Positions 1 to 64,000 of a stretch of DNA of 64,000 nucleotides are shown here, piece after piece. Position numbers and translations under genes: made by a program. The notes beneath the pieces are model-generated. The model had not been told where the DNA came from. It worked only from the letters and a program-made list of their open reading frames with translations, and searched no databases. The stretch is from Acinetobacter sp. WU_MDCI_Axc73 (GTDB lineage Bacteria > Pseudomonadota > Gammaproteobacteria > Pseudomonadales > Moraxellaceae): positions 62,001-126,000 of the forward strand of contig NZ_JAHPRO010000001.1 of the NCBI RefSeq assembly GCF_025562455.1, in the 5' to 3' direction. Numbering within the stretch: the stretch's first letter is position 1; the number at the start of each line of letters is the position of its first letter.

Positions 1-144
1 GCAACAGGCATTTATGAAATTATTCCTGGCTTTGTTTTAGCAACTATCACCATCGTTGTAGTCAGCCTACTCGGTAAACAGCCAGACCAAGAAGTGACTG
101 ATCGTTTTGAAGAAGCAGATCGCTTGTATCACAGTTCTAAATGA
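1..144 (+). CDS. putP: Sodium/proline symporter PutP, C-terminal end (partial)
   Basis: The open frame enters from the left edge and stops with TGA at 142-144, giving the last 47 residues. It shows one hydrophobic segment (IIPGFVLATITIVVVSLLG) followed by a polar tail rich in acidic residues, as at the end of PutP-type sodium:solute symporters. These inner-membrane carriers import proline together with sodium. The call rests largely on context: the next genes are an Lrp-type regulator and putA, the usual partners of putP. An intrinsic terminator follows at 170-192. The identity as PutP is inferred because only the tail is visible. Confidence 0.7.
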   Translation, partial: ATGIYEIIPGFVLATITIVVVSLLGKQPDQEVTDRFEEADRLYHSSK

Positions 145-169
145 TACTGAAGTAAGAACATCAAAATCT

Positions 170-192
170 GGGGCTTTTAAGCCCCTTTTTTT
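170..192 (+). terminator. Intrinsic terminator after putP
   Basis: GGGGC, a six-base TTTTAA-type loop and GCCCC are followed by seven T. The hairpin overlaps the last codons of the convergent Lrp-type gene, so the two genes share their 3' ends. Confidence 0.8.
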
Positions 193-662
193 ACGCTACG
201 TTTTGGTAATTTGATTTTGGATGTTTCTTTTACCACTTGCATCACAGGATAACTCCGGGTTTCTTTCACGCCAGGAAGTTGCCACAAGATTTCTCCTGCA
301 AATTTTCGATATTCTTCCATATTGGCACTACGAATTTTCATGAGGAAATCAAAACCACCACTGGTCATATGGCATTCCACAATTTCAGGATACTCTGCAA
401 CCGCCTCAATAAACTCATTTAAACCATTAGATGTAGTTTTATCCAACAAGACTTCAACAAATACCAAAAAACTGGCGTTTAGCTTTTCGGGATTAAGTTT
501 CGCCTCGTAACCTACAATAAACTCTTCCTTGGTCAGCTTTTGCACACGAGCCATTACCGCCGTAGCAGAAAGGCTGACTGCTTCGGCCAATTTTATATTA
601 GAAATCTTTCCATCTTCTTGAAGAATATCAAGAATTTTTAAATCTACTCGATCAAGTGACAT
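177..662 (-). CDS. Lrp/AsnC family regulator, probable proline-responsive regulator of putA
   Basis: The 161-residue protein has the Lrp/AsnC layout: an N-terminal winged helix-turn-helix (LDRVDLKILDILQEDGKIS, about residues 3-60, recognition part SLSATAVMARVQKL) and a C-terminal RAM/ligand-binding domain (about 65-145, with GGFDFLMKIR). Such proteins are dimeric or octameric DNA-binding regulators that respond to amino acids. The gene is divergent from putA and convergent with putP. Because this PutA has no DNA-binding domain of its own, the Lrp protein is the likely proline sensor for the put genes, as PutR is in other Proteobacteria; this role is inferred. The start ATG at 662 has only a weak ribosome binding site. 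Confidence 0.88.
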   Translation of the reverse strand: MSLDRVDLKILDILQEDGKISNIKLAEAVSLSATAVMARVQKLTKEEFIVGYEAKLNPEKLNASFLVFVEVLLDKTTSNGLNEFIEAVAEYPEIVECHMTSGGFDFLMKIRSANMEEYRKFAGEILWQLPGVKETRSYPVMQVVKETSKIKLPKRSVKKGA

Positions 663-797
663 AAATTGGTCTCAAAGCATAATATTTCACTAAAAAATAT
701 AAAAATTATAGTGAGTTATTCGGTAATTATTTTGTAATGATAAATTATCTAAACCTCTCTAAGCAATCTACTTTAGAGATTGTCAGTGGAATTTGAC
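663..797. promoter_or_regulatory. Divergent lrp-putA control region with inverted repeat
   Basis: This AT-rich region lies between the divergent regulator and putA. It contains the inverted repeat TCACTA (687-692), 16 A/T bases, TAGTGA (709-714). A further AT-rich stretch with loose Lrp-box character (TAATTATTTTGTAA) lies around 725-740. The dyad is a plausible operator for the neighbouring Lrp-type protein; binding is inferred only. Confidence 0.4.
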
Positions 798-3700
798 ATG
801 AATATGATGGATACCAACCCACACATGGACACAGCAAAAGCTCATTTCGGATATATCACGGAATTTAAACAAAAAAGTGAACTGGAAGAGCAGATCAATA
901 CGGCATGGCGTCGTCCAGAGCCTGAAGCTGTAGAAACCTTACTTCAAGCAACCTCGATTTCAGATGAATTGAATCATCAGATTCATGAACTGGCTTTTGA
1001 CCTTGCAAATGCGTTACGTGAACGCAAAACATCAACGGGTAAAGCGGGTATCGTCCAAGGTTTATTGCAAGAATTTTCACTTTCTTCTCAAGAAGGCATT
1101 GCCTTGATGTGTCTTGCAGAAGCACTACTGCGTATTCCTGATGCAGCAACTCGTGATCTACTTATTCGAGACAAAATTAATCAAGGTAATTGGAAAGATC
1201 ATGTCGGTCAAAGTAGCCTGATGTTTGTTAATGCCGCAGCTTGGGGGCTGATGTTAACTGGCAAACTGATGGAAACACCAAAACATGGAAGTTTATCTGG
1301 TTTATTAACATCTATTTTAGCTCGTAGTGGTCGTGGTGTCATTCGTAAAGCAGTCGACGTTGCCATGCGTATGATGGGCGAACAGTTTGTGACTGGAGAA
1401 ACGATCAAAGAAGCATTGAACAATGCCAAATCACGTGAAGATAAAGGCTTTCGTTATTCATACGATATGCTAGGCGAAGCTGCACTGACTGAACAGGATG
1501 CCGAGCGTTATTTTCACGATTATACACAAGCGATTCATGCCATTGGTCAAGCATCCAATGGTAAAGGTGTCTATGATGGGCCAGGAATTTCTATCAAATT
1601 ATCGGCTTTACACCCACGTTATCAACGCTCACAAATTGCCCGTGTCCATGATGAACTTTATGGCAAAGTGTTGGAGCTGGCTTTGCTCGCCAAACACTAT
1701 GATATTGGTTTAAACATTGATGCAGAAGAAGCAGACCGTCTGGAAATCTCACTTGAACTGTTAGAAAGACTATGTTTTGAGCCTCAACTTGCCGCCTGGA
1801 AAGGCATTGGCTTTGTGATTCAGGCTTATCAGAAACGTTGTTTTTATGTCGTTGATTATGTGGTTGATCTGGCGAAGCGTAGCCAAAAACGCTTGATGAT
1901 TCGTCTGGTCAAAGGTGCATATTGGGACAGCGAAATCAAAAAAGCGCAAATTGATGGTATGGATGACTATCCTGTTTTTACACGTAAAGTCTATACCGAT
2001 TTATCTTATATCGCCTGCGCTAAAAAACTACTTGCCGCACCAGAACAGATTTACCCACAATTTGCGACACATAATGCACAATCACTTGCCACCATTTATC
2101 ATTTGGCCGATCCAAGCAAATACTATGCAGGTCAATATGAATTTCAATGCCTACATGGGATGGGGGAACCCTTGTATGAACAAGTGGTTGGTTCACGCGA
2201 TGATCACAAGCTTGGTGTGCCCTGCCGTATTTACGCACCTGTCGGTAACCATGAAACATTGCTGGCTTATCTGGTACGCCGTTTACTGGAAAATGGCGCC
2301 AATACCTCATTCGTCAACCGCATTGCCGACCAGCAGCTAAGAATTGAAGATCTCATCCAATCACCATTTAAAGAAATTCAATCTATTGCAGCACGTGAGG
2401 GGCAAGTTGGACTCAAACATCCAGCGATTCCGTTACCTCTAGATTTGTATGGAACATTACGTCCGAACTCAAAAGGTTTTGATCTCGCCAATGATGCGAC
2501 ACTTGCTCAATTAAATGAAATTGCACAGCAGCTTGAAAATACCATATGGGAAAGTAAAGCGTTACTGGGACATACGACAGAGCAAGTTGAAGTTAGGCCT
2601 CAAGCTATTTTAAACCCAGCCATCAATACCGATATTGTGGGTTATGTTCAAGAAGCCACACTTGAACAGGTCGAAGTTGCATTAAATGCATCGATTTTAG
2701 CAGAACAAAATTGGGCAAATACTGCAAAAAATCAACGTGCAGCAGCATTAAAGTGTGCAGCCGATTTAATGGAATCACACATGCAACAATTGATGGTTTT
2801 ACTGTGCCGTGAAGCAGGTAAAACCTATGCCAATGCGATTGCAGAAGTCCGTGAAGCGGTTGACTTCCTACGTTATTATGCGACACAAGTGGAAAGCCTA
2901 AATGCGACGACACACATCCAACCTTTAGGTACAGTGTTATGTATTAGTCCTTGGAACTTCCCTCTCGCGATTTTTACAGGACAAATCGCAGCAGCGTTGG
3001 TTGCAGGAAACTGTGTGATTGCCAAACCCGCAGAACAAACACCACTCATTGCGGCGCAAGCAGTAGAGATTTTACATCAAGCTGGCATCCCTAAAGATGT
3101 CCTACAACTATTGCCTGGGCGTGGCGAAAGCATTGGTGCAAAACTCAGCAGTGATGATCGTATTCAGGGCATCATGTTTACAGGTTCAACCGAAGTTGCC
3201 AAGATTTTACAAAAAAAGGTTGCTAAACGTCTTTCAGTTGCTGGTCAACCAATTCCACTGATTGCTGAAACGGGCGGCCAAAATGCCATGATTGTAGATT
3301 CGTCCGCCTTAACTGAACAAGTTGTGATGGATGTGGTGAACTCGGCTTTTGATAGCGCAGGTCAGCGTTGCTCGGCTCTTCGTATTTTATGTGTACAAGA
3401 GGATAATGCCAAAACGTTGATCACAATGCTCAAAGGTGCAATGCAACAATTAATTATGGGCAATCCATTTATCTTAAAAACAGATATCGGCCCTGTGATT
3501 GATGCTGAAGCAAAACAAACCATTGATAGACATATCCAAAAAATGCGTGACAAAGGTTATTCTGTCCATCAGCTTGTTTTTAACCATGATGCGACGAGTC
3601 AGGCAGAATTTGATCAAGGAACTTTTGTTGCTCCAACCCTGATTGAACTGCCAAATCTGGATGATCTAGAGCGTGAAGTGTTTGGACCAGTGTTGCATGT

Positions 3701-4568
3701 GATTACCTATAAACACGGCGAAGTGCAACAATTGCTTGAACGCATTAATGCGAAAGGTTATGGCCTAACGATGGGCTTGCATACCCGTATCGATGAAACG
3801 ATTAATACCGTAATACAGTATGCTGAAGTCGGTAACCTTTATATTAACCGTAATATTGTCGGTGCTGTCGTTGGTGTACAACCCTTTGGTGGTGAAGGTT
3901 TATCAGGTACAGGGCCTAAAGCAGGTGGTCCACTTTATCTATACCGTTTAATGCAGAGTTGCTCAGAAAAAAGCTTACAGCTTCCTTTTGGCGTCAAAGC
4001 TGAGAAAATGTCTGAACCCTTACCACAGTTAGCGTTATTCCGTGAATTTTTTGCTTGGGTTAAACAGCAATACCCAGAACAGAAGTCTCCTAACGTCGCT
4101 CCGATGAATGTTGGTCATGCTTTTGACTTGCAAGGTCCAACGGGAGAAACCAATCGTTATATGCTATTGCCTCGTAAACGTGTATTGGCACTTGCAAAGC
4201 ATGAATTGGATCTTATTCATCAAATCATGGCAATTTTTGCTGTGAACAGTGAAGTTGCTTTACTTGAAGGTCATCCATTCTTACAAAAGTTTGGACAACA
4301 ATTGCCACAAACCGTTCGTCAAGCCATCATTGAAGTTGCTCATGTTGAACATGCAGATTTTGATGCGATACTGCATCATGGTTCACGTGAAGAGTTGCAA
4401 TTATTACAGACACAAATTGCCAATCGTAAAGGTGCAATTGTAGGCATTACCCATATGGAAAATGCTGAACAAACTATTCCGCTTGAACGTTTGGTGATTG
4501 AACATGCCATAAGTGTCAATACTGCAGCGGCTGGTGGTAATGCAAGTTTGATGACCATGGCAGAATAA
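798..4568 (+). CDS. putA: Bifunctional proline dehydrogenase / P5C dehydrogenase PutA
   Basis: PutA oxidises proline to pyrroline-5-carboxylate with FAD, then glutamate semialdehyde to glutamate with NAD+. From ATG 798 it has 1256 residues. The proline dehydrogenase domain (about 190-520) shows GPGISIKLSALHPRY, RLMIRLVKGAYWD and RRLLENGAN. The aldehyde dehydrogenase domain (about 600-1050) shows ISPWNFPLAIFTGQ, ETGGQNAMIVD and the catalytic cysteine in SAGQRCSALR. The C-terminal tail (about 1060-1256) resembles a PutA C-terminal region. Unlike the 1320-residue E. coli protein it lacks the ribbon-helix-helix domain. In-frame starts exist at TTG 780, GTG 786, ATG 798 and ATG 804; 798 was chosen because GGAA lies six bases upstream. 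Confidence 0.96.
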   Translation: MNMMDTNPHMDTAKAHFGYITEFKQKSELEEQINTAWRRPEPEAVETLLQATSISDELNHQIHELAFDLANALRERKTSTGKAGIVQGLLQEFSLSSQEGIALMCLAEALLRIPDAATRDLLIRDKINQGNWKDHVGQSSLMFVNAAAWGLMLTGKLMETPKHGSLSGLLTSILARSGRGVIRKAVDVAMRMMGEQFVTGETIKEALNNAKSREDKGFRYSYDMLGEAALTEQDAERYFHDYTQAIHAIGQASNGKGVYDGPGISIKLSALHPRYQRSQIARVHDELYGKVLELALLAKHYDIGLNIDAEEADRLEISLELLERLCFEPQLAAWKGIGFVIQAYQKRCFYVVDYVVDLAKRSQKRLMIRLVKGAYWDSEIKKAQIDGMDDYPVFTRKVYTDLSYIACAKKLLAAPEQIYPQFATHNAQSLATIYHLADPSKYYAGQYEFQCLHGMGEPLYEQVVGSRDDHKLGVPCRIYAPVGNHETLLAYLVRRLLENGANTSFVNRIADQQLRIEDLIQSPFKEIQSIAAREGQVGLKHPAIPLPLDLYGTLRPNSKGFDLANDATLAQLNEIAQQLENTIWESKALLGHTTEQVEVRPQAILNPAINTDIVGYVQEATLEQVEVALNASILAEQNWANTAKNQRAAALKCAADLMESHMQQLMVLLCREAGKTYANAIAEVREAVDFLRYYATQVESLNATTHIQPLGTVLCISPWNFPLAIFTGQIAAALVAGNCVIAKPAEQTPLIAAQAVEILHQAGIPKDVLQLLPGRGESIGAKLSSDDRIQGIMFTGSTEVAKILQKKVAKRLSVAGQPIPLIAETGGQNAMIVDSSALTEQVVMDVVNSAFDSAGQRCSALRILCVQEDNAKTLITMLKGAMQQLIMGNPFILKTDIGPVIDAEAKQTIDRHIQKMRDKGYSVHQLVFNHDATSQAEFDQGTFVAPTLIELPNLDDLEREVFGPVLHVITYKHGEVQQLLERINAKGYGLTMGLHTRIDETINTVIQYAEVGNLYINRNIVGAVVGVQPFGGEGLSGTGPKAGGPLYLYRLMQSCSEKSLQLPFGVKAEKMSEPLPQLALFREFFAWVKQQYPEQKSPNVAPMNVGHAFDLQGPTGETNRYMLLPRKRVLALAKHELDLIHQIMAIFAVNSEVALLEGHPFLQKFGQQLPQTVRQAIIEVAHVEHADFDAILHHGSREELQLLQTQIANRKGAIVGITHMENAEQTIPLERLVIEHAISVNTAAAGGNASLMTMAE

Positions 4569-4615
4569 ATTTATCCAAATCAGCTTAAGCTGTAAAATTG
4601 AACTCAATAACAATG

Positions 4616-4647
4616 CCCTAAATGCTTAACATTTGGGGTATTTTTTT
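4616..4647 (+). terminator. Intrinsic terminator after putA
   Basis: A 9-bp stem with one G-U pair (CCCTAAATG / CATTTGGGG), a five-base loop, then TA and seven T. Confidence 0.75.
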
Positions 4648-4745
4648 AAAAGCTTTTATAAATGGTAGAAAAAATGTTTTCTCCCTGCTCTTGTTTTTTT
4701 TTGCTACTATTTGCGCCTTGATTGAACTTGTTATCTTTCCTATTT

Positions 4746-5831
4746 ATGTCTCAAACTTATCAGCAGCAGCTCCAAACTAAAATTGAACGAATCACACAGC
4801 AATTTGCAGAATTCAATCCACCAGCACTCGAGATATTTGAATCTCCCGAAAAACATTTCCGCATGCGCGCTGAATTTCGAATCTGGCATACAGATCATGA
4901 TTTGTTCTATGCCATGTTTGAACGTGCTGAAGAGGGTAAACAAAAAGAAGTTGTCCGTGTTGATGAGTTTCCTATCGCGGATAAAAGCATTAATCAACTG
5001 ATGCCAACATTACTACAAGAATTAAAAGCCAATCCTGTTTTATCACACCGAATTTTTGAAGCGGACTTTTTAGCAACACTGAGTGGCGAGATGTTGGTGA
5101 CCTTAATCTATCACCGTAAATTAGACTTAGAATGGGAAACTGCCGCCAAAGCCCTTGCTGACAAGCTAAATATTAAAATTATGGGTAGAAGCCGTGGTCA
5201 AAAAGTTATCATCGGCGATGACTATGTCGTTGAACAACTCAATGTTCATGGGCGTATATTCAAATATAAACAAATTGAAAGCAGTTTTACGCAACCAAAT
5301 GCACAAGTTTGTCAAAAAATGCTCACATGGGCGTGTGACGTCATCCAAGGTTCAAATCTGGATTTAGTCGAACTGTACTGTGGTAATGGGAACTTCACTT
5401 TACCATTGTCATTGCAGTTCCGTCGCGTGTTGGCAACTGAACTAGCAAAAAGTTCGGTTTATGCAGCGCAGTGGAATATTGAGCAAAACCAGATTGATAA
5501 CATTCAAATTGCACGACTCTCTGCCGAAGAGTTTACTCAAGCCTATCAGGGCGAACGTGAATTTAGACGTTTACAAGAAGCGAATATCGATATTCAAAGC
5601 TACGAGTTTGATACTATTTTTGTTGACCCCCCACGTGCGGGAATCGATGATGAAACTTTAAAGCTGTTAAAAGGTTTTAAACGTATTCTTTATATCTCTT
5701 GTAACCCTGATACTTTATATCACAACCTAAAAACTTTAAGTCAAACACATCGTATTGCTCGTTTTGCAATGTTCGATCAGTTTCCATTTACCCATCACGT
5801 TGAATCTGGTGTTTTACTTGAATTAATCTAA
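4746..5831 (+). CDS. trmA: tRNA (uracil-5-)-methyltransferase TrmA
   Basis: TrmA makes m5U54 in the T-loop of tRNAs using S-adenosylmethionine. From ATG 4746 (MSQTYQQQ) the protein has 361 residues, the family's usual size. Visible features are the SAM-binding segment [15 protein letters not shown] (about 205-219), the DPPRAG motif with its flanking acidic residues, and ISCNP, which carries the catalytic cysteine that attacks the uracil ring. The C-terminal ...[14 protein letters not shown] contains the conserved general-base glutamate region. A longer frame back to a TTG at 4722 exists, but that extension has no ribosome binding site. The gene is monocistronic and followed by a strong terminator. 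Confidence 0.95.
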
Positions 5832-5859
5832 ACAAATTATTTCAATGTAAAGACTAAGT

Positions 5860-5890
5860 AATAGGTTACAAACGTAACCTATTATTTTTT
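5860..5890 (+). terminator. Intrinsic terminator after trmA
   Basis: Perfect 10-bp stem AATAGGTTAC / GTAACCTATT with loop AAAC, followed by a T-rich tail. Confidence 0.8.
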
Positions 5891-6082
5891 ATAATAATTT
5901 AACTGATAAAATATGATAAAAATCAAAGATCAAGCCCCTAATTCTGTCATAATATCGTTAAATCTGAGTGTTATCATCGGAAAATTTAGAGTTCATTTGT
6001 TGCTTTTATCACTTTAGCTGACTTGTATTTTATTTTATTTTGGCTATATTTCGAGCTATGTTAAGTTGAATATGAAGGCTCT

Positions 6083-6310
6083 ATGAGTTTTTGGCAAAAG
6101 CTGTTCTCAGCAGATGAGATCAACAACGAGCATAAGAACCAAATTGCTTGTGTTGAAAATGATTACTCTTGTAAAACAAATGAGCAGTTGGTCTCTGCGT
6201 TAGCAAAAGCAACTGATGAAGATACAATTAAAGGTATTAAAAAAGTACTGGTATCTCGAGGTTATAGCCGCAAAGAGTTGAATGAAATTAATCATCATCC
6301 TGTACAGTAA
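6083..6310 (+). CDS. Small conserved-looking cytoplasmic protein of unknown function
   Basis: The 75-residue protein (starts MSFWQKLFSADE) is soluble and has no signal peptide or membrane segment. It has two cysteines (IACVENDYSC) and an alpha-helical C-terminal half (NEQLVSALAKATDEDTIKG, then KKVLVSRGYSRKELNEI). The last part resembles a short helical domain in which a substrate or partner helix could pack, but no family was recognised. Codon use is like the neighbours, it has an upstream AAGG-like element and its own terminator, which together support it as a real gene. Confidence 0.7.
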   Translation: MSFWQKLFSADEINNEHKNQIACVENDYSCKTNEQLVSALAKATDEDTIKGIKKVLVSRGYSRKELNEINHHPVQ

Positions 6311-6314
6311 AATT

Positions 6315-6345
6315 AAACCGCCAATTCAAATATGGCGGTTTTTTA
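6315..6345. terminator. Terminator between convergent genes
   Basis: Nine-base-pair stem AAACCGCCA / TGGCGGTTT with a nine-base loop and a T tail on the plus strand. The minus-strand tail (AATTTTAC) is weaker, so use in both directions is possible. Confidence 0.75.
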
Positions 6346-7104
6346 TTGATGACACTCGTTCGAATGAATTAAAGCGAGCATCGGTCCTAAATTATAACGC
6401 TGATCCTGTCGACCAATGGCAGGAAAATATAAACTGGATATCGATCCATCCAAATACAGCGCATCATTAATATTCAGTTGATCTTTAAAAAAATCAGCAA
6501 ACTGATAAAAATTCACCCGATTACGCGTGATCACAAAGTAAAGTGAATGATCTTTAATTCCAACACCATTTCGAATTTTTAAAGAACTTGAGTCTGGCGT
6601 AAATTTTGGATTAATTTTCCCCTTTATGAGCAGCATTGGCCCAGACTGAGTGGCATAACTTGCTTTAAAATTACTCTTTTGGAAATCCTGTGTTGTTGTA
6701 ATCAGTGCTTGCTGGGTGTTCCAAGCCAACACACCGTTAGGCTGTATAAAAAAATTGCCCCACCCCTCGTCCAGATTCAGTGCCTGTTTTTGCTGACCAT
6801 TTTCAATATAAAGCCCGACTGGCATATAGTTTGGATGATACATACCTGCATTCATTGCAAAATCCAGTGTTTCACACGGCTGCAATTGTTGTTGAATATT
6901 CTTAAATTTCAATAATGGCAACTGTTCTCGCTGATCATCTAGAAATAATCTCAGTTTGCTTAAGTCATGAATTTGAAATACATCCGCATCTACGCCTTGT
7001 GCCGTTTGCACATGTTGATAGCTTAAATCTTCATTTGCATATGCTAAATGAGCCGATCCAATCGATAATAGTGAGAGAACCAACCACTTTTTTAAAATTC
7101 TCAT
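6343..7104 (-). CDS. Exported phosphodiester glycosidase-like (NAGPA domain) protein
   Basis: From ATG 7104 the protein has 253 residues. Residues 1-24 form a signal peptide (MRILKKWLVLSL...AYA) so it is probably periplasmic. The rest resembles the NAGPA/DUF2233 fold: the motifs DFAMNAGMYHPNYMPVGLYI, then NFFIQPNGVLAW, SGPMLLIKGKIN and the C-terminal LYLDGSISSLYFP with its conserved DGS. In animals the family uncovers N-acetylglucosamine phosphodiesters; bacterial members are linked to exopolysaccharide or sporulation, and the bacterial substrate is unknown. A TTG one codon upstream is a less likely start. The gene stands alone between convergent and divergent neighbours. Confidence 0.8.
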   Translation of the reverse strand: MRILKKWLVLSLLSIGSAHLAYANEDLSYQHVQTAQGVDADVFQIHDLSKLRLFLDDQREQLPLLKFKNIQQQLQPCETLDFAMNAGMYHPNYMPVGLYIENGQQKQALNLDEGWGNFFIQPNGVLAWNTQQALITTTQDFQKSNFKASYATQSGPMLLIKGKINPKFTPDSSSLKIRNGVGIKDHSLYFVITRNRVNFYQFADFFKDQLNINDALYLDGSISSLYFPAIGRQDQRYNLGPMLALIHSNECHQ

Positions 7105-7268
7105 CAATTTAGACGTTTCTGCTTATTTATTTGTTCTTTTATGATGTCAGATTTTACCCTGCAATGCACTTTAGAGATGTTATTGCCATTCTTAGAACAA
7201 ATTTCTACAAGATTGGTTATAATGAACTCTGTATCCTCGCAGTACAGTTGCTTACGTTATTGGATCTG

Positions 7269-7805
7269 ATGAATATGCAGCATTCAAGTAAAAATTTTCC
7301 TATCGGTGCCCATCTGATTGTGAAACATCTAGGTTATAGCCACCACGGAATTTACGCAGGTCGTGGACGTGTCATCCATTATTCAGGATTAGCCCATCTT
7401 TTTAAGAAGCAGCCCATTGAAATCACCACGCTCGAACAGTTTTCTCACGGCAAAAAAATTCATATTCGTTATTATCATCATCCAAAATATAAAGGACGTG
7501 TCGTAGTACGGCGTATGCGTTCGCGTATGCACGAAAATTATTATCATCTCATTATCAATAATTGTGAACATCTTTGTAGTTGGGCGATTACGGGGATTGA
7601 AAGCAGTCCCCAAGTGGTCAAAATGATGAATCGACTCACAACATTGGGCTATATCAGTTCAATCATGAGTTATATGAATAGTTTTTATCTGACCATTGCA
7701 ACAACCTGTTTTGCGCTCGTGCTTTACATCAAAAAAAAATTACGCGATAAAGCCAAAATGAAAATGCCTACTTATCTATTTTATAAACAAGATCATAAAG
7801 AATAA
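7269..7805 (+). CDS. LRAT-domain (NlpC/P60 superfamily) protein with C-terminal membrane anchor
   Basis: From ATG 7269 the protein has 178 residues. It shows the three catalytic elements of the LRAT/H-Rev107 group: the histidine in SHHGIYAGRGRVIH, a second histidine in VIHYSG, and the cysteine in NNCEHLC (about residues 40-100). In eukaryotes this permuted papain-like fold acts as a lipid acyltransferase or phospholipase. After the catalytic domain come an apolar segment (FYLTIATTCFALVLYI) and a Lys-rich tail, so it is probably tail-anchored with the domain in the cytoplasm. The open frame extends back to 7131, but that part is unlike the family. The substrate is unknown. Confidence 0.8.
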   Translation: MNMQHSSKNFPIGAHLIVKHLGYSHHGIYAGRGRVIHYSGLAHLFKKQPIEITTLEQFSHGKKIHIRYYHHPKYKGRVVVRRMRSRMHENYYHLIINNCEHLCSWAITGIESSPQVVKMMNRLTTLGYISSIMSYMNSFYLTIATTCFALVLYIKKKLRDKAKMKMPTYLFYKQDHKE

Positions 7806-7821
7806 ATGATCAATACTCACA

Positions 7822-8592
7822 CTATGTCTTGATCATCATGGTTGACATTCGAGCGATACCATAAAAAATCAATTGAACCAAAATCGCCATAAAAACACCT
7901 ACTGCAATCACTTGCCAAAAATTGAAAGATCCCCAACCAGCAGCTAAAACAATCAAGAAGACTGTTAACGAATATAAACCCCTCACTGTTCCATGATAGA
8001 GCACGGTAACGGCCTCACTTCCTTGCATGATATGCGTAAAAATAGCCATGACAGAACCAATAATAGGAAATACCGAAAGTAATCCACTCCATTGGCTACT
8101 AAGAACATACGCCAAGGCGGTCACCGCTAGGGTAAATAGACCACCAGCCAACATTCTTAAAGGTAAATCATTAAATTGGCGGGCAGGTACAACAATGGTC
8201 ATTAATGTGGGTAAAAGAAATGGAGTCAGCATTAACCCCAATATTGCCACTAAACTCACTACATAGAGATTCTGTGGTAAAAAAGTCAGTAGAGTCGCTG
8301 TGAATACCCATACGGCGCCCCCCCCCAGAAACGAGACACTCCAGTGAAAAGATCGACTCAACCAGCAATATGCAATACCAAAACTTAGTAGAGATACGAC
8401 TCCTGAAATTCCTGCTATGGCAGCTTGCACCCCAAATATAATCCCTTGATCAAATGCCATCAGCACTACGATGGGCCCCGCAACGACAGGCATTCCACTC
8501 AGAATACCAGCGACTTTGGTTCCCCAGCGCCGACCTGCTAGGCTCACCAAAAGAATAAAAAAAGGAACTATTAGTAATTTCGCAATAAACAT
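7822..8592 (-). CDS. Polytopic inner-membrane protein of unknown function
   Basis: The 256-residue protein is almost wholly hydrophobic, with about seven or eight membrane segments in repeated form (LLIVPFFILLVSLAG, IVVLMAFDQGIIFGV, VVSLLSFGIAYCWLS and further on). Conserved-looking features are GRRWGTKVAGILSGMPVVAG near the N terminus and the glycine-rich FPIIGSVMAIFTHIMQG. The first motif suggests a small transport or permease-like protein, but no substrate can be assigned. The N terminus is directly at the first membrane span, which supports ATG 8592. A strong terminator hairpin lies immediately upstream (8602-8628), which is unusual and suggests attenuation. Confidence 0.75.
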   Translation of the reverse strand: MFIAKLLIVPFFILLVSLAGRRWGTKVAGILSGMPVVAGPIVVLMAFDQGIIFGVQAAIAGISGVVSLLSFGIAYCWLSRSFHWSVSFLGGGAVWVFTATLLTFLPQNLYVVSLVAILGLMLTPFLLPTLMTIVVPARQFNDLPLRMLAGGLFTLAVTALAYVLSSQWSGLLSVFPIIGSVMAIFTHIMQGSEAVTVLYHGTVRGLYSLTVFLIVLAAGWGSFNFWQVIAVGVFMAILVQLIFYGIARMSTMMIKT

Positions 8593-8601
8593 TTGATAAC
8601 C

Positions 8602-8628
8602 ATAAAAAAGCCTCTACATGTAGAGGCT
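8602..8628 (-). terminator. Terminator hairpin directly upstream of membrane-protein gene
   Basis: Perfect 8-bp stem AGCCTCTA / TAGAGGCT with loop CATG, then TTTTTT on the minus strand. It ends about ten bases before the ATG at 8592, leaving no space for a promoter after it. It may end upstream transcripts or act as an attenuator of the membrane-protein gene. Confidence 0.7.
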
Positions 8629-8701
8629 GGATTGAACTGCGTGAGATCATTTTTAACCATGCGACACAGCAGCATATAAGAGATAACATAACGACAATAA
8701 G

Positions 8702-8810
8702 AAAAATAAAGCGTTGCTTGTATTTCTCTGCGAGGCCTTGCGAAAAAATAAAGCGTTGTTTGTATTTCTCTGCGAGGCCTTACGAAAAAATAAAGCGTTG
8801 CTTTATTTTT
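8702..8810. repeat. 42-bp tandem repeat downstream of glnS
   Basis: The unit AAAAATAAAGCGTTGCTTGT... followed by TCTCTGCGAGGCCTTGCG occurs at 8702-8742, 8743-8784 and, truncated, at 8785-8810. The spacing between matching GCG triplets is exactly 42 bases. The two full copies differ at only a few positions. The last partial copy runs into the stop codon of glnS and forms its terminator, so the repeats look like duplications of the terminator region. Confidence 0.85.
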
Positions 8811-8811
8811 T
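8785..8811 (-). terminator. Intrinsic terminator of glnS
   Basis: Perfect 12-bp stem AAAAAATAAAGC / GCTTTATTTTTT with a three-base loop. It overlaps the glnS stop codon at 8803 and is the third copy of the 42-bp repeat. Confidence 0.7.
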
Positions 8812-10530
8812 CTCAGGCTTAAAACTATCTTTTAAGTCCAAAATACGGTTAAACACTGGTTTTTCAGGAGTATGATCATATTGATCCGCTACAAAATAAC
8901 CTTCACGTTCAAACTGGAATCTATCTTCTGGTTGAGCTTGTGCCAAAGCAGGCTCAATATAAGCTTGAACCACATTTAACGACTCTGGATTTAAGTTTGC
9001 CAGAAAATCATCATCTGCATCTGGTGCAGCTTCTGTGAATAGGCGATCGTAAATTCTTACTTCTGCTGGCACGCTCTTGCTTGCTGACACCCAATGAATC
9101 ACACCTTTGACCTTACGACCTTCAGGGTTTTTACCTAAAGTTTCTGGATCAATTGAACATTTTAGTTCAATCACTTCCCCATTGGCATCTTTAATCACTT
9201 CATCACATTTGATGACATAAGCATGACGTAAACGTACTTCACCGTCTGGAATCAAACGTTTAAAGCCTTTTGGTGGCACTTCTTCAAAATCTTTACGGTC
9301 AATATAAAGTTCACGTGTTAAAGGAATCACACGTTCCCCCATATCGACGTTTGGATGACGTGCATGAGTCAAATCCAACTCTTCTGGTAAATTGGTCAAA
9401 GTTACTTTAAGCGGATTCAGTACTGCCATACCACGCGCTGCTGCATTTTCCAAAGACTGGCGAATACAGAACTCAAGCATAGCCACATCGACAATACCAT
9501 CAGTTTTAGAAACACCAACACGTCGGCTAAAATCACGCAGTCCTTCAGGCGTAAAACCACGACGGCGCATTCCCACAACGGTTGGCATACGTGGATCATC
9601 CCATCCATTGACATAATTTCCTTCAACCAAACGACGTAACTTACGTTTAGAAGTAATGGTGTAATCAATATTTAAACGTGAAGACTCGTACTGACGTGGT
9701 ACTGCTTGAGAATGAACTTTTTCAATGACCCAATCATAAAATGGACGATGATCCTGAAACTCAAGTGTACATAATGAATGCGTTACACCCTCTATCGCAT
9801 CGGATAATGGATGTGCATAGTCATACATTGGGTACATTTTCCATTTATCACCAGTTTGGTGATGCTTAGAATGCAGTACACGATACAAAATCGGATCACG
9901 CATATGTACGTTTGGACTTGCCATATCAATTTTGGCACGCAATACCGCTTCGCCTTCTTTTAGCTCACCATTGCGCATTTTTTCAAAACGTTCAAGGTTC
10001 TCCTGAACACTTGCCTCACGATACGGTGAATTCTTACCAGGCTCAACAAAATTACCACGATTTAACTTAATTTCTTCAGGACTTTGCAAATCAACATAAG
10101 CATCACCTTGTTCAATTAGTTGAACTGCCCACGCATACAGTTGATCAAAATACCCTGATGCATAACGTGGTTCGCCCTTCCATTCAAAGCCAAGCCATTT
10201 CACATCATTGGCAATACCATCGACATATTCTTGTTCTTCAGCATCTGGGTTGGTATCGTCAAAACGCAAATTACAGTAACCATTAAACTCTTCTGCAACC
10301 CCAAAGTTTAAGCAAATGGCTTTTACATGACCAATATGCAGATATCCATTCGGCTCTGGCGGAAAACGAGTGACGACTGTTTGAGTCGCTCCACTGGCTA
10401 AATCATCAGTAATGACCTGACGTACAAAATCTAAGCCTGCCTGTTGTTCTTGCTGCGCAGAATCGACAGATGCATGAGTATTCGATGTCGGAGAAATGGG
10501 CACAGTTGAAACAACATCATTTGGCTTCAT
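8803..10530 (-). CDS. glnS: Glutaminyl-tRNA synthetase GlnS
   Basis: GlnRS attaches glutamine to tRNA-Gln with ATP in the cytoplasm. The 575-residue protein has the class I ATP site [10 protein letters not shown] (HIGH motif, about residue 66) and TSKRKL (KMSKS-like, about 290). The N-terminal catalytic half is followed by the anticodon-binding beta barrels in the C-terminal third ([26 protein letters not shown]). The first 30 residues form a Ser/Thr/Gln-rich extension before the conserved GLDFVRQVI. The gene is divergent from ppiB and followed by the 42-bp tandem repeats. The start ATG at 10530 lies after an AT-rich leader. Confidence 0.97.
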
Positions 10531-10571
10531 ATAAATATTTCACTTCTTTACAGTTAAAATTTGACTGAATG

Positions 10572-10610
10572 AAACGTAAACTTCATTTTTTATCAAAGAA
10601 ATTTACGTTT
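10572..10610. promoter_or_regulatory. Inverted repeat in the glnS-ppiB divergent intergenic region
   Basis: AAACGTAAA (10572-10580) is the exact reverse complement of TTTACGTTT (10602-10610), with 21 bases between them; TTC and GAA just inside extend it after one mismatch. It lies between the divergent glnS and ppiB promoters. It could be an operator or an untranslated-region hairpin; the function is unknown. Confidence 0.45.
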
Positions 10611-10615
10611 TTTAC

Positions 10616-10644
10616 TTGCTATGTAGTTTACAGTTTGCTTATGC
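10616..10644 (+). promoter_or_regulatory. Candidate ppiB promoter
   Basis: TTGCTA (10616-10621) and TTATGC (10639-10644) are spaced by 17 bases, 55 bases upstream of ppiB. The match to the sigma70 consensus is moderate. Confidence 0.35.
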
Positions 10645-10698
10645 TTCTCTCAACCAAAAAACCCATGGCTTTCATGTCCATGATTAGGAGATTATGTA

Positions 10699-11208
10699 AT
10701 GAGTTTTCCTCAAGTCGAATTAAACACCAACAAAGGTCGTATTGTTCTTGAGCTTAACACTGAAAAAGCGCCTAAAACAGTTGCTAACTTCTTGGAATAT
10801 GTTCGTGATGGTTTCTATGATGGCGTAATTTTCCATCGTGTGATTGATGGTTTTATGATCCAAGGCGGTGGCATGGATGAGAACTTCAAAGAAAAAGCCA
10901 CTCGTGATGCAATTGAAAACGAAGCGGATAACGGTTTAAGCAATGACGAAGGTACGATTGCAATGGCACGTACCCAAGCACCTCACTCTGCATCAGCTCA
11001 ATTCTTCATTAATGTCAAAAACAACTCATTCCTCAACCATACGGGCAAAACAGCTCAAGGTTGGGGTTATGCTGTGTTTGGTAAAGTTGTTGAAGGCATG
11101 GATGTGGTCAACGACATTAAAAATGTTCGTACAGGTAACCGTGGCTATCACGCTGATGTACCTTTAGAAAATGTAGTCATCGAATCTGCTAAAATTATTT
11201 CTGAATAA
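10699..11208 (+). CDS. ppiB: Peptidyl-prolyl cis-trans isomerase, cyclophilin type (PpiB)
   Basis: Cyclophilin that speeds proline isomerisation during protein folding. The 169-residue protein has no signal peptide, so it is the cytoplasmic type. The conserved core runs from [15 protein letters not shown] (about 45-60, with the catalytic arginine) through [20 protein letters not shown] to [17 protein letters not shown] clear AGGAG lies eight bases upstream of ATG 10699. It is divergent from glnS, and lpxH follows 18 bases downstream, so the two probably form an operon. This ppiB-lpxH pairing is common in gammaproteobacteria. Confidence 0.96.
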
Positions 11209-11226
11209 TTTTAAACGGCATCTTTT

Positions 11227-11946
11227 GTGACTTATCTGTTTATCGCAGATTTACATTTGTCACCTGATCACCCTCGACTCATTCGGGGGTTTTTAGCTTT
11301 ACTCCAGCATTATCAGAACAAAAATACTCAGCTTTATATTTTGGGTGATTGGTTTAATGCGTGGATTGGTGATGACTATACTGCGCCGTGGCTAGATGAA
11401 ATTGTTGCTGCATTAAAGCAATTTAACGCCGCAGGCAATCGCGTCTATTTTCAAGTGGGTAATCGTGACTTTGCTTTAGGACAAGATTTTCTGAAACAAT
11501 TTAACGGTATTTTGCTTCCTGATACTTATTCTATTGAAATTGCAGGTCAGCAGTATCGGCTCGAACATGGTGATGCTTTATGTACCGATGATGTAGGCTA
11601 TCAACGATTTAAAAAGATTATTCGTAATCCTTATCTTGTCGCATTTTTAAAGAAAACCCCTCTCAGTTTTCGTCAAAAACTTGCCAATGGTTTTCGCAAA
11701 AAAAGCCGTGATAACAAACAACAGAAAAATTATGAGATCATGGATGTAAATGATCACGCTGTCATCAATGCGTTGGGCGATATGGATTATTTGATTCATG
11801 GACATACACATCGTCCTGCAATTCACTCAGTAGAAAATAAACTGAGAATTGTTTTAGGTGACTGGCGAGAACAAAGTGGTGAAGCCATGATTCTTGAAAT
11901 TAATGATCAAGGCCAACAACACTTTATAAAATGGCAAATCGCTTAA
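11227..11946 (+). CDS. lpxH: UDP-2,3-diacylglucosamine hydrolase LpxH
   Basis: LpxH cleaves UDP-2,3-diacylglucosamine to lipid X and UMP, the fourth step of lipid A synthesis, at the inner face of the inner membrane. The 239-residue protein carries the calcineurin-like metal motifs DLHL (residues 8-11), GDWFNAWIGDD, GNRD and HGHTH. The frame begins with GTG at 11227, directly giving the expected N terminus TYLFIADLHL; no ATG lies nearby. It follows ppiB closely and is likely co-transcribed. Other lipid A genes (lpxD, fabZ, lpxA) lie 20 kb away in this window. Confidence 0.94.
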   Translation: MTYLFIADLHLSPDHPRLIRGFLALLQHYQNKNTQLYILGDWFNAWIGDDYTAPWLDEIVAALKQFNAAGNRVYFQVGNRDFALGQDFLKQFNGILLPDTYSIEIAGQQYRLEHGDALCTDDVGYQRFKKIIRNPYLVAFLKKTPLSFRQKLANGFRKKSRDNKQQKNYEIMDVNDHAVINALGDMDYLIHGHTHRPAIHSVENKLRIVLGDWREQSGEAMILEINDQGQQHFIKWQIA

Positions 11947-12060
11947 GTTTTATACCTTATGTTTTGTTGCGTTGATTTTTATTGAAAAATATTTCATCTG
12001 CTTACATTTCCATTTATGATCATCAGCTATGTATATCCTTTACAAATCAGGTGAATGATC

Positions 12061-12714
12061 ATGAACTTATTAGATACCGCAAAAAGTCGTTATACCACCA
12101 AAGCTTATGATCCATCAAAGAAAATATCTGATGAAAAGTTTGAGCATTTATTGGAGGTTCTACGTTTAACGCCATCTTCAGTCAATATTCAACCTTGGCA
12201 TTTTTTAATCGCTGAAAGCGCAGAAGCGAAGCAACGTGTTACTAAAGCTATGACTGGACGCTATGCCTACAATGCCCCGAAAGTCCTAGATTCATCACAC
12301 ACAATAATATTTTGTACGCGTATTGACGCGACACCTGAACATTTAGAACAACTGCTTGAGCAAGATGATCTGAATGGTCGTTTTAAGGATGAAAAAGCCA
12401 AGCAAGGTCAACGCGAAACCCGTGCAGGTTATGTTGATTTTTATCGTAACGAACAAAAAAATCTATTTGGCTGGATGGAAAATCAAACCTTTATTGCGCT
12501 TGGTCAATTACTTCTTGCAGCAGGACTAGAAGGTATTGATGCCACGCCAATGGGTGGTTTTGATGAAGATGTGCTAAATAAAGAGTTTGGCTTAACAGAA
12601 AAAGGTTTTCGTGCTTCTGTGGTGGTTTCACTGGGTTATCGGAGTGAAACTGATTTTAATGCAAAATTACCAAAATCACGTTTAAGTGATGAGGTCATTT
12701 TTACGCAGCTTTAA
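12061..12714 (+). CDS. Nitroreductase family oxidoreductase (NfsB-like)
   Basis: From ATG 12061 the protein has 217 residues. It has the FMN-dependent nitroreductase fold: N-terminal helix AKSRYTTKAYDPSKK, the LTPSSVNIQPWHFLI segment (PSS near the flavin) and the C-terminal GIDATPMGGFDEDVL and GYRSETDFNAKLPKSR (Arg/Lys contacts to the FMN phosphate). The size and motifs are those of the NfsB/FRase I group, which reduces nitroaromatics or quinones with NAD(P)H. The in-vivo substrate is unknown. AGGTGA abuts the ATG at 12055 but has good spacing to the ATG at 12061, which was preferred. Confidence 0.88.
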   Translation: MNLLDTAKSRYTTKAYDPSKKISDEKFEHLLEVLRLTPSSVNIQPWHFLIAESAEAKQRVTKAMTGRYAYNAPKVLDSSHTIIFCTRIDATPEHLEQLLEQDDLNGRFKDEKAKQGQRETRAGYVDFYRNEQKNLFGWMENQTFIALGQLLLAAGLEGIDATPMGGFDEDVLNKEFGLTEKGFRASVVVSLGYRSETDFNAKLPKSRLSDEVIFTQL

Positions 12715-12728
12715 TATTTTATAATTCC

Positions 12729-12761
12729 GTCATCATTAGCTTGATAAATGCTGATGATGAC
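12729..12761 (+). terminator. Hairpin after the nitroreductase gene
   Basis: A 12-bp stem GTCATCATTAGC / GCTGATGATGAC with one wobble and a nine-base loop, but only a weak T tail. It may end the nitroreductase transcript. Confidence 0.4.
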
Positions 12762-12780
12762 ATTTAATAAATATATAATA

Positions 12781-13176
12781 ATGAAATATAATCCTGAAAT
12801 TATTAAAAAATCTATCTTAATTATCCCTATTCCACTTTTGGTCTTTATTCTCATTTATTTAATTATAGCCAACCCTCCATATACACTACAAAATATTGGA
12901 TTTTTCTTAATTGGTACCATTATTGTTTACTTCATTTATTGTATTATCGTCGCGCCGATTACCTTTTTGATTTCTATTATTTTAAATCATTATCATATTT
13001 TAAACTTATTCACAATTTTCATCAGTGCTTTCGTTGTGGCTACGCCCTTTTATTTATTTATCAACTTTTTACATGCAGCGAGTATTCCACATCCATGGTG
13101 GAAAATGTATAGTCACTTTTCCACCATTTTAATGACTATTGTTCCTGCATTTTTCTATTGGATTTGTTTAAAATAG
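12781..13176 (+). CDS. Small polytopic membrane protein of unknown function
   Basis: From ATG 12781 the protein has 131 residues. Four hydrophobic segments are visible: IIPIPLLVFILIYLI, IGFFLIGTIIVYFIYC, FTIFISAFVVATPFYLFI and a last one near ILMTIVPAFFYWIC. It is very rich in Ile, Phe and Leu and has few charges, with His/Pro-rich loops (AASIPHPWW). Starts at ATG 12748, 12754 and 12757 are also in frame; none has a convincing ribosome binding site, and the upstream ones lie within the hairpin. Low GC compared with neighbours is noticeable. No family was recognised. Confidence 0.6.
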   Translation: MKYNPEIIKKSILIIPIPLLVFILIYLIIANPPYTLQNIGFFLIGTIIVYFIYCIIVAPITFLISIILNHYHILNLFTIFISAFVVATPFYLFINFLHAASIPHPWWKMYSHFSTILMTIVPAFFYWICLK

Positions 13177-13199
13177 TTTGCAAGAAGAATATGAGATAG

Positions 13200-14054
13200 C
13201 TACATCGCCTGAGCTAAACATACCACACCAGCAATCCCTAAAACTAAACCAATCAAGGTCATCCAGTTTGTTTTTTCTCTAAATAATATCAAGCCACTCA
13301 AAAGACCGAATACCACGACTAAAATATTCATTCCTGCAAAAACAATCGCAGGAGAATCTTTCAGTAACATATGCGCTTTGACGTATAAGGCAATATTGCT
13401 AAAGTTTAAAACACCTAAAAACAAACCTGCCATCATGTTTTTTGTCAGCCATGCCTGTTTTAAGATAAAACCCACATAAATAAATGAAAATATAAATGAT
13501 GTAATAAAAATTAAATTTAATGTGACTGAAAATTGTAGGCCTAAACTACTAGTATATTTAAGAAGAATATCGACCAGTGCATAACCTAACCATACGCCAA
13601 TTAAAGCCATGATTGATTTATTATAATGACTAGAATTTTGGGTTTTCCCTTTTGCCAAAATAATACTTAGAACTGCGGCTAAACCCAAACCAATACCTAC
13701 AACTTTTAAGGTATTAAAATTCTCATTAAAAATAAAATATGCAGCCAATAATGACCATACAACAGATAGACGTTGTGCAAGCTCTGTTTTTATAATCCCG
13801 GCAAATTGAAGTGATTTTGCTAAACACAAAAATATACTGGGTAAAATTAAGCCTAGGATAACAATTAACCACCATGGTGTCTGTTGTATAGATAAATGAC
13901 CTAAATCAGGCTTAAACCAAAAAAAGCAAAGCAAACTTGCACTGAGGTAGTTCCAGACAATCATCTGAATCGGCTCAAATCCTTTTTCTTTTAGCCATTT
14001 CAGTAAAATTGACACAGAGACACTACATAATGCTGATAATGCAATTAATTCCAT
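13200..14054 (-). CDS. EamA/DMT-type transporter
   Basis: From ATG 14054 the protein has 284 residues and ten hydrophobic segments in two repeats of five, the layout of the EamA (DMT) family of inner-membrane metabolite exporters. Visible are MELIALSALCSVSVSILLKW (first span), the QMIVWNYLSASLLCFFW loop and span, and the last pair ILVVVFGLLSGLILFRE / WMTLIGLVLGIAGVVCL, which keeps the motif glutamate in the loop. A GAGAG sequence precedes the ATG; the open frame extends 16 codons further, but without conserved sequence. The substrate cannot be inferred. It lies downstream of fba, separated by its terminator. Confidence 0.82.
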   Translation of the reverse strand: MELIALSALCSVSVSILLKWLKEKGFEPIQMIVWNYLSASLLCFFWFKPDLGHLSIQQTPWWLIVILGLILPSIFLCLAKSLQFAGIIKTELAQRLSVVWSLLAAYFIFNENFNTLKVVGIGLGLAAVLSIILAKGKTQNSSHYNKSIMALIGVWLGYALVDILLKYTSSLGLQFSVTLNLIFITSFIFSFIYVGFILKQAWLTKNMMAGLFLGVLNFSNIALYVKAHMLLKDSPAIVFAGMNILVVVFGLLSGLILFREKTNWMTLIGLVLGIAGVVCLAQAM

Positions 14055-14085
14055 CTTGCTCTCGCGGTTTTTATCTTTATTGTGG

Positions 14086-14112
14086 ATAAAAGAAAAGCCC
14101 ACTATATGGGCT
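14086..14112 (-). terminator. Intrinsic terminator of fba
   Basis: On the minus strand, stem AGCCCA / TGGGCT with a five-base loop, then TTTTCTTTT. It lies between fba and the downstream transporter gene. Confidence 0.75.
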
Positions 14113-14141
14113 TCTCCAGAATCTTATAAATAACAGATTCA

Positions 14142-15179
14142 TTATTTATAACGATCGACCATGACTTCTAAAGAAATTGGACGAATCTTATCGGCATTAC
14201 CCGCTGTACCAAATGCTTCGTAACGATCAATACAAATTTGTTTCATTGCATCAACTGTTTTAGCAAAGTATTTACGTGGATCAAATTCAGCTGGATTTTC
14301 CGCCATAAAGCGACGAATTGCACCAGTCGAAGCTAAACGTAAATCAGTATCAATATTGATCTTACGCACACCATGTTTGATCGCTTCTACAAGCTGATCA
14401 ACAGGTACACCATAAGTTTCACCAATTTGACCACCGTGTTCATTAATGATTTTTAACCATTCTTGAGGCACAGAACTTGAACCATGCATTACCAGATGTG
14501 TATTTGGTAGTGCAGCATGAATTTCTTTAATACGATCAATCGCAAGAATATCGCCTGTCGGTGGACGAGTAAACTTGTATGCACCGTGTGAAGTCCCCAC
14601 TGCAATCGCTAGAGCATCTACATTGGTATCTGCAACAAATTGTGTTGCTTCTTCAACAGAAGTCAAAAGCTGAGAATGATCAAGGACACCTTCTGCACCT
14701 ACACCATCTTCTTCACCAGCCAAACCAGTCTCAAGACTACCTAAACAGCCGATTTCTCCCTCGACTGACACACCACAAGCATGTGCCATTTGTACCACAC
14801 GGCGAGTGACATCGACATTGTAGTCATAATCCATTGGAGTTTTACCATCTGAACCCAACGAACCGTCCATCATCACCGAGCTAAAGCCCAACTGAATAGA
14901 ACGTTGGCAGACATCAGGGCTTGTACCATGATCCTGATGCATTACCACTGGAATGTGTGGCCATTCTTCAACTGCCGCCAAAATAAGATGACGCAAGAAT
15001 GGTGCACCTGCATATTTACGTGCGCCTGCCGAAGCTTGCACAATGACAGGTGAATTGGTTGCATCCGCGGCCAACATGATTGCGCGCATTTGTTCTAAGT
15101 TGTTTACGTTAAACGCTGGTACGCCATAGGTATGTTCTGCGGCGTGATCCAAGAGCTGGCGCAATGAAATAAGTGCCAT
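14142..15179 (-). CDS. fba: Fructose-bisphosphate aldolase, class II
   Basis: Zn-dependent aldolase that interconverts fructose-1,6-bisphosphate with dihydroxyacetone phosphate and glyceraldehyde 3-phosphate. From ATG 15179 it has 345 residues. Visible are the metal-binding His-Asp-His in [12 protein letters not shown] (about 80-91), the [10 protein letters not shown] segment, [12 protein letters not shown] with a metal-ligand His, and [10 protein letters not shown] near the C-terminal barrel. This length and the presence of a DxH site match the subtype often called Calvin-cycle type aldolase. GGGAGG lies six bases before the ATG; a longer frame to 15203 has no support. A small lipoprotein gene and pgk lie upstream on the same strand. 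Confidence 0.96.
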
Positions 15180-15249
15180 AATATCCTCCCAGGTAGTGCG
15201 CATATTCTACCTTGTCATTTGTTTCAAATCAGCAACAAATCACAGGATT

Positions 15250-15277
15250 TCAAAAAAAATCCCTGCTTTGGCAGGGA
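15250..15277 (-). terminator. Intrinsic terminator after the small lipoprotein gene
   Basis: Minus-strand stem TCCCTGC / GCAGGGA with a four-base loop and eight T in the tail. It separates the lipoprotein gene from fba. Confidence 0.8.
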
Positions 15278-15300
15278 CTTTTAACAAAAGCCTACATAAC

Positions 15301-15576
15301 TTACTGTGCTTTGTCCTGTTTTGGCTCAACAGCGGTAGCTTCAGTTGCTGGTTCGGCAGGTGCGTTTGCGACAGATTCAGCAATATCTGTATTTTTCTGA
15401 TCCATCACAGGTTTATCTAATGCATCAATTGCTGCTTGTTGTTCTGGGGTAACTTTTTCTTGGGCAGGTGCAGCTTGACCTTCATGCGATGCAGGCGCAT
15501 CATTTTTTTTAGCACAAGCCGTTAAAGTTAAAGGGATAACTAAAATTGCTGCTAAAACTAATTTCAATTTCATCAT
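15301..15576 (-). CDS. Small lipoprotein
   Basis: The 91-residue protein has a lipoprotein signal: a hydrophobic segment (KLKLVLAAILVIPLTLTAC) with the lipobox LTAC, cysteine at about residue 21. The mature part is only 70 residues and is dominated by Ala, Pro, Gln, Asp and Glu, with no globular domain, so it is probably flexible and periplasmic. An ATG pair at 15571-15576 makes the start ambiguous by one codon. It lies between pgk (upstream) and fba (downstream), each with its own terminator. The function is unknown; similar small lipoproteins occur widely in the genus. Confidence 0.75.
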   Translation of the reverse strand: MMKLKLVLAAILVIPLTLTACAKKNDAPASHEGQAAPAQEKVTPEQQAAIDALDKPVMDQKNTDIAESVANAPAEPATEATAVEPKQDKAQ

Positions 15577-15650
15577 GTTTTCTCACAACTGATTACTAAT
15601 CGCGTTTAGTTTATTGCAACTTTATGACAGTTATATGAATCAAAAATGAA

Positions 15651-15678
15651 AAACAGGCCAATATAAATTGACCTGTTT
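15651..15678 (-). terminator. Intrinsic terminator of pgk
   Basis: Stem AAACAGG(C/T)CAA / TTG(A/G)CCTGTTT with one wobble and a TTCATTT tail on the minus strand. It ends about 30 bases downstream of the pgk stop codon. Confidence 0.65.
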
Positions 15679-15707
15679 CAAATTTATGACAGTAAATCTA
15701 TAAGTGA

Positions 15708-16895
15708 TTAAGCACGTTCAAGCAAGACAGAGACCGCTGGTAAAGTTTTACCTTCAACAAACTCAAGGAAAGCGCCACCGCCTGTGGAGATATAGCCTAT
15801 TTTATTTGCAACTTCATATTTATCAATTGCAGCCAATGTATCACCGCCACCTGCGATAGAGAATCCTTCAGATTCAGCAATTGCCAATGAAAGTGTTTTA
15901 GTTCCTTCACCAAACTGATTCACTTCAAATACGCCCACTGGACCATTCCAAAGGATGGTTTTAGCCGTTTTTAAGATATCAGCAAATGCTTTTGCTGTTT
16001 CAGGACCAACATCTAAAATCATGTCATTGTCTGCAATATCTTCAACTTTTTTCACAACTGCTTTTGCTTTTGCCAATGAACCGAGGAAATCAGCAAAGTC
16101 AATTTCTGCTACATCTGCTACTACAACATCTGTTGGAAGTGGAACGGAAACTTTAGCTGCTATTGCTTTTGCTGTGTCGATTAAATCATTTTCGCACAAT
16201 GATTTTCCTACATTGAAACCAGCAGCTGCCAAGAAGGTATTGGCAATCCCACCACCGACGATCAATTGACCACAAATGTCAGAAAGCGAAGTTAAAACAT
16301 CTAGTTTTGTGGAAACTTTAGAACCCGCAACAATTGCAACCATTGGCTTCTCAGGAGTTTGAAGTGCTCGACCCAGAGCGTCCAACTCAGCCGCAAGTAA
16401 TGGTCCTGCTGCTGCAACTTTGGCATAACGTGCTGCACCTTCAGTAGATGCTTCTGCGCGGTGTGCTGTACCGAATGCATCCATCACAAATACATCACAA
16501 AGTGCAGCGTATTTTTTTGCCAATTCTGCGTTGTTTTTCTTTTCACCATGATTAAAACGTACATTTTCAAGTAAAATTACCTGACCCGCTTCGACCTCAA
16601 CGCCATCTAGATAGTCTGTATAGAGTTTTACTTCTTGACCCAATGCTTTGCTTAAATATGCTGCAACTGGTGCAAGAGATTGTTCTGGTTTTGGCTCACC
16701 TTCCACTGGACGGCCTAAATGAGAGAATACCATGACCGCAGCGCCTTTTTCTAAAGCAGCCTGAATCGTTGGTAATGCAGCACGTAAACGTGCATCGCTA
16801 GTAATTTCCCCATTTTTGACAGGCACGTTTAAATCTTCACGAATAAGGACACGTTTGCCTGCTAAATCTAGGTCAGTCATGCGCTGAAAATTCAT
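15708..16895 (-). CDS. pgk: Phosphoglycerate kinase
   Basis: Pgk transfers the acyl phosphate of 1,3-bisphosphoglycerate to ADP, reversibly. The 395-residue protein shows the substrate-binding arginine motif [13 protein letters not shown] (residues 14-26), the basic [10 protein letters not shown], and the C-terminal ATP-binding [12 protein letters not shown] (about 355) before SVLLERA. Its length is the usual 390-400. It is on the same strand as the small lipoprotein and fba, each separated by a terminator, so the genes are probably expressed separately. The start ATG 16895 has an AGAGAG-like element upstream. Acinetobacter generally lacks phosphofructokinase, so the role is probably gluconeogenic or lower glycolytic. 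Confidence 0.96.
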
Positions 16896-17033
16896 GTATT
16901 GCTCTCTTTATAGATTTAAAAACGCGCCAATTTTAAATGATTGCACTAAAAAAAGTTAGTTTTTTTGTAGAAAAGCTGTAGAAAGATAAACTTTTGATTA
17001 TGATAGGATCAGTTGTTTTTATGACGAAGGCCT

Positions 17034-17417
17034 ATGTCTATTCATCCAGATCCAAAAATTAATCGCTTGAATGTTTTGGGCGAACCACTTGCAAGCTGTT
17101 GTTTTGATCCGATAACAGGATATTTTCGTAATGGTTTTTGCCATACTGCGGTGAGTGATCATGGACAACATACCGTATGTGCGGAAATGACTTCAGAGTT
17201 TTTAAGTTATTCACAAAAAGTGGGGAATGATCTCACGACGCCACTTCCAGAAGTGGATTTTCCTGGGGTGAAGCCAGGTGATTTTTGGTGCATTTGTGTT
17301 ACACGCTGGGTGGAAGCCTATCAGGCAGGTTTTGCACCGCCCATTAAGTTACAGGCATGTCATCAATCGGTTTTGAGCTATGTCCCTTTAGATGTTCTGA
17401 TGGAATACGCGGTTTAA
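17034..17417 (+). CDS. DUF2237 family protein
   Basis: The 127-residue protein matches the family pattern: LNVLGEPLASCCFDPITGYFRNG, then TVCAEMTSEFL, GNDLTTPLPEVDFPGVKPGD and the C-terminal WCICVTRWVEA...APPIKLQACH. Conserved cysteines lie in the N-terminal ASCC and near WCIC. The family is cytoplasmic and found in many Proteobacteria; its function is unknown. A GAAGG lies five bases upstream of ATG 17034, and CTGTAG/TATGAT with 17-base spacing is a weak promoter upstream. The downstream Maf gene overlaps by one base, so they probably form an operon. Confidence 0.85.
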   Translation: MSIHPDPKINRLNVLGEPLASCCFDPITGYFRNGFCHTAVSDHGQHTVCAEMTSEFLSYSQKVGNDLTTPLPEVDFPGVKPGDFWCICVTRWVEAYQAGFAPPIKLQACHQSVLSYVPLDVLMEYAV

Positions 17418-18010
17418 TGGGTCATTCTGAACTTATATTGGCATCTAGCAGCCAAACCCGTAAAGCATTAATGGATCGACTAGGTCTGGTTTATCGCTCT
17501 ATTTCACCAGATATTGATGAATCACCCAAAGGTGAAACACATGCGGATGATTTAGCACGGCGCTTGGCTTTTGAAAAAGCTCAAGTGATTGCAGAACAAT
17601 ATCCTGATGCGATTGTGATTGGGTCGGATCAGGTCGCATGGCGAAACCATACACCGCAGGATTTTATCGGTAAGCCCTTAACTTTTGAAAATGCTATTAC
17701 ACAGCTTATGGCAAACTCTGGTCAAACGGTATGTTTTAGTACTGGACTTAGCATTCAACATTTTCAAAGTGGTTTTGAAAAAACTCTGGTTGAACATTAT
17801 CAGGTTAAATTTCGTGAGCTTACACTGGGTGAAATCGAACGATATGTTAGGCGTGAACAGCCTTTACAATGTGCAGGAAGTTTCCGTTGCGAAGGTTTGG
17901 GCATTAGTTTATTTCAGTCGATGTCAGGAAATGATCAAACTACGCTAATGGGACTGCCTTTAATCCAGCTATGCTATTATTTGAGGCAATTAAATATTGT
18001 GATTCCATAA
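17417..18010 (+). CDS. Maf/YceF-type nucleotide pyrophosphatase
   Basis: From ATG 17417, which overlaps the upstream stop codon as TAATG, the protein has 197 residues. The Maf fold motifs are LILASSSQTRKALMDRLGL (phosphate-binding S/R), DESPKGETHADDLARRLA and GSDQVA, followed by AGSFRCEGLGISLF. The last motif is typical of the YceF subfamily, which hydrolyses 7-methyl-GTP to 7-methyl-GMP. Maf proteins act as house-cleaning enzymes against modified nucleotides. Start at the overlapping ATG is supported by coupling with the DUF2237 gene; the earlier in-frame codons (17357 onward) belong to that gene. The exact substrate is inferred. Confidence 0.9.
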   Translation: MGHSELILASSSQTRKALMDRLGLVYRSISPDIDESPKGETHADDLARRLAFEKAQVIAEQYPDAIVIGSDQVAWRNHTPQDFIGKPLTFENAITQLMANSGQTVCFSTGLSIQHFQSGFEKTLVEHYQVKFRELTLGEIERYVRREQPLQCAGSFRCEGLGISLFQSMSGNDQTTLMGLPLIQLCYYLRQLNIVIP

Positions 18011-18034
18011 CTTTAACTAAAATAGGAACGAATC

Positions 18035-18100
18035 ATGAAAAAAATATTTTTAGTTGCGTCCTTTGCTGATATCTCAATCTTGCACCATCTTGTAACTTGA
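18035..18100 (+). other. Small open frame with good ribosome binding site (possible gene remnant or leader peptide)
   Basis: A 21-codon frame (MKKIFLVASFADISILHHLV) begins at ATG 18035 with AGGA about eight bases upstream and stops at 18098-18100. It ends 45 bases before the roxA-like gene. The start resembles the N terminus of peptidase E/S51-like proteins, where a Lys-Lys-Ile-Phe-Leu start is common, so it may be the remnant of a larger gene. This is weakly supported; it could also be a chance frame. Confidence 0.3.
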
Positions 18101-18144
18101 TAACGATTATTGAACAATATACAAAATATTCTGATTATTGTGTT

Positions 18145-19317
18145 ATGTCCAAATCTCTTGATGTCCTAGGCGGAATTACCGCAGAACAATTTTTAGCTGA
18201 ATACTGGCAGAAGAAACCATTACTGGTTCGCAATGCCATGCCAGAAATTATTAATATTCTTGAGCCTGATGATGTTAAGGAACTGGCGTTAGAAGAAACT
18301 GTTTCAGCGCGCCTACTCAAACAAAAAGATAAAGACCCAAATCAGTGGAGTGTTAAGTCTTCTCCATTGATCAAAGGTGATTTCCAAAAGATGCCAAAAC
18401 TGTGGACATTATTGGTTCAAGCCGTCGATCATTATTCTCTTGATCTTGCAGAACTATGGAACAAGTTTCCATTTATTCCGCAGTGGCGACGTGATGACAT
18501 TATGGTGTCTTATGCTCCAAAAGGTGGTTCTGTCGGGAAACATTTTGATTTTTACGATGTTTTCCTTGTTCAAGGCTATGGTCATCGCCGCTGGCAGCTT
18601 GGACAAATGTGTGATGAATCAACCGAGTTTGTTCCCAATCAACCATTAAAATTATTACCCGACATGGATATTCATTTTGATGAAGTCTTGGCGCCGGGGG
18701 ATTTACTCTATGTACCGCCAGGTTTGTCACATTACGGCATTGCTGAAGATGATTGTTTGACCCTTTCATTTGGCTTTCGTATGCCAAATATCGCGACCAT
18801 GATGGATCGTGTCAGTGACAAATTTGCAGATAATAGTTTATTAAAAAATCCATTATTGGACATTATCCGAGATCAAAGCTCTGCCATTGGAGAAATTACT
18901 GCAAATGAGCTAGCTTATCTCAAACGCAAAGTACTTGATCAATTACAACATTCTAGTGACTTTGAACATGCACTCATGTCCCTGATGTCTGAACCCAAAT
19001 ATGCTGACAATATTCCTGAGGCAGATGAACTTGAAGCAGATGATTTGCTTGAGCTTCTAAATACTGGATATAAGCTGCGATTAGAACCCGCTTCACGGCT
19101 TTTATATACCGAAGAAGATGGACAATTACTATTTTGGGCAAATGGTGAAGAATGCTGTATTTCAGAAGTCTTTGAACAAAGCTTAAAACGATTGGCCGAC
19201 GGTGAAATGCTGGATTTTGATCAATCCCTGAACCAAGAAGAGATACTCGAGGATATTACACAATTACTCAATGATTCGGTTTTAATATTGCTTCCACCTG
19301 AAGAAGAAACAGAATAA
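18145..19317 (+). CDS. roxA: JmjC-type ribosomal oxygenase (RoxA/YcfD-like)
   Basis: From ATG 18145 the protein has 390 residues. A JmjC/cupin-type domain is visible at about 60-215, with the iron ligands in GKHFDFYDVFLVQGYG (His and Asp of the HxD motif) and the second His in PPGLSHYG. E. coli YcfD/RoxA hydroxylates an arginine of ribosomal protein L16. The C-terminal part (about 220-390), rich in acidic residues, is also typical. The frame opens at 18097 but the segment before ATG 18145 does not look conserved. A strong match to this family is inferred; the gene is monocistronic apart from the small frame upstream. Confidence 0.85.
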   Translation: MSKSLDVLGGITAEQFLAEYWQKKPLLVRNAMPEIINILEPDDVKELALEETVSARLLKQKDKDPNQWSVKSSPLIKGDFQKMPKLWTLLVQAVDHYSLDLAELWNKFPFIPQWRRDDIMVSYAPKGGSVGKHFDFYDVFLVQGYGHRRWQLGQMCDESTEFVPNQPLKLLPDMDIHFDEVLAPGDLLYVPPGLSHYGIAEDDCLTLSFGFRMPNIATMMDRVSDKFADNSLLKNPLLDIIRDQSSAIGEITANELAYLKRKVLDQLQHSSDFEHALMSLMSEPKYADNIPEADELEADDLLELLNTGYKLRLEPASRLLYTEEDGQLLFWANGEECCISEVFEQSLKRLADGEMLDFDQSLNQEEILEDITQLLNDSVLILLPPEEETE

Positions 19318-19431
19318 ACCCGATTCTGAGCTGGGAGTTTAGAATAATTCTCAGCTCTAACAATTCATTACTTGAGCTTAAGCTGGCTTGTTGGCTAATT
19401 TAGATCACAATAAAAAAGGAATATTGTATTA

Positions 19432-21102
19432 ATGGCCAATCTCACACAAAGTATTCGACATAAGTTTTTAAATACTTTTTTTTCGCGGCATTCAGTCTGG
19501 TTCCTATGCATTATTGTCGCCATCAGTATTAGCTGGTTTCGCATCTCTTATGCACCTCATTATATTTATTATTTTGTTTCTGACACTGTTCTAAATGGAT
19601 TGTGGCTCATTACAGGTTTACTTAGTCTGCTTGGTCTTTATGATGTTTTACAAAATAGACATTCTATTCTGAGAAATTACCCAATCATGGGACATTTTCG
19701 ATTTTTCTTTGAAGATTTTCGTCCTGAAATTCGGCAGTATTTTATTGAATCTGATCAGGACGCCCTACCTTTCTCACGCATGCAACGCAGTTTAGTATAT
19801 CAACGTGCTAAAAATGAGAATGCGGACAAACCCTTTGGTTCAATCATCAATGTCTATCAAGATGATTATCGCTTTATGGTGCATTCAATTACACCTTGTG
19901 AACCTGCTGACCCTAGAACCTTTCGGATTGAAATTGGTAATCACCAGTGTACACAGCCTTATAGTGCATCGATCATGAATATTTCAGCCATGAGCTTTGG
20001 GAGCTTAAGTGCCAACGCGATCCGTGCACTGAATAAAGGTGCAAAGATGGGGAATTTTTATCATGACACAGGTGAAGGTAGTTTAAGTCCTTATCATTTA
20101 GAAAATGGCGGTGATATCGTCTGGGAAATTGCCAGTGGTTATTTTGGTTGCCGTACACTCGATGGAAAGTTTGATCCTGAAAAATTCAAAAAACAGGCTG
20201 CACTTCCGCAAATCAAAATGATTGAAATCAAACTCTCTCAAGGGGCAAAACCAGGACATGGCGGAATCTTGCCGAAAGATAAAATCACTGAGGAAATTGC
20301 AGAAATTCGCGGCGTACCTCGCGACCGCGATTGTATCTCCCCACCAAAACATTCTGCTTTTAATACACCCATTGAGATGATGCATTTTATTCAGCAATTA
20401 CGTGAACTTTCAGGTGGAAAACCAGTGGGTTTTAAACTGTGTATTGGTCAACCATGGCAATTTATGGGTATTGTCAAAGCCATGCTTGCTACTCAAATTA
20501 TCCCAGATTTTATCGTGGTGGATGGTTCTGAAGGCGGTACGGGAGCTGCGCCTGTAGAATTTAGTGATTTTATCGGGACACCGCTGCGCGAAGGCTTACA
20601 GTTTGTACATAACACCTTAATTGGAGCAGGCTTGCGAGATCAGATTAAATTAGGTGCCAGTGGTAAGATTATTAGTGCGTTTGATATTGCCAGTACCTTT
20701 GCATTGGGTGCAGATTGGGTCAATTCTGCACGCGGCTTTATGTTTGCAGTAGGTTGTATTCAAGCGCAAAGTTGTCATACCAATCAATGTCCAGTCGGTG
20801 TCGCGACACAGGATAAAGATCGCCAAAAGGCGATTGATGTTCCAACCAAAGCAGATCGTGTATTTTATTTCCAAAAAAATACATTGCATGCACTGTCCGA
20901 AATGATTGCCGCAGCAGGTTTACAACATCCTTCGGAAATTAAGGCACATCATTTGGCACAACGTTTGAATGATCGTGAAATTAAGAACTATGCGCAACTG
21001 CACTTTTTCTTTAAAGGTGGAGAACTTTTAGACTGTCATGAAAAAGATGATGAAAACTTTTATTATCGGATGTGGAATATGGCCATGGCCGAACGTTTTT
21101 AG
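19432..21102 (+). CDS. FMN-binding glutamate-synthase-like (GltB-like) protein with N-terminal membrane segments
   Basis: The 556-residue protein has two hydrophobic stretches near the N terminus (WFLCIIVAISISWF and VLNGLWLITGLLSLLGLY), then a glutamate-synthase-type domain. That domain shows MSFGSLSANAIRALNKGAK, SYTGEGS-like DTGEGSLSPYH, KPGHGGILPKDKIT, the glycine-rich DGSEGGTGAAPVEF and the cysteine cluster CIQAQSCHTNQCPVG, which binds a 3Fe-4S cluster in GltB. Only the FMN half of glutamate synthase is present; there is no glutaminase domain. Such stand-alone proteins are common, but their reaction is unknown. It is probably attached to the inner membrane. It has a strong bidirectional terminator after it. 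Confidence 0.85.
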   Translation: MANLTQSIRHKFLNTFFSRHSVWFLCIIVAISISWFRISYAPHYIYYFVSDTVLNGLWLITGLLSLLGLYDVLQNRHSILRNYPIMGHFRFFFEDFRPEIRQYFIESDQDALPFSRMQRSLVYQRAKNENADKPFGSIINVYQDDYRFMVHSITPCEPADPRTFRIEIGNHQCTQPYSASIMNISAMSFGSLSANAIRALNKGAKMGNFYHDTGEGSLSPYHLENGGDIVWEIASGYFGCRTLDGKFDPEKFKKQAALPQIKMIEIKLSQGAKPGHGGILPKDKITEEIAEIRGVPRDRDCISPPKHSAFNTPIEMMHFIQQLRELSGGKPVGFKLCIGQPWQFMGIVKAMLATQIIPDFIVVDGSEGGTGAAPVEFSDFIGTPLREGLQFVHNTLIGAGLRDQIKLGASGKIISAFDIASTFALGADWVNSARGFMFAVGCIQAQSCHTNQCPVGVATQDKDRQKAIDVPTKADRVFYFQKNTLHALSEMIAAAGLQHPSEIKAHHLAQRLNDREIKNYAQLHFFFKGGELLDCHEKDDENFYYRMWNMAMAERF

Positions 21103-21116
21103 TTTTTAACTTGTTT

Positions 21117-21159
21117 AAAAATAAAACCCAAGTCGATCATTTGCTTGGGTTTTATTTTT
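21117..21159. terminator. Bidirectional terminator
   Basis: A 16-bp stem from AAAAATAAAACCCAAG to CTTGGGTTTTATTTTT with an 11-base loop. It lies between the convergent glutamate-synthase-like and peroxidase genes and has T-rich ends in both directions. Confidence 0.85.
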
Positions 21160-21179
21160 GAAATCATTAATGGATTAAA

Positions 21180-22121
21180 CTATTCATCACCTAAATCATC
21201 CAGAAAATCGACTGTCGGAACAAAGAATAATGTTCCCGTTTGCGCAGTGCTAAAATCCAGTAAACGATCTAAATGCCCTTCCGCGTTGCCTTGAAACATA
21301 TGCTCTAACATTTGGCGAGTCGTGCTAAATTTATTGGCATAACCAATAAAATAGGTTCCATATTCACCCTTGCTTGGATTTGAAAATGGCATATTTGCAC
21401 GCATAATTTTCAGTTCGTTGCCTTCATCATCGTAGGCTTTACTGACGTTATTATGTGCTGTTCCTGGTTTTACATCATCCCCAAGTTCAACATCATTAAA
21501 CTTTTTACGACCAATCACTTTTTCCTGTTCTTCATCACTTAATGCACGCCATTTATCCATATCATGAATATATTTTTGTGCAAAAGCATAGCTTCCACCA
21601 GTGAATAAAGGATCTTCTGCGCCTACTAATGCATATTCAGCAGCAATTTCAGGTTCAGGATTTTCCGTACCATCAACAAAACCAAGGATCGCACGACCGT
21701 CAAAATAGCGAAAACCATGCACCTCATCAACAGAATGGGTTAAATCTTTAAGCTGCTCATGAATAATTCTCGCCAGCTCATAGCATAAAGCCTGACGATC
21801 TGCGCGGATATGAAAAAATAAATCTCCTGGCGTAGAAACCGCAGTATATTTTGGACCTTTAATTTCTTTAAACGTAGTCAATTCATGTGGTTTGGGCTGT
21901 CCTTCAAACAACATGTCCCATGCATTTGAACTAAAGCCCAGAACAGCATTGAACTTGTCATCTGGATAACGTGTTCTTAAACTACGCGTCAATGCTGAAA
22001 AATTTGCAGCAAAATCGATCACTTTCTCTTTTACGCCATCTGTTAAAGAAAGCCCCAATACAATAAATAAAGCATTTTCACCTGGACGACTGGTAACAGG
22101 TTGAACTCGAGTCAATGTCAT
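21180..22121 (-). CDS. Dyp-type haem peroxidase (YfeX-like)
   Basis: The 313-residue protein carries the dye-decolorising peroxidase motif GFVDGTENP (about residue 150), whose Asp activates peroxide, and a proximal haem histidine in GTAHNNVSKAYD (about residue 225). The C-terminal half has NMPFSNPSKGEYGTYFIGYA with a distal arginine or related ligand site. There is no signal peptide, so it is cytoplasmic, as in the YfeX/EfeB-like group without Tat signal. Such enzymes oxidise porphyrins or dyes with hydrogen peroxide; the natural substrate is unknown. It stands alone; upstream 160 bases show no clear promoter. Confidence 0.9.
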   Translation of the reverse strand: MTLTRVQPVTSRPGENALFIVLGLSLTDGVKEKVIDFAANFSALTRSLRTRYPDDKFNAVLGFSSNAWDMLFEGQPKPHELTTFKEIKGPKYTAVSTPGDLFFHIRADRQALCYELARIIHEQLKDLTHSVDEVHGFRYFDGRAILGFVDGTENPEPEIAAEYALVGAEDPLFTGGSYAFAQKYIHDMDKWRALSDEEQEKVIGRKKFNDVELGDDVKPGTAHNNVSKAYDDEGNELKIMRANMPFSNPSKGEYGTYFIGYANKFSTTRQMLEHMFQGNAEGHLDRLLDFSTAQTGTLFFVPTVDFLDDLGDE

Positions 22122-22282
22122 AAACCTCTGCCTTGTCTGAGCATTTTATTCTGATGCTAATTTAGCATATTGTATAAAAAAGCTTGCAGTGGATCGATTT
22201 AAAATTCTACAGTCGCTCAAAATAAAAACAAAAAAACACGGATAAACCGAGTGGCTATACGTATTTTTGTGATGATTAGACT

Positions 22283-23065
22283 TTAGGCTTTGGCATATTG
22301 CTGATTTAAATATTTAACAATTTGATCTGACTCAAATAATTTGATACCTGTATTGGGATCAACCAAATACGGAACTTGCATTTTCCCCTGCATTTCAGGC
22401 AACATTTTCTCACGCTTACCACCTGCTAATGGGACATATTTTCCGGGTTTTAAACGAAGTTTAGCTGGTCCCATATCTTGCCAGCGTTCTTTGGCTACAT
22501 TATGCAAAATGTAAGGAATTTCTAGCTCCGTTAAAACTGCACGAACAATACGTGAGTATGGACTTGCCTCAAAACTCCATAACTCAAGCAATTGTTCTGG
22601 CGCGGCACGATCTATAATCTTTTTATTAATCCATACACCACGTGCCATATTTAAAAGTGTTCCAGCAAATTCAGTCAAAGGAACTTTCGGATAATGGTTA
22701 TACTTATTCGGCGTTTTGCCAGTTTTTCCATAATATTTAAAAAGATGATGAATAATGTCCTGAGACTCAAAAAGTTGATCTCCAGTATTTTCATCAATCA
22801 GAAAAGGAAACTGTAGTTTTCCTCCCTTTTCTTTCACAATATGACGGTACTTCTGACCGCCTTTGGGACAAGGATAAATTTCAACATCTAAATTCAGTAA
22901 GGTCAAAGCCTCACGGACACGACGACAAAATGGTGACCCTTCAAACTCATAAAGCTTTAGCGGTTTTTCTGGTTGCTTTGGAAAAGCTGTACCACTCACT
23001 CCGCGACCACCCTCTGCCAGACTTGATGCAAGCGATTGTAAGACTTTTATTTGATGAATCACCAT
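22283..23065 (-). CDS. Protein with two tandem GST N-terminal (thioredoxin-fold) domains
   Basis: The 260-residue protein has two similar modules. The first (about 36-112) contains KLYEFEGSPFCRRVREAL and FPFLIDENTG; the second (about 160-255) contains LWSFEASPYSRIVRAVL, VPYLVDPNTG and FESDQIVKYL. Both resemble GST_N domains: the xSPFCRRV and xSPYSRIV turns, and the conserved proline before the beta strand (PFLID, PYLVD). The first keeps one cysteine; the second has serine instead. No GST_C domain follows. The role is not known: it may be a glutathione-linked oxidoreductase. It is followed on the same strand by nothing close; rraA lies just upstream (15-base gap) and may be co-transcribed. Confidence 0.82.
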   Translation of the reverse strand: MVIHQIKVLQSLASSLAEGGRGVSGTAFPKQPEKPLKLYEFEGSPFCRRVREALTLLNLDVEIYPCPKGGQKYRHIVKEKGGKLQFPFLIDENTGDQLFESQDIIHHLFKYYGKTGKTPNKYNHYPKVPLTEFAGTLLNMARGVWINKKIIDRAAPEQLLELWSFEASPYSRIVRAVLTELEIPYILHNVAKERWQDMGPAKLRLKPGKYVPLAGGKREKMLPEMQGKMQVPYLVDPNTGIKLFESDQIVKYLNQQYAKA

Positions 23066-23080
23066 AAAGGCATCCTATTA

Positions 23081-23593
23081 TTATAAATTGACGAGTTGTT
23101 CTGTAGCGACCACAATGCCATTGTTATCCGCGTAAATAAAGTCGCCAGACTTAAATGTTACGCCACCAAAATAAAGATTTACATCAACTTCGCCTATGCC
23201 TTTACGGTTACTTTTTTGTGGAATTGCAGCCAATGCATGCACACCCAAATCCAGCTCAGCAAGCGCATCGACATCACGTACACAGCCATAAATGACCACA
23301 CCGTTCCAATGATTCTTTACCGCTGACTCAGCAATCATATCGCCCATCAAAGCACATCGCATGGATGCCCCGCCATCCACCACCAGAACTTTTCCTGTTC
23401 CATCAGTAGCCAATAACTCTTTCACACGTGAATTATCTTCAAAACATTTTACTGTCACGATTTGACCGCCGAATGTTTTACGTGCTCCGTAACTTTTAAA
23501 AAAACGCCCATCCAGTGAAGGAGTAACAACCTGAATATCTTTATCAGGATGATCATCAAGTAAATCACAGGTTACGAAAGGCACTGTTGTCAT
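23081..23593 (-). CDS. rraA: RraA-family protein (RNase E inhibitor or HMG/oxaloacetate aldolase type)
   Basis: From ATG 23593 the protein has 170 residues with the RraA fold: FVTCDLLDDHPDKDIQVV at the N terminus, VLVVDGGASMRCALMGDMIAE (phosphate/metal-binding glycine loop, about 72-92) and VIYGCVRDVDALAELD. This fold is shared by RraA, an inhibitor of RNase E, and by 4-hydroxy-4-methyl-2-oxoglutarate aldolases; the G-x(20)-R-D metal/substrate site is present here, so either is possible. The protein acts in the cytoplasm. A GGAGCG lies before ATG 23593; a second ATG at 23605 overlaps the upstream gene's stop codon as TAATG. It is probably coupled with its neighbours. Confidence 0.85.
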   Translation of the reverse strand: MTTVPFVTCDLLDDHPDKDIQVVTPSLDGRFFKSYGARKTFGGQIVTVKCFEDNSRVKELLATDGTGKVLVVDGGASMRCALMGDMIAESAVKNHWNGVVIYGCVRDVDALAELDLGVHALAAIPQKSNRKGIGEVDVNLYFGGVTFKSGDFIYADNNGIVVATEQLVNL

Positions 23594-23604
23594 ATTGCGC
23601 TCCA

Positions 23605-24270
23605 TTATGAAGTAGTTTGTATGGCTAAATTATCATAAATTTTAAAGCTTTCCATTTGCGTATTTGCAGCAATAAGCATGCTATGCGCCAATTGCTCCGC
23701 AGTCACTGGCTTATACATAAATGGTTTTTTAATGGTATCTTTAAGCAGCAAAAATATTTTCTGCGCCGCGCCTTCAAGTATTCTTTGCTCATCTCGATCA
23801 CCAATCAATAAAGAAGGGTGAAAGATTGAAAGTTTACTGAGTGTTAAGGTTTTCAAATAGTCCTCAAGCTGCCCTTTGACCCGATTATAAAAAATAATAG
23901 AGGATGAATTTGCACCCATCGCACTCACCAAAAGCAAATGCGTTTCTTTATCCTGAAGTAAATCTGCAAAATGTGCATTGATCTCATAATCAATCGCATA
24001 AAATTTTTGTTTAGAGCCTGCTTTTTTAATAGTCGATCCCAAACAAATAAAAGCATGTGTATAACCACTCACATCCTGATCATTGAGTAACAAAAAGTCT
24101 TCGAGTAAAAACTGACGAACTTTAGGAAATACATTAAAGTCATCTAACTCTTTGCGGACTAAAACGGTCACAGATTCAAACTCTGACGCTGCTTGTAATT
24201 GTTTTACCAATGCTTTTCCGACCAATCCAGTTGCACCGATCACCAATGCTTTTTTGTTCATATTTGTCAT
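23605..24270 (-). CDS. NAD(P)-binding Rossmann-fold protein
   Basis: The 221-residue protein begins with a nucleotide-binding motif ALVIGATGLVGKALVKQL (GxTGxxG, about residues 8-25). Further motifs include a short-chain-like YNRVKGQLEDYL (Tyr and Lys of a YxxxK-like pattern) and LSIFHPSLLIGDRDE. It resembles atypical SDR proteins of the HTATIP2/oxidoreductase group; the substrate is unknown. Starts at ATG 24270 and ATG 24261 (MNKKALV) are both in frame without a clear ribosome binding site. The stop codon overlaps the first ATG of the downstream rraA-like gene, suggesting one operon. Confidence 0.75.
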   Translation of the reverse strand: MTNMNKKALVIGATGLVGKALVKQLQAASEFESVTVLVRKELDDFNVFPKVRQFLLEDFLLLNDQDVSGYTHAFICLGSTIKKAGSKQKFYAIDYEINAHFADLLQDKETHLLLVSAMGANSSSIIFYNRVKGQLEDYLKTLTLSKLSIFHPSLLIGDRDEQRILEGAAQKIFLLLKDTIKKPFMYKPVTAEQLAHSMLIAANTQMESFKIYDNLAIQTTS

Positions 24271-24359
24271 ATTTTGACCAGCCCACTTGTTTTTACTTTA
24301 ATTTAGCCTGTTCCTGAAAATTTATCACTATCAAAAACGTTGCAAAAACGTCTCAAGAC

Positions 24360-24388
24360 TTGACTTAGCCGCACCAATTCATCAAAAT
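24360..24388 (+). promoter_or_regulatory. Candidate rpsT promoter
   Basis: TTGACT (24360-24365) and CAAAAT (24383-24388), 17-base spacing. The -35 element is nearly perfect. A start near 24395 would leave an 85-base leader with strong secondary structure. Confidence 0.45.
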
Positions 24389-24402
24389 ATGGCACTTGTT
24401 TA

Positions 24403-24447
24403 CGGGCTGGTGATAGTTTTAACTATAACCAGTGAAACTTCAGCCCG
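24403..24447 (+). promoter_or_regulatory. Structured 5' leader of rpsT
   Basis: CGGGCTG (24403-24409) pairs with CAGCCCG (24441-24447). Inside lies a near-perfect 26-base dyad, CTGGTGATAGTT / AACTATAACCAG with one mismatch (24407-24432). Both structures share three bases, so they may be alternatives. In E. coli, S20 represses its own translation; a similar control is possible but not proven. Confidence 0.45.
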
Positions 24448-24479
24448 CCCAGACCAATCAAATTTCAAGGAGTGCAAGA

Positions 24480-24749
24480 GTGGCAAACTCTGCTCAGGCA
24501 AAAAAACGTGCGCGTCAAAACGTTAAAGCGCGTAAACACAACGCAAGCTTGCGTTCTATGGTTCGTACTTACATCAAACGTACTGTAAGTGCAATCGCAT
24601 CTGGTGATTATGCTGTTGCTACAGAAGCTTATAAAAAAGCTGTTCCTGTAATCGACCGTATGGCTGATAAAGGCATCATCCACAAAAACAAAGCTGCTCG
24701 TCATAAGAGCCGTTTAAACGCTCAAGTTAAAGCATTAGCTTCTAACTAA
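24480..24749 (+). CDS. rpsT: 30S ribosomal protein S20
   Basis: S20 is a small basic primary 16S rRNA-binding protein of the 30S subunit body. From GTG 24480 it has 89 residues and the typical pattern: N-terminal [20 protein letters not shown], then three helices with [11 protein letters not shown] and [25 protein letters not shown] lies seven bases upstream of the GTG, which fixes the start; the open frame extends further upstream, but that part is not like S20. It has a strong terminator after it and a structured leader before it, consistent with autoregulation. Confidence 0.97.
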
Positions 24750-24756
24750 GCAGCAA

Positions 24757-24785
24757 ATAAAAAAAGCCCAGTAGGGCTTTTTTTA
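24757..24785 (+). terminator. Intrinsic terminator of rpsT
   Basis: Stem AAAGCCC / GGGCTTT with loop AGTA and a long T tail. Confidence 0.9.
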
Positions 24786-24828
24786 TTGCCATGAAAATAA
24801 TAAATTAAAAACTGATCTGTTCTTTTAT

Positions 24829-25827
24829 ATGCGTAATTCCTATTTAGATAAAGCCAAAGGTTTACTCATCTTTCTGGTGGTATGGGGACACAGCTTAGAA
24901 CGTTTCATTGGCCGGAATGATCCAAACAGCACATTACTGTTATTTATCTACAGCTTCCACATGCCTGCTTTTATTTTTGTCTCAGGCTTGTTGTTTAAAA
25001 ATCATAAATTATTTGAAAAAGTCTTATTTTTTACTGTGCTCGCAGTGTTGTTTCAAATTCTTTATTTTTGCTTTGAATCCTTTTGGCAATACACTCAAAA
25101 CTGGCTAAGTTGGATGATCAAACCGTATTGGATTTTATGGTATCTATGGGGAATGGTAGCTTGGAGTCTGATCACACCACTATTAATGAAAACTCATTAT
25201 CCTCTGCTTATTGCCATTTTCGCCAGTTTAGTTATCGGGTTATCTCCATTCAATAATTACCTGTTTTCCATTGGACGGATTTTTGTGTTCTTGCCATTTT
25301 TTGTGGCTGGCGCGCTTTATGGCAAATCTTTTTTACAGGACATGCAAAATACCCAATATTCGCTCTGCATTGCGGCTGCATGCATAATAATATCAATCAC
25401 TTTATTGGCTTTATTCAGCCCCAATCATTACTGGTTATATGGAAGTTTATCCTATCAACAGTTACAGGTAGATGCTGTTCATGGAATTTTAATGCGCTTG
25501 CTGCTATTAATTATCGCAAGTTGCGGAATAATTGCTTTATTTGCGTATGCATCCAAACTTCCAGATTTTTTTAGGAGTATGGGTGAAAATACTCTAGCCA
25601 TTTACTTACTGCACGGTTTTTTTATCATTACCTTAACAAAATTGGTCGCATTCACTCTAACGAATTGGATGCTCAATGTGGCAATATGTTTATTTCTCAG
25701 TATCTTACTGTGCATTATTTTAAAAGCCAGATTTTTGTCCAAATCTATTCAATACACCGCTATGCAGATCACTCATTTTTTAATCCAATCTATGCAATAT
25801 TTTATCGGTAGTTTCTATAAACGCTGA
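24829..25827 (+). CDS. Acyltransferase family 3 membrane protein
   Basis: The 332-residue protein has about ten hydrophobic segments. Its N terminus LDKAKGLLIFLVVWGHSLERF has the arrangement of the acyltransferase-3 family, with the conserved histidine in WGH that lies in the active site, followed by FIYSFHMPAFIFVSGLLF. These inner-membrane enzymes move acetyl or other acyl groups from coenzyme A to sugars or peptidoglycan; the acceptor cannot be deduced. The C-terminal end overlaps by 13 bases the 3' end of the convergent histidine-phosphatase gene. Confidence 0.88.
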   Translation: MRNSYLDKAKGLLIFLVVWGHSLERFIGRNDPNSTLLLFIYSFHMPAFIFVSGLLFKNHKLFEKVLFFTVLAVLFQILYFCFESFWQYTQNWLSWMIKPYWILWYLWGMVAWSLITPLLMKTHYPLLIAIFASLVIGLSPFNNYLFSIGRIFVFLPFFVAGALYGKSFLQDMQNTQYSLCIAAACIIISITLLALFSPNHYWLYGSLSYQQLQVDAVHGILMRLLLLIIASCGIIALFAYASKLPDFFRSMGENTLAIYLLHGFFIITLTKLVAFTLTNWMLNVAICLFLSILLCIILKARFLSKSIQYTAMQITHFLIQSMQYFIGSFYKR

Positions 25828-26558
25828 TTAGGCTGAATAAAATCACTGACATTCAACTGGTGTACTTCGCTACGCCAAATCCATTTCAACTGACTATTCA
25901 TGAAGTCATCGCCCTCAAACCAAACAAATAAGCCTTCCATCATCGCAGGCCAATCCTCTTTATCAATTTGGCTACGACCCGAAATTACCGCAACAATTGC
26001 AGCAATAATTGTGTCGTGACTTACCGCTAGACTTAAACCATTTGAAGCGTTTGGATGAGTATTATAAATCAGCTCCAATACATCAAATACGCCCGTAATC
26101 GGATGTTTCATTCCCGGCAAAGCATTATTGACAAAACTATTGATAAAACCGAGGGCACCTTGTTCTCGAAAATAAGGCGCGGCTTTTTTTATATCTAGTA
26201 CAAAACTACCCGGCTCAACCAATAAACCTTGCTCAACAATCTCAATGGTATGGGTATTACTTATGGGAGTCACTCGATCAGCCCCCTCAATCATCAAAGC
26301 AGCAGTATCAATACAACGTTGAATCGGACTTGAAATACAATGCTGAATGATTCGACCTGTATGTTGTATCAAACATGCACCCCACTCCTCAGCCAATACT
26401 CGACCAGATTCAGTAAGTTGTAAATCATAGCCTGCCAAGCCTTGTCCATTGACAATTTCACGAATTGAATGCCGTGTAAAAAGTGTCACAGGAACAGTGT
26501 CATCAGGCAACAAATCCATCGCCTGTAACATACTAGGAGGTAATAGCTTAAGTGCCAT
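25815..26558 (-). CDS. Histidine phosphatase family protein
   Basis: The 247-residue protein shows the phosphohistidine motif VTLFTRHSIREIVNGQG (RHxxR, about residues 24-40) with the nucleophilic histidine, and LSLAVSHDTIIAAIVAV near the C terminus, the second conserved histidine region. It has no signal peptide. It is closer to the acid-phosphatase-like branch with short intervening sequences than to phosphoglycerate mutase; the substrate is unknown. It is convergent with the acyltransferase gene (13-base overlap) and 59 bases from cysQ, on the same strand, possibly co-transcribed. Confidence 0.82.
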   Translation of the reverse strand: MALKLLPPSMLQAMDLLPDDTVPVTLFTRHSIREIVNGQGLAGYDLQLTESGRVLAEEWGACLIQHTGRIIQHCISSPIQRCIDTAALMIEGADRVTPISNTHTIEIVEQGLLVEPGSFVLDIKKAAPYFREQGALGFINSFVNNALPGMKHPITGVFDVLELIYNTHPNASNGLSLAVSHDTIIAAIVAVISGRSQIDKEDWPAMMEGLFVWFEGDDFMNSQLKWIWRSEVHQLNVSDFIQPNQRL

Positions 26559-26617
26559 ATATCATCTTATGTTGTCATTTTCATTACCTGCTCACTATAA
26601 CATGCAGGTCAAAACTC

Positions 26618-27478
26618 TCAATCTGTAATCTGCACATGCTTGAGCGCATTTAACGCTAAATCTTTTATTTCTGGAGTTGTAAATGCTAAAAAACCTGCAT
26701 TAAGCACTGTATCACGTGTGTTATATTCAAATGGATATCCAGATAGTGAGATTAAACCACCACCAATACTTTCCAGTAAGCCCTGACCTGCGCTAGTATC
26801 CCATTCCGAAGTGGGATGGAATCTTGGATATAGGTCAATTTTACCTTCAAGCATCATACAAAATTTATAAGCACTACCTGCTTCACGACGAATCACAGCA
26901 TGATTCTGTTGCTCAATAAACGTAATGAAACGCCCATACTTTGGATTGTTACTGCTATGGCTTAAACCGACTTGTAAGGTCTGAGATAGGGAGTTTTTGA
27001 CATGTTGATAACACCACCATTGTCCATCAGTAAACTGATATTTATAAGGAAGGCCATCGAGATAACCCAAATACAGTTGCTGTTCACAAGGCACGACAAT
27101 GACCGAAAAAATAGTTTTCGAGTTTTCAATTAAACTTAAATTAATGGTAAATTCATCCCGCTTATGAATAAACTCTTTGGTTCCATCCAAGGGATCAAGC
27201 ATCCAACAGGTTGACCATTCGTGTCGATCAACATTATCACTTTCTTCGGATAATACAGGATATACAGGCTGAACTTGCGCCAAAGCATTCATTAAAAAAA
27301 GATTGACCCTTAAATCTGCCTGTGTCACAGGAGATTGATCACTTTTCTGATGAATATTAAACTCGCGTCCTGTGGTATAACTTTGGTATTCTTCAAAAAG
27401 AATTTGACTCGCTTGTTGCAATACAGGTAACAATTGCATCATCAATGCATCCTGTGGCGCATGAGTTTTAATAAACAT
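26618..27478 (-). CDS. cysQ: 3'(2'),5'-bisphosphate nucleotidase CysQ
   Basis: CysQ hydrolyses 3'-phosphoadenosine 5'-phosphate, left over from sulfate assimilation, to AMP. The 286-residue protein has the inositol-monophosphatase fold: LSEESDN (first metal-binding Glu), WMLDPLDGTKEFI (metal-binding DPLDGT, about 95-107) and SEWDTSAGQGLLESIGG (about 216). It starts at ATG 27478, only 13 bases from the divergent yrfG-like gene, so the promoters must overlap the coding sequences. The histidine-phosphatase gene follows. Confidence 0.92.
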   Translation of the reverse strand: MFIKTHAPQDALMMQLLPVLQQASQILFEEYQSYTTGREFNIHQKSDQSPVTQADLRVNLFLMNALAQVQPVYPVLSEESDNVDRHEWSTCWMLDPLDGTKEFIHKRDEFTINLSLIENSKTIFSVIVVPCEQQLYLGYLDGLPYKYQFTDGQWWCYQHVKNSLSQTLQVGLSHSSNNPKYGRFITFIEQQNHAVIRREAGSAYKFCMMLEGKIDLYPRFHPTSEWDTSAGQGLLESIGGGLISLSGYPFEYNTRDTVLNAGFLAFTTPEIKDLALNALKHVQITD

Positions 27479-27491
27479 AGATTATCCTGTT

Positions 27492-28199
27492 ATGCCAAAT
27501 TGTAATTCTTCGACTTTACCTATTGTCCTATTTGATATGGACGGCACGCTACTCGACTTAAGTTTTGATGACTTTATCTGGAATCAATGTCTACCTGAAC
27601 GTCATGCACAAGTTCATCAATGTACCTTGCAACGAAGTCACGAAACCTTATCTGAGTTTTACCAACAGCACAAGCACACATTATCTTGGTACTCATCAGA
27701 CTATTGGACAGCAAAAGTCGGCGTAGATGTCCTGAAATTACAACAGGAATTTCAGCACAAGATTCAACCAAGATCAGGTTGTTTTGAACTTTTGCAACAG
27801 CTTCAGGATCAAGGGTATCGCTGTTGGTTGGTCACCAATGCTGATCAAGCAAGCTTAAAGCTTAAACTTGAAAATGTTGCTCTTCGCCCTTATTTTGAAA
27901 TCATGGTGAGTAGTCAACAATTAGGGCATGCCAAAGAAGATATTGGCTTTTGGCAGGCTTTACAACAATTGCATTCTTTTGATCCAGCTCAGGTGATTTT
28001 GGTCGATGACACAGCAAAGGTGCTCGAAGGTGCCAAACAATTTGGAATCGAACAACTGATTACGATTACACAGCCTTCTAGTTTAAAACCTGCGCAGGAT
28101 TCGACCAGTTTAGACTATCCTGCTCTCCATCATTTAATGGAATTAATTTCTTTTTTACCTCAATCTCAAGTTAAGGATATTGATGTCAAAACAGCTTGA
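27492..28199 (+). CDS. yrfG: HAD-superfamily nucleotidase, YrfG-like (GMP/IMP nucleotidase)
   Basis: The 235-residue protein has the HAD motifs: nucleophile and acid in VLFDMDGTLLDL (about residues 12-23), the second in WLVTNADQASLKLKLE, and VDDTAKVLEGAKQFGI. YrfG of E. coli dephosphorylates GMP and IMP. The cap region FIWNQCLPERHAQVH fits this family. It starts at ATG 27492, divergent from cysQ, and overlaps by 17 bases the start of hslR, showing an operon, as in E. coli where yrfG and hslR are neighbours. Confidence 0.9.
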   Translation: MPNCNSSTLPIVLFDMDGTLLDLSFDDFIWNQCLPERHAQVHQCTLQRSHETLSEFYQQHKHTLSWYSSDYWTAKVGVDVLKLQQEFQHKIQPRSGCFELLQQLQDQGYRCWLVTNADQASLKLKLENVALRPYFEIMVSSQQLGHAKEDIGFWQALQQLHSFDPAQVILVDDTAKVLEGAKQFGIEQLITITQPSSLKPAQDSTSLDYPALHHLMELISFLPQSQVKDIDVKTA

Positions 28200-28623
28200 A
28201 CAACATGCAAATGACTCAATGCGAGTCGATAAATGGCTTTGGGCAGCACGTTTTTTTAAAACTCGCTCCATTGCCAAGGCAGCGATCGAAGGCGGAAAAG
28301 TCCACCATGACAACGAACGTGTCAAAGTTTCTAAAGAAATCCGCGTCGGAATGGAACTTACCATTATGCAAGGATTTGAAAAGAAAACCGTGGTGATTAA
28401 AGCACTCTCAGCAACGCGTGGTCCTGCGCCCGTGGCTCAATTATTATATGAAGAAACAGAGGTCAGTTTAGCGCGTCGGGAGTTGATCGCAGCACAAAGA
28501 AAGTTGCATAATCTAGCGCGACCTGATCATCGCCCATCCAAAAAAGATCGTCGACAAATCAGTAAGTTTAAACAAGAAAATGATCAACAATTTGACCAGT
28601 CATGGTCTTATCATGATGATTAA
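28183..28623 (+). CDS. hslR: Heat shock protein 15, S4-domain ribosome rescue factor HslR
   Basis: Hsp15 binds 50S subunits carrying blocked nascent chains and RNA. The 146-residue protein contains the S4 RNA-binding domain near the start (MRVDKWLWAARFFKTRSIAKAAI, about 14-36) with GGKVHHDNERVKVSKEIRVG, followed by a helical basic C terminus (PDHRPSKKDRRQISKFKQE). ATG 28183 has AAGGA five bases upstream; a TTG at 28180 is the only earlier start. It overlaps yrfG by 17 bases. No clear terminator follows before recA. Confidence 0.93.
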   Translation: MSKQLEQHANDSMRVDKWLWAARFFKTRSIAKAAIEGGKVHHDNERVKVSKEIRVGMELTIMQGFEKKTVVIKALSATRGPAPVAQLLYEETEVSLARRELIAAQRKLHNLARPDHRPSKKDRRQISKFKQENDQQFDQSWSYHDD

Positions 28624-28651
28624 TTGAGTGGCTTTTTATACACGTCATATT

Positions 28652-28708
28652 ATGTCGTACTGACATCATCTTGACATGGAATATTAAAAATAAATCTGTC
28701 ACTATACA
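28652..28708 (+). promoter_or_regulatory. Candidate recA control region
   Basis: The region upstream of recA contains CTGACA (28660-28665), TTGACA (28671-28676) and TATACA (28703-28708). An inverted repeat ATGTC-GTACT-GACAT (28652-28666) overlaps the first possible -35. No E. coli LexA box is present, in line with the absence of LexA in Acinetobacter. The exact promoter cannot be chosen from sequence. Confidence 0.35.
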
Positions 28709-28782
28709 CAAGTGGAACGAGGTTAAAATTCGATACATCCACTTTGAATGATAGCGATATTACACAGTTTTGAGGTTGTGAG

Positions 28783-29829
28783 ATGGATGATAATAAAAGC
28801 AAGGCTTTAAATGCAGCCTTGAGCCAAATTGAAAAACAGTTTGGTAAAAATACAGTGATGCGCTTAGGTGACAACACGGTGCAAGCAGTAGAAGCGGTGT
28901 CCACTGGCTCACTGACATTGGATATTGCACTCGGTATTGGTGGTTTGCCAAAAGGTCGTATTGTTGAGATTTATGGTCCTGAATCATCAGGTAAAACCAC
29001 GATGACTTTACAAGCTATTGCTCAATGCCAAAAAGCAGGTGGTACTTGTGCATTTATCGATGCTGAACATGCACTCGATCCACAATATGCACGTAAGCTT
29101 GGTGTAGACATCGACAATCTATTGGTTTCACAGCCCGATCATGGTGAACAGGCACTTGAAATTGCAGATATGCTGGTTCGCTCAGGTGCGATTGATCTGA
29201 TTGTAGTCGATTCTGTTGCCGCGCTTACTCCTCGCGCTGAAATTGAAGGCGAAATGGGCGACTCACACATGGGCTTACAAGCTCGCCTCATGAGTCAGGC
29301 ATTGCGTAAAATCACGGGTAATGCTAAACGTTCAAACTGCATGGTGATCTTCATTAACCAGATTCGTATGAAAATTGGGGTCATGTTCGGTAGTCCAGAA
29401 ACCACTACGGGTGGTAATGCACTTAAGTTCTATGCTTCTGTACGTTTGGATATTCGTCGTGTTGGACAGGTCAAAGAAGGTGATGAGATTGTTGGTTCTG
29501 AAACCAAAGTCAAAGTTGTCAAAAACAAAATGGCACCTCCATTTAAAGAAGCACTTTTCCAAATTCTTTATGGCAAAGGCACCAATCAACTTGGTGAAGT
29601 CGTAGATTTAGCGGTGCAACAGGAAATCGTGCAGAAAGCAGGTGCATGGTATTCTTATCAAGGCAACAAAATTGGTCAGGGTAAAAATAACGTGATTCGT
29701 TATTTTGAAGAAAATTCAGCAATTGCACAAGAAATTGAAAAACAGATTCGTGATCAATTGCTAACCAGCACTCCAGTTGCAAACAGCACTGAAGCTGAAG
29801 AAGAAGAACCTGATTTTTTAGAAAGCTAA
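28783..29829 (+). CDS. recA: Recombinase RecA
   Basis: RecA drives homologous recombination and the DNA damage response. The 348-residue protein shows Walker [14 protein letters not shown] (about 66-78), the Walker [11 protein letters not shown], the L1/L2 loops ([19 protein letters not shown]) and [22 protein letters not shown]. The acidic C terminus ([12 protein letters not shown]) is a typical brake. GAGGTTGTGAG lies upstream of ATG 28783. recX follows after a terminator, as in many gammaproteobacteria. Confidence 0.98.
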
Positions 29830-29844
29830 TTAAGCTATCCTCAA

Positions 29845-29864
29845 ACGCCCTACGGGGCGTTTTT
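29845..29864 (+). terminator. Intrinsic terminator between recA and recX
   Basis: Stem ACGCCC / GGGCGT with loop TACG and five T. Some read-through is expected because recX lies 17 bases downstream without its own obvious promoter. Confidence 0.85.
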
Positions 29865-29880
29865 CATTTGGAATGACCTT

Positions 29881-30366
29881 ATGTACTCAAATTCAGATGA
29901 TCATGCAAATAAAACCCTTCTGACAGGCACACGTTTGCGTTCTTACGCTTTTGCATTGCTAACCCGTAAAGAATATGCAAAGGCAGAATTGATCGAAAAA
30001 CTCAACCTTTATGCACAGGATCGTGATGAAGTTTTGGCTTTGGTTGAGGAGCTATCAGAGCGTCAATACCAAAGCGATCAACGTGTTGCTGAAATGGTCT
30101 TGTCTAGCCAAATACGCAAAGGTAAAGGTCCAAATCGAATTAAACAAGCGCTTAAGCATAAGCAACTGGATAGCAATTTAATTTTAGAGGATATTCAGGA
30201 AGTTGACTGGTTTGAACAGGCTTATCAGCTAAAAGTTAAGAAATTTGGAACTCAAATTGAAAAAGATCCAAAACAAAAAGCCAAACAAATTCGTTTTTTG
30301 CAATATCGCGGTTTTGATATGAATGTAATTATGAAAGCGATTAGTCGAACGACTGATGAAGAATAA
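29881..30366 (+). CDS. recX: RecX, RecA regulator
   Basis: RecX binds RecA filaments and limits their activity. The 161-residue protein is basic and helical: a first helical repeat (AFALLTRKEYAKAELIEKL), a second (EELSERQYQSDQRVAEMV) with RKGKGPNRIKQALK between, and a third ending in IRFLQYRGFDMNVIMKAI. Three such tandem repeats are the RecX hallmark. It follows recA by 52 bases, past a terminator, and probably gets transcript by read-through. The ffs gene on the opposite strand ends six bases after its stop codon. Confidence 0.9.
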   Translation: MYSNSDDHANKTLLTGTRLRSYAFALLTRKEYAKAELIEKLNLYAQDRDEVLALVEELSERQYQSDQRVAEMVLSSQIRKGKGPNRIKQALKHKQLDSNLILEDIQEVDWFEQAYQLKVKKFGTQIEKDPKQKAKQIRFLQYRGFDMNVIMKAISRTTDEE

Positions 30367-30371
30367 CTGGT

Positions 30372-30481
<110 letters not shown>

Positions 30482-30848
30482 ATTGCAAGAACAGAGTATA
30501 GAGATTTTTAAATGTGTTGCAAGTGCTATCTCAGATTTTCCTGTAGATTTTGCTCCAATCGACTAAATCATCAACAAATTTAGGGATTTGTTTATTTTTT
30601 ATCGTGGGATGCGGTTATAAAAAATCTTTTTTAAACTCAAAATCAACACAATTTTATTGCTTTATTTTTTGGGCGAAATTAATTTTGTGAAACAGCATCA
30701 AAAATGAAAATGCTAAAATATTGTAATTACTTATTGCAATTCTATGTTGGGGTGTTTTTAATGGCATTTGCTTTCTATTTGTTTTTTATAGCTGAATGAA
30801 TAAAAAACAATTGCTTGACGTTCTATTTAAAATTATGGATTGTGGCTT
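30482..30848. other. Intergenic region between ffs and ybgF-like gene
   Basis: About 370 bases, AT-rich. The first 45 bases hold the ffs promoter. The rest shows no convincing gene, no strong hairpin and no repeat. A TTGACG at 30815-30820 is a possible -35 for the downstream gene, but no matching -10 is clear. Confidence 0.5.
30495..30522 (-). promoter_or_regulatory. Promoter of the 4.5S RNA gene
   Basis: On the minus strand TTGCAA (30517-30522) and TATACT (30495-30500) are spaced by 16 bases and lie about 14 bases before the mature 5' end. The -10 is close to consensus. Confidence 0.6.
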
Positions 30849-31733
30849 ATGCTAAAAAAGCATTCTTTATTCGCGATTACCCTACTTTGTGGTTCTTCTA
30901 TTTACGCCAATGTTCCGATTGAATCCCGTGGATTAAGCCAATCTAACTCCGGATCAACGTCAGTTTTAAATGATCAACCTGTCGCGACCAATCTTAACTG
31001 GCAGTTGATGCAAAAAAACCAACAACTTGAAAATGATATACGTATATTACGGGGACAACTTGAAGAACAAGCTCATTCGATTGATCAGCTAAAAAAAGAG
31101 TTGACTAACCGCTACACTGATCTGGATCAACGTCTGGAACTACTCAATCAGAAGGTAGATCCTGACAGTGCTGCAACTGATGAAAATTCAACAACTGATA
31201 CCAATGGAACTGCACCCGTAGCCAGCGATAATACACAAGCCCCCATGAATGCAACTCCTCAACAAACAACTGTTGCACCAATTGCTCAAACGAATCAGCA
31301 GCCTACCCCAGCTGCAAGCTCAACAAGTAATACAAATTCAGCATCGACAGATAATAAAGACTCGACAGAATTAGACAAGGCAGCATACACCGTTGCACTT
31401 GATGCATATAAACAAGGCGGTGCTAAAAAAGCCATTGCACCGATGGAAAACTTCATTAAGAATCATCCAAATAGTATCTATACACCAAATGCCTATTTTT
31501 GGCTGGCCGAATTTCATTTAGCAACAGACCCTGTCAATTATGCACAAGCCAAAAAGAATTATCAGATTGTCGCTGATAAATACCCGACATCAAGTAAAGC
31601 ACCCCGCTCTTTGTATCAGTTATATAGCATTGCCAAAGATGTAGATCACAAGTCTGCAGTAGCCACAGAGTACAAAAACAAACTTCTTGCTCACTATCCT
31701 CAATCAGAAGAAGCCGGTTTTGTTAAAAAATAG
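30849..31733 (+). CDS. ybgF: YbgF/CpoB-like periplasmic protein with TPR domain
   Basis: From ATG 30849 the protein has 294 residues. A signal peptide (MLKKHSLFAITLLCGSSIYA) is followed by a coiled-coil part (QLENDIRILRGQLEEQAHSIDQLKKEL, about 60-100, in parts), a Ser/Thr/Ala/Gln-rich linker, and a C-terminal TPR-type domain (YTVALDAYKQGGAKKAIAP... FWLAEFHLATDPVNYAQAKK). This is the layout of YbgF/CpoB, which links the Tol machinery with peptidoglycan synthesis. No tolQRAB or pal is seen here, which is unusual for the family. Cutting is predicted after the signal peptide. Confidence 0.82.
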   Translation: MLKKHSLFAITLLCGSSIYANVPIESRGLSQSNSGSTSVLNDQPVATNLNWQLMQKNQQLENDIRILRGQLEEQAHSIDQLKKELTNRYTDLDQRLELLNQKVDPDSAATDENSTTDTNGTAPVASDNTQAPMNATPQQTTVAPIAQTNQQPTPAASSTSNTNSASTDNKDSTELDKAAYTVALDAYKQGGAKKAIAPMENFIKNHPNSIYTPNAYFWLAEFHLATDPVNYAQAKKNYQIVADKYPTSSKAPRSLYQLYSIAKDVDHKSAVATEYKNKLLAHYPQSEEAGFVKK

Positions 31734-31749
31734 CATGATTTAAAAACGA

Positions 31750-31779
31750 AAAAGACACATGTCAAATGTGTCTTTTTTT
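31750..31779. terminator. Bidirectional terminator between ybgF-like and lpxA
   Basis: Stem AAAGACACAT / ATGTGTCTTT with five-base loop, a T run on the plus strand and TTTTTCGTTTTT on the minus strand. It serves both the ybgF-like gene and the lpxA end of the envelope operon. Confidence 0.8.
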
Positions 31780-31798
31780 ATTTTGATGAGATACTTAA

Positions 31799-32587
31799 CT
31801 AACGAATAATACCGCGTTTTGATGATTCGACTGAATCTATCAACAACTGAACCTCAGAGATTTCTGGCAAAATTTCAGTACGAATTTTATCTAGTGCTTG
31901 TTCAGTGGTTAAACCCGACTTGTAGATAATTTTGAAAGAATCACGTAAACCATTGATCACATTTTTTGACCAACCTTTGCGACGCATACCTTCAATATTC
32001 ATCCCAAACGCATGTGCTGGATTACCTGAAACCATCACATAAGCAGGTACATCTTTTAAGATTAAAGAAGCTCCACCCACCATGCTATAAGAATCAATCT
32101 TACAAAACTGATGAATTCCTGAGTTTCCACCTACGACCACATAGTCACCGATGTGAACATGACCTGCCACACCGACATTATTGGCAAAAATATTATGATC
32201 ACCCACCACACAGTCATGAGCAATATGTGTATTCACCATCAGTAAATTATGGCTACCCACTTTGGTTAGACTCTTATCCTGAATGGTGCCACGATGCAAA
32301 CTACAATGTTCACGAATACGGTTATGATTACCAATTTCTAGCCAGGTTTCTTCACCGTTATATTTTAAATCTTGGCAGATCTCACCAACGCTGGCGAACT
32401 GAAAAATTTCATTATATTCACCAATGCGTGTAAATCCACCAATCACAACATGCGAATGAAGTTTTGTACCCGAACCAATGCTTACATTGGGACCAATCAC
32501 ACAGAATGGCCCAATTTGTACATCTGGTGCAATTACAGCAGATGAGTCAATAATAGCGGTAGAATGAATTAGGTCGTTATTACTCAT
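31799..32587 (-). CDS. lpxA: UDP-N-acetylglucosamine acyltransferase LpxA
   Basis: LpxA adds 3-hydroxyacyl from acyl carrier protein to UDP-GlcNAc, the first step of lipid A synthesis. The 262-residue protein consists mainly of left-handed beta-helix hexapeptide repeats (for example SAVIAPDVQIGPFCVIG, NLLMVNTHIAHDCVVGDH with the catalytic His, VVVGGNSGIHQFCKI) and a C-terminal helical domain (VINGLRDSFKIIYKSG). ATG 32587 overlaps the fabZ stop codon as ATGA. It is the last gene of the cluster; a terminator follows. No lpxB lies downstream, although this is its usual place in E. coli. Confidence 0.96.
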   Translation of the reverse strand: MSNNDLIHSTAIIDSSAVIAPDVQIGPFCVIGPNVSIGSGTKLHSHVVIGGFTRIGEYNEIFQFASVGEICQDLKYNGEETWLEIGNHNRIREHCSLHRGTIQDKSLTKVGSHNLLMVNTHIAHDCVVGDHNIFANNVGVAGHVHIGDYVVVGGNSGIHQFCKIDSYSMVGGASLILKDVPAYVMVSGNPAHAFGMNIEGMRRKGWSKNVINGLRDSFKIIYKSGLTTEQALDKIRTEILPEISEVQLLIDSVESSKRGIIR

Positions 32588-33072
32588 GCCTGCTCTGTTA
32601 TCTGGTGCGAAATCATAATTTCAGCGGTCGTTGCTACAATACCATCCACTGTGGCTGTACAATTATATTTGTAAATACCACGTTTTTGCATCACCAACTC
32701 AGACTTTAAGACGAGCTGATCTCCTGCAACAACCTGCTTTTTAAAACGTACTTTCTCAGCTCCTGCAAAAAGGAACAAAGAACCAGCTTTTGGTTTTTGA
32801 TTGTTCATGATAAAACCAAGAACACCTGAAACTTGAGCCAAAGCCTCTACAATAAGTACGCCTGGCATAATTGGATATTCAGGAAAATGTCCTTGTAAAA
32901 ATTCTTCATTGATTGAAACATTTTTATAACCAACAATGGAATTTTCAGTTACTTCAACCACACGGTCAACCAGTAAAAATGGATAACGATGTGGCAGATA
33001 TTCACGAATCGTTTGAATATGCATTGGCAATTCAGGGATTGTAAACGCGGGAGTGTTGGACTCAGTCATCAT
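32584..33072 (-). CDS. fabZ: 3-hydroxyacyl-ACP dehydratase FabZ
   Basis: FabZ removes water from 3-hydroxyacyl-ACP in fatty acid synthesis, competing with the lipid A route for 3-hydroxyacyl-ACP. From ATG 33072 it has 162 residues. The hot-dog fold carries LPHRYPFLLVDRVVE (active-site His, about residue 34), GHFPEYPIMPGVLIVEALAQ with the catalytic Glu and PGV, and a C-terminal VDGIVATTAEIMIS. The start is between ATG 33072 and ATG 33069, both after the lpxD stop codon. It overlaps lpxA by four bases. The frame opens further upstream but that belongs to lpxD. Confidence 0.93.
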   Translation of the reverse strand: MMTESNTPAFTIPELPMHIQTIREYLPHRYPFLLVDRVVEVTENSIVGYKNVSINEEFLQGHFPEYPIMPGVLIVEALAQVSGVLGFIMNNQKPKAGSLFLFAGAEKVRFKKQVVAGDQLVLKSELVMQKRGIYKYNCTATVDGIVATTAEIMISHQITEQA

Positions 33073-33076
33073 ATTT

Positions 33077-34147
33077 CTATTTACGCAATTTAAAGGTTGA
33101 TTCAAGAGACTCTATTTGAGTCTGCATATGATCGAGTCGTTTGAGTATTTGGGTCAATGGCACATCTGCTAATTGTCTAAAGCGAACAATCGTGCGTTTC
33201 CACTGACTATTTTCAAAAAGTCCTGTGCCTGAAGAATAAGTTCCTGCTTCAAAAATACTTTTTGTGACCATTGACATTCCAGTTAATGTAACATTATCAG
33301 CAATGCTGATGTGTCCCACAAGGCCACACGCGCCGCCAATGATACAGTTTTTGCCAATAGTAGCGCTCCCTGCAATACCTGTTTTTGCAGCAATCGCGGT
33401 ATTTGCACCAATGTGAACGTTATGCGCGATTTGCACAAGGTTATCAATGATGACGCCATCTTCTAAAATTGTGTCGTCCAAAGCGCCTCGATCGACACTA
33501 CAATTTGAACCTATTCGAACATCATTTCCAATTTGAACTGAACCTAATTGGGCAATACGATGCCATTTTCCCTGATAAGGTGCAAAACCAAAACCATCAC
33601 CACCGATCACTGAATTGGCATGGATTCGAACACGATCCTTAATCTTGGTTTCACCTGTTAAAGTTACGTTCGAATCTATAAAGCAATCTTTACCGATCTC
33701 AACGAAATCATTCAACGTAGAGTTTGCCAAAATAACAGTACCGTCACCGACCACACAGTTCTCACCAATCACCACATAATGACCAATATAAGCACTATCT
33801 GAAATAATGGCAGACGGGTGGATTTGAGCAGTACTTTCAATCCCAACGGATTTAATTTTCTTTTCAAAAACATGGGTCAATTGAGCAAAAGCAAGATAGG
33901 GATTTTGAACTACAATAAAATTTTGATGTTTATCTAACTGCTGTTTTAATTCAGCAGGAATAATCAATGCTCCTGCTTTAGAGGCTTGTGCGGCTTCAAG
34001 ATATTTATCGCCATTCACAAATGAAATCTGATTTGGATGTGCGTGTTCGAGACTTGCAAGTCCAGTAAGAGAAAGATCTTTATGACCAAAAGACTCACCT
34101 TGGACAAGGTGAGCCAAATCTTCTAAACGATAACTACGTGCTTTCAT
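33077..34147 (-). CDS. lpxD: UDP-3-O-acyl-glucosamine N-acyltransferase LpxD
   Basis: LpxD puts the second acyl chain on the lipid A precursor. The 356-residue protein has an N-terminal uridine-binding domain ([20 protein letters not shown]) and then the hexapeptide beta-helix (about 105-310), with [20 protein letters not shown] including the acyl-acceptor His in the repeats. A short helical C terminus follows ([17 protein letters not shown]). It is longer than in E. coli (341). The skp stop codon lies only three bases upstream of its start ATG 34147, and fabZ follows within four bases. Confidence 0.96.
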
Positions 34148-34150
34148 TGA

Positions 34151-34651
34151 TTATTTAATTGCATTAACCTTTTGAATCATTTTATCAGTTAAATCGTTCT
34201 TAGCGTCATAGGCAACCGCAGCATTTTTATTCAAAATAAAGTCTAAATTGTTTTCTTGACGAAGTTGCTCACCTGCTTGTTTTACGCGAGTTTCAAAAGT
34301 GTTGTTCATGGTTTGTAAAGTACCTTGAACACGAGTCTGCAAACCTTGCTGAGTCGAGTTGAATTCACTTAATTTGGCCTGATATTGCTGATTCAGCTTT
34401 TGAACATCAGCTTCTTTCATATTACGACCTTCGGTTTCCGCTTTTTGACGTAAACCATCCAGCTCCTTGCCCAACTGTTCTAATTTAGTTGTCGTCGGTT
34501 TAACTGACTGATTTAAGCTTGCATTTTGTTGCTTAAGATAAGTGCTGCTATCTACAACTTTTGCCAGATCAACAAAACCCACACCTGCGGCTTGTGTCAA
34601 TCCTGAAATAGACAAACCTGTACCCAATAAAACTGCTGCTAATTTATTCAT
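34151..34651 (-). CDS. skp: Periplasmic chaperone Skp/OmpH
   Basis: Skp holds unfolded outer-membrane proteins after they leave the Sec machinery. The 166-residue protein has a signal peptide (MNKLAAVLLGTGLSISGLTQA) with cleavage after QAAG-type Ala, then VGFVDLAKVVDSS, and a long helical part (QLGKELDGLRQKAETEGRN and onwards) that forms tentacles in the family's trimer. It sits between bamA and lpxD, the standard gammaproteobacterial order. The intergenic gap to bamA is 56 bases. Confidence 0.92.
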   Translation of the reverse strand: MNKLAAVLLGTGLSISGLTQAAGVGFVDLAKVVDSSTYLKQQNASLNQSVKPTTTKLEQLGKELDGLRQKAETEGRNMKEADVQKLNQQYQAKLSEFNSTQQGLQTRVQGTLQTMNNTFETRVKQAGEQLRQENNLDFILNKNAAVAYDAKNDLTDKMIQKVNAIK

Positions 34652-34707
34652 TTTGATTTCCTTATACAGGAGTATTTCAACAATTAATGATTTGAATAAA
34701 GACCGTA

Positions 34708-37248
34708 CTAGAAAGTACGGCCGATTTCAAACTGAATTTCCTTAGTTTCATCACCATCTTTATCATTTAATGGGAATGCATAACTTAACGACAGAGGACC
34801 AATCATGGTAATCCACGTAAAGCCGACACCCACACTATAACGAAGATTGCTTAAATCTAGATTATAGTTATCTTTACAATATTGTTTCGCGTCTATAGGC
34901 GTTGTAGAACCATTCAAATAAAGGTTTCCAGAAGCAGTTTTACATTGCGTATCAAAAACCTGACCACCCTCTGCAAATATTACAGGTCGTACCTGACGTG
35001 CCCAATCTCCCTTAAATGGAATAGGCAAGGCAAGTTCAGCACCAAACTGTACTAAAGCATTCCCGCCGACTTCTTCTGGATCCCAATCACGTGTTTTAGT
35101 TTCATTATAGGTCACACCTGGGTATTTAGGCCCCAATGTATTGACATCATAACCACGTACCGAACCGTAACCACCTGCAAAGAAGTTTTTATAAAATGGC
35201 AAATCATTACCATAACCTAATTTACCATAGCCCCGAAGTACAAAATCATGACCTAATGGGAAATAAGCCTGAGTGTCAAAAGTGGCTTTTTGATAATCAA
35301 CGTCGCCCCCTGGTAAACCAACTTCAAGATTTATACGATGATACATACCCGATGTCGGGAAGATTGGACGGTTAAGTGTATTATAAGACCAACCTAAATT
35401 TAAGTTATAGGTAAAGAATTCACCTTCAAATGCATTATCATAAGTAAGCATCTGTCCAGTTGAACCACTCACATTTGGATCAATCTTACAGTCATAACCT
35501 TGAGTAGGATCATTTTCATCTTTAAGTGAATAAATACCATCACAGTAGGAACCCTGACCCGTTACTTTACCACCATTTTTTAGTAAGTAATCTCGAACAT
35601 AGGTTGATACATAAGGCCCTGTGGTCACTTTGGTATTATCCACACCAATTGATGCACTCACATTCTGGTTTTCATCAATTGGATAACCAAAACTTAAACT
35701 ACCACCGATACTATCTGTCACATAGTTACTAACGTTATAGTCACTATTGAGCTTTGTTTTACGGTAGTAGACGTTATAACCTCGACTGACACCATCAATG
35801 GTGAAATATGGATCAGTCACACTTAGGTTATAATAATCCTGTGTTTCAGAGCGTGATAAATCAATTGCAACACGGTTACCTGTACCCAAGAAGTTCGTCT
35901 GACTTAAACCTGCCTGAAATGTCACACCGCCACTTTGAGAATAACCCACTGCAAGAGTTGTCGTTCCAGAATGCTGCTCCTCAACATTGACATTCAAATC
36001 GACTTGATCAGGTGAATTGGGTACACGAACAGGTTTGACATCAACTGTTTTAAAGAAACCTGTACGTTCCAAACGCACTTTTGAAAGATCAATTTTTTCA
36101 TTACTTGCAAGCGCGCCTTCCATTTGGCGCATTTCACGACGTAAAACTTCATCAGCAGTTTTACTATTTCCAGCGAAGTTAATACGGCGCACAGTAACTT
36201 GTTGACCCGGATTAATATAATAATTCATATCAACTGTACGGGTTTCGTTGTTAATTTGCGGAACTACGTTTACATCAGCAAAGTAATAACCAGCATTTCC
36301 ATATTTACGCAACAGTAACTGCTTAACCGCATTGACTTTTTCTTGCGAATAGGTTTCACCATCTTTATAAATTTTTAACGCATTTAATTCTTCTGGCTTA
36401 TAAAGCGCATCACCTAAAAATTTAGTTTCACCAAACTTGAACTGCTGCCCTTCATCCACAGAAACTTCAATGAAGATATGTTTTTTATCTTCACTGATAT
36501 TCAACAGTGAGTTATTGATATTGAAGTTGATGTAACCTTTATTCAAATACAATGCACGTAGTGCTTCAAGGCTTGCCGCCATTTTCTCGCGGGCATAGCG
36601 ATCATTACGAGTAACTATAGGAGCCCAGCCAGATTCTTTTACAGCAAAAGCCTGTTTAATATCATCATCACTAAATACAGTGTTACCAATGATATTAATA
36701 TCAAAAACCTTTGCAGGCTTACCTTCATAAAACTCAATCGTTAAATCTACACGGTTATTAGGACGAGCTGTCGTCGTGACCTTAATATCCGCATCATAAC
36801 GACCTTGCTGTGTATATTGTTGCTCAAGTTCTGTTTCAAGCGTCTGCAAAGAAGATTTCTTAAGAACCTCTCCCTCAGCAATACCCATTTTCTTTAAGCC
36901 ATCTTGCAGGGCTTCTTTAGGTATAAGCTTATTACCTTTAAATTCAATTTTTGAAATAACAGGACGTTCTACAACCTTAAAAACCAAAATATCATTTTGT
37001 TTATAAGTTTGAATATCATCAAAAAGACCAGTCGCATAAAGCGTACGAATGGCATCAGCAATGGTTGGATCGTCGATACGGTCGCCACTTTTTATCGGCA
37101 ACATGGTATAAACATTTGCAGGAGTGAGGCGAACTAATCCTTCGACTTTGATATCTCGTGCAATGAAGTCATTCGCTGCATATGCTTGTTGTACTGCCGC
37201 CATAGCACTAACAAGTGCCAAAGGCATTAATAAATGTGTGTGCCGCAT
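34708..37248 (-). CDS. bamA: Outer-membrane protein assembly factor BamA
   Basis: BamA is the essential core of the BAM machine, inserting beta barrels into the outer membrane. The 846-residue protein has a signal peptide (MRHTHLLMPLALVSAMAAV...YAA), five POTRA domains in about 27-440 (each with LTPANVYTMLPI-, VFDINIIGNTVFSDDD- and VTVRRINFAGNSKTADEVL-type motifs), and a C-terminal 16-strand barrel. The barrel shows GSVRGYDVNTLGP (VRGF/Y motif of the conserved loop L6) and ends in aromatic IQFEIGRTF. It lies in the usual order after rseP and before skp. Confidence 0.97.
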   Translation of the reverse strand: MRHTHLLMPLALVSAMAAVQQAYAANDFIARDIKVEGLVRLTPANVYTMLPIKSGDRIDDPTIADAIRTLYATGLFDDIQTYKQNDILVFKVVERPVISKIEFKGNKLIPKEALQDGLKKMGIAEGEVLKKSSLQTLETELEQQYTQQGRYDADIKVTTTARPNNRVDLTIEFYEGKPAKVFDINIIGNTVFSDDDIKQAFAVKESGWAPIVTRNDRYAREKMAASLEALRALYLNKGYINFNINNSLLNISEDKKHIFIEVSVDEGQQFKFGETKFLGDALYKPEELNALKIYKDGETYSQEKVNAVKQLLLRKYGNAGYYFADVNVVPQINNETRTVDMNYYINPGQQVTVRRINFAGNSKTADEVLRREMRQMEGALASNEKIDLSKVRLERTGFFKTVDVKPVRVPNSPDQVDLNVNVEEQHSGTTTLAVGYSQSGGVTFQAGLSQTNFLGTGNRVAIDLSRSETQDYYNLSVTDPYFTIDGVSRGYNVYYRKTKLNSDYNVSNYVTDSIGGSLSFGYPIDENQNVSASIGVDNTKVTTGPYVSTYVRDYLLKNGGKVTGQGSYCDGIYSLKDENDPTQGYDCKIDPNVSGSTGQMLTYDNAFEGEFFTYNLNLGWSYNTLNRPIFPTSGMYHRINLEVGLPGGDVDYQKATFDTQAYFPLGHDFVLRGYGKLGYGNDLPFYKNFFAGGYGSVRGYDVNTLGPKYPGVTYNETKTRDWDPEEVGGNALVQFGAELALPIPFKGDWARQVRPVIFAEGGQVFDTQCKTASGNLYLNGSTTPIDAKQYCKDNYNLDLSNLRYSVGVGFTWITMIGPLSLSYAFPLNDKDGDETKEIQFEIGRTF

Positions 37249-37287
37249 GCCAGATTTTTCCAGTAAGTTAATTTTTCCATCTAAACG

Positions 37288-38643
37288 TTATAAACGCATA
37301 AAATCATTAAAGAGAGCCAAGAGCATCATACTGCCGAGCAGTACCATACCAATTTTTAAGCCCATCATTTGTATTTGTTCGGAAACAGGTTTACCGCGAA
37401 TTGCTTCGATAAAATAATAAACCAAATGTCCGCCATCCAACATAGGGATCGGCAATAAATTTAAAATTCCAAGACTTACACTCATCAATGCCATAAACGA
37501 AATAAACGTTTGCCATCCCATTTCAGCGCTTTGTCCCGCAACTTTAGCAATAGTAATTGGGCCCGATAAATTTTCAAGTCCAATTAAACCTCTAAACATT
37601 TTGACAATCGAGTTCAAAATCATGCCAGAAATTTGAGTGGTTTTATCCACTGCCATCACTAAAGCTTGAGCTGGATTATATTGAATCGTTTGTTTGTATT
37701 CGTCAGGAATATTGACTTTAGCCGGATTAGTTTGAACACCAAGCATACCAGTGGTATTGCCCATATTGTCACGTTTACCTTGAGGCATAACTTGTAAATG
37801 AACCATTTGTCCATTACGAAGTACATCAATATTTAGTAGTTTTTCAGGGGATTTCTGCACCACATCAACCACATCAAACCAGTCATTCATTTTAATGCCA
37901 TTGATGGAGAGAATTTGATCCCCGACTTTCATTCCTTGACGAATGGCAGCACCATCTTCACTTAGCCGATTGATTACCGCAGGCATTTGAGGGCGATAGG
38001 GTAAAAATCCAAGACTATCTAAAGCAGACTGAGATTGATCTTTGAGAAAATTATGAATAGGAAGCGCAACACTTTTTTGAGTACCGTCACGATCTACCGT
38101 CATCAAAATTTGACCTGTTTCACCAGCTCGGTCAACCAAAGCAAAATTTAACTTTTCCCATGTGGGGGTTTGCTCTCCATCTACAGTTAACACTTTATCA
38201 CCCGCATGTAAATCGACTTGCGCAGCAGGCGTATTAGGCAAAACTTTGCCTATACGTGTATTTAACTGTTCCTGAGATGGAAGAAATAAAATCCAGAACA
38301 AAACAATAGCAAACAATAAGTTAATTAGAGGCCCTGCTGCAACAATCGCAATTCTTTTCCACGGAGATTGACGATTAAAAGCATACGGTAAATCAACTTC
38401 TGCGACATTACCTTCACGCTCATCCAGCATCTTGACATAACCACCCAGTGGCAATGCTGAAAGCTGATACTGGATCCCTGATTTTTTAGATGTCCATTTG
38501 AGTAACGTCGGACCAAAACCAATCGAATAAACCAAAACCTTGACACCCAGTTTTCGTGCCACCCAATAATGTCCAAACTCATGTATTGCAATCAGAGGCC
38601 CCAGCAACAGAATTGCCGCAACAATGATAAATAAAATATTCAT
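37288..38643 (-). CDS. rseP: Regulated intramembrane protease RseP
   Basis: RseP (site-2 zinc protease) cuts the sigma-E anti-sigma factor and remnant signal peptides inside the membrane. The 451-residue protein has the N-terminal HEFGHYW zinc motif (about residue 22), the two PDZ domains (about 120-290, with GKVLPNTPAAQVDLHAGDKVLTV and GAAIRQGMKVGDQILSI), and the C-terminal LLPIPMLDGGHLVYYF, whose Asp is the third zinc ligand. About four membrane segments fit the family. It is followed by bamA and preceded by dxr. Confidence 0.96.
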   Translation of the reverse strand: MNILFIIVAAILLLGPLIAIHEFGHYWVARKLGVKVLVYSIGFGPTLLKWTSKKSGIQYQLSALPLGGYVKMLDEREGNVAEVDLPYAFNRQSPWKRIAIVAAGPLINLLFAIVLFWILFLPSQEQLNTRIGKVLPNTPAAQVDLHAGDKVLTVDGEQTPTWEKLNFALVDRAGETGQILMTVDRDGTQKSVALPIHNFLKDQSQSALDSLGFLPYRPQMPAVINRLSEDGAAIRQGMKVGDQILSINGIKMNDWFDVVDVVQKSPEKLLNIDVLRNGQMVHLQVMPQGKRDNMGNTTGMLGVQTNPAKVNIPDEYKQTIQYNPAQALVMAVDKTTQISGMILNSIVKMFRGLIGLENLSGPITIAKVAGQSAEMGWQTFISFMALMSVSLGILNLLPIPMLDGGHLVYYFIEAIRGKPVSEQIQMMGLKIGMVLLGSMMLLALFNDFMRL

Positions 38644-38645
38644 GT

Positions 38646-39842
38646 TCAGCCTCCTGTGCTAGCCACAAACTGATGTGCGACATCACGGGCTAATCGATCT
38701 GTATCCAAAATAGTTTCTATACTCTGCGCCGAACCATTTTGCACGTGATTAAGTGTATGCTCAACCACTTCTGGAATCATCGTAAACTTTATATTCAAAT
38801 TTAAAAATGCCGCAACCGCAATTTCATTTGCAGCGTTTAAGATCGTCGGTGCTAGACCACCATCACGCATCGCTTGACGAGCCAAATTTAATGCGGGAAA
38901 TTTTTGAGTATCGGGTTGCTGAAAATTAAGATGTGAATGTGTAAACAAATCAAGTGGAGGAACATGCGTATCTAATCGCTTAGGCCATGCTAATGCATGC
39001 GCGATCGGAGTACACATATCAGGATTTCCCATTTGTGCCAAAGTTGAACCATCAATATATTGAACCATTGAATGAATAATACTTTGTGGGTGGATTACAA
39101 CTGTAACAAAATGTTCAGATATTGAAAACAAATGGCATGCTTCAATGAGCTCCAACCCTTTATTCATTAAAGTAGCGGAGTCAACAGAAATTTTTTGGCC
39201 CATAGACCAATTTGGATGCTTGCACGCTTGCTGCGGGGTCACCCCCTGTAATTGCTCAAGCGTATGATTTAAAAAGGGCCCACCAGAAGCCGTCAGTAAA
39301 ATCTGCGAAACGCCCAATTGGGGTTGACCATTACGCTCAATATTTAAATAATTCTGTGGTAAAGACTGAAAAATTGCATTGTGCTCAGAGTCGACGGGCA
39401 ACAATAGTGCGTGGTGATCTCGTGCCGCTTGCATCATAATCTCACCAGACATTACCAGCGCTTCTTTATTTGCAAGCAATACTTTTTTACCTGCTTTGAT
39501 CGCAGCCAATGTAGGTAAAAGCCCTGCTGCCCCTACAATTGCAGCCATCACCACATCTACTTCTGGGCTTTGGGCGACTGTAATAAGACCTTGTTCTCCT
39601 GACCATATCTGAATATCAGAGATAGCCAATGCAATAAATTGCGCACGTAACTCATCTACTTTGGACTCTGGTACAACCGCAATTTTTGGTTGATACTGTT
39701 TACATATTTGAGCCAATTCTTTGATACGGCTATATGCTGTTACAGCAAAAAGCGTATATTTGTCTGGATGAAGATCCAATATTTTTAATGTACTTTGACC
39801 AATTGAACCCGTTACACCAAATATACAAACAGATTGAGTCAT
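38646..39842 (-). CDS. dxr: 1-deoxy-D-xylulose-5-phosphate reductoisomerase Dxr
   Basis: Dxr makes 2-C-methyl-D-erythritol 4-phosphate, the committed step of the MEP isoprenoid route. The 398-residue protein has the NADPH-binding GVTGSIGQSTLKILDLHPD (about residues 9-27), the active loop SEHNAIFQSLPQ, the substrate region ILLTASGGPFL, and GMNKGLELIEACHLF-type metal segment (MNKGLELIEACHLFS). The product supports undecaprenyl phosphate made by uppS in the same operon. It is two bases upstream of rseP and one base downstream of cdsA. Confidence 0.96.
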   Translation of the reverse strand: MTQSVCIFGVTGSIGQSTLKILDLHPDKYTLFAVTAYSRIKELAQICKQYQPKIAVVPESKVDELRAQFIALAISDIQIWSGEQGLITVAQSPEVDVVMAAIVGAAGLLPTLAAIKAGKKVLLANKEALVMSGEIMMQAARDHHALLLPVDSEHNAIFQSLPQNYLNIERNGQPQLGVSQILLTASGGPFLNHTLEQLQGVTPQQACKHPNWSMGQKISVDSATLMNKGLELIEACHLFSISEHFVTVVIHPQSIIHSMVQYIDGSTLAQMGNPDMCTPIAHALAWPKRLDTHVPPLDLFTHSHLNFQQPDTQKFPALNLARQAMRDGGLAPTILNAANEIAVAAFLNLNIKFTMIPEVVEHTLNHVQNGSAQSIETILDTDRLARDVAHQFVASTGG

Positions 39843-40664
39843 TTATAGATCTACGCCAATAAGTTTTAATAAATACATGCTCGCGGCAAAGATAGGCGCT
39901 GCTGCAAGTAAAGAGTCGATACGATCCAACACACCACCATGACCCGGCAAAATACGCCCAGAATCCTTAATACCTGCACGACGCTTAATCATGGACTCGA
40001 ATAAATCACCCAACACTGAAGCAAAAACAGTCACTACAGACAAAATAAGAAATAGCAAATGCTGGGCAAATGTTAGGTTAAGATAATTAATCTGTACAAC
40101 AACAATAATAACAATAGAAAGCCCTATCCCACCCATCAGCCCTTCAACCGATTTGTTTGGGCTAACTGTTGGCGCCAACTTATTTTGACCAAATTTGCGC
40201 CCAACAAAATATGCACCTGTATCAGCACCCCATACCAATAAAAATAGATACATGAGCCACCAAGGCGAACTTTGCCAAACTTCAAAAATAGCTGTAACTG
40301 CAGCACCAATCAGTATTAGTCCAAGAAGATAAAGCGAAGCGTTGTACCAACCATCATATTCTGGATAAGCTTTCACCCAAAAACTACTTACCAGCCAAGT
40401 CAGTATTGATGCACACCATAAAAGGATTGCAACTTCATTATAATAAAGCGCCAAAGTGGATAGCAGAGCGACTATCAGTCCATAAGCCCATGCCTTTGGT
40501 TTAAATAATACCGTATCTCTTGGCATTAATTTAAACCATTCGTAGCCAGCCACCCCTGCGGCTACAATCATTAAGCCAAACATTGGATAGTGCGAACTGG
40601 TTGCAAACATACAAGTAAGTACTACCGCTACCAGTACCAATGCGGTAATTATCCGCTCTAACAT
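39843..40664 (-). CDS. cdsA: Phosphatidate cytidylyltransferase CdsA
   Basis: CdsA makes CDP-diacylglycerol from phosphatidic acid and CTP at the inner membrane, the branch point for all phospholipids. The 273-residue protein has about eight hydrophobic segments. Motifs: the charged ESMIKRRAGIKDSGRILPG and the following HGGVLDRIDS at the C terminus form the typical CDS signature, and WGADTGAYFVGRKFGQ lies at about 145-160. It is between uppS and dxr with gaps of three bases and one base. Confidence 0.95.
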   Translation of the reverse strand: MLERIITALVLVAVVLTCMFATSSHYPMFGLMIVAAGVAGYEWFKLMPRDTVLFKPKAWAYGLIVALLSTLALYYNEVAILLWCASILTWLVSSFWVKAYPEYDGWYNASLYLLGLILIGAAVTAIFEVWQSSPWWLMYLFLLVWGADTGAYFVGRKFGQNKLAPTVSPNKSVEGLMGGIGLSIVIIVVVQINYLNLTFAQHLLFLILSVVTVFASVLGDLFESMIKRRAGIKDSGRILPGHGGVLDRIDSLLAAAPIFAASMYLLKLIGVDL

Positions 40665-40667
40665 TTA

Positions 40668-41417
40668 TTAATTCTCAATTTTCTCTTGGTGGATTTGTTC
40701 AGAAGTTTTACCAAAACGACGTTCACGTCCTGCAAACACATCTAAAGCACGATCAAATTCTTTTACAGAAAACTCAGGCCAGAGTGTTTCAGTAAAATAC
40801 AATTCAGCATAAGCAGTCTGCCAAAGCAAAAAGTTTGACAAACGATAATCACCGCCTGTACGAATCAGTAAATCAACAGTCGGCAGATTATTCAAACTAA
40901 TCCGCTGATTAAAAAGTGTAGCATCTATTTGATCTACATCTAATATGCCTGCTTTTACGTCTTGTGCAATGTGTTTTGCTGTATTGGCAATATCCCACAT
41001 CCCACCATAACTAATTGCAATAGTCAGTGTCATGCTGTCAAAACTAGCAGTCTGCTGTTCTGCATGCAACATCAATTCACGTAAATGCGGAGATAGACGA
41101 GAACGATCACCAATAAACTGCAAAGCAATATTAAATTTTTCCATTCGAGGTAACTGTTCATGAATCGTTTCTTCCAGCAATTTCATCAATAAATCGACTT
41201 CAAATTGTGGACGATTCCAGTTTTCGCTAGAAAATGCAAATACAGTTAATGCCTGAATCCCTTTGTTACGACAATGCTCAACAATTGGATCTAGACTATT
41301 TTTCCCTTCACGATGGCCATCTCCTTTTTGCATTTGATTTTTTTTTGCAAAACGGTTGTTGCCATCCATAATGATGGCAACATGTTGCGGAAGATGAAGC
41401 TCTTCTGAAGCGGTCAT
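40668..41417 (-). CDS. uppS: Undecaprenyl diphosphate synthase UppS
   Basis: UppS builds the C55 carrier lipid for cell wall sugars from farnesyl and isopentenyl diphosphate. The 249-residue protein shows HVAIIMDGNNRFAKK (diphosphate-binding loop), AFSSENWNRP, and a C-terminal LIRTGGDYRLSNFLLWQ and ELYFTETLWPEF. The usual DGNGRWA motif is here DGNNRFA; the Asn after the metal-binding Asp-Gly is unusual but the key Asp and Arg remain. It has five-base or shorter spacing to frr (upstream) and cdsA (downstream). Confidence 0.95.
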   Translation of the reverse strand: MTASEELHLPQHVAIIMDGNNRFAKKNQMQKGDGHREGKNSLDPIVEHCRNKGIQALTVFAFSSENWNRPQFEVDLLMKLLEETIHEQLPRMEKFNIALQFIGDRSRLSPHLRELMLHAEQQTASFDSMTLTIAISYGGMWDIANTAKHIAQDVKAGILDVDQIDATLFNQRISLNNLPTVDLLIRTGGDYRLSNFLLWQTAYAELYFTETLWPEFSVKEFDRALDVFAGRERRFGKTSEQIHQEKIEN

Positions 41418-41421
41418 AAAA

Positions 41422-41976
41422 TTAGACCTTCATCAATTCAGCTTCTTTTGCTGCAAGACGTTTATCGACTTCAGCAACATATTTATCGGTGATTTTTTGG
41501 ATATCATCACCTGCACGACGCTCATCATCTTCAGAAATTTCTTTGTCTTTTAGCAGTGATTTGATATCACCCAATACATCACGACGGATATTACGGATGG
41601 CAACTTTGGCATTTTCAGCTTCCGAACGTGCCACTTTTTGCATATCACGGCGAGTTTCTTCAGTTAAAGCTGGTAAAGGCACACGAATTGCATCCGCTGT
41701 AATCGGGTTTAAACCCAAATCACTTTCACGAATTGCTTTATCAATTGCCGAAACCATTGTACGTTCAAATGGTTGGACAATGAGAGTACGTGAATCTTCA
41801 ATACCCACGTTTGCAACCTGATTCAATGGAACATCCGAACCATAATAAGAGACCATTACACCGTTTAGAATGGATGGATGAGCGCGACCAGTACGCACTT
41901 TCGCAAAACCTTGCTCTAAAGATTCAAGGGTTTTTTGCATGCGTTGTTCACTATCTTGTTTGAGATCGTTAATCAT
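41422..41976 (-). CDS. frr: Ribosome recycling factor
   Basis: RRF splits post-termination ribosomes together with EF-G. The 184-residue protein has the standard three-helix bundle plus hinge domain: [40 protein letters not shown], the hinge domain [20 protein letters not shown], then the long helix [20 protein letters not shown]. It follows pyrH by 80 bases, a common neighbour pair; the wider region is a translation/envelope operon. Confidence 0.97.
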
Positions 41977-42056
41977 GTGATCTTCCTTACTTATTCATTC
42001 AAGGTGTAAATGCTAAATTAGTCGAGTAGTATAAAGAGCTTTCTAGGTTACGTACA

Positions 42057-42785
42057 TTAATTCGTAACATGAGTTCCTTCTTTTTCACCCATTACCACGG
42101 ATAATAGTGCACCAGCTTTATTCATATCAAAAACTTGCAATGGTACATTGTGGTCACGGCACAAACAAATCGCAGTTAAATCCATCACACCCAACTTTTC
42201 ATCAAGCACTTGATCAAAAGTTAAATGATCATATTTCACCGCATCGTCATATTTGCTTGGGTCTTTGTTATATACGCCATCAACTTTAGTGGCTTTTAAA
42301 ATCAAATTGGCTTCAATTTCAATTCCACGCAAGCAAGCTGCTGTATCTGTGGTGAAAAATGGGTTACCTGTACCTGCAACGAATACACATACCTCACCCT
42401 GACTTAAATGACGAATCGCATCACGACTCGAATAAGATTCAACCACTGTCCCGATTGAGAGTGCAGACATCAAACGTGTTTTGATATTACGACGAACCAA
42501 AGCATCGCGGAGTGCCAAGCCATTCATAACCGTTGCCAGCATACCCATCTGGTCACCCGTTACACGACCCACTAGACCATCTTTTTGCAATTGGCTACCA
42601 CGGTACAAGTTTCCACCACCAACAACGATACCCACTTGCACACCCAAGCCAACCAAGTGAGCAATTGACAATGACATTTGATCAAGCACTTGTGCATCGA
42701 TTCCCATGTCTTTATTGCCCGACAATGCCTCACCAGAAAGTTTAAGTAGAATACGTGAGTAACGGGGGCTATTAGAATCCGCCAT
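42057..42785 (-). CDS. pyrH: UMP kinase PyrH
   Basis: PyrH phosphorylates UMP to UDP, for RNA and for sugar nucleotides used in cell wall and lipid A synthesis. From ATG 42785 ([10 protein letters not shown]) the protein has 242 residues. Family motifs are [41 protein letters not shown] and [24 protein letters not shown] lies seven bases before the ATG. In most genomes tsf and rpsB precede pyrH; here rimO lies 58 bases upstream on the same strand with no terminator between, so co-transcription is possible. Confidence 0.96.
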
Positions 42786-42843
42786 GGTAAGCTCCAAAAA
42801 ACAATGTGTTAAAAATAAATTTTGTTTGTTGCAACATCAATCA

Positions 42844-44187
42844 TCAAGCTGATTTGATTGTAATCAACTTTGCAAATAAATCGTATTCATCTGCATCAGT
42901 AATTTCAACTTCAAGTAAATCGCCTGACTGGATTTTTGATTTATCAATATCTTCGACAAAGACATTGCCATCAATTTCAGGCGCATCAGCATAAGAACGT
43001 GCAACGGCAACAGGATATTCATCTTCCAGACTATCGACTAAAACAGTCATGGTTTGACCAATCCTTTTTTGTAATTTAGCTGCCGAGATAGCCTGCTGAA
43101 CTTGCATAAAACGTTCATAACGCTCTTGCTTAATTTCTTCAGGCACATGATCTGGCAAGTCATTGGCTGTTGCACCTTCAACTGGCGAATAAGTAAAACA
43201 CCCTACTCGATCAAGCTGTGCTTCTTGTAACCAATCTAAAAGAATTTGAAAATCTTCTTCGGTTTCACCTGGAAAACCAACTACAAAAGTTGAGCGAATC
43301 ACCAAATCAGGACATTTTTCACGCCATGTTTTTAAGCGTTCAAGTGTATTTTCACTATGAGCTGGTCGCTTCATCAATTTTAAGACGCGCGGACTGGCAT
43401 GCTGAAAAGGAATATCTAAATAAGGAAGAATTTTACCCTGAGCCATCAAGTCGATGACCGCATCGACGTGTGGATATGGATAGACATAATGCAAACGTAC
43501 CCAGATCCCTAATTGACCGAGTGCCTCACACATATCATAAAATTTAGTTTTTACAGGCTGTCCATTCCAGAAATCAAGCTTGTATTTGGTATCAACACCA
43601 TAAGCAGAAGTATCCTGAGAAATGACTAAAACCTCTTTGACACCCGCGCGCTTAAGCGCTGCTGCTTCTTCTAGCACTGATCCTACAGGACGTGAAACTA
43701 AATCGCCACGCATACTCGGAATGATGCAGAAAGTACAGCGATGGTTGCAGCCTTCCGAAATTTTTAAGTAGGCATAATGTTTAGGTGTTAATCGAATGCC
43801 CTGTTCGGGTACCAGATCAATAAAAGGATTATGTTTCGGTGGCGCAGGCACATACTCATGTACTGCTTCCATTACATCCTGATAGGCTGCTGCACCTGTG
43901 ACTTTCAAAACATTGGGATGCATTTGACGAATTTTATCTTCATCTTTACCCAAGCAACCCGTCACAATCACACGACCATTTTCACTCATGGCTTCGCCAA
44001 TGGCATCTAATGATTCTTGTACCGCAGATTCAATAAAACCGCAGGTATTGACTACAACCAGATCAGCACCATCATAATTTGATGCCACCTGATAACCTTC
44101 AGTACGTAACTGAGTTAAAATTCGTTCAGAATCTACCAATGCCTTAGGACAACCTAAAGATACAAAACCGACTTTGGGGGACTTCAT
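42844..44187 (-). CDS. rimO: Ribosomal protein S12 methylthiotransferase RimO
   Basis: RimO adds a methylthio group to Asp of ribosomal protein S12. From ATG 44187 ([17 protein letters not shown]) the protein has 447 residues. The N-terminal UPF0004 domain carries the cysteines of [13 protein letters not shown] and [17 protein letters not shown] and CLGKDED; the radical-SAM cysteines are in [20 protein letters not shown]-terminal TRAM domain is present ([19 protein letters not shown]). GGAGCG lies seven bases upstream of the ATG; the longer open frame lacks conserved sequence. ntrBC is divergent. Confidence 0.95.
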
Positions 44188-44308
44188 GAATCTGCGCTCC
44201 ACTAGAATCCGCGTATTGTATGACGTTTCTCGCAATAAAAACAGGTGGAATATGCACAGTTCTTTTAATGCACCAAAATACAACCAATATTTTCATTAAA
44301 AACAACTA

Positions 44309-44327
44309 TTGCACTATTATGATTCAA
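44309..44327 (+). promoter_or_regulatory. Possible NtrC half-site
   Basis: TTGCACTATTATGATTCAA matches the left half of an NtrC enhancer (TGCACTA) but the right half is poor. It lies about 140 bases upstream of the sigma54-type start. The assignment is tentative. Confidence 0.25.
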
Positions 44328-44431
44328 TTTAAGATCCAATTTAACCTAACTTGTTTTTAAATCGATCATAATTTGCCTATTTTGCTCATTTTTAATACAA
44401 GCTTGAGAACAAGTTCTTTTATGCAAAAAGT

Positions 44432-44447
44432 TGGCGTACATTTTGCT
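44432..44447 (+). promoter_or_regulatory. Sigma54-type promoter of ntrBC
   Basis: TGGCGTACATTTTGCT has the TGGC (-24) and TTGC (-12) elements, with GG and GC exactly twelve bases apart. It lies 80 bases upstream of ntrB. This spacing is diagnostic for sigma54 (RpoN). It suggests autoregulation by NtrC in nitrogen limitation. Confidence 0.6.
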
Positions 44448-44526
44448 TAACTTATGTCCCATTACAGGGAAAACTGGATTAAATGAAAATGTCATTGCGC
44501 TATTTTAAGACAGGAAACATTTTCTA

Positions 44527-45636
44527 ATGGATCAGAGAGAAACCATTGACTATCGGCTTTTAGTCGATAACCTTACCACTGCCATATTATTGGTCGATAG
44601 TGACCTGAATATTTTTTATCTCAATTCTTCTTGTGAAGCGTTGTTTGATATTAGCTTATTACGTGCATCAGGTTTGCCTGTGCTTAATTTATTACATTCA
44701 CCGAATGATACCTTCAATACCCATGAAGCACTTATCAATACCCTACACTCGGGACAGCATTACACACGACGAGAAGCAATTATCAGTGTAAATTTTAAAG
44801 ATATTCATGTCGATTATTCAGTTTCAGCGCTCAATACAGGCAAAAATTATCATCCGCTACTATTAATAGAACTCAATCCAATTGATCGGATGCTTAAAAT
44901 TTCTAAAGAAGAAAATTTGATACAACAACATCAGGTTGCCCGTCAGCTCATTCGAGGTATTGCCCATGAAGTCAAAAATCCCTTAGGTGGGATTCGCGGT
45001 GCAACTCAATTACTGGCACGTAGCTTAAATGATCCTAAATACGAAGAATTTACCGATATTATTATCAATGAAGTCGATCGCTTAAGAAATCTTGCCGATA
45101 CAATGCTCGGTTCACGCCAACTTCCAAGCTATGAAGATGTCAATGTACACGAGCCTTTGGAACGAGTACGTTCTCTGGTGGTCAATCAAACCAAGAAAAA
45201 AATTAAAATCACCCGTGATTATGATTTATCACTGCCAAATGTCAAAGCAGACCGTGATCAACTGATTCAGGTCATGCTCAATATTAGTGTTAATGCCATT
45301 CAAGCGATGACAGAAAATAAAGAATTTTTTGTGGATCACGAACCTGAACTGATTTTAAGAACCCGTATTCAACGCCTTGTCACCATTAATGGTTTATTAA
45401 ACCGATCTGCAGTTCGTATCGACATTGAGGATAATGGCCCTGGCGTGCCACAGGATATTTTAGAGTCTGTATTCTATCCTTTAGTCACAGGACGAGCCAA
45501 AGGCACAGGACTTGGCTTAAGTATTGCACAGAACATTATGCATCAACATAACGGAATGATTGAATGTCAGTCCGTGGCTGGAAAAACTACATTTAGCTTA
45601 TATTTACCTTGGGAGTCAGACCGTGTCGCGAAATAA
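44527..45636 (+). CDS. glnL: Nitrogen regulation sensor kinase NtrB (GlnL)
   Basis: NtrB phosphorylates NtrC in response to PII and nitrogen state. The 369-residue cytoplasmic protein has a PAS domain (about 10-110, DYRLLVDNLTTAILLVDSDL), a HisKA domain with the phosphorylated His in RGIAHEVKNPLGGIRG (about residue 146), and a HATPase domain (NISVNAIQAM, IDIEDNGPGVP, GTGLGLSIAQNI). AGGAAA lies about nine bases upstream. The last 14 bases overlap ntrC, so they are translationally coupled. No glnA is next to them, unlike in enterics. Confidence 0.95.
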   Translation: MDQRETIDYRLLVDNLTTAILLVDSDLNIFYLNSSCEALFDISLLRASGLPVLNLLHSPNDTFNTHEALINTLHSGQHYTRREAIISVNFKDIHVDYSVSALNTGKNYHPLLLIELNPIDRMLKISKEENLIQQHQVARQLIRGIAHEVKNPLGGIRGATQLLARSLNDPKYEEFTDIIINEVDRLRNLADTMLGSRQLPSYEDVNVHEPLERVRSLVVNQTKKKIKITRDYDLSLPNVKADRDQLIQVMLNISVNAIQAMTENKEFFVDHEPELILRTRIQRLVTINGLLNRSAVRIDIEDNGPGVPQDILESVFYPLVTGRAKGTGLGLSIAQNIMHQHNGMIECQSVAGKTTFSLYLPWESDRVAK

Positions 45637-47098
45637 AATATGGGTAATTGATGATGACCGCGCCATGCGCTGGGTACTGGAAAAAACATTCAAGGAAGAA
45701 GGTTTGGATGTGACCAGTTTTGAAGAAGCGCAGACAGCATTGGACCAATTGGCTGAAGATGCGCCTGATGTAATCCTTACGGACATTCGTATGCCAGGGA
45801 TTGATGGTTTGACCTTCTTAGGTAAAGTCAAAAATAATTATCCAGATCTACCTGTCATTATTATGACGGCACATTCAGATCTTGAATCAGCAGTATCAAG
45901 CTATCAAACAGGTGCTTTTGAATATTTGCCAAAACCTTTTGATATTGATGAAGCACTGGCATTGGTTCATCGCGCCATCTTACATGTCAACAAACTACAG
46001 CAACAAGAAGCAGCAAAAACCACCACACCAGTTCAATCCACTGAAATTATTGGCGAATCCCCTGCGATGCAGGAAGTATTTCGTGCCATTGGTCGATTAT
46101 CACAATCTCACATTACAGTATTAATTAATGGTGAGTCAGGTACAGGTAAAGAACTGGTGGCTCACGCATTACACAAGCATTCACCACGTAGTAGTAAACC
46201 TTTTATTGCGCTAAATATGGCGGCAATTCCAAAAGATCTGATTGAAACTGAACTTTTTGGTCATGAAAAAGGTGCTTTTACTGGCGCGAATACTCAACGC
46301 CAAGGTCGATTTGAACAAGCCAATGGCGGCACGCTGTTTCTTGATGAAATTGGAGATATGCCCTTTGAAACGCAAACACGCTTACTTCGTGTGCTTGCCG
46401 ATGGTGAATTTTATCGTGTTGGTGGACATATTCCTGTACGGGTTGATGTGCGAATTGTTGCCGCAACCCATCAGGATCTGGAAAAACTAGTGAATGAAGG
46501 ACGTTTCCGAGAAGACTTGTATCATCGCCTAAATGTCATTCGCATTCATATTCCAAAACTAGCACATCGTAGCGAAGATATCCCCATGCTGGCACAGCAC
46601 TTTTTGGCACGTGCTGGTAAAGAACTCGGGGTTAGTCCTAAAATTTTACGTCCTGAAACCACTGATTATATGCAGCAATTACCATGGCCGGGTAATGTTC
46701 GTCAACTCGAGAATACTTGCCGCTGGCTGACGGTGATGATTACTGGACGTGATGTTTATCCAGAAGACCTTCCTTCTGAGCTCAAACAGATTCCAATCCA
46801 AAAATCAGGTGAACAAGCCACACCTGTAGCGGGTGTAGATCGCATTTCATTGCACCATTGGGATGAATTGCTTGGTCAATGGGCGATTCAAAAACTGAAA
46901 AATGGTGAAATGAAAATTTTGGATATCGCCACACCCATGTTTGAACGGACTCTGATCAATGCTGCGTTACAACAAACTCGTGGTCGTAAGCGCCATGCAG
47001 CAGAATTACTCGGTTGGGGGCGTAATACGCTTACACGAAAACTTAAAGAACTCGGTATTACGGCTGAAGATGATGCCGAAGAAGAAGTCGAAATATAA
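45623..47098 (+). CDS. glnG: Nitrogen regulation response regulator NtrC (GlnG)
   Basis: NtrC activates sigma54 promoters under nitrogen limitation. From GTG 45623 ([15 protein letters not shown]) the protein has 491 residues: receiver domain (phosphorylated Asp in [11 protein letters not shown]), AAA+ domain (Walker [16 protein letters not shown], sigma54-contact [17 protein letters not shown], Walker [13 protein letters not shown]), and a C-terminal Fis-type helix-turn-helix ([20 protein letters not shown]). GGGAG lies seven bases upstream of the GTG, which overlaps the end of ntrB. A terminator follows at 47119-47146. Confidence 0.96.
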
Positions 47099-47118
47099 AA
47101 TAGCGACCTTCAATATCG

Positions 47119-47146
47119 TAAAGGGCAGCTAAATGGCTGCCCTTTA
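47119..47146 (+). terminator. Terminator of ntrBC
   Basis: Stem TAAAGGGCAGC / GCTGCCCTTTA with a six-base loop. The T tail is short, so efficiency is uncertain. Confidence 0.65.
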
Positions 47147-47166
47147 CTATGGGAGAAAATATTACA

Positions 47167-47514
47167 TTACGCTACTTGAGGATAATGAATCGATTTACCA
47201 GCAATCAATTCATTAATGGCATTACTATTAAAATCAAGTTCAAGAACATGATTTTCAGCAATGATGCGATATTTTGAAATCAAAGGTTGGGCGCCATACG
47301 CTGTTTCAATGACATATTCATCTACAATATTTAAGATCCCTTCAAGATTTGTACTAGTAGAAGCAAAGTCATGGTTAAACAAATCATAGATTTCATGAAG
47401 ATTGTAAGTTTCGCGCAAATGCTCTGGATGTTTTCTTACTTTACCTTCAAGAAACAAAACGAGTTTATGCGCAAAGAAATAATAGTTTGGTTTATGGCTA
47501 TACTCGAGATTCAT
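47167..47514 (-). CDS. Hypothetical protein
   Basis: A 115-residue soluble protein (starts MNLEYSHKPNYYFFAHK) with no signal peptide, no membrane segment and no motif recognised. It alternates helix-like (LRETYNLHEIYDLFNHDF) and strand-like parts (HVLELDFNSNAINEL) and is mildly acidic. An upstream AAGGAGTAGATCAAG is a usable ribosome binding site before ATG 47514. The gene is convergent with ntrC. The function is unknown. Confidence 0.65.
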   Translation of the reverse strand: MNLEYSHKPNYYFFAHKLVLFLEGKVRKHPEHLRETYNLHEIYDLFNHDFASTSTNLEGILNIVDEYVIETAYGAQPLISKYRIIAENHVLELDFNSNAINELIAGKSIHYPQVA

Positions 47515-47775
47515 CTTGATCTACTCCTTAAAGGTTTATCATTCATTTTTATGTCACCATTTATTTTTAAAAATTTTAGCTTAATTTTTTCTTAAGAATT
47601 ATGATTAGTTATACAAATTCTCACAATATGAAAAATCAACAAATATAAACCAACTCTTTTAGTTGGGTTAAACTCATTAAAAACATAAAGATAATTTTCC
47701 TCTTACATATTTGTAATTTAATCAAAATTTTTATTTGTTACAATTAAGCAATAATAATCAAAATTGAAATTGAAC

Positions 47776-48714
47776 ATGCAGAATCAATATGCCGACTTAG
47801 TCATTGTTGGAAGTGCAAATGTTGACCACATTTTAAATGTTGATGATTTTCCAACGGCTGGGCAGACGCTTACAGCTAAAAACTATAAAGTTGCTTTTGG
47901 TGGAAAAGGCGCCAACCAAGCGGTAGCTGCTGCTCGTAGCGGTGCTAATGTTGCGTTCATTGGCTGCGTTGGTGATGACGAGTTCGGAAACAATATCAAA
48001 ATCCAACTTCAAAAGGATCATGTCAATGTGCAAGCGCTTCAAAAGGTTGTTCATCAACATACTGGTGTTGCTTTAATTTTTGTCAATCAACATGCCGATA
48101 ACTTTATTGGCATCCATGCTGGAGCAAATGCAGCACTCAGTACGGAGTATGTCAATCAACATAAAAACCTGATTCAGCATGCCAAAATATTATTATTGCA
48201 ACTGGAAACACCGATAAACAGCATTGTGGCAGCTGCCACACTTGCTCACGCATCAGTGGTTAAAATTATTTTAAATCCCGCGCCCGCTCAAGCCTTAACG
48301 TCAGAATTTTTAAACCTAATCGATATCATCACACCCAATGAAACGGAAGCAGAACAATTAACAGGCGTGAAGATTAACAATCTGGATGACGCACAACATG
48401 CTGCTGACATTCTTCACCAATATGGAATTAAAACAGTTGTCATCACCTTGGGCGCTGAAGGTGTTTGGTTAAGTGAGTTTGGTCAAGGACAATTAATTCC
48501 TGCTTTTAAAGTAGATGCGGTTGATAGCATTGCGGCTGGAGATACTTTTAATGGCGCGTTTGCAACAGCATTACTGGAAGGTCAATCAAATCAGCAAGCT
48601 GCCAAATTTGCCAATGCAGCCGCCGCAATTGCTGTGACTCGATACGGAGCAGAGCCATCAATACCGAATCGAGCTGAAATCGATACTTTTTTAAAAGAAA
48701 ATTCGAATGGATAA
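47776..48714 (+). CDS. rbsK: Ribokinase (PfkB family)
   Basis: RbsK phosphorylates D-ribose to ribose 5-phosphate. From ATG 47776 the protein has 312 residues. The N-terminal motif VIVGSANVDHILNVDDFPTA, the PfkB signature FGGKGANQAVAAARSG, and the C-terminal DSIAAGDTFNGAFATAL with the catalytic Asp define the family. No ribose transporter or rbsD is nearby, so its sugar substrate is inferred from sequence only. The stop lies inside a long bidirectional hairpin that separates it from the siderophore transporter operon. Confidence 0.87.
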   Translation: MQNQYADLVIVGSANVDHILNVDDFPTAGQTLTAKNYKVAFGGKGANQAVAAARSGANVAFIGCVGDDEFGNNIKIQLQKDHVNVQALQKVVHQHTGVALIFVNQHADNFIGIHAGANAALSTEYVNQHKNLIQHAKILLLQLETPINSIVAAATLAHASVVKIILNPAPAQALTSEFLNLIDIITPNETEAEQLTGVKINNLDDAQHAADILHQYGIKTVVITLGAEGVWLSEFGQGQLIPAFKVDAVDSIAAGDTFNGAFATALLEGQSNQQAAKFANAAAAIAVTRYGAEPSIPNRAEIDTFLKENSNG

Positions 48715-48743
48715 AATCCAGAAAAAATCTGTATTTTATCCAT
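48707..48743. terminator. Long bidirectional hairpin between rbsK and siderophore operon
   Basis: Perfect arms ATGGATAAAAT (48707-48717) and ATTTTATCCAT (48733-48743); inside them CAGA and TCTG extend the stem across a small bulge. T-rich sequence on both sides suits termination of both convergent genes. It overlaps the rbsK stop codon. Confidence 0.75.
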
Positions 48744-48747
48744 CATT

Positions 48748-49701
48748 TTAATTACTTACAGCATCAGAAACTTCTTTAACCATCGCTTTCATACCGCCTA
48801 GACCATTATTCATGAGGTACCAGTTACTTGAATCTAAGTACACAATATGACCTTCTTGCGCCGCTTTGGTCTTTTTAATAATGGCATTATTGAGAACCTG
48901 TTGAGCGCCATCTTTTTTCTCAGTAATAGCCGCCCCACGATCAATTACAAAGATATAGTTGGGATTTTTTTTGGCAATAAACTCATGCGAAATAGCCATC
49001 CCATGCAAACCCACTTTAATTGAAGGATCGACTGGGGTAAAACCATACAGATCATGGATATTGCCAAAGCGCGAACCTGCACCATAGGCTGCAATTTTAC
49101 TGTTATTTACCATAATAATCAGTGCAGTCTTACCCTTAGTTTTTTGCTTTAATGCTGAAATATCTGATTCAAGCTTTTTAAGTTGATTTTCTGCCTCAAC
49201 TTTTTTACCGACTATTTCTGCAATATTTAAAGTTTGCTGTTTAAAAGAATTAAACTGATCGCTGTAATCCACATCTACAAAATAAGTCGGTGCAATCGAT
49301 TTAAGTTCATTGACTACATTTTCCATACGCCCACTCATCAAAATTAATTGAGGCTGACTCGCAGCAACACGTTCCAGATTCGGGTCTTTAACGGTGCCTG
49401 TATCCATATATTTTGGATCATTAAAATTTTGCAAAGATTGAGGTAATGGCGTGCCTTTAGGCAAGCCCACGACTTTGTCATCAGCTCCAAGCTCATGGAT
49501 GGTATTTAGTGCATTGGTGTCTAATACTGTAATCCGCGAAAGATCCGCAGGAATCGTTATATCACCTGCCTTGCTACTCAATTTTAATGTTTCAGTAGAT
49601 GTATCATTCAATTGATCGGTTTTTTCAAGTGTATTTGACTGACTACACCCCGCCAAAGCCAAACTAACCATTGACGTAATAAGCAATGTTTTAAGCAGCA
49701 T
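48748..49701 (-). CDS. Ferric-siderophore ABC transporter, substrate-binding lipoprotein
   Basis: The 317-residue lipoprotein has a signal with the lipobox SLALAGC (Cys about residue 19). The mature part is a class III periplasmic binding fold of the FatB/CeuE group: LSRITVLDTNALNTIHELGA, then SGRMENVVNELKSIAPTYF, and a helix linker between the lobes. It captures a ferric catechol- or hydroxamate-type siderophore and passes it to the permeases encoded just upstream. It is the last gene of a four-gene operon (52368 to 48748). The exact ligand is unknown. Confidence 0.88.
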   Translation of the reverse strand: MLLKTLLITSMVSLALAGCSQSNTLEKTDQLNDTSTETLKLSSKAGDITIPADLSRITVLDTNALNTIHELGADDKVVGLPKGTPLPQSLQNFNDPKYMDTGTVKDPNLERVAASQPQLILMSGRMENVVNELKSIAPTYFVDVDYSDQFNSFKQQTLNIAEIVGKKVEAENQLKKLESDISALKQKTKGKTALIIMVNNSKIAAYGAGSRFGNIHDLYGFTPVDPSIKVGLHGMAISHEFIAKKNPNYIFVIDRGAAITEKKDGAQQVLNNAIIKKTKAAQEGHIVYLDSSNWYLMNNGLGGMKAMVKEVSDAVSN

Positions 49702-49710
49702 AACCGCCTC

Positions 49711-50475
49711 CTAACTAATAAAATAAAGTCCTAATTTGTGTTGATTCACCTCTTGAATCGGAATATGGAAATCAAAAATTTCTTTTAAAATGCGTTCATT
49801 CATAATCTGCTGTGGTGAACCCACATAGGCGAGCTGCCCAGCTTTCATGGCAATAATTTGATCCGCATATACAGATGCAAAATTAATATCGTGAATGACC
49901 ACAATGATAGATTTACCATGATGACGTGCCAAATCCTTTAAAACACGCATGATTTGTGCGGAATGTTTCATGTCCAAATTATTTAAAGGTTCATCTAAAA
50001 GGATGTAATCAGTGTCTTGCGCTAAAACCATGGCAATATAGGCACGTTGACGTTGACCGCCCGAAAGCTCACTCAACTGACGATGACGCAACTCATTCAG
50101 ATCCATATAACAAATGGATTGATCAATCTTTTGACGATCTACAGACGTTAATCGTCCTTTCGAATATGGAAAACGACCAAAAGCAACCAGGTCTTCGATA
50201 CTTAAACGCAATTCGGTATGATTAGATTGCTTTAAAATTGCCATCTTCTTTGCGATTTCAGCACCTTGCATCGTATATAAGTCTTGACTATCCAAAAGAA
50301 CCTGCCCGACATCAGGTTGAATTAAACGGCTCATCATACCAAGCACCGTACTTTTTCCTGCACCATTAGGACCAATAAATGCGGTAAATTGACCTTTGGC
50401 AATACTTAAAGACACATCATTGACCACATTTTGTCCGTGATAACTTTTACTTAAACTTTTTAGCTCAATTGCCAC
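49711..50475 (-). CDS. Ferric-siderophore ABC transporter ATP-binding protein
   Basis: The 254-residue protein has all ABC ATPase motifs: Walker A IGPNGAGKSTVLGMM, the signature LSGGQRQRAYIAM, Walker B DYILLDEPLNNLDM and the H-loop VIHDINFAS. It is of the FecE/FhuC/CeuD type that powers siderophore import. It overlaps the end of the upstream permease by 16 bases and is followed nine bases later by the binding-protein gene, showing one transcription unit. Confidence 0.9.
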   Translation of the reverse strand: MAIELKSLSKSYHGQNVVNDVSLSIAKGQFTAFIGPNGAGKSTVLGMMSRLIQPDVGQVLLDSQDLYTMQGAEIAKKMAILKQSNHTELRLSIEDLVAFGRFPYSKGRLTSVDRQKIDQSICYMDLNELRHRQLSELSGGQRQRAYIAMVLAQDTDYILLDEPLNNLDMKHSAQIMRVLKDLARHHGKSIIVVIHDINFASVYADQIIAMKAGQLAYVGSPQQIMNERILKEIFDFHIPIQEVNQHKLGLYFIS

Positions 50476-51422
50476 TTTTTATTTTCCTTCAATAGAATCC
50501 AAAAGAAATAAATTCCACCGACAAAGTTGATAATCACACTCAGAGTCGTTTTGTTATTCAACACATGTAACACCACAAATTGACCAATCATGAGTGCTAA
50601 AACACTCACCAAAATAATGGCTACCAGTAAAATTGCATGGCGATGTGTTTTAAATAATTCCAAAGTGACATTAAGAACCAACAATCCCAAAAACATCATT
50701 GGCCCCGCTAGTGCAGTCGCTGAGGCCAATGCCAAAACAACTAAAATCAATAGTGTTCGACTGGTTTTATCATAATTTAGACCAAGATTAAGCGCATGTT
50801 CACGCCCCAAAGTCATCACATCGAGTTGATGGTGATTTCTAAAGGTGTAAATCAGAATGGGGATAATCGTAACGAAAGCTAAAGCGACAATTTCGATTTT
50901 AACGATATTAAAACTTGCAAAGCCTGCATAAGCCGCAATTTGGAACTCATCAGGATCAAGCAGAACCTGAAAAAAAGTAGTCATGCTGTCAAATAACGTA
51001 GCACTAATTAATCCCACCAAAAGCAAAAAATAGATATTCTGACCAGCTACTTTTTTAAAAATAAAACGATATAAAATCAATGCAAAACCTAGCATCAACG
51101 CTAGACTCACCAGATAATCCGCAACAAAATTCATGGAAAGCAATGTACTTGCGCCAAAGAAATAAATAATTAGCGTTTTGGAGAGTTCATATAACTTATC
51201 AAGCCCTAGAGCCTGTGGCGTAACCACCCGATTATTCACAATAGAATGGAAAATCAGTGTTGAAACCCCAACTGCAACCCCAGCAACCATGATGGCAGCA
51301 ACAGTTTTCAAACGTAAATTGAGTACAAACTGCCAACCAACACCTAACCCCCAACTCAAATACAACGCAATAGAACAAAGCGTAAGCATAAACAGCAAAA
51401 TTAATTTAGCTCGACTATGCAT
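50460..51422 (-). CDS. Ferric-siderophore ABC transporter permease (second subunit)
   Basis: The 320-residue integral membrane protein has nine or ten hydrophobic segments and the FecCD signature region (GREHALNLGLNYDKTSRTLL, GPMMFLGLLVLNVTLELF). It pairs with the other permease of the operon as a heterodimeric channel. Its start overlaps by eight bases the end of the first permease and its end overlaps the ATPase gene by 16 bases. Substrate follows from the operon: a ferric siderophore. Confidence 0.88.
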   Translation of the reverse strand: MHSRAKLILLFMLTLCSIALYLSWGLGVGWQFVLNLRLKTVAAIMVAGVAVGVSTLIFHSIVNNRVVTPQALGLDKLYELSKTLIIYFFGASTLLSMNFVADYLVSLALMLGFALILYRFIFKKVAGQNIYFLLLVGLISATLFDSMTTFFQVLLDPDEFQIAAYAGFASFNIVKIEIVALAFVTIIPILIYTFRNHHQLDVMTLGREHALNLGLNYDKTSRTLLILVVLALASATALAGPMMFLGLLVLNVTLELFKTHRHAILLVAIILVSVLALMIGQFVVLHVLNNKTTLSVIINFVGGIYFFWILLKENKKWQLS

Positions 51423-52368
51423 AGCGATATCTCCTGAGCAGAAGCCATAAGAAAATTACGCTACCGAGCACCCCCATAATCAAACTAACAGATACTTCAT
51501 AAGGGAAAATTACCACACGACCAAAAACATCACAGAGCAATACCAAAATCGCACCGAGCAACGCAGTATGCGACAACGTTTTACGGATATTATCACCTAG
51601 ATACATACTCACTAGATTTGGCACGATTAAGCCTAAAAATGGAATCGCCCCTACGGTCACGATCACAACACCCGTAATGATCGAAACAAGAGCCAAACCA
51701 ACAAACATCGTTTGCTTATAATTAAGCCCCAAATTTGTGGCGAAGTCCTCCCCCAAACCTGCCAATACAAAACGATTTGCAAATAGATAAACTATAACCA
51801 ATACAGGCACACTCAGATAAATCAACTCATACTGACCATTTAGAATGGTGGAAAAATCACCTTGTAACCAACCTGCCAGACTTTGCAATAAATCCATTTG
51901 CAGTGCTATAAACGTCGTAAATGCCGAAATAATGCTTCCAAAGATCATTCCTACTAAAGGCACAAATACCGTATCTCGATGTTTTAAAGTCGCCAAGATA
52001 CTCATGAATACCATTGCACCCATCAAAGTGATCAAGATGGCAAAACCTGTCTTCATAAAAATAGAAGCGCTAGGCAATACAATAATTGAAATCAGTACAC
52101 CTAACCTTGCACAATCATAAAGACCTGCTGTGGTTGGTGAAACGAAGCGATTACGACTCAAAGACTGCATGATTAAGCCACAAACGCTTAGGCCTGCACC
52201 CGCCACAACGATTGCCATTAAACGAGGAAAACGGCTTGTCCAAAACAATTGCCAATCATGTGCATGACCAGCGAGTAGTCCAGACAAAGTCATATCACCC
52301 ACCCCTACAAAAAGAGAAATGAGCGCAAGAGGAAATAATAGGAGAATAAGATAGCGTCGCTTAATCAT
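51415..52368 (-). CDS. Ferric-siderophore ABC transporter permease (first subunit)
   Basis: The 317-residue integral membrane protein has about nine spans and FecCD-family motifs (RFPRLMAIVVAGAGLSVCGL near residue 45, FATNLGLNYKQTMFVG, GAIPFLGLIVPNLVSMYLG). It is the first gene of the operon and starts at ATG 52368, about 65 bases downstream of the Fur-like box at 52432-52456. It is probably repressed by Fur when iron is plentiful; this is inferred. Confidence 0.88.
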   Translation of the reverse strand: MIKRRYLILLLFPLALISLFVGVGDMTLSGLLAGHAHDWQLFWTSRFPRLMAIVVAGAGLSVCGLIMQSLSRNRFVSPTTAGLYDCARLGVLISIIVLPSASIFMKTGFAILITLMGAMVFMSILATLKHRDTVFVPLVGMIFGSIISAFTTFIALQMDLLQSLAGWLQGDFSTILNGQYELIYLSVPVLVIVYLFANRFVLAGLGEDFATNLGLNYKQTMFVGLALVSIITGVVIVTVGAIPFLGLIVPNLVSMYLGDNIRKTLSHTALLGAILVLLCDVFGRVVIFPYEVSVSLIMGVLGSVIFLWLLLRRYRYA

Positions 52369-52431
52369 CGCAACTCAACATAAAATTCATGCAAAACTTA
52401 AATTAAGCTTAAAATACAAAAACAAACTATC

Positions 52432-52456
52432 ATGAATGAGAAAAATTATCATTCAT
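52432..52456 (-). promoter_or_regulatory. Fur-like operator
   Basis: Inverted repeat ATGAATGA-N9-TCATTCAT; the minus-strand sequence AATGATAATTTTTCTCATT resembles the Fur box built from GATAAT-like hexamers. It lies 64 bases upstream of the siderophore transporter operon. The position fits iron control. Confidence 0.6.
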
Positions 52457-52560
52457 TAAGATGAACAACAAAAAGAAGATGAAATAATCTATATTAATTA
52501 AATTAAATTTTTCAAATACTTATACCGTTAAAAATATTTTTTTGTTTTGTTTAAGTTTGT

Positions 52561-52620
52561 AAATAAAAATGCAACGAGCATATTTAAAGTCACCCTTACT
52601 TTAAAACATACTCATTGCAT
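52561..52620 (-). terminator. Long minus-strand terminator hairpin
   Basis: A 22-23-base imperfect inverted repeat (52569-52590 with 52598-52620) and a seven-base loop. On the minus strand the sites that break pairing become G-U pairs, and a T-rich tail (TTTTTATTT) follows; on the plus strand they are mismatches. So it acts in minus-strand RNA, ending a transcript that starts near 52730. Confidence 0.7.
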
Positions 52621-52650
52621 CATCAAAGCCACCACCCTAATGCCTTTGAT

Positions 52651-52725
52651 TTATAAAATAATTTTATCTTTAATTGATAAGAAATAATTCCTGAATTGTT
52701 TTAAATTTTCTATGTTAGTCGGCAT
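52651..52725 (-). CDS. Candidate 24-residue small protein
   Basis: A 24-codon frame (MPTNIENLKQFRNYFLSIKD, then KIIL) begins at ATG 52725. AAAGGA lies five bases upstream, an excellent ribosome binding site, and a possible promoter (TTCAAA, 18 bases, TATTCT) is further upstream. A long terminator hairpin follows (52561-52620). The peptide is basic and helix-prone, with no membrane segment. It is divergent from the second lrp gene. It could be a small protein, a leader peptide or a chance frame; the combination of promoter, ribosome binding site and terminator supports a real transcript. Confidence 0.4.
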   Translation of the reverse strand: MPTNIENLKQFRNYFLSIKDKIIL

Positions 52726-52776
52726 AAAATTCCTTTATATTAGACTTTAATAGAATATTTTCCTTTGGTTTAAGTT

Positions 52777-53262
52777 TTGAACAGTACAGAATACACACTA
52801 GATCGTATTGATCGGAAAATTTTATCTGCATTACGTCAAAATGGCAGACTGACGATTGCGCAACTTTCAGAACAGGTTGGTTTATCTTCCTCTCCTTGTT
52901 GGACACGTTTAAAACGGCTAGAAACTTTAAAAATTATCGATGGATATACAGCTAATATTAATCCAAAAGCCATTGGAATTAAGGATTTATTCTTTATTGA
53001 AATTACACTAGAACGCCATGATGATGAGATGCTTGAACAGTTTAGTCAGGCATTGGCAGATATTCCTGAAGTGATTGAAGCGCATTTGGTAACAGGTGAA
53101 TATGATTATCTGGTCAAAGTCGCCGTAAAGGATGCTGAACACTATGAGCGTTTTTTAAGAAAGAAACTTTACTCAATCAAAGGAATACGTCATACCCGCT
53201 CTACCTTTGCCTTACGTCCGCTTAAATCTGCAAACTCGGCTGATTTTATGTTGATTGAATAA
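52777..53262 (+). CDS. Lrp/AsnC family transcriptional regulator
   Basis: The 161-residue protein has the winged helix-turn-helix YTLDRIDRKILSALRQNGRL ... LSEQVGLSSSPCWTRLKRLE (about 5-60) and the C-terminal RAM domain (DLFFIEITLERH, HLVTGEYDYLVKVAV). It begins at TTG 52777: an in-frame stop lies directly upstream and no ATG is available before the helix-turn-helix. It is distinct from the Lrp-type protein at 177-662 and has no obvious regulated neighbour except the small divergent frame and the siderophore operon. Its ligand and targets are unknown. Confidence 0.85.
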   Translation: MNSTEYTLDRIDRKILSALRQNGRLTIAQLSEQVGLSSSPCWTRLKRLETLKIIDGYTANINPKAIGIKDLFFIEITLERHDDEMLEQFSQALADIPEVIEAHLVTGEYDYLVKVAVKDAEHYERFLRKKLYSIKGIRHTRSTFALRPLKSANSADFMLIE

Positions 53263-53276
53263 TTTTAAGATATTTA

Positions 53277-53305
53277 CTGCAACTCAACCTAAGTTATGGT
53301 TTAAT
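53277..53305 (+). promoter_or_regulatory. Candidate promoter for a small RNA
   Basis: CTGCAA (53277-53282), 17 bases, TTTAAT (53300-53305) with an upstream TGG forming an extended -10. Directly after it comes a run of two hairpins ending in a terminator. Confidence 0.35.
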
Positions 53306-53311
53306 ACGCGT

Positions 53312-53384
53312 AGTTTGAGATGAGCCTCATACAGTATATGGCTTGATTCATATACGACTAGCCCCTAACCATGGGGCTTTTTAT
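53312..53384 (+). ncRNA. Candidate small RNA after lrp
   Basis: Between the lrp stop codon and the convergent frame lie a stem GTATATG-N8-CATATAC (about 53333-53355) and a terminator stem AGCCCC / GGGGCT with T run (53360-53383). With the promoter-like signal just upstream this could be an RNA of about 75 bases. It might also be just the 3' end of the lrp transcript. Confidence 0.35.
53360..53383 (+). terminator. Intrinsic terminator after lrp / candidate small RNA
   Basis: Stem AGCCCC / GGGGCT with a seven-base loop and six T. Confidence 0.8.
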
Positions 53385-53674
53385 TGGCTATAAAATATCA
53401 AGATTTTTTTAATTTCTCGTAAAAACTTAATCAAGTTAACCACACCATTAAAAATAAATTTGCTTTCAACTTCATTTAAAGTTGTATTGTCGTGGGACAA
53501 ACTCTGATTGTTACGTACATCATTAAATACTTCTAAAATAGAAATATCACTAAAATTCAGAACATAGCCAGTTCCCATTCCAAATAGTTTTTCTAATTTT
53601 TCTACATAACTTAATATTGACAATGAACTTTCAAAAAAATAAGGGCCGATTACTCGACCCTTACCTTTACTCAT
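53381..53674 (-). pseudogene. Remnant of an abortive-infection (Abi_C/HEPN-like) protein
   Basis: A 97-codon frame reads ...SLSILSYVEKLEKLFGMGTG, YVLNFSDISILEVF, VRNNQSLSHDN and NEVESKFIFNGVVNLIKFL. This resembles the C-terminal domain of abortive-infection family proteins, and RNNQSLSH is an Rx6H motif as in HEPN ribonucleases. The usual larger N-terminal part is missing. The first 14 codons coincide with the acnB terminator hairpin at 53632-53662, and in-frame stops lie just before the ATG at 53674. So it is most likely a truncated leftover of a defence gene joined to the acnB 3' end, not an intact gene. The family match is from pattern memory only. Confidence 0.5.
53632..53662 (-). terminator. 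Intrinsic terminator of acnB
   Basis: Minus-strand stem AAGGGTCGA / TCGGCCCTT with one U-G pair, loop GTAA and seven T. It lies inside the start of the frame annotated as a defence-gene remnant. Confidence 0.85.
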
Positions 53675-53695
53675 TTAAACTTAATCACCAATCTA

Positions 53696-56335
53696 TTAAG
53701 TCAATTGAGCCGCAGCAATTTTCTTAGTATCTACTGTGTTTGCAGCATCTGTATATTCAACCATCTTATCAAAGTTCAAATATTTGTAGATGTCAGCAGA
53801 CATGCTGTCGATTTGAGCAGCGTACTGTTGATATTCTTCTGGGCTTGGAAGTTTACCTAAAACGGCAGCAACTGAAGCAAGCTCAGCAGAAGCAAGGTAA
53901 ACATTCGCACCTTGACCTAAACGGTTAGGGAAGTTACGAGTAGAAGTCGATACGCAAGTGGTATTTGGTGCTACACGCGCTTGGTTACCCATACACAATG
54001 AACAGCCCGGCATTTCTGTACGTGCGCCAGCTTTACCGTAGATGTTATATAGACCTTCTTCCATCAATTGGTGTTCATCCATACGTGTCGGAGGAGCTAA
54101 CCAAAGACGAGTTGAAAGTGAACCACCAGGTACTTTGTCAAGAAGCTGACCAGCCGCACGGAAGTGACCAATGTTAGTCATACAAGAACCAATGAATACT
54201 TCATCAATCTTGTCACCTTGAACTTCAGAAAGAAGTTTTGCATCATCTGGATCGTTCGGGCAGCAAAGAACAGGTTCTTTAATGTCAGCAAGATCGATTT
54301 CATAGACTTTGGTGTATTCAGCATCAGCATCAGCTTTAAGAAGTGATGGATTAGCCAACCATTTTTCCATGTTTTCGATACGACGCGCCATCGTACGAGC
54401 ATCGCCATAACCTTGTGAAATCATCCATTTCAACATGGTAATGTTAGAACGCAAGTATTCAGCAACTTTCTCTTCAGAAAGAGTAATCGCACAGCCCGCA
54501 GCAGAACGTTCAGCAGAAGCATCAGACAATTCAAATGCTTGCTCAACAGTTAAGTCAGTTTCCATTTCAGTCAAGTCGATCTCAAGGATACGACCAGAGA
54601 AAATGTTTTTCTTACCTTTTTTCTCAACAGTAAGATCGCCTTCCTTGATTGCATAGTAAGGAATCGCATGTACAAGATCACGCAAAGTGATACCAGGCTG
54701 CATTTTACCTTTGAACTTCACAAGTACAGATTCAGGCATATCCAGTGGCATTACACCAGTCGCAGCAGCAAAAGCAACAAGACCAGAACCTGCTGGGAAT
54801 GAAATACCAATTGGGAAACGAGTATGTGAGTCACCACCAGTACCTACGGTATCAGGCAACAACATACGGTTTAACCAAGAGTGGATAATACCATCACCCG
54901 GACGAAGCGACACACCACCACGGTTCATGATGAAGTCTGGAAGTGAATGTTGCATTTGAACGTCAACTGGCTTTGGATACGCAGCCGTATGACAGAAAGA
55001 CTGCATCACGAGGTCAGCAGAGAAGCCCAAGCATGCCAAGTCTTTCAACTCATCACGTGTCATAGGACCGGTCGTATCTTGAGAACCGACAGTCGTCATT
55101 TTAGGTTCGCAATAAGTTCCCGGAATTACACCTTGACCTTCTGGAAGACCACATGCACGACCTACCATTTTCTGAGCTAAAGTAAAGCCTTTGCCAGTTG
55201 CAGCAGGTTGTACTGGAGTACGGAATAAAGTAGAAGGCTCAAGACCTAGAGCTTCACGTGCTTTAGTGGTCAAACCACGACCAACGATCAAGTTGATACG
55301 ACCACCCGCACGTACTTCATCAAGAAGAACAGGCGTTTTAAGCTCTGATTCAGCGATTTGCTCACCGTTTTTGAACGCTGTGACTTTCGCAGCAACATGG
55401 TCAATTTTAAGTGTAATTTCATCGCCCATGTTCATGTCAGAAACATCGATTTCAACAGGAAGTGCGCCTGCATCTTCCATAGTGTTGAAGAAAATCGGTG
55501 CAATTTTTGAACCTAAGCAGTAACCACCGTCTTTTTTGTTCGGGATGTGTGCAATTTCATCACCGAAGAACCAAAGCACAGAGTTAGTTGCAGACTTACG
55601 AGATGACCCTGTACCAACAACGTCACCAACATAAGCAACTTGATTGCCTTTTGCGATTAAGTCTTTAATTTGGTTAAGCGGACCAACTTCACCTGGTTTT
55701 TCAGGATTAATACCATCACGCTCATTTTTCAACATTGCATTTGCGTGTAATGGGATATCTGGACGGCTCCATGCGTCTTGTGCTGGAGACAAGTCATCAG
55801 TGTTGGTTTCACCAGTAACTTTGAAAACGGTTAGCTTAATTTCTTCAGGAACATCACGACGTGTAGTGAACCATTCAGCGTCTGCCCAAGATTGTAAAAC
55901 AGCTTTTGCATTCGCATTGCCTGCTTTTGCTTTATCCGCAACATCATGGAAAGCATCAAATACAAGAAGTGTTTTTTTCAATGCTTCAGCCGCTAAACCA
56001 CCAAGTTCAGCACTATCAAGCAAATCAACTAAAGGAGCGACGTTATAACCACCAAGCATTGTGCCAAGTAAGTAAACTGCACGTTCTTTAGAAACTAATG
56101 GAGATGTCGCTTCACCTTTTGCAACTGCTGACAAGAATGCTGCTTTTACATAAGCGGCTTGGTCAACACCCGCTGGAACGCGGTTTTCAAGCAAGTCCAC
56201 AAGAAAAGCTTCTTCACCTGCTGGTGGATTTTTTAGCAATTCAACCAAATCAGCAGTTTGCGCATCATCAAGTGGCTTCGGTGGGACTCCGAGTGCGGCA
56301 CGTTCTGCAACGTGTTGGCGGTAAGCTTCTAGCAC
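53696..56335 (-). CDS. acnB: Aconitate hydratase B
   Basis: AcnB turns citrate into isocitrate in the TCA cycle using a 4Fe-4S cluster, and can act as an mRNA-binding protein when the cluster is lost. From GTG 56335 (LEAYRQHVAERAALG) it has 879 residues (865 in E. coli). An N-terminal HEAT-like domain, a swivelling domain and three catalytic domains fit the AcnB order; cluster cysteines are in IGSCMTNIGHFRAAG and PGCSLCMGNQARV. GAGGA lies eight bases before the GTG; an ATG further upstream adds 20 residues that are not like AcnB. The promoter region holds a clear operator-like dyad at 56478-56509. Confidence 0.95.
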   Translation of the reverse strand: MLEAYRQHVAERAALGVPPKPLDDAQTADLVELLKNPPAGEEAFLVDLLENRVPAGVDQAAYVKAAFLSAVAKGEATSPLVSKERAVYLLGTMLGGYNVAPLVDLLDSAELGGLAAEALKKTLLVFDAFHDVADKAKAGNANAKAVLQSWADAEWFTTRRDVPEEIKLTVFKVTGETNTDDLSPAQDAWSRPDIPLHANAMLKNERDGINPEKPGEVGPLNQIKDLIAKGNQVAYVGDVVGTGSSRKSATNSVLWFFGDEIAHIPNKKDGGYCLGSKIAPIFFNTMEDAGALPVEIDVSDMNMGDEITLKIDHVAAKVTAFKNGEQIAESELKTPVLLDEVRAGGRINLIVGRGLTTKAREALGLEPSTLFRTPVQPAATGKGFTLAQKMVGRACGLPEGQGVIPGTYCEPKMTTVGSQDTTGPMTRDELKDLACLGFSADLVMQSFCHTAAYPKPVDVQMQHSLPDFIMNRGGVSLRPGDGIIHSWLNRMLLPDTVGTGGDSHTRFPIGISFPAGSGLVAFAAATGVMPLDMPESVLVKFKGKMQPGITLRDLVHAIPYYAIKEGDLTVEKKGKKNIFSGRILEIDLTEMETDLTVEQAFELSDASAERSAAGCAITLSEEKVAEYLRSNITMLKWMISQGYGDARTMARRIENMEKWLANPSLLKADADAEYTKVYEIDLADIKEPVLCCPNDPDDAKLLSEVQGDKIDEVFIGSCMTNIGHFRAAGQLLDKVPGGSLSTRLWLAPPTRMDEHQLMEEGLYNIYGKAGARTEMPGCSLCMGNQARVAPNTTCVSTSTRNFPNRLGQGANVYLASAELASVAAVLGKLPSPEEYQQYAAQIDSMSADIYKYLNFDKMVEYTDAANTVDTKKIAAAQLT

Positions 56336-56473
56336 AGTGTTATTCCTCTTTTTTAAAAAATTATTTGCAAATTCCTGCCTAGCAAAGCTTTGCAAATAAT
56401 ATGGACAGCAAAATTTTACTAAAAATCAAGTCAAAAGTTAATGCAAGCGCCGTGTTTCTTCGTGATTCTCATT

Positions 56474-56509
56474 ATTTTATAGCGAAATAGTACTTGACAG
56501 TTCGCTATA
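56474..56509 (-). promoter_or_regulatory. acnB promoter region with inverted repeat
   Basis: A perfect 9-bp inverted repeat, TATAGCGAA (56478-56486) and TTCGCTATA (56501-56509), with 14 bases between. On the minus strand a strong -10, TATAAAAT (56474-56481), overlaps one arm; there is no good -35, as expected if an activator is needed or a repressor acts here. It is about 140 bases upstream of acnB. Confidence 0.5.
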
Positions 56510-56571
56510 CAAAAACGTGAAAAAAATAGGCTATAACTGATTTACTTGGCTTTGCCATAATTTAGATCAAT

Positions 56572-56594
56572 AAAAAAGGCAACCTATGTTGCCT
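56572..56594 (-). terminator. Intrinsic terminator of the 89-residue gene
   Basis: Minus-strand stem AGGCAAC / GTTGCCT with four-base loop and TTTTTT tail. Confidence 0.75.
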
Positions 56595-56621
56595 GATTTT
56601 GTTGAGAAAAACTATAAAACC

Positions 56622-56891
56622 TTAGTGGACAGTGGTCGTTTGTAAATATTGATTTAATGCGTCCCGATTTCCCTCAAATTTAATCTGGACTTCGTCTTCG
56701 TGTAACATTGCATGATCAGCACTCGCAAAAGAGATCGTAACCTCATAAAGTCTGGCCTTTTCATCAATGACTTCATTGATATAAACCTTATCGCCTACAC
56801 TTAAGACGTAACTACTACCGCCGATGACTGCAACACCTTGAGTGTCTTCGAGCAACAAATCAGCATTATGCAGATAAGCAACAACGTCCAT
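56622..56891 (-). CDS. Small hypothetical protein
   Basis: The 89-residue protein (MDVVAYLHNADLLLEDTQGV) is acidic, with no signal or membrane segment. It has several short beta-like stretches (SSYVLSVGDKVYINEVIDE, LYEVTISFASADHAML) and may be a small beta-rich protein; no family was recognised. AGGAGAG lies close before ATG 56891 and a terminator follows, so it is a real single-gene unit. The 24-bp palindrome lies 109 bases upstream. Confidence 0.7.
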   Translation of the reverse strand: MDVVAYLHNADLLLEDTQGVAVIGGSSYVLSVGDKVYINEVIDEKARLYEVTISFASADHAMLHEDEVQIKFEGNRDALNQYLQTTTVH

Positions 56892-56999
56892 CTTTGCTCT
56901 CCTATCGTATAGTTATTCGTCAATTTATTATTGTTTATTTTTATGCAATTATCTACGCCATGCTTTTAAAATGCTCAATAACTTTGTAACGACTCACTA

Positions 57000-57023
57000 T
57001 TAATTGATGGATCCATCAATTAA
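57000..57023. promoter_or_regulatory. Perfect 24-bp palindrome
   Basis: TTAATTGATGGA followed by its exact reverse complement TCCATCAATTAA, with no spacer. It lies between the terminator of the small lipoprotein gene and the promoter area of the 89-residue gene. It could be an operator for a dimeric regulator; function unknown. Confidence 0.5.
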
Positions 57024-57045
57024 AAAACCGCTCCTTAGAACGGTT
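57020..57045 (-). terminator. Intrinsic terminator of the 121-residue lipoprotein gene
   Basis: Minus-strand stem AACCGTTC / GAGCGGTT with one wobble, loop TAAG and TTTTTTAATT tail. Confidence 0.8.
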
Positions 57046-57397
57046 TATAATTAGGCATTTTTTCATGTGGAGTTGCAATACACTGCTCTGTGGTTTGCTT
57101 ACGAATATTTTCTCGTGCTTCATCTGGATTATTTTTAAGTTGCTCAATTGGTAACGCATAAACTTCATCAATAATTTTTAAGATAAATGTCCGAGTAATT
57201 TCATCTTCAATTTTCTTTGCGTGTTCAACAGCTTGGTTTTTTTCGATTGCATTTTGACGATCAAGCATAATTGAACGCGCAGCATTGCCTATACTGGTAC
57301 AGTAGCCATGCCATTGTTCTTCAGGCGTTAAGGGTTTCTTTTCACTACAGCCTGCAAGTACTACACCTAAAACAAGAAACAGAACTTTTTTCATCAT
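57035..57397 (-). CDS. Small lipoprotein
   Basis: From ATG 57397 the protein has 120 residues. The signal MMKKVLFLVLGVVLAGC ends in the lipobox VLAGC (Cys about residue 17), so it is a lipoprotein. The mature part is helical and charged (EEQWHGYCTSIGNAARSIML; HAKKIEDEITRTFILKIIDEV) with two further cysteines that could form a disulfide. ATG 57397 overlaps the stop codon of the upstream gene as TGATG, suggesting coupling; the second ATG three bases later is possible. The function is unknown. Confidence 0.72.
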   Translation of the reverse strand: MMKKVLFLVLGVVLAGCSEKKPLTPEEQWHGYCTSIGNAARSIMLDRQNAIEKNQAVEHAKKIEDEITRTFILKIIDEVYALPIEQLKNNPDEARENIRKQTTEQCIATPHEKMPNYKPF

Positions 57398-57621
57398 CAC
57401 ACTGAACTTAATCGGATGGCATTATCATACTGAATATTGTCATATTTTCCAAAAGCTATTCGGTTAAAATCTTTGTTAAAATTTTTAGTTTTTATTTTGT
57501 TACATTCCATTCGAGTTTCGTTGATTTGACAGACACTGCCACGAGATAACAGTTGTTGCTCATTTGAACGCTGCTTCGGTGGTGGTGTGGCTGAATAGGT
57601 CGTCACTCCATTTGCATCCAC
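57397..57621 (-). CDS. DUF4124-like protein lacking its signal peptide (probably decayed)
   Basis: The frame starts at GTG 57621 (VDANGVTTYSATPPPKQRSN), the typical start of the DUF4124 domain, which in other proteins follows a signal peptide and the residues YKW. Here a stop lies two codons upstream (TAA-AAA-TGG-GTG), so the signal part is missing. The rest (CQINETRMECNKIKTKN...) carries two cysteines. It has 74 residues. A TTGACA with -10-like TAATTA just upstream is a possible promoter. Either GTG is the real start of a cytoplasmic variant, or the gene is a decayed copy. It is translationally coupled to the lipoprotein gene downstream. Confidence 0.5.
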   Translation of the reverse strand: MDANGVTTYSATPPPKQRSNEQQLLSRGSVCQINETRMECNKIKTKNFNKDFNRIAFGKYDNIQYDNAIRLSSV

Positions 57622-57680
57622 CCATTTTTAATTAGGCGCGATTAAGGTGTGTCAAACAAAACTAATATTCTATTTGGTTA

Positions 57681-57703
57681 GAAAAAGCCGCTCGAAAGCG
57701 GCT
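57681..57703 (-). terminator. Intrinsic terminator of tamB
   Basis: Minus-strand stem AGCCGCT / AGCGGCT with loop TTCG and TTTTT tail, ending ten bases after the tamB stop codon. Confidence 0.85.
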
Positions 57704-57713
57704 GATCAAGTTC

Positions 57714-60700
57714 TTAAAAACGCCAGTTATAGAATAAATCGATTGCACGTTCCAAAGATTGACTGGCTTCCAAATAAAGACGTTTATTCATTTGGTAACG
57801 TAAAGTTAATTTATTCACAGGCGTAAACACGCCTACACCGTAGCGAATAAATAAATCAGGCGTAATATAACCCGTTAGGCTTACCTGTGTATCATCACCA
57901 GTACCCTGCGCATCTAATGCCAATCCACTTAAGCCAAAGGTTCGTCCAATTTGATTAGTAAGTGCGCGAGTGCCGCCTAAGCCCATACTGATCCCTGCTG
58001 CGGCAATTGTGTTGTTGACATCCGATTTAAAGCCTGCTGTGTTGCTTAAACCACTATTACCCTCATTGATCCGACCTGTCACTAGTGCATTGAGAGCTTC
58101 TTGATCTGACAAACCTGCATCATTATAAATCTGGATATTTGGCACTGCAGCAGTACCTGTAACACGAACCCCCACTGTACTGCCTTGAACAGATTTGGTG
58201 GCATCAACATCGAGTGTTGGATTAGAAATTGGTCCATTAAAACGTGCAATGGCGCGATTTAAATCTAGGCTTTGTCCATACGCTTCAATTTTAACTTTTT
58301 GGCTAACACCAATTGCACCACTTGCGCGTAACGCAGTTTCAAGTCCGCGTTGCGATAGATTGAGGCGACCCACCAAAGGAATTCGACTATTAAAGCCTTG
58401 AAAGATCACTCTTTCCCGACCAATATTGACCGACACATCTGCACGAATATCCCACGGTTTAGCTGCTTTTAAGATTGCAAGTTGATCCTGTCCATCTCTA
58501 ACAACTCGTACATCAGATGAAACTGCTATAACAGGTTCACTTGCTTCTGGCATGGAGATTAAAGCACGCGGAATATCTAATTCCCCTTTTACGATCAGAC
58601 GCTTACTGAGAGGATAGGCATCCATTGATACGTCTGGATTAACAATCGCTGTAATCAATGGTGCTTGACGAACAAGTAAATTATCTCCTTTCAAATTTAA
58701 TTGCACACGTGGATCATTTTTCCAGTCGATATTTCCTGTCAGTTTTCCAACTCCACGCCCACTATTAAACGCTCCGTCAATTGTAGCGTTGTCCTGACGG
58801 ATCGCTGAATACAATTGAATATTAGTAAGATTGACAGGTAATGACATCATACTAATCGAACCATCTTTTAGACGTAAATCACCTGTAATTTGGGGTTGAG
58901 TCAAAGTTCCATTAATCTTTCCAGCCAGTGCTAAAGTTCCATCCATTGAACGGACATCACTAATGAAAGGTTTAAGCACTTTAAGTTGCACATTATTAAA
59001 GGCTACTTCACCATTCATTGGCATAGGGGTTTGATAAGGATTAATAATGACTTTGGCATAGCCTGTACCAATTTCTGGTGTTTTGACATCTAATCTTAGC
59101 AATAAGCCCTGACTGACACTCTTAGCCACCACACTGAGCTGATCATAACTTAAAGTCGATGCTGGATCTTGAGGGTCGGCAGCAGCCAAACCAATTTCAC
59201 CATTTTGAGTGATCAATCGTGCATCGAGTTTTGGCTGCGCCCCATTAGCCCAAGACGCTTTAGCATAGCCATTGAGCTTACCTGTAATGGCTAGACCTTC
59301 TGGCATGAATGCTGAGAAATCGTTTAAATTCAGATCACGAGTGACAACTGAAAGATTTCCTCGTGCCTTACTGACTCTTAAAGGCTGATCCAGACAAAGC
59401 TGACTGCTTTGACTAGCCCAGCAGTGTTGTCCAACAAATAACTCCTGATTACCTGTGCTATAAATAACCGCAGCATTTTGCTGCTGTTTTAATACAGCAC
59501 GACGTGAGTCAAAAATACCCTGCTGAATTTGTCCAAGCCAGTCATTATTTTGGTTAAAGCCACCTGCCAGTTGCACATAAAATTTTGAATAGTAATTCCA
59601 GCCTTGTAACTGAACGAGATGCGCTTTACGCGTACCTGACAAGGTTATACCTGCGTATTGGATCTGACGCCCACCACGATTTAAACCATCTAACGTCGCT
59701 TTTAATGAAGTTGGTGTGGTGTCTGAAGTTGGCAGCTCTCCAAATACCTGTATCTTTTTGACACTAATATCCCCAAAGCCAAAGTTATCAACCACCAAAT
59801 TTGCAGTCGCTTTTAGTCTTGGTTGAGCTTGAACATTCAAATATCCATAAGTGCGACCACGCAAACCAGGATAAAGCTCATACATAGCAGGTGCATTCAC
59901 CTTCAAACGGAGATTTTGTGCATTACCAGAGGCCTGTATCTGATTTTTACCATAGGCCAAAAATAAGTTATTTGCCTCAAATTGCTGTGGTAAAAATCCT
60001 TTTTGATTAGAGTTCACTATCATTGATAGATTACCCGTACCACGAACGACTTTATTATTTAAAAAGCCCGCCATGTTGAGTTTTTCGATATTAACCCGTT
60101 TGGAGTTTTCAGCCCAAAGTCCTTGAGTTTTTAAGTTACCAGAGAGCTCACCTTTGACACTGGAAACAAAATATTGTGGCTTAAAACGAACCAGTGAAGC
60201 ATTAATATCCCAACCAATTGCATTTTTTAAATTGACTGAACCTGACGCAAAAATTTTACCCGCAACACCATTATGCTGTAATTCAGCAATTTTTATAAAA
60301 TCTGGCGTTCCTGAAATATTAAACTTGAGTAAGCCTTTGCCCTGATTAAATGCATTTAGACCACCATCATAGCGGACTGCAAAACCTTTAAATCCACCAC
60401 CCGATTTTTCATCATGGAAAACGATTGCAGCAGTACTTTTTCCAGTCAGCTCGATCATTTCATTTTGAGCCGAATTTGCCATGTGACCTTTTAATGAGAT
60501 CGCGTCAAATTGGATAATCTGCTGATTTGGCTTGGCATATCCATTTGCCTTGATTTCGCCATTGAGTAAATTTACAGGCGCAGCAGTGGTAATCGTTTGT
60601 GGATTAAAGTCTTTCGCATTTAAAATGGCATTCCATTTAAGTTGACGCTTTTCTGATGGAAGTTCTACTTTAGCTTGGCCACTCAAACTACCTTTTTGAA

Positions 60701-62231
60701 GCGATTGGTAAGTAAACGCAGGAACATTCAAAGTATTATCTTTCAAATTGAGGCGCGCTTCATATTTACCCGCAGGCAACGTCGCTTGTTCATGTGTATG
60801 TACATTGGTCGCGACATGGATATCTTGTTTACCTTCAACCAAGGCCAAATTAACCTGTCCTTCATCGCTATCCAACCAACCAATATAAGGCATGGCTCGA
60901 TCAATATTTTTCCATGAAACATCCAAAATCATAGGTTGAACGTTCTGTTGTGTGGCTTTTTGTGGTGTAGTCTGGGCTTGATTCAGCTTGACTAACCAAG
61001 ATTCATACTTATCAAAATCAAGATTTGCGGTCAGTGCCATCCCTTTTTCAAGTGAGCCTGCCGATGCAATATTCGCATCTAAGGACGGCGGTAAAAAATC
61101 GACGATTGCTTGAGGAATTACTTTATCTTTTGGATTAAGATGATTTAATCGCCCCTTAACACCCCATGTAACATGATCATGCCATCCAACACGTCCTGCT
61201 AAAGTCACAAAACCTTGCATAAGTTGACCATTAAAGTCGTGAACATCGAGACCATTAACTAGATCCGTAGACATTAACGAAGTGTACTGACCTTCTGGGA
61301 TATTTTCACCCTTTAAATCGGTGGCTAAATCTAGATCCAGTTTGTCTACATTCCCTTTAAATTGGGCAATACCATCTTTAGAAAATAATTTTTGCTCTGT
61401 GAGTAATGGCCAATGATAATTTTTAAAATTAAGCTGACCAAACATCGGGACACCTTCACGCACAGGATGAACTACGACCCAACCTGTCAACAAATCTGGT
61501 GTATTGGTTGCAACGCCCGCTTTTATGGTATCCAGACTTCCGTTTGCCGCGACTTTAATCGTATTAATATTCAGACTTTTTAACGAAGGTATAATTAAAT
61601 CTGCGCGCGCATTGAGGGGATATTTACCATTAAATGTCATTTTTCCAGCGGCATTGTCTACAGCAAGGTAGCCCATATTCATACGGGAATTTTCAAATTT
61701 TAGTTCTGCCCCTGACCAAACTGCATCTTCAAGATAAATATCATAAAAATCGACTTTAGATTTGACAGTTTGAATGGCTAAATGATCAATTTCAGCCTTA
61801 TTTAGTCGTAACACAAATGGCAATTTGATTTCACTAAATTTAAAAGGTTCATTACTCGGTGGAGAATGGCTAATAATTTGTAAATTACGCACATCGGCAC
61901 GTCTTAGGTGAATCTCTTTACTTAAAATTGCGCGCCACCCCAAAGACACATCAGCTTTATCAATTTTGATATCCAGATCTTTCAGTTTCACCCAAATATT
62001 TTTTAAAATAATACCTTTTAAAAGATTCCCGCCTTCGTACTCATAACTCAGAATATGTTGACGCTCCATGACTCGATCTAGCAGAAATTTGCTGCCTCGA
62101 TCTGTGGTAAACATCACACCTAAGGCAGCCACTAAAAATACAATAATAATGAGCAGCGTCAAAAGTGCATTTCTCAGAATGCGACGCTTTTTAGGAGGTG
62201 TAGGAGTAGCCGGTTGTTCTACGTCAGCCAT
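57714..62231 (-). CDS. tamB: Translocation and assembly module subunit TamB
   Basis: TamB is an inner-membrane-anchored, periplasm-spanning protein that works with TamA, and is linked to lipid transport or autotransporter assembly. The 1505-residue protein begins with a short basic region and one membrane anchor (ILRNALLTLLIIIVFLVAAL, about 16-35) and continues as a long beta-rich AsmA/DUF490-type repeat array. The C-terminal TamB domain is seen near LLVRQAPLITAIVNPD and YGQSLDLNRAIARFNGPI and ends SLERAIDLFYNWRF. The start ATG 62231 lies 23 bases after the tamA stop codon. It is longer than the E. coli protein (about 1260). Confidence 0.93.
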   Translation of the reverse strand: MADVEQPATPTPPKKRRILRNALLTLLIIIVFLVAALGVMFTTDRGSKFLLDRVMERQHILSYEYEGGNLLKGIILKNIWVKLKDLDIKIDKADVSLGWRAILSKEIHLRRADVRNLQIISHSPPSNEPFKFSEIKLPFVLRLNKAEIDHLAIQTVKSKVDFYDIYLEDAVWSGAELKFENSRMNMGYLAVDNAAGKMTFNGKYPLNARADLIIPSLKSLNINTIKVAANGSLDTIKAGVATNTPDLLTGWVVVHPVREGVPMFGQLNFKNYHWPLLTEQKLFSKDGIAQFKGNVDKLDLDLATDLKGENIPEGQYTSLMSTDLVNGLDVHDFNGQLMQGFVTLAGRVGWHDHVTWGVKGRLNHLNPKDKVIPQAIVDFLPPSLDANIASAGSLEKGMALTANLDFDKYESWLVKLNQAQTTPQKATQQNVQPMILDVSWKNIDRAMPYIGWLDSDEGQVNLALVEGKQDIHVATNVHTHEQATLPAGKYEARLNLKDNTLNVPAFTYQSLQKGSLSGQAKVELPSEKRQLKWNAILNAKDFNPQTITTAAPVNLLNGEIKANGYAKPNQQIIQFDAISLKGHMANSAQNEMIELTGKSTAAIVFHDEKSGGGFKGFAVRYDGGLNAFNQGKGLLKFNISGTPDFIKIAELQHNGVAGKIFASGSVNLKNAIGWDINASLVRFKPQYFVSSVKGELSGNLKTQGLWAENSKRVNIEKLNMAGFLNNKVVRGTGNLSMIVNSNQKGFLPQQFEANNLFLAYGKNQIQASGNAQNLRLKVNAPAMYELYPGLRGRTYGYLNVQAQPRLKATANLVVDNFGFGDISVKKIQVFGELPTSDTTPTSLKATLDGLNRGGRQIQYAGITLSGTRKAHLVQLQGWNYYSKFYVQLAGGFNQNNDWLGQIQQGIFDSRRAVLKQQQNAAVIYSTGNQELFVGQHCWASQSSQLCLDQPLRVSKARGNLSVVTRDLNLNDFSAFMPEGLAITGKLNGYAKASWANGAQPKLDARLITQNGEIGLAAADPQDPASTLSYDQLSVVAKSVSQGLLLRLDVKTPEIGTGYAKVIINPYQTPMPMNGEVAFNNVQLKVLKPFISDVRSMDGTLALAGKINGTLTQPQITGDLRLKDGSISMMSLPVNLTNIQLYSAIRQDNATIDGAFNSGRGVGKLTGNIDWKNDPRVQLNLKGDNLLVRQAPLITAIVNPDVSMDAYPLSKRLIVKGELDIPRALISMPEASEPVIAVSSDVRVVRDGQDQLAILKAAKPWDIRADVSVNIGRERVIFQGFNSRIPLVGRLNLSQRGLETALRASGAIGVSQKVKIEAYGQSLDLNRAIARFNGPISNPTLDVDATKSVQGSTVGVRVTGTAAVPNIQIYNDAGLSDQEALNALVTGRINEGNSGLSNTAGFKSDVNNTIAAAGISMGLGGTRALTNQIGRTFGLSGLALDAQGTGDDTQVSLTGYITPDLFIRYGVGVFTPVNKLTLRYQMNKRLYLEASQSLERAIDLFYNWRF

Positions 62232-62254
62232 AATAATCCCGAGTCAAATTTATT

Positions 62255-64000
62255 TTAAAGTTGTGAACCAATAAAGAAATGCAATCGAATTGGATGATTA
62301 TCATCGGAAATACCTGATGCAACATCGAGTCGAATTGGACCGATAGGTGATTTCCAGCGAATCCCCACGCCTACACTATAAGCTGTACCATTTTTAAATT
62401 TTTCATCATAAGCATTACCAAAGTCCGAAAATAGCGCCGCGCGCCAGCCTTCCTTAAATTGGTAGTTATATTCAAGTGAACCGACAGCCAGTGCTTGTCC
62501 ACCAACTTTATAGCCATATTCTTCTGGAGAAAGACTCTTATAATCAAAACCACGTATAGTTTGGTCACCGCCAGCAAAAAATCTCAAATTATAAGGAACT
62601 TTGTCAAAATCATCAGTAAAGATATAACTTAAATCAGAACGTCCGACAAATTGATGATCATCGTTTTCACCCAAAGAATAAATAAAACGCCAACCTGCAG
62701 TTAAAATCGCCATATTGGCATCGGACAACAGTGACTCACTTCCTAACTCAACTTTATAACTTTGTTTAAATCCGCGTGTTGGGTTAATACTACTATTGCT
62801 GGTTGTTTTTGAAAGTTCATAACCAAACAATAAAGCCTCTTGTTCTGCATCCGAGCCTGGGACTTTAAATGCATCAGGAATATCATCATTATCCACAACG
62901 CCATGCTGAGTTAAGCGATCTAGTCGATATCGAAAGCCAAAACTATGTTGCCATCCCCCTAGCGGGTTTTTAATGATGCGTTCTGCACCAAATACAGCAG
63001 ATTCAGTCTCTAGGCTTACATCAGGGCCGATATCATCGCGATCTTCTCGCTCGTATCCGCCAACAATATTAATATAATCATTAATCGGATCTTTATAAGG
63101 AATACTATAACGCCCGTCTAAAGCCTGACGTATCTTCGATAGTTCAAGGTTAGCGTCAAAAGAATGCCCTAAACTATTTACAATGGCGCGTCGGTATTGA
63201 GTACGAATACGAAATTCAGTATCTGTACCATAACCAATACCTGTTTCTACACTATTTAAACGATCGGCATTTAAGGTCACGATGACAGGTACTTTCTTTT
63301 CCTCACGTGCCTGAGCCTGTAATTGATCATTTTCAGAAGCACGTTGCTGCACTTTTTGTTGTTCAGCATTTGAGGTTTCACTTTGCTGATCACTGGTTTG
63401 AGTTCCCGCAAATTGAGTTTCATCAGCTACATCTTGAGTAACTTCTTGGCCAGATTTTGCATCGGCTTTTTGCAGGGAGGCCACTTGCTGTTCTTCAACT
63501 TTTTGCTGATCGACCAATTCTTGTAAGTCAGGTGGTAATTCCAATGGCTTTTCAATTGGATCAGGCTTGATGGTATCGACCAAAGTATAGTTAAAATAAC
63601 GCGAATTGGTCAGGTTATTGGCTAATGTGTTCACACGCCAGAACGCATAATCATCCCCATCTTTCCACGGTGTCATACTTTTGAGGACTTCCATTTTTAA
63701 TGGTAATTTTTTGGACGGGTCACTCATTCTGAACTCGACATTGCCAAGCTTATAGCGCTCACCTGTTTCATATTTTAAATTAATCGCTGCGGTGTCTTCT
63801 GGTTGCTTCACTCTGACATCGTGCAAACGCCAATATGCATCAAAATAACCATTATCAGAAGCCGCTTCTACAATACGGCTTTTCGTCTGTTCATATTTAC
63901 CATGATTTAAAATATCACCAACATCCAGATCTGGTACTAAACGAATAACCTGAAATTGTGGAGTGTTTGCACCTGCTCCAGAGAACTCAATATTTTCTTC
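62255..64000 (-). CDS. tamA: Translocation and assembly module subunit TamA (partial at 5' end)
   Basis: The frame is open to the right edge, so the N terminus and signal peptide lie outside. Visible first: VIRLVPDLDVGDILNHGKYE and SRIVEAASDNGYFDAYWRL, a POTRA domain (repeat motif with a glycine turn), then INLKYETGERYKLGNVEFRM, a further POTRA. A Gln/Asp/Glu-rich low-complexity linker (about 110 residues, QTSDQQSETSNAEQQKVQQ) follows; it is unusual. The Omp85 barrel shows FFAGGDQTIRGFDYKSLSP and the conserved end GPIRLDVASGISDDN. The 3' end overlaps no gene; tamB follows after 23 bases. Confidence 0.93.
   Translation of the reverse strand, partial: EENIEFSGAGANTPQFQVIRLVPDLDVGDILNHGKYEQTKSRIVEAASDNGYFDAYWRLHDVRVKQPEDTAAINLKYETGERYKLGNVEFRMSDPSKKLPLKMEVLKSMTPWKDGDDYAFWRVNTLANNLTNSRYFNYTLVDTIKPDPIEKPLELPPDLQELVDQQKVEEQQVASLQKADAKSGQEVTQDVADETQFAGTQTSDQQSETSNAEQQKVQQRASENDQLQAQAREEKKVPVIVTLNADRLNSVETGIGYGTDTEFRIRTQYRRAIVNSLGHSFDANLELSKIRQALDGRYSIPYKDPINDYINIVGGYEREDRDDIGPDVSLETESAVFGAERIIKNPLGGWQHSFGFRYRLDRLTQHGVVDNDDIPDAFKVPGSDAEQEALLFGYELSKTTSNSSINPTRGFKQSYKVELGSESLLSDANMAILTAGWRFIYSLGENDDHQFVGRSDLSYIFTDDFDKVPYNLRFFAGGDQTIRGFDYKSLSPEEYGYKVGGQALAVGSLEYNYQFKEGWRAALFSDFGNAYDEKFKNGTAYSVGVGIRWKSPIGPIRLDVASGISDDNHPIRLHFFIGSQL

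Follow-up and report, generated by a model that had tools for sequence, protein, structure and literature searches.

The short open frame behind acnB in Acinetobacter sp. WU_MDCI_Axc73 is, as judged from its sequence, the relic of an Abi_C/HEPN defence-type gene, and very probably represents the recent wreck of a one-gene abortive-infection-type system, left in a genus-wide slot of repeatedly replaced and decaying genes. By itself the relic is an ordinary decayed defence-type gene, and the site is the result worth keeping. The slot would extend from the acnB terminator to the next conserved gene and would accommodate single, sometimes two, co-directional genes, many of them of defence type, that are replaced and decay. 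The features at this site are listed below, with positions in the window (the whole stretch of 64,000 nucleotides that was analysed).

53381..53674, minus strand: 97-codon open frame, from an ATG in the acnB 3' intergenic DNA to a TAA, as named in the initial annotation
53381..53623, minus strand: Abi relic proper, 80 codons plus stop, from the TTG aligned with the start of the intact genes (protein alignment and DNA)
53546..53623, minus strand: N-terminal piece kept, residues 18-43, ending in ...GYVLNFSD (alignment with intact genes)
53543..53551, minus strand: junction of the in-frame internal deletion of about 525 bp, at the short repeat AGTRATA (DNA comparison)
53384..53545, minus strand: C-terminal Abi_C/HEPN piece kept, residues 44-97, the last few residues lying past the ancestral stop (Pfam and alignment)
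53492..53515, minus strand: Rx6H motif RNNQSLSH, R54 to H61 (frame translation; both R and H without variation in all 23 family members)
53633..53662, minus strand: hairpin and T-run of the acnB terminator, located 9 nt ahead of the TTG of the relic (sequence, pattern search and folding)
53696..56395, minus strand: acnB (aconitase B), left border of the slot (named by eye and from the initial annotation)
53360..53378, plus strand: hairpin resembling a terminator, behind the lrp-like gene and forming the right border (terminator scan; conserved in locus L044)
52777..53262, plus strand: Lrp/AsnC-type regulator gene, convergent right flank (named by eye and from the initial annotation)

The frame is open over 97 codons on the minus strand, carries the Rx6H motif and runs with its first codons through the acnB terminator hairpin, all of which had been annotated initially and was read directly from the DNA. 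The HMM search proposed at that time bore out the likeness to Abi_C/HEPN: Abi_C (PF14355) matched residues 44-85 in Pfam with E 4.7e-6 and 27.1 bits (cut-off, 24). The match spans only positions 36-81 of the 83 model positions, the first 35 being absent, and the domain is incomplete. No PADLOC model was matched by the relic or by the intact protein of Acinetobacter sp. HR7, and the only NCBIfam match to the relic was far below its cut-off.

The first 17 codons of the frame are acnB 3' intergenic DNA without a stop, upstream of the ancestral start; the TTG at codon 18 aligns with the start codon of the intact genes, and the stop of the relic is displaced into the tail ahead of the lrp terminator. 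The acnB hairpin (-17.4 kcal/mol, z -5.1 on folding) was missed by a simple terminator scan. TAAATGAGTAAAG and the hairpin are also present at the nearly empty site L044. The gene had been described as fused to the acnB terminator; instead, the hairpin precedes the gene, in the same way as in the intact versions.

The gap behind acnB in related strains had been expected to contain a full-length abi gene, and such genes were found in three other species. Two strong relatives besides the window were obtained from 149 genomes of the genus with the 97-residue frame as the query, and three intact genes besides the window from 175 genomes with an intact query, together with two further weak matches that are different proteins. 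The carriers are Acinetobacter sp. NIPH 298 (G095), Acinetobacter sp. HR7 (G173) and the Moraxellaceae metagenome-assembled genome bin88 (G044). Each of the three intact genes (250-253 aa) follows immediately after acnB on the same strand, and the other intact copies are 67-77% identical to that of HR7. Two of them match Abi_C with 44 bits over 71 residues (model positions 1-81; Pfam), compared to the 27.1 bits of the relic, which is also without most of the upstream domain. The short form is no conserved small gene in this material: the searches of 149 genomes (97-residue query) and 175 genomes (intact query) gave no second copy, and none was found elsewhere in the strain's own genome, a draft of 86 contigs.

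Beyond the three Moraxellaceae members, the other 20 of the 23 family members from species genomes have no acnB within a flank of up to 3 kb, and an association of this Abi type with acnB is therefore seen in this genus alone. On plasmids, family matches occur in 184 records, all below 60% identity, and in 44 records the match covers at least 80% of the query; most of the 25 plasmid matches listed carry the name abortive infection family protein, and the one plasmid neighbourhood examined has a methylase and a restriction enzyme near the Abi relative. Phage records gave one weak match to the family only. Little on Abi_C, and no phage assay of the family, was found in the literature search.

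The acnB C-terminus is present in 174 of 175 genomes of the genus. For a survey of the slot, up to 10 kb behind acnB was taken from 140 genomes (one per species), which with the window makes 141 loci; since the loci were taken in descending order of match, the most divergent genomes are too sparsely sampled. A slot was counted as filled when a co-directional ORF of at least 100 codons started within 400 bp; ORFs were called mechanically, and the window, with its 97-codon frame, was entered by hand under the Abi label. By this definition 105 of the 141 slots are filled, the relic included, with 44 families, 22 of which occur once; a few of these labels, housekeeping and transposase-like ORFs among them, are not true cargo (the lipoprotein-like F18 at eight loci, F39, F27, F36 and the transposase-like F154), and at four of the loci scored as empty the sequence breaks off less than 1.5 kb behind acnB (L052, L090, L172 and L178). 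At five loci (L095, L101, L109, L112 and L130) the lipoprotein-like F18 lies behind acnB, with more cargo behind F18.

The turnover in the slot is high. The nearest relative carries the same label for only 15 of the 105 filled loci, and among pairs 0.01-0.03 apart the label is common to 5 of the 15 pairs in which both slots are filled, whereas the right flank agrees in 26 of 41. The loci nearest to the window have an HNH-type gene (L046), a nearly empty slot (L044) and two opposite-strand ORFs (L045 and L047). A tree built from the final 396 nt of acnB, which is only a proxy since the acnB end may have been exchanged along with the slot, requires at least 88 label changes, four of them for the Abi label, in parsimony counts that cannot separate gain from loss. 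The suggestion that defence genes come and go at the acnB 3' end in this group is thereby well supported.

Counted as next-ORF families, there are 57 behind acnB in the 141 loci, or 16.0 per 20 loci, compared to 7.1, 8.2 and 3.0 per 20 for three genes that are located away from the slot, and 14.7, 11.3 and 12.3 per 20 for three minus-strand genes with their 3' ends toward acnB; F4 (12.3 per 20) lies beside the slot region, and its varied neighbours are only partly due to the slot. Decayed cargo, i.e. split or interrupted copies of families that are intact elsewhere, was seen at no fewer than eight other loci (L059, L066, L086, L096, L114, L129, L138 and L146), at three of which (L066, L086 and L146) the broken cargo occurs together with transposase-like ORFs, as judged by eye.

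An alternative history, in which the common ancestor already had Abi behind acnB and most species have since lost it, so that the pattern would reflect repeated loss rather than exchange, is unlikely. The four Abi loci do have one position and similar leaders, an identity of 67-77% to the HR7 copy would fit a long residence, three Moraxellaceae members lie at acnB while 20 others are without it in the flank, and parsimony is blind to gain versus loss. Against this, different genes are mostly found in the closest relatives of the carriers (F85 for the window; F47, F52 and F14 for NIPH 298; F269 for bin88; a broken F226 gene for HR7), although L044, also close to the window, has an almost empty site; the 44 families and the numerous label changes given above apply to the entire slot, and relatives of the gene occur on plasmids.

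For the identity of the cargo, 30 representatives of 69 slot families were scanned singly with Pfam and PADLOC. Pfam matches comprised Mrr_cat, an OLD-type AAA_15 with TOPRIM, a further AAA_15, PDDEXK_4 (twice), putAbiC (twice), a RiboL-PSP HEPN domain, GmrSD_N, Schlafen AlbA_2 (twice, once with NACHT), HNH, DUF4062, RNase_T and others, and ten of the 30 families, the commonest (F14) included, gave no Pfam match at E 0.01, with some others matching only below threshold. Matches to PADLOC models at E 1e-5 were obtained for 12 of the 30, the strongest being PDC-S46 (8.6e-228), PD-T4-2_A (1.8e-151), PD-T4-4_A (1.4e-100), PDC-S59 (1.1e-71) and PDC-S26 (1.8e-63); the JetC, DEDDh and pAgo matches in slot cargo are probably generic. 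A defence-type gene is thus present in 42 of the 105 filled loci (19 labels), or in 47 if HNH and DUF4062 are included, as judged by names; for this count, F143 and F248 were included through their similarity to putAbiC families, and F165 and F183 because they are fragments of F75 and F53.

The numbers of PADLOC models matched were rejected as proof of an enrichment. There were 180 for 50 slot families versus 57 for 50 non-slot ORFs, a count inflated by related ATPase models, with two OLD-like ATPases alone giving 99 and 45 hits (E 1e-5); the control set, which contains accessory genes (IetA, mad3), also hits 57 models, and such counts therefore prove no enrichment.

F14, the commonest slot family, has a length of about 193 aa and occurs at L123:9303-9938 and at 11 further loci. 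The one representative scanned had neither a Pfam nor a PADLOC match, which makes F14 a candidate for a new defence gene; F17, F47 and F48 resemble it in this. For F35 the only match, a nuclease-like one, is below threshold. A cargo protein of 984 aa at L127:450-3401 and at L131 combines Schlafen AlbA_2 with NACHT and has no PADLOC match at E 1e-5.

The cargo often starts directly at the acnB terminator. The conserved hairpin was recognised in 120 of the 141 loci, and the first in-frame start at or behind its T-run lies at a median of 12 nt, within 20 nt in 59 of 106 cases and beyond 80 nt in 32. Of 43 distinct control terminators in the same flanks, four have a start within 20 nt (median, 126 nt), and two of these four (L095 and L130) are second slots, with cargo near F18's own GGCTGA...TCAGCC hairpin. 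Starts that abut the terminator leave no room for an ordinary promoter after the hairpin, and the cargo would therefore be transcribed through it, either by read-through from acnB or from a promoter located behind the acnB stop and ahead of the hairpin; the hairpin would throttle the expression of the cargo.

Promoter-like matches scoring at least 9 of 12 are present in 62 of 91 leaders versus 10.7 expected, in sequences that are related and with matches that overlap a conserved A-tract; in most leaders of the two main classes, the -10 element ends 0-2 nt before the hairpin. The leader in the window scores only 7 of 12, off the expected position. On these leader sequences a promoter before the hairpin is kept as a possibility only; the A-tract pairs with the T-run, and some empty sites score alike.

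On the right side, the cargo ends between 8 bp and several hundred bp before a small conserved gene, where this is present. At eight loci it ends 8-32 bp before F0 (73 aa; e.g. at 902-1124 after the acnB stop in L056), and there the cargo seems to replace the F0 promoter region. On the left side, five loci (L048, L075, L129, L173 and L170) have a CCACTT-type hairpin in place of the conserved one, in the first 60 bp after acnB, and a few others differ as well; the hairpin itself has thus been replaced, in four of the five together with OLD-type cargo, and the left recombination border can therefore lie upstream of the hairpin. Gain and loss of the genes would take place through homologous recombination within the conserved flanks, independently of an integrase, and the acnB site is apparently an integrase-free, single-gene defence slot.

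Alternatively, the genes could be brought in by an integrase or transposon that inserts site-specifically at the acnB 3' end, for which the very uniform left border, with the hairpin in most loci, a sub-threshold TniB match of one slot family (E 0.0043), and transposase-like ORFs at a few loci (by eye) might speak; this is very unlikely, since none of the 30 slot families scanned with Pfam matched an integrase, a search for the hairpin pattern with two mismatches allowed found it once in the strain's own genome, the right borders vary, and some loci have another hairpin. An integron-like reading, with the hairpin as a dispersed recombination site, was rejected on the same single occurrence of the pattern; of the two features that characterise integron gene cassettes, repeated recombination sites were thus not seen in the strain's own genome, nor an integrase in the 30 families scanned.

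In other genera of the family, 87 genomes had a match and 41 loci were examined. At L234, L236 and L239 an ORF starts close behind a terminator after acnB, in two of the three with unlike hairpins; at most of the remaining loci no ORF start close behind the terminator was seen by eye.

The relic itself was broken in its interior. Two parts of the intact proteins of 250-253 aa are recognisable in it by alignment, the N-terminus in residues 18-43 and the C-terminus in residues 44 to about 90, and the stretch missing in between is 525 bp in comparison to HR7 and bin88 and 516 bp in comparison to NIPH 298, all multiples of three. The larger N-terminal part had been taken as missing, through a deletion up to the acnB 3' end; this does not hold, since about 26 residues of the N-terminus survive and the loss of about 175 codons lies between the two pieces kept. 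The ends of the deletion are short imperfect repeats of 7 bp (AGTGATA/AGTAATA) or their counterparts. An in-frame internal deletion between these repeats would have removed, recently, the middle of the one-gene abortive-infection-type system. The loss corresponds to residues 30-204 of the intact protein, which include most of the HEPN helices as judged on the predicted model, and with the middle gone the product would be unable to work like the intact protein.

The surviving codons have diverged little. In a 44-codon stretch the relic deviates at 4 of the 33 codons that are identical in the three intact genes; when each intact copy is left out in turn, the intact copies deviate at 2 of 35, 3 of 36 and 4 of 37 codons, and the relic at 5, 5 and 4. 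Pairwise dN/dS values with the relic are 0.04-0.15 over the surviving codons, and among 23 relatives one invariant and one nearly invariant residue are changed in the relic. The low dN/dS and a divergence hardly above that of the intact copies point to a deletion that is recent relative to the divergence, or to residual constraint.

That the shortened frame is a working small protein, e.g. a regulator made of both ends of Abi, would agree with the frame being kept across the deletion and with the low dN/dS, and is nevertheless highly improbable: the form occurs in one genome only, residues 30-204 with most of the HEPN helices (model) are gone, the two conserved residues are changed, the start aligns with a TTG preceded by a weaker purine-rich stretch (by eye), and the stop is no longer at its ancestral place. 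An artefact of assembly or sequencing, with an intact gene in the genome, is more improbable still, despite the single draft genome of 86 contigs and a junction at a short repeat, since an imperfect 7-bp repeat is, in our judgement, short for an assembly collapse, the start and stop have drifted too, and the genome holds no second copy.

For the intact protein, an N-terminal helical domain and a C-terminal, HEPN-like Abi_C domain would be expected. The HEPN superfamily is characterised by an Rx4-6H motif, and R215 and H222 of the Rx6H motif are invariant in the alignment of all 23 family members, with the motif kept in the relic. In an AlphaFold2 model of the intact HR7 protein (mean pLDDT 81.4, pTM 0.48), residues 120-253 gave 13 HEPN-type rows as the best matches to solved structures (Z 8.6-11.3, rmsd 3.0-4.1, 108-121 residues aligned), among them HepT and the HEPN region of AbiA, with Csm6 rows following after the 13 and the first unrelated row at Z 6.0; some of the 13 were classed as HEPN-like on other grounds than their titles. 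Foldseek with the intact model gave a match with 2hsb (TM 0.72 by target length), weak by its E-value of 0.69, and neither the intact model nor the N-terminal domain gave an E-value below 0.001. Sequence searches against solved structures gave nothing convincing for the intact family sequence (best match, a spermidine synthase at E 0.04) or for the N-terminal domain.

On the predicted model, the ranking of the structures together with the motif argues for a HEPN fold, though such Z values in helical bundles can mean a mere shared arrangement. The likeness to the HEPN effectors (HepT toxin, AbiA HEPN region and Csm6) thus lies in the predicted fold of HR7 residues 120-253 and the invariant Rx6H motif, whereas the N-terminal domain of the Abi protein has no clear known fold. 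If the model is right, the intact protein may be a phage-triggered, RNA-cleaving HEPN effector. The N-terminal domain (L211 residues 1-107, pLDDT 93.6) had as its best, weak matches a CARD (Z 5.0 on realignment, with no structure counted at Z 5 or above in the search itself) and a bacterial death-like domain (Z 4.7); a protein with a death-fold and a HEPN domain would be notable if true, at scores that are low.

Defence hotspots in Acinetobacter have reportedly been described by Yi et al. in 2025, in the same genus and with the same type of question as addressed here, as far as can be compared by title alone. According to part of the published account, cDHS1 and cDHS2 of Pseudomonas aeruginosa are flanked by core genes, carry diverse defence genes with no obvious mobile element and discordance to phylogeny, and have medians of 26 and 6 kb with many systems (PMC10250203). 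On that partial account, the acnB slot has in common with them the conserved core flanks, the diverse defence cargo, the lack of an obvious mobile element and the discordance to phylogeny, and differs in that it mostly holds one or two genes, often against the terminator of a core gene, and is genus-wide. With conserved flanks, variable defence-bearing cargo (30 of the 69 families scanned singly) and no common mobile element, the acnB slot has these features of a site of the cDHS type, with a right flank that varies among a few conserved genes. Two slot families, which are other cargo and not the Abi relic, match components of PD-T4-2 and PD-T4-4 near full length, as far as these are described in part of the source (PMC9519451). 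No publication on the acnB site was found at the level of titles and starts of abstracts, with preprints outside the search, and acnB is not mentioned in PMC12421847. Core-gene-flanked defence hotspots are already known, and it is the small unit and the terminator-abutting layout in which the acnB slot differs.

The acnB slot is one short, easily read address in a widely studied genus, at which close species rarely have the same gene and many genes are of defence type, and the uncharacterised genes at this address are good candidates for new antiviral systems. We propose for the terminator-abutting layout that defence genes could be gained without a promoter of their own and without high, toxic expression. 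More tentatively, and with a probability that we would place well short of even, the acnB 3' end might be a built-in expression dock, whose terminator doubles as the 5' leader of promoterless defence genes and would keep potentially lethal genes at a low expression coupled to housekeeping, while naturally competent cells would swap the genes by plain homologous recombination via the conserved flanks. If this were true, the families with no known relatives (F14, F17, F47, F48 and others) would be new antiviral genes.
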